A DNA stretch of 21,392 bases, from positions 1-21,392 of the IMG/VR virus record IMGVR_UViG_3300046734_000387. One strand, written 5' to 3'. The notes below the pieces were generated by a model that was not told the DNA's origin, searched no databases, and saw only the letters and a program-made list of their open reading frames with translations. The stretch comes from a virus. A program made the translations under genes and the position numbers. Positions 1-21,392 of this stretch are shown here, piece by piece (position 1 is the stretch's first letter; each line of letters starts with the position of its first letter).

Positions 1-1438
1 AGCGCCATCTATCTATTAATCCTTCAAACTCAGAGAATGTTTTATTAAAGTTTGTACCTCTTCTTTTATCATACTCTGTAAAAAATCTTACAAAATTTTG
101 TTGTGCATCTATACGTTCTTCGTCAGTTGTAAATCCTTCTTTCATAAACTCAATGCTACGCTCAAATCTACTAATTTGGTGCGGTTTAAATCCTGTCCAA
201 CGTGTGTCTCTTTGACCATCAAGATTAGCTTTCATATAGTCTAATGCTTCTTCTGCATAATGCCAATGTTCTTGTGGTGCAAGTTTTAGGCTTTGCCATG
301 CAGGATGATGCAGAGCAGGAGTATCCACAAATACTCTATGATTACCGTAAGATATTAATTTACCTGTGTTTTCGTCCCTACGTATCTTACGCACATTATG
401 GGCCTTTTGTAGCGCATGTATGCCCTCTAGCAAGCGTTTTATGCTAGGCAAGCTCAACATATTAAATGTAACAATAAACGTTACTAGACCGTTGTGTGTG
501 TTTGCTAGATAGTTGTTTACGTTGTTCCATAAAAGATCAAAATCTAGTCCGTCTCGCATGTACTCTGCTTGTTCTCCCCAACCGTCAACACTTACAAATA
601 ATCTAAAAGAATTTAATTTGTCATATTCTGTAATAAAGCCAACAGTATCTACAAAACGATTCCAGTTTTTCTCAGGCACACTAGCATTTGTAGTAATACT
701 CATATCTAAATCAGACCGACCGTTATCAACAACATAGTCTAGCACACGAAATGTATTCTTATCTAGTAGTGGTTCGCCGCCTGTCATTCTAAAGTGTTTT
801 AATTTAGGATATAAAGTTGGCCACCATTTCCAAAACGCTTCTACATAAGGATTATGTTCCCTTACTGGAATAGGATACTGTCCTGTTTCTTTAAAATACT
901 CTATACTGTTGTGTGGAACTTTTGTAGGATAAGGTCCGTTGCGTTCTATATCTTCTGCCCACTTGCTACTTAAATGGGGGCTACAGTAGCTACACGCTAA
1001 ATTACATGCATGATTAAAATTTACTTCTAAGTAGCGTGGCTCAATATCTCCATCTGCACCTTTAGCAAGTACATCGTTCCAACCTTCTTGTGCCCATGGC
1101 TCTGATGAACGATAAAATCTATCACTTAAATGGTCTCCTTGCATCGCTTCTACTTTCCAACAAGTACTGCACCCGCTAGGTTTGCCGCCTAATAACATCT
1201 CAGCACGTTCTTGTTTCTTTTGTTTAGTATTATGAAGTGCTTTAAAGTTTTTTTCAACTTCGTCTGCATCAATTTTATGTAAAGGAGGCAAGAAACAACT
1301 ATTTGTTAGTCCAGTAGTAAGATGTATACTACTCCATAACCACTTAGCCATGCACATTGTAGGTGATAACTCATCAAGTAGTGGAATTACTTCTAGTGCA
1401 GCAGCTTGTGGATCTGTTTCTGTTAATCGTTTAGCCAC
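1..1438 (-). CDS. Twitch-type radical SAM protein, copy 2 (C-terminus cut by window edge)
   Basis: My own reading of the minus strand gives about 479 uninterrupted codons running off the left edge. The radical SAM 4Fe-4S motif CNLACSYC lies at residues 145-152 (C145, C149, C152) and a GGEP motif at 220-223. An N-terminal cysteine set (C29, C48, C90, C93) resembles a half-SPASM 'twitch' cluster placed before the radical SAM core. This matches the family called twitch domain-containing radical SAM protein, common in marine phages and of unknown substrate. It is a clear paralogue of the gene at 3323-4726. Alignment to that protein suggests only about 10-20 C-terminal residues are missing. The start is GTG, overlapping the SGNH hydrolase stop by 8 bases (GTGGCTAA); an in-frame TTG about 15 codons upstream is the alternative. 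Family certain, function unknown. Confidence 0.88.
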   Translation of the reverse strand, partial: MAKRLTETDPQAAALEVIPLLDELSPTMCMAKWLWSSIHLTTGLTNSCFLPPLHKIDADEVEKNFKALHNTKQKKQERAEMLLGGKPSGCSTCWKVEAMQGDHLSDRFYRSSEPWAQEGWNDVLAKGADGDIEPRYLEVNFNHACNLACSYCSPHLSSKWAEDIERNGPYPTKVPHNSIEYFKETGQYPIPVREHNPYVEAFWKWWPTLYPKLKHFRMTGGEPLLDKNTFRVLDYVVDNGRSDLDMSITTNASVPEKNWNRFVDTVGFITEYDKLNSFRLFVSVDGWGEQAEYMRDGLDFDLLWNNVNNYLANTHNGLVTFIVTFNMLSLPSIKRLLEGIHALQKAHNVRKIRRDENTGKLISYGNHRVFVDTPALHHPAWQSLKLAPQEHWHYAEEALDYMKANLDGQRDTRWTGFKPHQISRFERSIEFMKEGFTTDEERIDAQQNFVRFFTEYDKRRGTNFNKTFSEFEGLIDRWR

Positions 1439-2078
1439 TAATAATATTCCACTTAAGAAATTTATGTTTATGAGCAAGATACATTGCTTCTGCATATCTT
1501 CGATGTGAATTTAATCCCGGATGATTATCATCGCTAGCTCGATCTACACTATGATTTGGTAAACAATCTTCCCAGTAGCTATCTTGATCTATTATCGTAG
1601 ATTTATCGAATTGCTCATCTGGCGGCTCGGTATTAATTATTCGCGTAACACCTTTGTGTTTTAGCATAGAATTAGTACAATTTATATACCAACTAGTATG
1701 TTTACGATTATCATACTCAGAATATAAATGCTTATAATATCCAACAGATATTTTATTATTTTTCCAAGGGCCAAGATCAGTTGTATCTTCGCTATTATGG
1801 AGTATGCTAAATCTGTCTATAAAACTCCATTGTATTATTACTATATCTTCTTTGTTTATTTTATGTAAATTTGTGTCTATCTTATGCATAATATACTTAT
1901 TGCCTACACCGGGCTGTGCAAGATTCAAAACAGTATCAATTTTTAATTTAACAGCTAAATGCTGCAAATAAGTATGATTGCTTGGATTAGGTCCAGGGCC
2001 ATTACTTTTTTTATCGAGACAGTCGTATAACCCGTGGCCGTAGGTATAGCTACATCCAAATGCTACTATTTTAGTCAT
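1431..2078 (-). CDS. SGNH/GDSL-like hydrolase
   Basis: This 215-aa protein has the sequence blocks of the SGNH hydrolase superfamily. Block I is FGCSYTYGHG with the presumed nucleophile S10. Block II is LNLAQPGVGN (51-60) carrying the oxyanion-hole Gly/Asn. The C-terminal block has D183 and H186 (DDNHPG) followed by H192. No signal peptide or membrane segment is seen, so it should act in the cytoplasm or on the virion. SGNH enzymes remove or transfer acyl groups, often acetyl groups on glycans. That fits the glycosyltransferase neighbours, but the substrate here is inferred only. It overlaps the upstream gene by 8 bases (ATGACTAA), with GGAG 8 bases before the ATG. Confidence 0.8.
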   Translation of the reverse strand: MTKIVAFGCSYTYGHGLYDCLDKKSNGPGPNPSNHTYLQHLAVKLKIDTVLNLAQPGVGNKYIMHKIDTNLHKINKEDIVIIQWSFIDRFSILHNSEDTTDLGPWKNNKISVGYYKHLYSEYDNRKHTSWYINCTNSMLKHKGVTRIINTEPPDEQFDKSTIIDQDSYWEDCLPNHSVDRASDDNHPGLNSHRRYAEAMYLAHKHKFLKWNIISG

Positions 2079-3330
2079 GTAGTACTCTCCATAAATCTTT
2101 GTGTAAAATATTATGTATATTAAATTGTCGATAATACCAATGGAAATGATTATGTGTTAAAATTTCATGACAATCAAGATATAACTTTTCAAGTTGTTTA
2201 TCGTTCATAGATATAATACGTCTAATTTCTTTAACTGTGATTAATAATCTTTCTTGATTATTTTCTACTGTATCATAACTTTCGTCTATTATGCCATCAA
2301 AAGTTTTATAACCAAGACTTCTGAGGTTTTTTAAATCATGCTGTGCTCCGACTAATATAAATGGTTGCCAATATATCATTGGCTTAAATATTTTTTCACT
2401 AAAAAACGTCTGTCCATTGATTCCGTATGTTTCTGTAACAATATGTAACCAACTATTAAAAAATTTGTCAGGCTTATTGTCTATTGTAGGATTATCGTCT
2501 GCGGCATTTATTCCATCGTCGTATACCATAGGTAATTGTTTAAAAAATTTAGGGCCACACCTTTTTAAAATATCTGGATAATGTTCTTGTGCTAGTTCTA
2601 TTGATCTTTCATAATATTGCATATCGCCATTATCAGTATCTTTACAACAAGTTAAAATTCCTTGATTTTTAGAAGACTGTAACAAACTTGCAAGCATTAA
2701 TCTGTGGACATGAGGACGTCTATTTAAACATATAAACTTGTGCTCTCTTTTTTTCATATCGGGCTGTAGATGCTGAAATGTAGTAAAATCATAGTCATTG
2801 TGATCACGCAGATGAGCCATATGTTGTTCCCACCAATTATAGTATACTGATGGTGTAGGATACTCTGGTGCGTCCATATTTCCACTTAAAATTACAAAAT
2901 TTTCGTAATTTAAATCATACTTTTCTCTGTAAATATCGATTACATCTTTGAAATAAGTTTGATGATTCCATCCTTCCATAGTGTTAATTATTAAGATTTT
3001 ACAAAAGTTATCTTTAATATTTCTTAAATGTAACGGTTCTATAAAAGCTATATCTTTCCATGTACACTCTGTAGGGTAAGGTATACAAAAAATTGGATAA
3101 AAATATTTTGAATTTTTAATTTGTTTCTTAGTATAAACAGGCTGAAAAACTTTTTTGCCTGCAAAATTATTACATCCTAATACAGAATACGGTTCTGTTG
3201 GCTCTGTAAAAGATTCAAGATTAGTTTTATTAATACCGTTATGAAACATGTATGTTAGTTCATCAAATTCATTTTTTTGCCATGTTTCCTCAATTAGGTC
3301 ACTTCTGGCCCAGACTTTAATTTTATCCAT
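2071..3330 (-). CDS. Glycosyltransferase-like protein (SEKIFKP-type)
   Basis: From the ATG at 3330 the product has 419 aa. An open frame continues upstream to a TTG at 3366, but the ATG gives the 8-base overlap (ATGGATAA) used at neighbouring junctions, so I prefer it. Around residue 199 is FICLNRRPHVHRL. At 299-318 is a TETYG...SEKIFKP segment, followed by QPFILVGAQ and, near 339-353, LGYKTFDGIIDESYD. The SEKIFKP/QPF pattern resembles the nucleotide-sugar-binding C-terminal half of GT-B folds such as the fucosyltransferase and exostosin families. I recognise it as a recurrent phage protein type but cannot name the sugar. It sits between a radical SAM enzyme and an SGNH hydrolase, which supports a role in glycan modification. 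The glycosyltransferase assignment is inference from motifs. Confidence 0.65.
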   Translation of the reverse strand: MDKIKVWARSDLIEETWQKNEFDELTYMFHNGINKTNLESFTEPTEPYSVLGCNNFAGKKVFQPVYTKKQIKNSKYFYPIFCIPYPTECTWKDIAFIEPLHLRNIKDNFCKILIINTMEGWNHQTYFKDVIDIYREKYDLNYENFVILSGNMDAPEYPTPSVYYNWWEQHMAHLRDHNDYDFTTFQHLQPDMKKREHKFICLNRRPHVHRLMLASLLQSSKNQGILTCCKDTDNGDMQYYERSIELAQEHYPDILKRCGPKFFKQLPMVYDDGINAADDNPTIDNKPDKFFNSWLHIVTETYGINGQTFFSEKIFKPMIYWQPFILVGAQHDLKNLRSLGYKTFDGIIDESYDTVENNQERLLITVKEIRRIISMNDKQLEKLYLDCHEILTHNHFHWYYRQFNIHNILHKDLWRVLHD

Positions 3331-4726
3331 TAGATTTTTCTTTACATTTGTAATATAGATGTGCAAGTTCAGGAAAGGTTTCTAAAAAGTTTTTATTTCT
3401 TCTTATATCATATGCATCAAAAAATTTGTAAAATTGTTTCATTTCTCTTGAGTTGTCTTTATCTAGATTTGATTGAACAAAATCTACAGCTCGTTTCATT
3501 TTATCAACTTCAGTGTCTTGAAACCCTTGGTGTCCTACTAGTTGTTCTTTGTTTGCCTGCATAAAAGCTAAGTCTTCTTGCATTATACGTAATTCTTTTT
3601 CTCCTGCAAGTGCTACAGTTTGCCAATCAGGGTATGTTAAATAACTTATATCTAGCCATAACTTTTTCCAAGTATTAGACCCGTGTTGTGTTCTCCATTC
3701 TAATAACCATTCAAGTAATTTTCTAAAATTAGTAATGCTTAAAACGTTATAAGTTGCCATAATGATTGTTTTAGCTTTCCAATCTAACATAGGTATTTCT
3801 GTTGTTACCCTATTAAGATTTTTAAGGAAGATATTAAACTCCATACCGTCACGTATATATTCTGCCTGTTCTCCAAAACTTTCTACGCTTGTATAAAGAT
3901 CAAAATCTTTTATTTTATTGTTTAGTATCAAATCATTTGCAATTTTAATAAGTCTATCTATGAATATATCTTGAACACCAAGATTGGTGTTAATACCTAG
4001 TACGAGATTAGGATTAGGATTTTCTTGTATATATTCTAGTATGCGCCAAGTATGTTTGCTTAGTAAAGGTTCGCCACCTGTAATACGAAATACTTTTAAA
4101 TTTGTATAAAGTTCAGGCCAAATTTTCCAAAAAGCATCAATGTAAGGATTTTCTTCTCGTGCAAGTATTGGAATAAGATTTTGTGTTTTCATGTAGTCTA
4201 AATTATGTACTTCGTAGTCACCTATATCGTACCCTCCAGACTGTTTTACATCTTCCATCCATTTGCTAGAAATTTGCGGACTACAATACATACATGCAAA
4301 ATTACAAGTATTATTAAAGCTAACTTCTACATATGTAGGTAAAAACTTTTCATCTAACGGATTTAGTTGTATTTTTTCTAATTGTCCTTCGTTCCAATCT
4401 TCACCACTTTTATAGTGTCTATCACTTAGATGTCCCTGATTTAGATTTTCAATATTCCAACAATAATTGCATTCTTGAGGCTGTTCTCCTATAAGCATTT
4501 TTTTACGCTGTTCAATTTTATATATTGAATTGTGTAAAGCGTGTGGATTCTTTTCTAATTCGTCTAGAGGAACGAAATGTGGAGCAGGATGATGACAACT
4601 ATGCGTATGTCCGTTGTGTAGATGCATAGTTACTTGTGTCCATTTTGCAAGACACATCGAACAACTTATGTTGTTTAGTTTTTCTCTAGCAATTTCTGCA
4701 TTAGAGTTATAAGAACTTTTTGACAA
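3323..4726 (-). CDS. Twitch-type radical SAM protein, copy 1
   Basis: This 467-aa protein carries CNFACMYC at 141-148 (C141, C145, C148), the radical SAM 4Fe-4S site, and TGGEP at 216-220, which helps bind S-adenosylmethionine. N-terminal cysteines (C22 or C25, C44, C86, C89) and nearby histidines suggest a second cluster in an N-terminal twitch domain, the mark of the phage-abundant twitch domain-containing radical SAM family. It aligns with the gene at 1-1438 throughout, including AxxEKNxxALHN, HLSDR, NPYxxAFWK and GEQAEYxRDG, so the two are paralogues. The start is TTG: AAGGAG lies 5 bases upstream and no ATG occurs before residue 24. Ten bases separate it from the upstream gene. The reaction and substrate are unknown. 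Confidence 0.88.
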   Translation of the reverse strand: MSKSSYNSNAEIAREKLNNISCSMCLAKWTQVTMHLHNGHTHSCHHPAPHFVPLDELEKNPHALHNSIYKIEQRKKMLIGEQPQECNYCWNIENLNQGHLSDRHYKSGEDWNEGQLEKIQLNPLDEKFLPTYVEVSFNNTCNFACMYCSPQISSKWMEDVKQSGGYDIGDYEVHNLDYMKTQNLIPILAREENPYIDAFWKIWPELYTNLKVFRITGGEPLLSKHTWRILEYIQENPNPNLVLGINTNLGVQDIFIDRLIKIANDLILNNKIKDFDLYTSVESFGEQAEYIRDGMEFNIFLKNLNRVTTEIPMLDWKAKTIIMATYNVLSITNFRKLLEWLLEWRTQHGSNTWKKLWLDISYLTYPDWQTVALAGEKELRIMQEDLAFMQANKEQLVGHQGFQDTEVDKMKRAVDFVQSNLDKDNSREMKQFYKFFDAYDIRRNKNFLETFPELAHLYYKCKEKSNG

Positions 4727-4731
4727 AATTG

Positions 4732-4737
4732 CTCCTT
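4732..4737 (-). promoter_or_regulatory. Ribosome binding site deciding a TTG start
   Basis: AAGGAG on the minus strand, 5 bases upstream of TTG at 4726-4724. It decides the start of the first radical SAM gene, whose frame contains no ATG until residue 24. An ATG at 4740 is in another frame and leads to a stop after about 20 codons. Confidence 0.7.
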
Positions 4738-5654
4738 CATTCTATATCAATTATTTCAGCTATTCGATTAGGATTATCGTATACTTCTTTAAAGAATTTA
4801 CTTTGCTTACTATCTAAAGGAGTTATTGCTATCGGTATATCTAGTTTACTAATAAGTTTATTACCAAGTTCTTCAATAGAGTCTTGTAATCCTTCTATTG
4901 ATACTTTTGGTTCAACTTCGTTCCAAAGACTATTTAGGTATTTAAAGTCTCTAACTTGTACATAATCCCAATCTGTACACATTGTTTTATACAATCCTTC
5001 GCGGGCTCCGTAAATTGCCCACTTTCCGTTCTCTACATCAGCACCTACCATAAGCCAAATATATAAACGGTGTAAATTCTTCCAATGATTTTTGTGAAAT
5101 TCTTCAACAGTGACTTTTACGCCTCTATCAAGAGCCATTTTTACACCTTCGCGAAATCCTGCTCTCCATGCTTGCTGTGGTGTTGCATTATTATAAACGT
5201 CTGAAAAACAACTATTTTGTTGTATGTACTGAACATCCCAACAAAAATCTACCTGAGCATGTGCATTGTCTGGTTCAGCATTTTCATGTGTTTTCATATT
5301 CAACACAAACTCTTTAGGCCAGCATTTGATACCACCGTTCCCATACATTAGTCCGTTGATAATATTTCTTCCTGCCCAACTAATTACACAATTTTTTAAA
5401 TCAATATATTCGTCAAAGTCTATCTCTTGATTAAGAAATTGTTGGTCAATAATGTTATCACCGTCAATTGTAATAAATCTTTCTGTTTCACTTAATCTTG
5501 CACAGGCTTTGTGTGCAGCATCTGAGCCGTCTACACCATGTACACGTTTTGCCCATGGCACTTTTGTGCATAGGTCTGCATAATTCTGCTCTGCGTTTGG
5601 TTCGTCGTAGGACAAATAGATTATATCGTAATCAATTGGTCTAAATTTGCTCAT
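4737..5654 (-). CDS. GT-A-like glycosyltransferase domain protein with DGD motif
   Basis: This 305-aa protein begins DYDIIYLSYDEPNAEQNY, a beta strand and loop of the kind that opens GT-A glycosyltransferases. It has RFITIDGDNIID at 59-70, where D64-G65-D66 matches a metal-binding DxD after a hydrophobic strand. Further on are HAQVDFCWD and the C-terminal WAIYGAREGL. No transmembrane helix is apparent. Phage proteins of this type commonly accompany twitch radical SAM genes; I base that on recollection, not a search. The stop of the preceding 445-aa gene directly abuts this ATG (TAAATG), so translation is probably coupled. The donor sugar and acceptor are unknown. A non-transferase nucleotide-sugar-binding role is possible. 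Confidence 0.6.
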   Translation of the reverse strand: MSKFRPIDYDIIYLSYDEPNAEQNYADLCTKVPWAKRVHGVDGSDAAHKACARLSETERFITIDGDNIIDQQFLNQEIDFDEYIDLKNCVISWAGRNIINGLMYGNGGIKCWPKEFVLNMKTHENAEPDNAHAQVDFCWDVQYIQQNSCFSDVYNNATPQQAWRAGFREGVKMALDRGVKVTVEEFHKNHWKNLHRLYIWLMVGADVENGKWAIYGAREGLYKTMCTDWDYVQVRDFKYLNSLWNEVEPKVSIEGLQDSIEELGNKLISKLDIPIAITPLDSKQSKFFKEVYDNPNRIAEIIDIE

Positions 5655-6992
5655 TTACTTTATTACCTCATGTGCATAATTTTCAAAATACTTAGTTGTA
5701 TATAAACTAGGTTCTAGAGATTCGTAATCTAATTTATCATTAAATGTTATAATAACTTCTTCATGACTAATTAGATCTTGTATAGGTATAGTTAAGGACT
5801 CGTATAGTATATTTGGATCATATTTTGCAGTAATACTAAAATAAACAGTGTCGTTATTTGAATAGCCAGATGTTCTTAAAAAGGCTTTGGTTGTAGGATT
5901 AATAGAAACTTCCCAATGTTTCGCCAAATTATTTTGTATTATAAGTAAATCAATTTCCTTATTAGTGTGTACAATATATAATTTCTTTCCAACTAATACC
6001 TTTTCTCCGTTATTTACTGTATCAATATTATTAATGTTTAATTTATCTTCGTCTAAAGAAAATATCTCTTTAGTTGATATATTAACAACTTGAATAACAT
6101 CATCACTTAGCATTATTACATTATTATTTGAATAAAAATATACTTCGCTGTATGTTTTATTATGATCTATTTTATAGTCGTCTTTTATATAGAGCTTATT
6201 GAAAGATAAAAACTTATCTCCTTTTATTTTTGGATCATCAAACTTTAACATATTATTTTCGTCTTCAAATAATATTACATCTTCGACAATTACGTCTGTA
6301 TTAGATTTTTTAAAATTTGTATTTGCTTTTTGATCTTTTTTTAATCTATATACTGTTCCTTTGTGCCATATATGTTGGCCAGCTTTATGACTAAGCTCTT
6401 TATACCAAACATCTACATGAATACCTTCGTAGATTGGAATATTCGTTTGTAAAGATATGTTATGATCAAATGTAGTCGTAGTAGTTAGTTTTACATTTTC
6501 TACAAATATTACTGCATTTTTTTGATCAAATTCTTCATTTTCCGTATTGTCTTGTAACAATTTATAAATGTTATTGTTATAAAAAACAAAACTACCTTTT
6601 GAATAACTATCTGCTTTAAGCCAAACATTAACATCTACACCTTCGTAAATTTCATCAAATACATGATGACCATTATCTGTCTTTGTTTTAGAAAACTCGT
6701 GCATAAACAAAGAAGCAGAATTATAATTATCTTCGTAATATTTTTCTTTAAGTGTAATTTGTTTTATTGATAAATCATAAATGACTATGTAATCATTTAT
6801 ACTTTTCTTACCTTCTAAAATAGGAAGAACTTTGTCTGTTTCTACTGATAGAATACTATGATTAGATTCTAACGGTCGTCTACTTTCAATCTTAATAATA
6901 GTGCCAGAGTCCTTATCATAAGAAACAAAACTAGAGTCAGCTGAAGCTTGCTGAATTTTTATACTATCAATTAATTCTTTTAGACTAGACAT
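5655..6992 (-). CDS. Hypothetical protein with a duplicated W/Y/G-rich module
   Basis: This 445-aa protein is rich in Asn, Lys, Ile and Tyr and I cannot place it in a named family. It contains an internal duplication. Residues 115-168 (IYEGVDVNVWLKAD...FVENVKL) match 187-241 (IYEGIHVDVWYKEL...VEDVILF), each with a YEG..V.VW start, a central lysine/Gly/Tyr-rich hairpin and a closing (I/F)VE(N/D)V strand. The pattern (W, then x-x-G, then the Y-(K/R)-L strand) recalls small carbohydrate-binding beta modules such as ChtBD3-like domains, but this is only a resemblance. There is no signal peptide. It overlaps the upstream glycosyltransferase by 8 bases (ATGTCTAG). It could be a virion or glycan-binding protein serving the neighbouring enzymes. 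Confidence 0.6.
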   Translation of the reverse strand: MSSLKELIDSIKIQQASADSSFVSYDKDSGTIIKIESRRPLESNHSILSVETDKVLPILEGKKSINDYIVIYDLSIKQITLKEKYYEDNYNSASLFMHEFSKTKTDNGHHVFDEIYEGVDVNVWLKADSYSKGSFVFYNNNIYKLLQDNTENEEFDQKNAVIFVENVKLTTTTTFDHNISLQTNIPIYEGIHVDVWYKELSHKAGQHIWHKGTVYRLKKDQKANTNFKKSNTDVIVEDVILFEDENNMLKFDDPKIKGDKFLSFNKLYIKDDYKIDHNKTYSEVYFYSNNNVIMLSDDVIQVVNISTKEIFSLDEDKLNINNIDTVNNGEKVLVGKKLYIVHTNKEIDLLIIQNNLAKHWEVSINPTTKAFLRTSGYSNNDTVYFSITAKYDPNILYESLTIPIQDLISHEEVIITFNDKLDYESLEPSLYTTKYFENYAHEVIK

Positions 6993-7830
6993 TTAATAAA
7001 ACCTTATAACGTTCTAAAACTGGAGTTTTTTCAACAAAATTATCTTCAGTATAATGCAAGATACCTGTTTGTATATAATTTCCAAGTTTAATTTTACATT
7101 CTGGACTAATATAACATCCAATTTTATCTAACCAATTATTGTTAACTTCGCTCCAATCCTGGCAATAAGCCTTCATATGCGTAAATGTAGGATTTTTTAT
7201 TAACGGATTAGTTATCTCTGTAACACAATCTAAATTTATTGCTGCAATGGCAGCAACTACATCCATACTAGCAAAGTCAGGAGTAAATTTATCTAGTGCT
7301 ATTTCATAAAATGCTTGCCAATTATTAACTACTAGTTCTACTTCTTTATAAAAGTTTTGAGCAAAATCATTCTTTTTAAAGTAATGAAATCCAGAAAATA
7401 AATTAGGAAGATTATTTTCAATAAATGCTTTTCTATAATAACATGTATCGGCTACATTGCCTCTATAGTCATATACTTTGCTTGTATAATATACATCGTA
7501 ATTTTTTAGTAAGTCCCACCAAACATCTATATTTTCTAATACAAGCATATCTGTATCTAAAACAATAGTTTCTTGATACGGTGTAGCATGATATAATTTC
7601 CAGCGATTTTCAATTTTCCAGTCTTTATCTTTTGCATCATCACCAAACGGTATAGGTATGATTTCGTCAAACAAACACTGATAACTCAAAGGCACTTCGT
7701 CATTAGTAACCAAGCTAATAGGGACAGAATTTTTAGTTGCTTGTAAGCTCATAGCTAACAAACATGCTTGCATTACGTAGTCAGTTGTTTCTGAGTTTTG
7801 TGCAAGAACTAGAAAACCTTTATCCTTCAT
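6985..7830 (-). CDS. GT-A-type glycosyltransferase (GT8-like), copy 2
   Basis: This 281-aa protein has the layout of a small glycogenin-like (GT8-type) transferase. The N-terminal strand is GFLVLAQNSETTDYV. VTNDE follows at 41-45. A TPYQETIVLDTDMLV segment holds the metal-binding DTD at 92-94. LFSGFHYFKK (144-153) and a later TPDFASMDVVAAIA region (183-196) correspond to acceptor-side segments of such enzymes. It is a paralogue of the upstream 284-aa protein, sharing TPY.ET..LD.D and the DFA..... region. A strong GAGGAG lies 7 bases before the ATG, inside the end of the upstream gene, which it overlaps by 11 bases. Likely a cytoplasmic sugar transferase; donor and acceptor unknown. Confidence 0.7.
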   Translation of the reverse strand: MKDKGFLVLAQNSETTDYVMQACLLAMSLQATKNSVPISLVTNDEVPLSYQCLFDEIIPIPFGDDAKDKDWKIENRWKLYHATPYQETIVLDTDMLVLENIDVWWDLLKNYDVYYTSKVYDYRGNVADTCYYRKAFIENNLPNLFSGFHYFKKNDFAQNFYKEVELVVNNWQAFYEIALDKFTPDFASMDVVAAIAAINLDCVTEITNPLIKNPTFTHMKAYCQDWSEVNNNWLDKIGCYISPECKIKLGNYIQTGILHYTEDNFVEKTPVLERYKVLLNV

Positions 7831-8674
7831 TTAGAAGCTCCTCGTCAATTATACGTCCTAAACTAAATTTATTCATTACATGGACACTTGTACCCTTTGT
7901 AGATATAGCATAATACTCTCCAAGATAATCTTTTTTTGCAACTAAAAAAGTCATTTTATCGTCTTGTTTTTCCCAAAGTATATCTTGGTCAGTAATATAA
8001 ATTAACTTGCCTGGCATTTCACCAAAAAAGTTTCCTTTACTAAATCCGTTCATTATATGAATAGCTATACTAAACGCAAAATCATTTCTAAATAAGTTTG
8101 ATTGAATTTGATAAAGTCTTCTGTAATGATTCCATTCATCTTGTATATGTTTAATTAGATTAAAATATATTTTATTTACTGAACTTTTTCTAAAGAAAAC
8201 ACATGTTGCCCAGTAAAATTCACAGCCCGTATCACTAATATATGTAAATTCTTTTGTGTTACGTGTGTTACTTAACTCACAAGAGTCTTTATAAAGTAGC
8301 AAATCTTGATTGCTTTCAAAGCATTTTAAAAACATATCATTGTTAATAACAAAGTCGCTATCTAATAAAAGAGTTTCGTCATAAGGAGTAAGATCGTATA
8401 CAACAGACCTCGACGAATTTTTAAAATTGTCACTCTTTGATGCTAATCCGCCGTCATAAAAACTACGCGAATTCATTGCATCATCATACTCTATAGAAAT
8501 AATTTTATCAAAGACAGTCGGGTCAAAGTGTTCAGTAACATAATTTGCATTATCAGTAATAATCGATGTGGGCAAATTTAAATACTTTGACACGTTTTTA
8601 GCTAAGAATATTGCTTGCTTGACGTAATCAATATTCTTGTTATTTCTAGCTATTACAAGAACACCTTTAGACAT
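7820..8674 (-). CDS. GT-A-type glycosyltransferase-like protein, copy 1
   Basis: This 284-aa protein opens with GVLVIARNNKNIDYVKQAIFLAK, the same strand-helix start as the 281-aa neighbour. It carries TPYDETLLLDSDFVI with DSD at 105-107 in the position of the metal-binding DxD. Its second half has FYWATCVFFRKSS and NDFAFSIAIHIMNG, matching the LFSGFHYFKK and DFASMDVVAAIA regions of the paralogue. The pair therefore looks like an old tandem duplication that has diverged strongly. The start is ATG, overlapping the 117-aa gene by 8 bases (ATGTCTAA) with only a weak ribosome binding site, so coupled translation is likely. The transferase role is inferred from DxD and the shared fold signature. 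Confidence 0.65.
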   Translation of the reverse strand: MSKGVLVIARNNKNIDYVKQAIFLAKNVSKYLNLPTSIITDNANYVTEHFDPTVFDKIISIEYDDAMNSRSFYDGGLASKSDNFKNSSRSVVYDLTPYDETLLLDSDFVINNDMFLKCFESNQDLLLYKDSCELSNTRNTKEFTYISDTGCEFYWATCVFFRKSSVNKIYFNLIKHIQDEWNHYRRLYQIQSNLFRNDFAFSIAIHIMNGFSKGNFFGEMPGKLIYITDQDILWEKQDDKMTFLVAKKDYLGEYYAISTKGTSVHVMNKFSLGRIIDEELLNEG

Positions 8675-9020
8675 TTATTTCTACTAACCCCTGCACTGAT
8701 CTATGTTTTTTTAGTGCTACATATTTGTTAAAATACTCGTTAGACGCTGTAAAGTATATGTCAAGTATGTTGGTATGAAATTCTTGTAGATTAGAAATTT
8801 GTATCGGCAAATCATTATCGTCTAAGATAATTGCTTCAGTGTTGTCTGAAGATAATAATGTATAACAAAAATTAATTAGTTCTTTGGTTACTGTAAACTG
8901 TGCTCCTACATAATAATAAATTAAATCTTGACTATATTTTTCTTTTAACACTCGCTTTTGATTATTAAAAGTAACCATAAAATTACTAAATTCAAGTGCT
9001 TTTTCTAGACGTTCGTCCAT
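8667..9020 (-). CDS. Conserved hypothetical phage protein
   Basis: This 117-aa, probably alpha-helical protein starts MDERLEKALEFSNFMVTFNN and contains LKEKYSQDLIYYYVGAQFTV and a LDDNDLPIQI segment. I recognise this type as a small protein recurring in marine T4-like phages, but no function is known to me. It is the first gene after the sigma-70-like promoter at 9051-9079, with AGGAG 7 bases before its ATG. It is therefore the leader gene of the glycosyltransferase/radical SAM cassette and overlaps the next gene by 8 bases. No membrane segment or cysteine motif is present. Coding status is well supported by the ribosome binding site and coupling; the function is open. Confidence 0.8.
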   Translation of the reverse strand: MDERLEKALEFSNFMVTFNNQKRVLKEKYSQDLIYYYVGAQFTVTKELINFCYTLLSSDNTEAIILDDNDLPIQISNLQEFHTNILDIYFTASNEYFNKYVALKKHRSVQGLVEINV

Positions 9021-9027
9021 ATGTATA

Positions 9028-9032
9028 CTCCT
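9028..9032 (-). promoter_or_regulatory. Ribosome binding site of the 117-aa gene
   Basis: AGGAG on the minus strand, 7 bases upstream of the ATG at 9020. It fixes the start of the first cassette gene. Confidence 0.75.
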
Positions 9033-9050
9033 ATACCATAACTAACTTAT

Positions 9051-9079
9051 AGTATATAACAGATTTTTTGTTTTGTCAA
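9051..9079 (-). promoter_or_regulatory. Sigma-70-type promoter of the modification cassette
   Basis: On the minus strand, a perfect -35 box TTGACA (9079-9074) is followed by a 17-base AT-rich spacer and the -10 box TATACT (9056-9051), one mismatch from TATAAT. Transcription would start near 9044, about 24 bases before the ATG at 9020, leaving a short leader with an AGGAG site. It lies in the 70-base gap after the late-type 443-aa gene. In T4-like phages, host-sigma promoters of this quality usually serve early genes, so the cassette may be expressed early, unlike the adjacent virion genes. That timing is inference. No convincing terminator hairpin was seen in the gap, so read-through from the virion genes is also possible. 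Confidence 0.8.
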
Positions 9080-9090
9080 GGAAAGAGTGG

Positions 9091-10422
9091 CTAAAATTCT
9101 GAAACAGGCTGTCCGATTATTGTTTCATTAAATTTTACAGTATCGATTGTTTCACCAGCAATAGTTACTTCTCCGTCTGCTTTTCTAATAGAAACAGTAT
9201 TAGATACAATGCCTTGTACATATTCGTCGATATTTTCGCTGTGATTATCTAGCAGTGTTAATTTCAATTGTATCTGATCGTTTGCTGAAATTCGTGCATC
9301 TAAAATTACTACATTATTTGCATAAGCCAAAGCACTTGAGCTTACATATACTCTTGTATAAGCACCTGTTACTAGATCTTCAAAACCCGATGTAGATGTA
9401 ACTCCGTTACTATCACTAGTTTGTAGAGCTCCAAATTGTATGTTATTGATATTTTGTAAAAGGTTTGCCCAATTAACTGTTTTTAATTGACTGCCAGTAT
9501 ATTGAATTCTCGGAGAACATATTATTTGTCCGCCGGAGTTAAAGAATGCATATAAGTCAATATCTGAATCAAACTGAACTGTAAAAATATGAGAAATTTG
9601 AGTGCGCCATATTAAACTTCTGCTTGATTCAATTTGATTTCCGTCTTGATTTAGTAGTGCTTGTATAGATGACTGATTACTTGCATTAATTTGAAATCTA
9701 TTAGTGTCTAATGTAGTAACTATAGATTCTAGTCCTGCTATATAACTTTCCTCTACCTTATCTACTGTGGCAGGATTAGCTTCGAAGTCGCCTACAACGA
9801 ATGGATTTATAGTTATGTTTGAAGAGCCATTTTGATGCGCATCTATACGTACAATATCTTTGTATAATTTAATATACTCTTCGTCTGATATTTTATCAGT
9901 TTGGGCTGTAATCGGGGTTCCTTTGTTAGCTGGTGCACTTAACATAGTTGCACCGTATCCATAGCCGGACGTTCCCCTGTCTGATACTACAGTTCCTTTT
10001 CCAAAATCTAAAGGAGTTTTACTAGGAGTTAGGACTCGTTGAGCATCTGTTAGACCGTCTGCCTGTACAACTGTTGAAAATTGTGCGGCATAAAAGAGGT
10101 TATCTAAAGTTTGTGATTCACTGTATCCAGATGCAACAATGTCATTTACCCAATAAGCTACGCCCAAAGCTCTTGCTTTTCTGTATAGTCCATATCTTGT
10201 GCCGAGACTTGTGCTAAAAGAGTCATTACTCTCATAAAGATTTACTATAAAGTCTTTAGCTGCTATTACATCACCCTTAGAGGCACCGCCCCAGTAGGAT
10301 GATTTAAATTCGTCATACCAATCATCCCAGTCATATGTTGGACCTGATGCATCCCCTAATATTTGGCGAACTTGTCCATAAAGATCATTGAATCGTGCTG
10401 CTGTAATAATAATATTAGGCAA
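9091..10422 (-). CDS. Fibre/adhesin-like structural protein with an inserted DUF4214-like module
   Basis: This 443-aa protein is a paralogue of the first 300 residues of the neighbouring 1542-aa protein. Both open with ITAAR.N.L....R.ILG, have YxDIVxxxxHQ(N/V)G around residue 190-200, and share a later domain (here about 265-430) with FFNSGGQ (294-300), a W-A-N/S-LL segment and closing beta strands. Residues 29-151 interrupt the N-terminal part with a YDWDDWYDEF...YGLYRKARALGVAYW...GTVVSDRG module resembling DUF4214. The start is TTG, supported by AAGGAG 7 bases upstream, with no nearby ATG. A late-promoter-like CATAAATA lies ahead. It is probably a virion component; its position on the particle is unknown. 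Confidence 0.75.
   Translation of the reverse strand: MPNIIITAARFNDLYGQVRQILGDASGPTYDWDDWYDEFKSSYWGGASKGDVIAAKDFIVNLYESNDSFSTSLGTRYGLYRKARALGVAYWVNDIVASGYSESQTLDNLFYAAQFSTVVQADGLTDAQRVLTPSKTPLDFGKGTVVSDRGTSGYGYGATMLSAPANKGTPITAQTDKISDEEYIKLYKDIVRIDAHQNGSSNITINPFVVGDFEANPATVDKVEESYIAGLESIVTTLDTNRFQINASNQSSIQALLNQDGNQIESSRSLIWRTQISHIFTVQFDSDIDLYAFFNSGGQIICSPRIQYTGSQLKTVNWANLLQNINNIQFGALQTSDSNGVTSTSGFEDLVTGAYTRVYVSSSALAYANNVVILDARISANDQIQLKLTLLDNHSENIDEYVQGIVSNTVSIRKADGEVTIAGETIDTVKFNETIIGQPVSEF
9970..10338 (-). repeat. DUF4214-like module, copy A (inside the 443-aa protein)
   Basis: Residues 29-151 of the 443-aa protein. It begins TYDWDDWYDEF, has WGGASKGDVIAAKDFI, then the DUF4214-like YGLYRKARALGVAYWVNDI, and ends VQADGLTDAQR...GTVVSDRG. 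It resembles the copy at 12835-13302 most closely. The flanks read ILGDASG on one side and GYGYGATMLS on the other, which together would restore the continuous ILG.GS..GYGQ segment seen in the 1542-aa relative. Confidence 0.75.
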
Positions 10423-10429
10423 TCTTTTA

Positions 10430-10435
10430 CTCCTT
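10430..10435 (-). promoter_or_regulatory. Ribosome binding site deciding a TTG start
   Basis: AAGGAG on the minus strand, 7 bases before TTG at 10422-10420. It supports TTG as the start of the 443-aa gene, since no in-frame ATG lies nearby. Confidence 0.75.
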
Positions 10436-10440
10436 AATAC

Positions 10441-10448
10441 TATTTATG
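10441..10448 (-). promoter_or_regulatory. Possible T4-type late promoter octamer (CATAAATA)
   Basis: Minus-strand CATAAATA matches 7 of 8 bases of the T4 late consensus TATAAATA and lies in the 45-base gap between the 1542-aa and 443-aa genes. The implied start of transcription falls at or within the AAGGAG ribosome binding site, leaving almost no leader, which weakens the call. Confidence 0.4.
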
Positions 10449-10467
10449 TTATATTACTATTGGAAAG

Positions 10468-13400
10468 TTAAGCACCTGACTGTATTACTACCGTAACACC
10501 AGTTGTAGCAACTGCTGTGCCGCCTTGACCGTCTGTTTTGATGTATAAATCCATTACTGCTACTAATTCAGTACTAGACGGAGTATATGCAAACTGTGCT
10601 GTATTATTAGTAATTGTAACTTGTCCCGAAGCATCTGCAACCGCAGCGTTTGCACTAGTGCCAATGTGCCAATATAAAACTGTTCCGTCTGCTACGTTAG
10701 TTGTAGTTACAGTATAAAATTCTTGTTCATCTGCATTAATAATTGCATCTTGAGGACTAACAGTATAAGTTGGCGGAGCAGCAATAGTTAATCCTGCTGT
10801 TTCTACTATTGCTCCGTCAAAGCCGTCTGTCCTAATATTTACACTATAGTCTGTGCCTGCAGGGTCTGCTGCCAAAGTATTCACTTGAACTGATGCAAAA
10901 CTATTATTAACTGTAACTGCGCCTATTTGTTTTTGGGTTCCGCTACTAGCTTTATCTAAAGTTGCATATAGCAAAGTACCATTAGAAACATTAGTAGTCG
11001 TCAGTGAATACAACACTGGATTAACTCCGGCAATTGTTGATGCTGTTTGAGGAGTTAAAGTATAAGTAGAAGGTAGTGCGTTAATTGTAAGTGACGCAGT
11101 AGCAACAAGATTATCAAAAGTCGTATTAAAAAATTCTACTGTATAAGTTCCTGTACTTCTGTTGCTAGTCGGCCATTGTATTGTAGCTGAATTATTTGAT
11201 ATTAGATCTTCAACTGTAAAAAGCTCATCACTATCGCTATTATTTGTAAATCGTGTAATAATACTTACATTATTTTCAACATTTGTTGTAGACAGCACGT
11301 ATTCAGCAGTATCGCCTTGCGTTACTGTAAGTGCAGATGGTGCAACTGAATATGACGGATTAAGTGCTGAAACTGTAAGAGTTGTGCTATCTAATACAGT
11401 ACTACTTCCTAACTTATATAATTGAACTGAGTAAGTTCCAGTAGGGTATTGCTCACTTTGACCACTCTCATTTACATTGTCTTGTAGAATAAACGGCAGT
11501 TGAACAACTCCAAAATCGCTTAACCCTGTGCTAGTGCTTTTAGTAGCTACAAAACTTCCGTTAGTAAGCTTAATAGTAAAATTAGTAGATAACGGAACAT
11601 TTTGTGTACTTATTACAAAGTATATAACTTCTCCAAACTGTTTTGTAGCAGCTTTGGGAGTAATTTCATATGTTTCTACTACAGCACTTAATGCAACCAC
11701 CTGATCGTAAGCACTAATCGTACCTCCTGGAGTTGTAGCTGTCATTGTTAGTAAATGTGTTCCCTCTTTACTGAAGGTATAGGTAGGAGTATTTGTAATT
11801 TGCTGATTGTTTTCAGGTCCTAAACTTGTAGTAAATATGTCACCGCTCGGTCCTATTATAGAATATGTTATGTCTGCATCTCGATCTACTGTTCCTGCAT
11901 ATCCTCTGCCACTTGTTCCTACAGGAGTGGTGCCGGCTAAGTCTCTCCAAGTCGGTGTATATGCCCAAGTCGGTGGTAAATCAACTGTGCCGTCTTCTTC
12001 AACAGCAAAAGACTTTGTAAGTTCTATAGACTCACCATCAGCATTAGTAGCAGTTAGAGTTGCTGTTTTTGTTCCAGCTACACTAAACTGGAACGTACCT
12101 GTATTGCCAGTGGGCAACGATAATACTGGCGATGTAAAGCTTTCGCCAAAGTCTGTAGTAATAGTTATATTGTTAGCATTTGATACACTGTAAGTATAAT
12201 AAACAGGCTCATTTAACGCTGCTGTTAGAGATGTGGTCGGTCCTAAATAGTTTCCATTCTGATCTACTGGATGAAAGTAATTAATAGAAGGTTGAGGGCC
12301 TGCTATAGTAATAGATACTGAGGATGACTTTGTGCCTCCAGGTCCTGTAGCTGTAAGAGTGGCTGTGGCGCTACCTGAAACATTTCCTGCATTAAAGAGT
12401 GTTGTACTACCTGTAGAATTTGTTGTTGAAAAAGGAGCTATATCCTGTCCTGGTACAGCAAAGGTTATTAGTATTGTGTCAGCATTAGTAACAGACCAAA
12501 CTACATTCAACGGATCACCATATGTAGCAGCATTTCTACTCCAAGAAAAAGAATTTATAGCCGGACCTTCGTTGAATGGTGGCGGACCATCTGAATTATC
12601 TGCTCTACTAGTATCAAATACAGATGTTGACGCACTTGATAATCCGTTATTAAGTGTTAGCGTCATTATTTCGGTGCCTTCATCAGATCCATCTGGGTTG
12701 TTTCCTGCCGAAGCATCGTTCTTAAGTGCATAAGTTTTGATTGCATTGCCGCTTTGGACGTAGAAATTACCCTGTAAATTTGTATCTAGATCGTTATTAA
12801 CTGATCCTCTATTGCCTACTACTGTAGTAATGTCTCCTCTATCCTGGACTACTGTGCCAGTTTGTGGGTATAAAAATAGTTTATCTGCTGTTCTTATTCT
12901 TGCAGCATCAGTTTGTCCATCTGCTTGCACAACTGCTGTGCCGTTCGATTCTGCTACTAATGCCGAGTTGAACATAGAAGCTTTTACCCATTCTCTATCA
13001 AGGCCGTTAACGACTATTTCGTTTGTCCAATAAGCTATTCCGTTGGCCTTTGGCTTTCTAAAAAATCCGTAAAGTGGGTTACCATTGTTTAGTACGACAC
13101 CGGCACCCTCAGGCGATAGACTTGCTGAGGCTCCTGTACCGTCATATACTGCTGCAACATCCTCGTTACCTTGATAAATGTTTAATATAAAATCTTTAGC
13201 AGCTAGCACATCGGCCTTAGATGCGCCGCCCCAATTTCGTGTTGACGAGTTAGGTGCACCCGAAGCAGCAAACTCATCAAACCAGTCGTCCCAATCATAT
13301 GTATTTGTAAAATCACTACTTGTACCATATAAGAAAGGTTTTACCGACGTCTGTGCTCGTTCTAATTCTGTTGCATCAGTGACATTGTCAGCGTACTGTA

Positions 13401-15096
13401 CTCTGACTGGATTACCAGCTTGGACTGCATTAAAAAATACATCAGTAAAGGCTTGTCCTATCATGTTATTTTTTAATGAGTCTCCGACCCAATAAGCTAA
13501 TCCTGCTGAATCTGCTCGCCTATATAGTCCAAAACGTAATCCATTAGTAGTGTTGTAACGTTGATTGCCTTCATAATATGGTAAAATAAGTTCTTTTCTA
13601 GCTAGTATTTGAGAGCGAGTATATGTGCCTCTAGGCCAATAAGTTCCCGTGTTTTCCCATTCGTTAAACCAGTCGTCCCAAGTATATCCACCGCGTGTTA
13701 AATCGTCTCTAGATATACCAGATATAGTAAATGGAACTAGTGTTGCATTAGCTACATTAGTTGTATTTAAAATAAATTGAACTGTTCCGCCTTCGTTTAT
13801 TGATTCACTGCTTACCGTAACACTATATTCGGCTGTCGGTACATCTATACTTGTGTCTTGTATTGTTAAAGTTGCGTTTACATTAAAATTGTCTAAAGAC
13901 AACGTAAATACTTCTGTACCTTCAGTAGTATCATCAGCTAATACAAGAAAAGACGCTACATCAACTCCGTTTTCATCCAATACAAAGTTACCAGTTAACG
14001 AACCTGTATTTAAATCGCTTGTAGAAACGCCTGTAATTGTATATGGAATTGTTGTTCCTGATGCTACATTGCGTGTGCTTAAAGTAATTGTAAACGGCGA
14101 TCCTTCGTTAACTGTAGCAGTACTTGCTGTTAGTGTATACAACGGATCATTTCCTGTTCCCTGTTCACTTAGTGATTGTAGAGTATTAAATCCTGGAGTT
14201 GGAACACTAACATTAGTTCCCGATGCTCGATAAATTCTTACTGAGTTTGTTAGCGTACCTGTGACGTTGTTATCAATTGAGTTATCGGTTGCAGAATCAT
14301 TGAATTCAACATTAAACTGAAGCTGAGTGTCGCCTACGACCTTTGCTTTCACAGTAATTCTATTGCCTGCATATACACCACTGTAGTATCCCGTGCCCGA
14401 CTTAAAGAAAATAGTTTGATATTCTTCGGTTAAGTTAAAATTACCAATCGGTAATCCAGTAAGAGTAGTGCTAGACGTACTATCACTGTCAAATATAATA
14501 ATACCAACTTCATCTAGTAATGATGCCCAATCTTGACCTTTAGGTGTAGTTGCATTGACATTTGAAGGATCTATTCGTACTTGTCCTCCTGAATTAAAGA
14601 AGTGGCGCCTTGCGTCTGCATCATTAAAAGTAATTAAAAATGTATGGAAAACTTTTCCATTCCATACTGTTGTTCGTTGATTTGAATTCTCTTGCTCAAG
14701 TGTTGCTTGACTAGGATGTATCAGTTGTTTATCAACTTCAACTTGCTGCATTAAATCTTCAAAGTCGTCAATTCCCTTTTTAGAGCCTTCTGGATCGTCT
14801 GCTACTGTACCTTCATTAGTAACAGTAAAGGATGTTTCGTCTGCAATAACATTTAGATCTTCAATTACTTCTTTAATAGTTGAAATTGACGGATCACTAA
14901 CGCCTACTTGGTGTATTCTAGCTTTTACTATATCTGTATAAATGTTATTTAAATGATCTGCATCTATAATACTGTTAGGAACAACTTGCACACTTGTAAC
15001 TGTTTGACCGTATCCATTTTTTTCCGAGCCGTTGCCTAGGATTAATTCAATCCTAGACTGTAGGTTATTAATTCGTGCTGCTGTTATATTTGCCAT
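10468..15096 (-). CDS. Large multidomain fibre/adhesin-like structural protein (Calx-beta and Ig-like repeats)
   Basis: This 1542-aa protein has several parts. Residues 1-300 form an N-terminal domain shared with the 443-aa protein (ITAARINNLQ..., YTDIVKARIHQVG, FFNSGGQ at 167-172). At 318-417 is a Calx-beta-like domain (TASTATVNEGSPFTITLS...DDTTEGTEVFTLSL). A second Calx-beta-like domain starts at 423 but is interrupted at about 470 by two DUF4214-like modules and resumes at about 774 (LQGNFYV...GTEIMTLTL). At 844-1137 come three PKD/Ig-like units with GG(T)..S and TATLTATGPGG motifs. At 1142-1537 are four repeats opening Y.(V/L/I).P and containing T.NV. Such all-beta repeats are typical of extended surface-binding phage proteins; no catalytic site is evident. 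It has an ATG start with AAGG upstream. Confidence 0.8.
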   Translation of the reverse strand: MANITAARINNLQSRIELILGNGSEKNGYGQTVTSVQVVPNSIIDADHLNNIYTDIVKARIHQVGVSDPSISTIKEVIEDLNVIADETSFTVTNEGTVADDPEGSKKGIDDFEDLMQQVEVDKQLIHPSQATLEQENSNQRTTVWNGKVFHTFLITFNDADARRHFFNSGGQVRIDPSNVNATTPKGQDWASLLDEVGIIIFDSDSTSSTTLTGLPIGNFNLTEEYQTIFFKSGTGYYSGVYAGNRITVKAKVVGDTQLQFNVEFNDSATDNSIDNNVTGTLTNSVRIYRASGTNVSVPTPGFNTLQSLSEQGTGNDPLYTLTASTATVNEGSPFTITLSTRNVASGTTIPYTITGVSTSDLNTGSLTGNFVLDENGVDVASFLVLADDTTEGTEVFTLSLDNFNVNATLTIQDTSIDVPTAEYSVTVSSESINEGGTVQFILNTTNVANATLVPFTISGISRDDLTRGGYTWDDWFNEWENTGTYWPRGTYTRSQILARKELILPYYEGNQRYNTTNGLRFGLYRRADSAGLAYWVGDSLKNNMIGQAFTDVFFNAVQAGNPVRVQYADNVTDATELERAQTSVKPFLYGTSSDFTNTYDWDDWFDEFAASGAPNSSTRNWGGASKADVLAAKDFILNIYQGNEDVAAVYDGTGASASLSPEGAGVVLNNGNPLYGFFRKPKANGIAYWTNEIVVNGLDREWVKASMFNSALVAESNGTAVVQADGQTDAARIRTADKLFLYPQTGTVVQDRGDITTVVGNRGSVNNDLDTNLQGNFYVQSGNAIKTYALKNDASAGNNPDGSDEGTEIMTLTLNNGLSSASTSVFDTSRADNSDGPPPFNEGPAINSFSWSRNAATYGDPLNVVWSVTNADTILITFAVPGQDIAPFSTTNSTGSTTLFNAGNVSGSATATLTATGPGGTKSSSVSITIAGPQPSINYFHPVDQNGNYLGPTTSLTAALNEPVYYTYSVSNANNITITTDFGESFTSPVLSLPTGNTGTFQFSVAGTKTATLTATNADGESIELTKSFAVEEDGTVDLPPTWAYTPTWRDLAGTTPVGTSGRGYAGTVDRDADITYSIIGPSGDIFTTSLGPENNQQITNTPTYTFSKEGTHLLTMTATTPGGTISAYDQVVALSAVVETYEITPKAATKQFGEVIYFVISTQNVPLSTNFTIKLTNGSFVATKSTSTGLSDFGVVQLPFILQDNVNESGQSEQYPTGTYSVQLYKLGSSTVLDSTTLTVSALNPSYSVAPSALTVTQGDTAEYVLSTTNVENNVSIITRFTNNSDSDELFTVEDLISNNSATIQWPTSNRSTGTYTVEFFNTTFDNLVATASLTINALPSTYTLTPQTASTIAGVNPVLYSLTTTNVSNGTLLYATLDKASSGTQKQIGAVTVNNSFASVQVNTLAADPAGTDYSVNIRTDGFDGAIVETAGLTIAAPPTYTVSPQDAIINADEQEFYTVTTTNVADGTVLYWHIGTSANAAVADASGQVTITNNTAQFAYTPSSTELVAVMDLYIKTDGQGGTAVATTGVTVVIQSGA
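10486..11673 (-). repeat. Four tandem beta-sandwich repeats, C-terminal part of the 1542-aa protein
   Basis: Residues 1142-1537 hold four units of roughly 95-105 aa. They open YEITPKAAT, YSVAPSALT, YTLTPQTAS and YTVSPQDAI, and each has an (S/T)T(Q/T)NV strand about 20-25 residues later. The Calx-beta domains at 318 and 423 of the same protein carry the same T.NV strand, so all six probably share an origin. Likely stalk or binding domains. Confidence 0.7.
12610..12777 (-). other. C-terminal half of the split Calx-beta domain
   Basis: Residues 774-829 (LQGNFYVQSGN...DEGTEIMTLTLNNG...SVFDTS) correspond to LTGNFVLDENG...TEGTEVFTLSLDN...TIQDTS of the intact Calx-beta domain at 318-417. The first half of this domain lies at 13690-13830. 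Confidence 0.65.
12835..13302 (-). repeat. DUF4214-like module, copy B2 (inside the 1542-aa protein)
   Basis: Residues 599-754. It begins TYDWDDWFDEF, has NWGGASKADVLAAKDFILNIY, then YGFFRKPKANGIAYWTNEI, and ends VQADGQTDAAR...GTVVQDRG. It is closest to copy A in the neighbouring gene and carries a longer, Gly/Ala/Ser-rich loop in the middle (about 648-675). Confidence 0.75.
13321..13689 (-). repeat. DUF4214-like module, copy B1 (inside the 1542-aa protein)
   Basis: Residues 470-592. It begins GYTWDDWFNEW and contains FGLYRRADSAGLAYWVGDS, the clearest DUF4214-like stretch of the three. It ends near KPFLYGT, just before copy B2. It shares a 15-base identical string with B2 (13666-13680 and 13279-13293) at the DDWF-encoding start. 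Confidence 0.75.
13690..13830 (-). other. N-terminal half of the split Calx-beta domain
   Basis: Residues 423-469 (EYSVTVSSESINEGGTVQF...FTISGISRDDLTRG) match the first half of the intact domain at 318-417 (LYTLTASTATVNEGSPFTI...YTITGVSTSDLNTG). The match ends exactly where the DUF4214-like modules begin. Confidence 0.65.
13846..14145 (-). other. Intact Calx-beta-like domain
   Basis: Residues 318-417 of the 1542-aa protein: VNEGSPFTITLS, DDTTEGTEVFTLSL and a terminal TIQDTS strand. These are the usual Calx-beta landmarks (N-E-G near the start, D..E..E.F.(L/V) near the end). It serves as the reference for the interrupted copy that follows. Confidence 0.7.
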
Positions 15097-15105
15097 TTTG
15101 CTACC

Positions 15106-16569
15106 TTATACTTTAAGTACGCATTCTACTAGTTTTTCGCCTTCGTCACTGTTACTTTCTAACGCAACGCCTACTAAAGATCCGCCGTTAATTGCAGTTC
15201 CAGCACATCCATTATCATTTACATATACTGCATCGCCCTTATTTACAGAACCAACAACACGTACTGGTAGTCGACCTTTAAGTCCAATGTATTGGCCGTC
15301 TGCTTCACTATTCATCATTAGTGCAGGATCAGTTGAAACTACACCAATTGCTACGCAACCTGAATTAACTGGTTCAACTTCTGCTTCGCCTCTGCCAACA
15401 CAAACTACTGTGCCTGGAGCAAGTTCTTCTGCTGTAGAATATTTTTCTGCTAAGTCAGCATATCTTGCTTGTGTTGCTGTACCTTGGAATAAGTTTGCAT
15501 TTATACTGCCGGTGGCGTCTCTAACAACAACAGTATCAGGAGTAGTTGCTACTCTAGCCGTCCTATAACTACCAGTACCATCTGCTAGTGTAGTAGTCTT
15601 AGATGCAACTCCAACAAAATTTGTTGCATAAATGTCATTCCATTGTAAAGAAGCACTTCCTAAATCATAAAGGTTAGTTGATGCTGGAAGCAACCCTTCA
15701 GCTGTCATTGTAGCTACATGTGCTAATGTACCATCTGATGTAGTATTTTTAAATTTAACCTTACTATTAATTCCGGTTGTATTTGCAATTACAGCTTCAA
15801 CACCATTTTCGATAGATATACTTAGATCATTGCTGTTACCTATTACAATTCCAGCATCCGGAAAAGATACTGATGAATCAAATGATGCACCCGATTTTAA
15901 AACAAATTCTGATTTAGACGATCCTTCTAATCGATCCGCATCAGATGCAGTTCCAAAAAATCTATGTGTTGTTGAAGTTTCACCTGTTTCTGAATTAATA
16001 AGAGTAATACCGCGTTGTATAAAAGTAAACCCTGTAATTGGGTTTGTAATACTATCAAGTGTAAATAAATTTGGACTTATGATCATTACAACAGTATCAT
16101 TCACTGTTGCTGTAATAATACTTTGAGCATTGCCTGTATCGTCCAACACTTGTCTGCTTTGCATTTGTGTTACGCCTTCGCCAGCATTTTGAGGGCCTAT
16201 TAATATAAATGCTGCTCCGTTGTAGACATACAATTGATCGTTAGTATTGTCCCACCAAAAATCTCCATCTGTTAATCCAGTAGGTTCAGAACTTCCTATT
16301 TCTGCTCCGCCAGTTGTTCTCCACTGAGTTCCGTCATAAAATTTAAGTTTGCTGTTGCTGCTATCAAACCAAACTTGGCCACTTAAAGGCCTTGATGGTT
16401 GATTTGCCCCTGCAAAGTTTTCTAGCAGGAATAAAAAGTTTTCGTTCTGTATTTCGCCGTATCCAGCGTAATTTTTACCAATAAATTTAAGATCAGTTGT
16501 TTGGTCAACTGTTCCGTCTTCTACTGTTGTTAATAGTGTATTATTATATCTATCAATTTGATATGCCAT
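15106..16569 (-). CDS. Tail fibre protein with C-terminal ADLAEKY-type domain
   Basis: This 487-aa protein shares its first 130 residues with the two upstream fibres (GKNYAGYGE, NENFLFLLENF, PLSGQVWFD, LKFYDGT.W, GDFWWD, QLYVYNG, LIGPQ), and weaker similarity runs to about residue 280 (FFGTASDADRL at 204-214). YDLGSASLQWNDIYATNFVG (301-320) is a common fibre motif. The C-terminus from ADLAEKY (371-377) through PGTVVCVG, GVVSTDPALMMNS and GRLPVRVVG to KGDAVYV forms a compact domain frequent in phage fibres. It has some resemblance to peptidase G2-type autocleavage domains (DYAE...), but catalytic residues cannot be assigned. It is preceded by a late-type octamer and AGGGG 9 bases before the ATG. 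Confidence 0.8.
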   Translation of the reverse strand: MAYQIDRYNNTLLTTVEDGTVDQTTDLKFIGKNYAGYGEIQNENFLFLLENFAGANQPSRPLSGQVWFDSSNSKLKFYDGTQWRTTGGAEIGSSEPTGLTDGDFWWDNTNDQLYVYNGAAFILIGPQNAGEGVTQMQSRQVLDDTGNAQSIITATVNDTVVMIISPNLFTLDSITNPITGFTFIQRGITLINSETGETSTTHRFFGTASDADRLEGSSKSEFVLKSGASFDSSVSFPDAGIVIGNSNDLSISIENGVEAVIANTTGINSKVKFKNTTSDGTLAHVATMTAEGLLPASTNLYDLGSASLQWNDIYATNFVGVASKTTTLADGTGSYRTARVATTPDTVVVRDATGSINANLFQGTATQARYADLAEKYSTAEELAPGTVVCVGRGEAEVEPVNSGCVAIGVVSTDPALMMNSEADGQYIGLKGRLPVRVVGSVNKGDAVYVNDNGCAGTAINGGSLVGVALESNSDEGEKLVECVLKV

Positions 16570-16600
16570 TGTGTCTAGCCCCTAAAAGTATTACTATACT

Positions 16601-16608
16601 TATTTATT
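16601..16608 (-). promoter_or_regulatory. Possible T4-type late promoter octamer (AATAAATA)
   Basis: Minus-strand AATAAATA (7 of 8 to TATAAATA) in the 44-base gap before the 487-aa fibre gene. A start near 16595 would leave a leader of about 26 bases with an AGGGG site, a sensible geometry. The gap contains no other obvious signal. Confidence 0.5.
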
Positions 16609-16613
16609 CTATT

Positions 16614-18524
16614 TTAAGGATACAGTGTATCGCTTGTAAAATCCCAATCTGTTCCGTCAGATGTAAAAACTAATATCTGTCTAGACGGTGTTAAAATTGC
16701 AGATCCAGACGCAGTAGTATTAGATACCACGTCTCTTATTACAGGTCCTTGACTACCATCAGCATAATCTACTTGCTGGAAGGATTTTTGTAGTACACCT
16801 GTGTTATTTTCTGATACTGTAATGCTAATGCCACTTACTGTTGCACCAGCATAGGAAGTTGCATGTATTTTTGCTACTTTTCCAGAATTTAAAGTTGCTG
16901 CTGGATATAAATCATTTAAAAATACTTTTACATTATCGTATAAAGTTGCGCCTGAACCTAGACCTGTAATATCCATGGAGAAAACAATTGTTTCGGTTGC
17001 AATTTGGTCGTCAACATAAAATTTTGTTGCTGCATCTTGGCTTGCTGTTGGATTAGCCATGCCTGTAATTTTTTGTAAATCAGTAATATGTATGTCGCCG
17101 GCAGCGGTGATATTTATACCTCTACCGTCACTATCTACAGCGTTTGCTGTCAAATTTAATGCTGTAGAACTTTGTAGAGTATTATTGTTAATTTGAGTAA
17201 TAAAAAGACTTCCGACATTAAGATAATCTAATTGTCCAAGTTGTGTTAATCCTCTAGCATAAACAACTGTTGATCCTAATGTGTCATCTAATAATTTAGA
17301 TACGCCGCCTATTTTATAGCTATTACCTGTATTATCTATATCAAAGTTTACATTCGAAGTCCACGCATTAGTTGCTGTTTTCCATTCTAATGTTTTGTTA
17401 GAAGTACTTGCTAAAACAGTAAGTCCAGCACCATCTACTGCTGAATCGTCACCATAAACTCCACCGTTTACATGTGCTAAATCTATATTTTTATCTTCAA
17501 CAAGTAAAGTTGTTGTTTCTACAGTAGTAGAGTTTCCTTCAACAACTAGGTCACCTGTAACACGCATAGTTCCATTTACGTCTAGTGTATACTGAGGAGT
17601 ATTAGTAAAAATACCAATCTTTTCTTCTGATGCATCTATATAAAGAGCATCAACAATCAGCGCACCTGCTGGTGTAGTTCTTACTCGTAAACTTAAATCA
17701 TGATCTAATAATTGATTTTCAAAATAAAATCTAGGGCCAACTACTTTTTGTACATGGTTTTGTGATAGCCCAACTGTAATACCGCCTGAGTTTTGAACAG
17801 TTAGTGTTCCGACTGTAACTCCATTTGCGTCTGATGGTAAAAATTGATCAGCTGTTCTAGTTACACCAGTGCCGGTAATAAGAGCGTTGGCGCCGCTAGC
17901 TGTTCCAAAAAACTTAAAGGTATCAGGTTTTATCACATTAATACCTTCGTAAATTATTCCATTCGGATTATCACTTGTAATAAGTGCTTCTATTCTTTGA
18001 CTGTATACCGGAGTAAATGTAAGAGCACTTAATATCGCAGTTCTTTCGCCGCCGACATATAAACTTGCTACTGTTCTTGATCTTGATTGACTGTCAAGTA
18101 TACTTTCAATTTGAAATCCACTAGTTCCTTGTGCTTGTGTATAACTAGGACCGACTAATATAAGGTCAGTGCCGTCATATGCAAAAAGTTGATTTTTAAG
18201 ATTATCTATCCATAAATCTCCGGATATTAATGACGGTTGTGTGTCTTGCACATACGGGCCGCCGCTAGCTTTCCATACTGTACCGTCATATACACTTAAA
18301 CGTTGTGATGATTGATCGTACCAAACTTGGCCTGTTAATGGATTACTAGGAGCAGCAGTACTAGAAAAATTTTCTAAAAGTTTTATAAAATTTTCATTAA
18401 AATGTTCGCCATAGCCTGTGTAGTTTCTGCCTACTAAAGTTAAGTTAGTCGATGTTTGATCTATTTGGCCATCTATTAGCTCAGTTAGTAATGCTCCGTC
18501 AGTTTTATTAAGTTGGTAACTCAT
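16614..18524 (-). CDS. Tail fibre protein with NxSTTVxTTTLxVED motif
   Basis: This 636-aa protein has the shared fibre N-terminus (VGRNYTGYGE, NENFIKLLENF, PLTGQVWYD, LSVYDGTVW, GDLWID, QLFAYDG, LVGP) and FFGTASGANAL at 205-215. It then diverges. Residues 303-350 hold IGIFTNTPQYTLDVNG, GDLVVEGNSTTVETTTL and VEDKNIDLA, a beta-structured segment very common in phage tail fibres. AATKFYVDDQIA (498-509) is another fibre hallmark. The last 130 residues form an unrecognised, probably receptor-facing tip. A single base separates its ATG from the stop of the 682-aa fibre (TAAAATG), with GGA 7 bases upstream. Role as fibre is well supported; receptor unknown. Confidence 0.82.
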   Translation of the reverse strand: MSYQLNKTDGALLTELIDGQIDQTSTNLTLVGRNYTGYGEHFNENFIKLLENFSSTAAPSNPLTGQVWYDQSSQRLSVYDGTVWKASGGPYVQDTQPSLISGDLWIDNLKNQLFAYDGTDLILVGPSYTQAQGTSGFQIESILDSQSRSRTVASLYVGGERTAILSALTFTPVYSQRIEALITSDNPNGIIYEGINVIKPDTFKFFGTASGANALITGTGVTRTADQFLPSDANGVTVGTLTVQNSGGITVGLSQNHVQKVVGPRFYFENQLLDHDLSLRVRTTPAGALIVDALYIDASEEKIGIFTNTPQYTLDVNGTMRVTGDLVVEGNSTTVETTTLLVEDKNIDLAHVNGGVYGDDSAVDGAGLTVLASTSNKTLEWKTATNAWTSNVNFDIDNTGNSYKIGGVSKLLDDTLGSTVVYARGLTQLGQLDYLNVGSLFITQINNNTLQSSTALNLTANAVDSDGRGINITAAGDIHITDLQKITGMANPTASQDAATKFYVDDQIATETIVFSMDITGLGSGATLYDNVKVFLNDLYPAATLNSGKVAKIHATSYAGATVSGISITVSENNTGVLQKSFQQVDYADGSQGPVIRDVVSNTTASGSAILTPSRQILVFTSDGTDWDFTSDTLYP

Positions 18525-18525
18525 T

Positions 18526-20574
18526 TTATTGTCCAGTATAAATTATATAGTTAATAGATAAGTACGGATTCATTATATTAAATTGTTGTCCAACGTTATC
18601 TGATTTTATTCCGCCACTTGCTGGATATGCTTGGGTTCCGCCTGTGCCTGGATCGATAGTAAAAGTGATCGCTTCCTCGTCTACTGGTTCTCCAGATCCA
18701 ACACGCAATCCATAATATTGTGTTCCGCTCGGTGCTTCCATGTCATGTTCGTGATCAGGAAGATTTTCTGTGCTTATAAATCTTTCTTCTGCGCCAGCGT
18801 TCCCGCCAATCGCATCAGCGGCAATATCAGTAACTCTGTCTGCAGATACGCCTCCCATATTATCTGCACCCATTGCAAATCGTCCTCTCAGGTCTGGTAA
18901 TGCAAAAGAATTGACGCCTTGATCTGATAATAACGATGCATCTTTAAAATTAAACCCAATTGAATTGAATAGCTCCGTGTAATCGGATTTCAATACTTCG
19001 GCGCCATTGCACAATAGCCATCCTGTTGGGGCTTCGATGCCTCCATATGGCATAATAGATCCTGCAGGCACTAGTGGTATTGTTTTGAGTAAATTACGTT
19101 TAGATATTTTATAAACACCGGTAGTACCTGAGCGTTTATTTAACAAAAGCTCGTCTTGATTGTCAGCATCGTAAATTGTATCTTTTCTAGAAATAAAACT
19201 ATTAGAAATTGTTACATCAAGTTGTTTCAATGTTCCGCCTGTTTGTCCGTCAAAATCAATACTACTTGGTTCAACATCGCCTATTAACGCAAAGGTAGTA
19301 GCACTTACAAGTCTATCTGCACTACCTGCTCTCCCTGTAACTGTTCCGTTTACATTACCTTGCAAATTTCCTACAAAGTTATTTGAGTAAACTTGATCAA
19401 ATTTTAAACTCGGAGTACCTATATCTCTCGTTCCGGACCCATCTGGGATAATATCTGCAGTTGTTACGGAACCGCCTATAGTTATGTTGCCTCCTACATT
19501 TAGGTCTAATCCTATTCCAACACCACCTGTGGTTACTATTGAGCCAGAGCTAATATCGCTACTTGGTATATTATTTTCTACGATAATTGTGCCTGTTTGT
19601 GGAGACCCGTCTCGTGGGCGCACTTTTATATCGCCTTTGACATCTAATTCTGCCTCAGGTCCTAAGTTGTTTACTCCTACAAAACCTGCGCTATCTAAAC
19701 GTAGTAATGTTGGAAATGCTGTTGACGTTTTTAATCTAAAATCTATGTTAGATCCAGCAATACTTTGAGAAACTACAGCAGCTTCATTCTCTATAGATAG
19801 TTTTAATTGATTGCCCGAACCAATTTGTAATCCTTCGTTGTTTTTTATAGAAAGATCAAAATTTGTTTGGGTAGGCGTATCTGCTCTTAAAAAATTACTC
19901 GCAGGAACTTTTCTTCCTGCAATTACTAATGATTCAGCCTTTTCTGATAAACCATAATATTTAAGTTCTTCACCTACAAGTAATTGACTTGTAATATTCA
20001 TACCTGCTTTAATGCCTGTTCTAAATCCAACAAGTGTTATTTTTGGTACAAATGATTGGTCACTTAATATAATAACTGGCTGTTCTTTAATTTTTAAAAT
20101 TAATACTGTATAAGTAACATCATCATCGCCTATAATTTCTTCACTTGTTGCGCCAGTAAGTAATCCATCACTAAACTGTGGGCCGACTAACACCCAGCCA
20201 GCACCAGTAAAAAGATATAGCTGTTGTGATTCTGTATTAACCCAAACATCTCCTGCTATACTATTTGACACTTCAGGTTGTGTAGATGATTTTTTTAAAC
20301 CGCCACTAGCAGTCCATGTTGTTCCGTCATACAATTTTAATTGATTAACACCGTCGCTAGTATCATACCATAGTTGTCCTTCAACCGGACGTGCAGGAGC
20401 ATTAGCACTTGCAAAATTTTCTAATAAGTGTAAAAAGTTCTCAGAAACTGCCTGGCCGTATGATGTAACATTCCTACCAGGAAGGGTAATACTAGTTTCT
20501 GTATTTAATGTAGCATCTTCAACTATTATTGAACCTTTATTAATACTGTCTGTATATTCTATTTGATATGGCAT
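18526..20574 (-). CDS. Tail fibre with C-terminal phage tail collar domain (T4 gp12-like tip)
   Basis: This 682-aa protein begins with the shared fibre N-terminus (PGRNVTSYGQ, SENFLHLLENF, PVEGQLWYD, LKLYDGT.W, GDVWVN, QLYLFTG, LVGPQ). The middle has beta-helical fibre signatures such as GVGIGLDLNVGGNITIGG and SLKFDQVYSNNFVG (389-402). The tail collar domain runs from VPAGSIMPYGG (502-512) through GWLLCNG to FALPDLRGRFAMG (557-569). NLPDHEHD (604-611) supplies an H-E-H pair comparable to the metal-binding HxH of T4 gp12, and it ends NIMNPYLSINYIIYTG. T4 gp12 is the short tail fibre that anchors the phage to lipopolysaccharide. AGGA 7 bases upstream supports the ATG. Confidence 0.88.
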   Translation of the reverse strand: MPYQIEYTDSINKGSIIVEDATLNTETSITLPGRNVTSYGQAVSENFLHLLENFASANAPARPVEGQLWYDTSDGVNQLKLYDGTTWTASGGLKKSSTQPEVSNSIAGDVWVNTESQQLYLFTGAGWVLVGPQFSDGLLTGATSEEIIGDDDVTYTVLILKIKEQPVIILSDQSFVPKITLVGFRTGIKAGMNITSQLLVGEELKYYGLSEKAESLVIAGRKVPASNFLRADTPTQTNFDLSIKNNEGLQIGSGNQLKLSIENEAAVVSQSIAGSNIDFRLKTSTAFPTLLRLDSAGFVGVNNLGPEAELDVKGDIKVRPRDGSPQTGTIIVENNIPSSDISSGSIVTTGGVGIGLDLNVGGNITIGGSVTTADIIPDGSGTRDIGTPSLKFDQVYSNNFVGNLQGNVNGTVTGRAGSADRLVSATTFALIGDVEPSSIDFDGQTGGTLKQLDVTISNSFISRKDTIYDADNQDELLLNKRSGTTGVYKISKRNLLKTIPLVPAGSIMPYGGIEAPTGWLLCNGAEVLKSDYTELFNSIGFNFKDASLLSDQGVNSFALPDLRGRFAMGADNMGGVSADRVTDIAADAIGGNAGAEERFISTENLPDHEHDMEAPSGTQYYGLRVGSGEPVDEEAITFTIDPGTGGTQAYPASGGIKSDNVGQQFNIMNPYLSINYIIYTGQ

Positions 20575-20578
20575 TATA

Positions 20579-21214
20579 TTATCCTGTTAAACTCTGCACT
20601 CTTACGGTGTAATCAATTTGAATTAAACGGTTAAGTGACTTTTGCACAGGATGGAAAATAACATGTGTTAGCAATCTGCCTGTACCGTTTGGACTATAAC
20701 TTTTCAAACCAAGTTCGTCAAAAACATATGATTCGTTTTGTGATGCAGCAGTATCAAATGCTTGTTGTCCATTAGGTTCTCCGTAATCTAACAAACAGCT
20801 TACAAGTATATCGGTATAATTTGTTCCGCTTACATGTCTAGTTTCTATTTTATTTCTAGTAGGATCTAAATTATTTACACTTCTGTCATCTACTACTTTA
20901 GTATATGTTTGATTATATAAATTTGCATTAGTTCCGGTACTGTTGGGTGTTAGATACGTAATAATACCTGTAGGATCTATGCTGGTTCCACCATTACCTA
21001 AGCTCATTTCGTAAATAAATCCTTCTCCAGCATTAGAAAGGCTTTCTGCTAATGCTATACTCATATTTTCATAATGTATAGCATTTCTTTTATCTATATA
21101 AATTTCGCTTGTATCTGGATCAAATATTTTAATGTGACCCTGTACTAATATTCCGTGATTATCTTGCATCATATTATCCGTTTTTCCTATACTGTATTTA
21201 TTCAGGTTGCTCAT
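20579..21214 (-). CDS. Conserved phage structural protein
   Basis: The open frame extends up to a TTG at 21307, but that part overlaps another gene's coding C-terminus. The ATG at 21214 has AGGA 4 bases upstream and gives a 211-aa product starting MSNLNKYSIGKTDNM, which I take as the true start. It contains QGHIKIFDPDTSEIYIDKRNAIHYENMSIALAESLSN near its start, HVIFHPVQKSLNR near the end and a final QIDYTVRVQSL strand. I know this type as a conserved virion-associated protein of marine T4-like phages, next to baseplate and fibre genes, with no assigned role. It overlaps the upstream gene by 17 bases and is followed, 4 bases on, by the first fibre gene. Confidence 0.78.
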   Translation of the reverse strand: MSNLNKYSIGKTDNMMQDNHGILVQGHIKIFDPDTSEIYIDKRNAIHYENMSIALAESLSNAGEGFIYEMSLGNGGTSIDPTGIITYLTPNSTGTNANLYNQTYTKVVDDRSVNNLDPTRNKIETRHVSGTNYTDILVSCLLDYGEPNGQQAFDTAASQNESYVFDELGLKSYSPNGTGRLLTHVIFHPVQKSLNRLIQIDYTVRVQSLTG

Positions 21215-21392
21215 ATGTTCCTGCACGTAAGAATCTTGCAATAGAATTTTGTGCTTCTGCAAGCGGTTCGTTGTCTTTTTTCCAAATTTGTCCTTGTTTT
21301 TTAACAATTGTAACTGTCACTTGATCTGCAGGAATATCTTGCAAAATTAATGTGTTATTAATAACATCAAATTCTTTTGCAAATGTTTCGTC
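21198..21392 (-). CDS. Structural protein, C-terminal fragment (N-terminus outside window)
   Basis: Reading the minus strand from the right edge gives 64 residues without interruption (DETFAKEFDVINNTLILQDI ... ARFLRAGTYEQPE) and then TAA. The segment resembles the closing part of phage tail/baseplate-region structural proteins: a short beta unit with QVTVTIVKKQGQIWKK, then LAEAQNSIARFLR. It overlaps the start of the next gene by 17 bases. The long upstream TTG-started extension of the next gene in another frame is rejected in favour of this one. The identity of the full protein cannot be determined here. Confidence 0.7.
   Translation of the reverse strand, partial: DETFAKEFDVINNTLILQDIPADQVTVTIVKKQGQIWKKDNEPLAEAQNSIARFLRAGTYEQPE

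Follow-up and report, generated by a model that had tools for sequence, protein, structure and literature searches.

The window, a 21,392-base IMG/VR virus record, carries what we take, with moderate confidence, to be the first part of a phage operon for assembling and tailoring glycans. The operon lies in the tail-fiber (host-recognition) region, and its radical SAM (rSAM) enzymes would oxidize (in the manner of BtrN) or epimerize a sugar belonging to a glycan associated with the tail or the host surface. The source is an uncultured, tailed, and probably marine phage. The two rSAM enzymes encoded in the window belong to a family with an N-terminal twitch domain, and they differ in how firmly they are fixed in the cassette.

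Organization of the cassette

Positions 1–5654 of the minus strand hold five tightly packed genes (GT-A, rSAM copy 2, a 431-amino acid ORF, an SGNH hydrolase, and rSAM copy 1), which overlap their neighbors or stand ~10 bases from them. A sequence-only reading of this DNA had two rSAM genes flanking a glycosyltransferase and an SGNH hydrolase. This arrangement is borne out: both rSAM ORFs, on the minus strand, lie where that reading placed them, on either side of the predicted GT-B glycosyltransferase and the SGNH hydrolase, and both match NCBIfam family NF033640. The features of the region are as follows.

2–1438, minus strand: rSAM copy 1 (N-terminal twitch and radical SAM core); the last few residues lie beyond the window edge
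1431–2078, minus strand: putative SGNH/GDSL-type hydrolase, 215 amino acids; invariant GCS, N, and D..H blocks in 13 relatives
2071–3366, minus strand: predicted GT-B glycosyltransferase, 431 amino acids in the open frame; from AlphaFold2 model and VIA-align
3323–4726, minus strand: rSAM copy 2 (N-terminal twitch and radical SAM core); TTG start, with AAGGAG ahead of it
4737–5654, minus strand: GT-A-like glycosyltransferase, 305 amino acids; invariant DxD (D64, D66) in alignment
5655–6992, minus strand: 445-amino acid tail-fiber-like protein; weak CBM5/12-like match (PF02839, 20.1 bits, cutoff of 26.2 not reached)
6985–7830, minus strand: putative GT-A glycosyltransferase; DxD-like motif LDTDMLV, without a Pfam match
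7820–8674, minus strand: putative GT-A glycosyltransferase, paralog of the 6985–7830 gene; LDSDFVI motif, same family by protein clustering
8667–9020, minus strand: 117-amino acid conserved protein, the first cassette gene after the tail-fiber genes; family in 91 loci
9051–9079, minus strand: candidate sigma70-like promoter; 11/12 match, the region's best, located in the gap that precedes the cassette

In the window, the cassette thus comprises two N-terminal-twitch rSAM enzymes and an SGNH hydrolase, together with four glycosyltransferases, of which one is assigned by fold and three are assigned by motif. The promoter candidate is tentative, as sigma70-like matches in the region are in total no more numerous than in shuffled sequence. 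Farther away, at 18526–20574, is a tail-collar fiber protein; among the matches listed, those to unrelated phages cover no more than about a third of it.

The larger cassette in related phages

A larger glycan cassette is truncated by the window edge; in relatives it contains further rSAM paralogs. The count of two copies given by the sequence-only reading is accordingly an effect of the window edge, with homologous contigs carrying more rSAM genes. NF033640 genes are present in all 42 of the 42 related virus records, with up to 17 matches in one record (178 kb). Past copy 1, aligned contigs continue with a second GT-B-family gene, a hexapeptide acyltransferase, and sometimes another SGNH-like protein; they also carry a DegT aminotransferase, a UDP-sugar dehydrogenase, another GT-A, a third rSAM gene, and a methyltransferase-like protein (family 27). 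GT7 and a carbamoyltransferase are further members of relatives' cassettes.

The order of genes is well kept. Nearly all mapped relatives with copy 1 have tail-fiber genes, the 117-amino acid protein, two GT genes, a tail-like protein, GT-A, and rSAM in succession. In all close relatives, the 445-amino acid protein is preceded by the GT pair and followed by the GT-A gene (4737–5654), and this GT-A gene precedes the rSAM genes in most of them. Family 22 directly follows the rSAM genes in phages, and is found beside rSAM genes in some Bdellovibrionota. In a set of 50,697 phage records, cultured phages had no real counterpart of copy 2, of the GT-A gene, or of one member of the GT pair; the only matches to copy 2 were in two Vibrio phages, with 24% identity.

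Two enzymes of the N-terminal twitch family

NF033640 (N_Twi_rSAM) matches copy 1 with 327 bits over model positions 1–396 of 398 and copy 2 with 310.9 bits over positions 2–398 (cutoff 170). The N-terminal position that had been noted for the extra cluster is correct, but as a distinguishing feature it is not new: a predicted N-terminal auxiliary cluster is the defining trait of this existing family. Both copies retain CxxxCxxC, GGEP, and four N-terminal cysteines, as originally observed. Copy 2 has CNFACMYC, GGEP, and twitch cysteines C25, C44, C86, and C89; copy 1 has CNLACSYC, GGEP, and twitch cysteines C48, C67, C109, and C112 (open-frame numbering). The seven cluster cysteines are 100% conserved in 234 non-redundant relatives. 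The twitch spacing is Cx18C followed by Cx2C, ahead of the CxxxCxxC core, and the first two cysteines are 18 apart in 233 of the 234.

Pfam places SPASM (PF13186) at the N-terminus in nine of ten paralogs tested, above the cutoff in seven of the ten. It finds no SPASM domain in the window copies themselves and gives nothing useful for the N-terminal part of copy 2 alone, and in a structure search the N-terminal domain of the copy 2 model got no match of its own. The radical SAM core (PF04055) scores 31.4 bits in copy 1, above the cutoff, and 19.2 bits in copy 2, below it. The AlphaFold2 model of copy 2 (pLDDT 92) aligns to rSAM cores with Z up to 13.8.

The most probable start of copy 1 is GTG 1438 ('gtggctaaacga') rather than ATG 1495, because orthologs begin there and this GTG overlaps the SGNH stop. 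Its cysteines are the seven of the clusters, with one extra, C5, upstream of the likely start. At the other end, the window removes only the last few residues (orthologs extend 0–8 residues further), and the C-terminal motif FFTEYDKRRG is retained.

An optional enzyme and a hypervariable gene pair

Copy 1, the backbone copy, occurs in all close relatives whose sequence spans this position. Copy 2 is absent from seven relatives (L086, L087, L093, L094, L095, L100, and L112) that keep copy 1 at 73–98% identity; their gene order is GT-A, GT-B and SGNH, then copy 1. Because copy 1 belongs to the conserved backbone and copy 2 is optional, the two are likely to have different roles. Different substrates or sequential steps had been suggested for them, and the evidence carries this suggestion as far as roles.

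The cleanest case lacking copy 2 is L095, in which GT-A is 87.5% and copy 1 is 96% identical to the window, with GT-B at 46% and SGNH at 35%; DNA similarity stops at the end of GT-A and resumes at the start of copy 1. L003 has copy 2 at 92% and copy 1 at 90%, yet its GT-B and SGNH are again at 46% and 35%. With the rSAM genes conserved in both comparisons and GT-B and SGNH not, the GT-B/SGNH pair either evolves rapidly or is exchanged. Natural plus/minus pairs such as the window and L095 isolate the effect of a single rSAM gene.

Both members of the pair were assigned from features other than a strong Pfam match. For the 2071–3366 ORF no Pfam model matches. Its AlphaFold2 model (pLDDT 83) gave 50 VIA-align matches in the list, all of them glycosyltransferases, of which the best was an alpha-1,3-fucosyltransferase (2nzx; Z 13.0, 288 aligned residues, rmsd 5.3). 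The nearest solved folds are a GT10 fucosyltransferase and exostosins, and Foldseek returned no match to the model with E below 1e-3. The modeled fold thus identifies the product as a predicted GT-B-fold glycosyltransferase. The putative SGNH hydrolase (1431–2078) is assigned on residues invariant in 13 relatives: G8-C9-S10, N52, G57, D183, and H186. By inspection, these correspond to block I Ser (S10), block II Gly (G57), block III Asn (N52/N60), and block V Asp-x-x-His (D183/H186). Pfam lends little support (PF00657, E 0.017, for a homolog).

Relatives in Bdellovibrionota

A scan of cellular genomes (one per species) gave matches mostly in Bdellovibrionota. Eight Bdellovibrionota genomes have 5–33 NF033640 matches each, not all above the cutoff, and some of these are in chromosomal arrays. 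Of 21 such genomes, 8 carry the phage GT-A family, at 12 places in all. It adjoins an rSAM gene in three separate regions (G049:C7, G045:C86, and G061:C15) and a family-27 gene in four. Five apparent cellular matches (L183, L237, L240, L248, and L256) have phage tail or phage-cassette genes alongside, and for this reason we excluded them as phage contigs that had been binned into MAGs.

The recurrence of the same neighbors in two unrelated settings, phages and Bdellovibrionota, argues for the GT-A/methyltransferase/rSAM neighborhood being a functional module. Only tentatively do we extend this to a modular system shared by phages and predatory Bdellovibrionota, in which serial N-twitch rSAM enzymes, a dedicated GT-A, and a methyltransferase might build radical-modified sugars of surface glycans; in phages, a variable GT-B/SGNH pair might be swapped between conserved rSAM genes to change the surface type.

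Proposed reaction and its target

In the mechanism we propose, each rSAM enzyme would reductively cleave SAM at the [4Fe-4S] cluster of CxxxCxxC, and the 5'-deoxyadenosyl radical would take hydrogen from a carbon of a sugar, be it a nucleotide sugar, a lipid-linked sugar, or a finished glycan. The auxiliary cluster, which like that of BtrN has four cysteines, would then accept the substrate electron to give an oxidation, or else support epimerization. Oxidation would yield a ketone or aldehyde, open to amination or epimerization by partner enzymes. Copy 1 would work on a conserved part of the glycan and copy 2 would add an optional modification, while the hypervariable GT-B and SGNH would add and trim a variable sugar or acyl group. 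Swapping GT-B and SGNH could then change the surface type while the core chemistry stays the same.

Two features guide this choice of reaction. In BtrN, the auxiliary cluster is held by four cysteines and the enzyme carries out a two-electron alcohol oxidation of an aminocyclitol; in MoaA, the auxiliary cluster has an open iron site, which binds substrate (PMC9012708). The four invariant twitch cysteines favor the mode of BtrN over that of MoaA. Since the partners are glycosyltransferases, an aminotransferase, and a dehydrogenase, the enzymes most likely oxidize or epimerize a sugar. We found no substrate or product for any NF033640 member, and the family is biochemically uncharacterized as far as we found; the phage cassettes are compact operons whose partners (glycosyltransferase, esterase, aminotransferase, and dehydrogenase) hint at its substrate class.

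Comparison with solved structures gives a mixed picture. A sequence search found no close similarity, only MoaA (E 8e-4). Foldseek with the copy 2 model gave just two matches below 1e-3, both chains of AprD4, a sugar-acting rSAM enzyme, and structure comparison put SkfB, BlsE, anSME, and DesII nearest among rSAM cores. The nearest folds accordingly include enzymes that act on sugars or nucleoside sugars (AprD4, BlsE, and DesII) and several that act on peptides (SkfB, anSME, and SuiB), the latter counting against a sugar substrate. Arrays of up to 17 paralogs, which exceed the usual need of a single glycan pathway, also count against it. Further points against the proposed mechanism are that Pfam finds no SPASM domain in the window copies and that the N-terminal domain drew no structural match of its own.

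The proposed sugar chemistry could be aimed at the host rather than at the virion. The cassette would then remodel host lipopolysaccharide or capsule during infection, for example as a block to superinfection. We consider this a real possibility, although we lean slightly against it. The gene set is similar to that for O-antigen, the hypervariability of GT-B and SGNH is reminiscent of serotype switching, and host-surface remodeling is the explanation offered in PMC7029224 for the glycosyltransferases of the pelagimyophage host-recognition cluster. However, we saw no gene for a flippase, polymerase, or membrane acyltransferase in the window, and virion decoration would also lead one to expect the fixed link to tail-fiber genes across phages.

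Alternatively, the rSAM enzymes might modify protein, forming a thioether or C-C crosslink or epimerizing residues on the 445-amino acid CBM-like protein or on upstream fiber proteins, with the glycosyltransferases decorating the same protein. The position of the cassette directly downstream of tail-fiber genes, usually with a tail-like protein inside it, would suit such a role, as would the presence of the peptide-modifying SPASM enzymes SkfB, anSME, CteB, and SuiB among the best structural matches. We nonetheless judge it rather unlikely. The partner genes encode sugar enzymes, and the rSAM loci of Bdellovibrionota have no tail proteins alongside. Nor is there a short precursor-peptide gene beside the rSAM genes or room for one within 1–5654: because genes there overlap or stand ~10 bases apart, a RiPP precursor does not fit in the cassette, although a larger protein could still serve as substrate.

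If the enzymes do act on sugars, as in the glycan-tailoring operon that we prefer, they would give a virus a way of placing unusual sugars on its virions or on the host surface.

Ancient paralogy and purifying selection

Copies 1 and 2 are 37% identical. A tree of 234 rSAM sequences divides the phage family broadly in two: one group has CxxxCxYC and includes both window copies, and the other has mostly CxxxCRxC or similar. Within the CxxxCxYC group, copies 1 and 2 belong to different clades; both clades have full local support and also contain sequences from other phages. The phylogeny proposed earlier as a check does place the two copies apart. Counted dN/dS against relatives of 75–97% identity gave omega of 0.077–0.105 for copy 1 and 0.045–0.134 for copy 2; dS nears saturation for the more distant pairs, so that among the values for copy 1 those obtained with L083 and L095 (0.077 and 0.105) are the most reliable. 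Judged by their sequences, the copies are ancient paralogs under purifying selection. The tree and dN/dS reject a recent tandem duplication with one copy decaying, an idea suggested by their shared family and operon and now highly improbable given their identity, the separation of the copies into supported clades that also include distant phages, the omega of 0.05–0.13 in both, and the retention of every motif. The low omega values, together with the retained seven cluster cysteines and GGEP, support the earlier expectation that both copies look functional.

Comparison with known systems

The literature that we searched held no account of N-terminal SPASM enzymes as such or of Bdellovibrio rSAM arrays, and we did not find in it that the family splits, that one copy is optional, that GT and SGNH are hypervariable, or that there is a link to Bdellovibrionota. 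The nearest phage systems are of the same region type as the window, with tail fibers, glycosyltransferases, and rSAM cassettes. One report notes glycosyltransferases and radical SAM cassettes in the pelagimyophage host-recognition cluster (PMC7029224), and another describes an environmental T4-like genome that carries 12 rSAM genes as well as genes for Fe-S assembly (PMC5332604). Sugar-acting enzymes in the window would fit such marine T4-like phages with their many rSAM and Fe-S assembly genes. In the relevant passages, neither report resolves the rSAM family, the ancient paralogy, the optional status of one copy, the hypervariability of GT and SGNH, or the connection with Bdellovibrionota.

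With BtrN and other SPASM/twitch enzymes, both window copies share the CxxxCxxC core and the four-cysteine auxiliary motif, but the auxiliary domain is C-terminal in those enzymes and N-terminal in the window copies. With NF033640 they share the full-length plan of an N-terminal twitch followed by a radical SAM core. The phage copies differ from the rest of that family not in domain plan, but in forming clades of their own and in occurring in arrays.

The 445-amino acid protein and its neighbors

5655–6992, 445-amino acid protein, weak CBM5/12 match
8667–9020, small conserved protein, 117 amino acids

In the window and its close relatives, the gene for the 445-amino acid protein always has the pair of putative GT-A glycosyltransferase genes on one side and the single GT-A gene (4737–5654, minus strand) on the other. 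The protein has two W..Y..G..V-type repeats; it may be a tail adhesin, and may also be the glycan acceptor. The 117-amino acid protein occurs at 91 loci, its gene located between tail-fibre genes and glycosyltransferases; it has no trustworthy family assignment.

Genes accompanying radical SAM genes in related loci

L095 12250–12846 and homologues, very short DegT/DnrJ/EryC1 aminotransferase
L175 17763–18845 and L203 8829–9743, function-unassigned family, ~300–360 amino acids
L051 12932–13960, arginine-deiminase/amidinotransferase-like protein (PF02274)
L101 14962–16957, B12-binding radical SAM protein
L258 and L259 (Bdellovibrionota genome G049, contig 1, 738–778 kb), N-twitch radical SAM array

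The aminotransferase is ~198 amino acids in length, versus 360 for the Pfam model, and retains the SFQFxKH motif with its lysine. The ~300–360-amino acid family directly follows radical SAM genes in phages and adjoins them in some Bdellovibrionota chromosomes. The PF02274 protein occurs at seven phage loci with radical SAM genes; by eye, an ORF in the Bdellovibrionota array (L259 11166–12242) resembles that of L051. In several relatives, the radical SAM array terminates with the B12-binding protein.

Five loci (L183, L237, L240, L248, and L256) are phage contigs that binning placed in bacterial MAGs; the titles of these MAGs name Neomarinimicrobiota, Rickettsiales, Pelagibacter, Pelagibacterales, and Verrucomicrobia. 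The G049 array is chromosomal, with ~13 strong N-twitch radical SAM genes within 40 kb and 33 matches across the whole genome.
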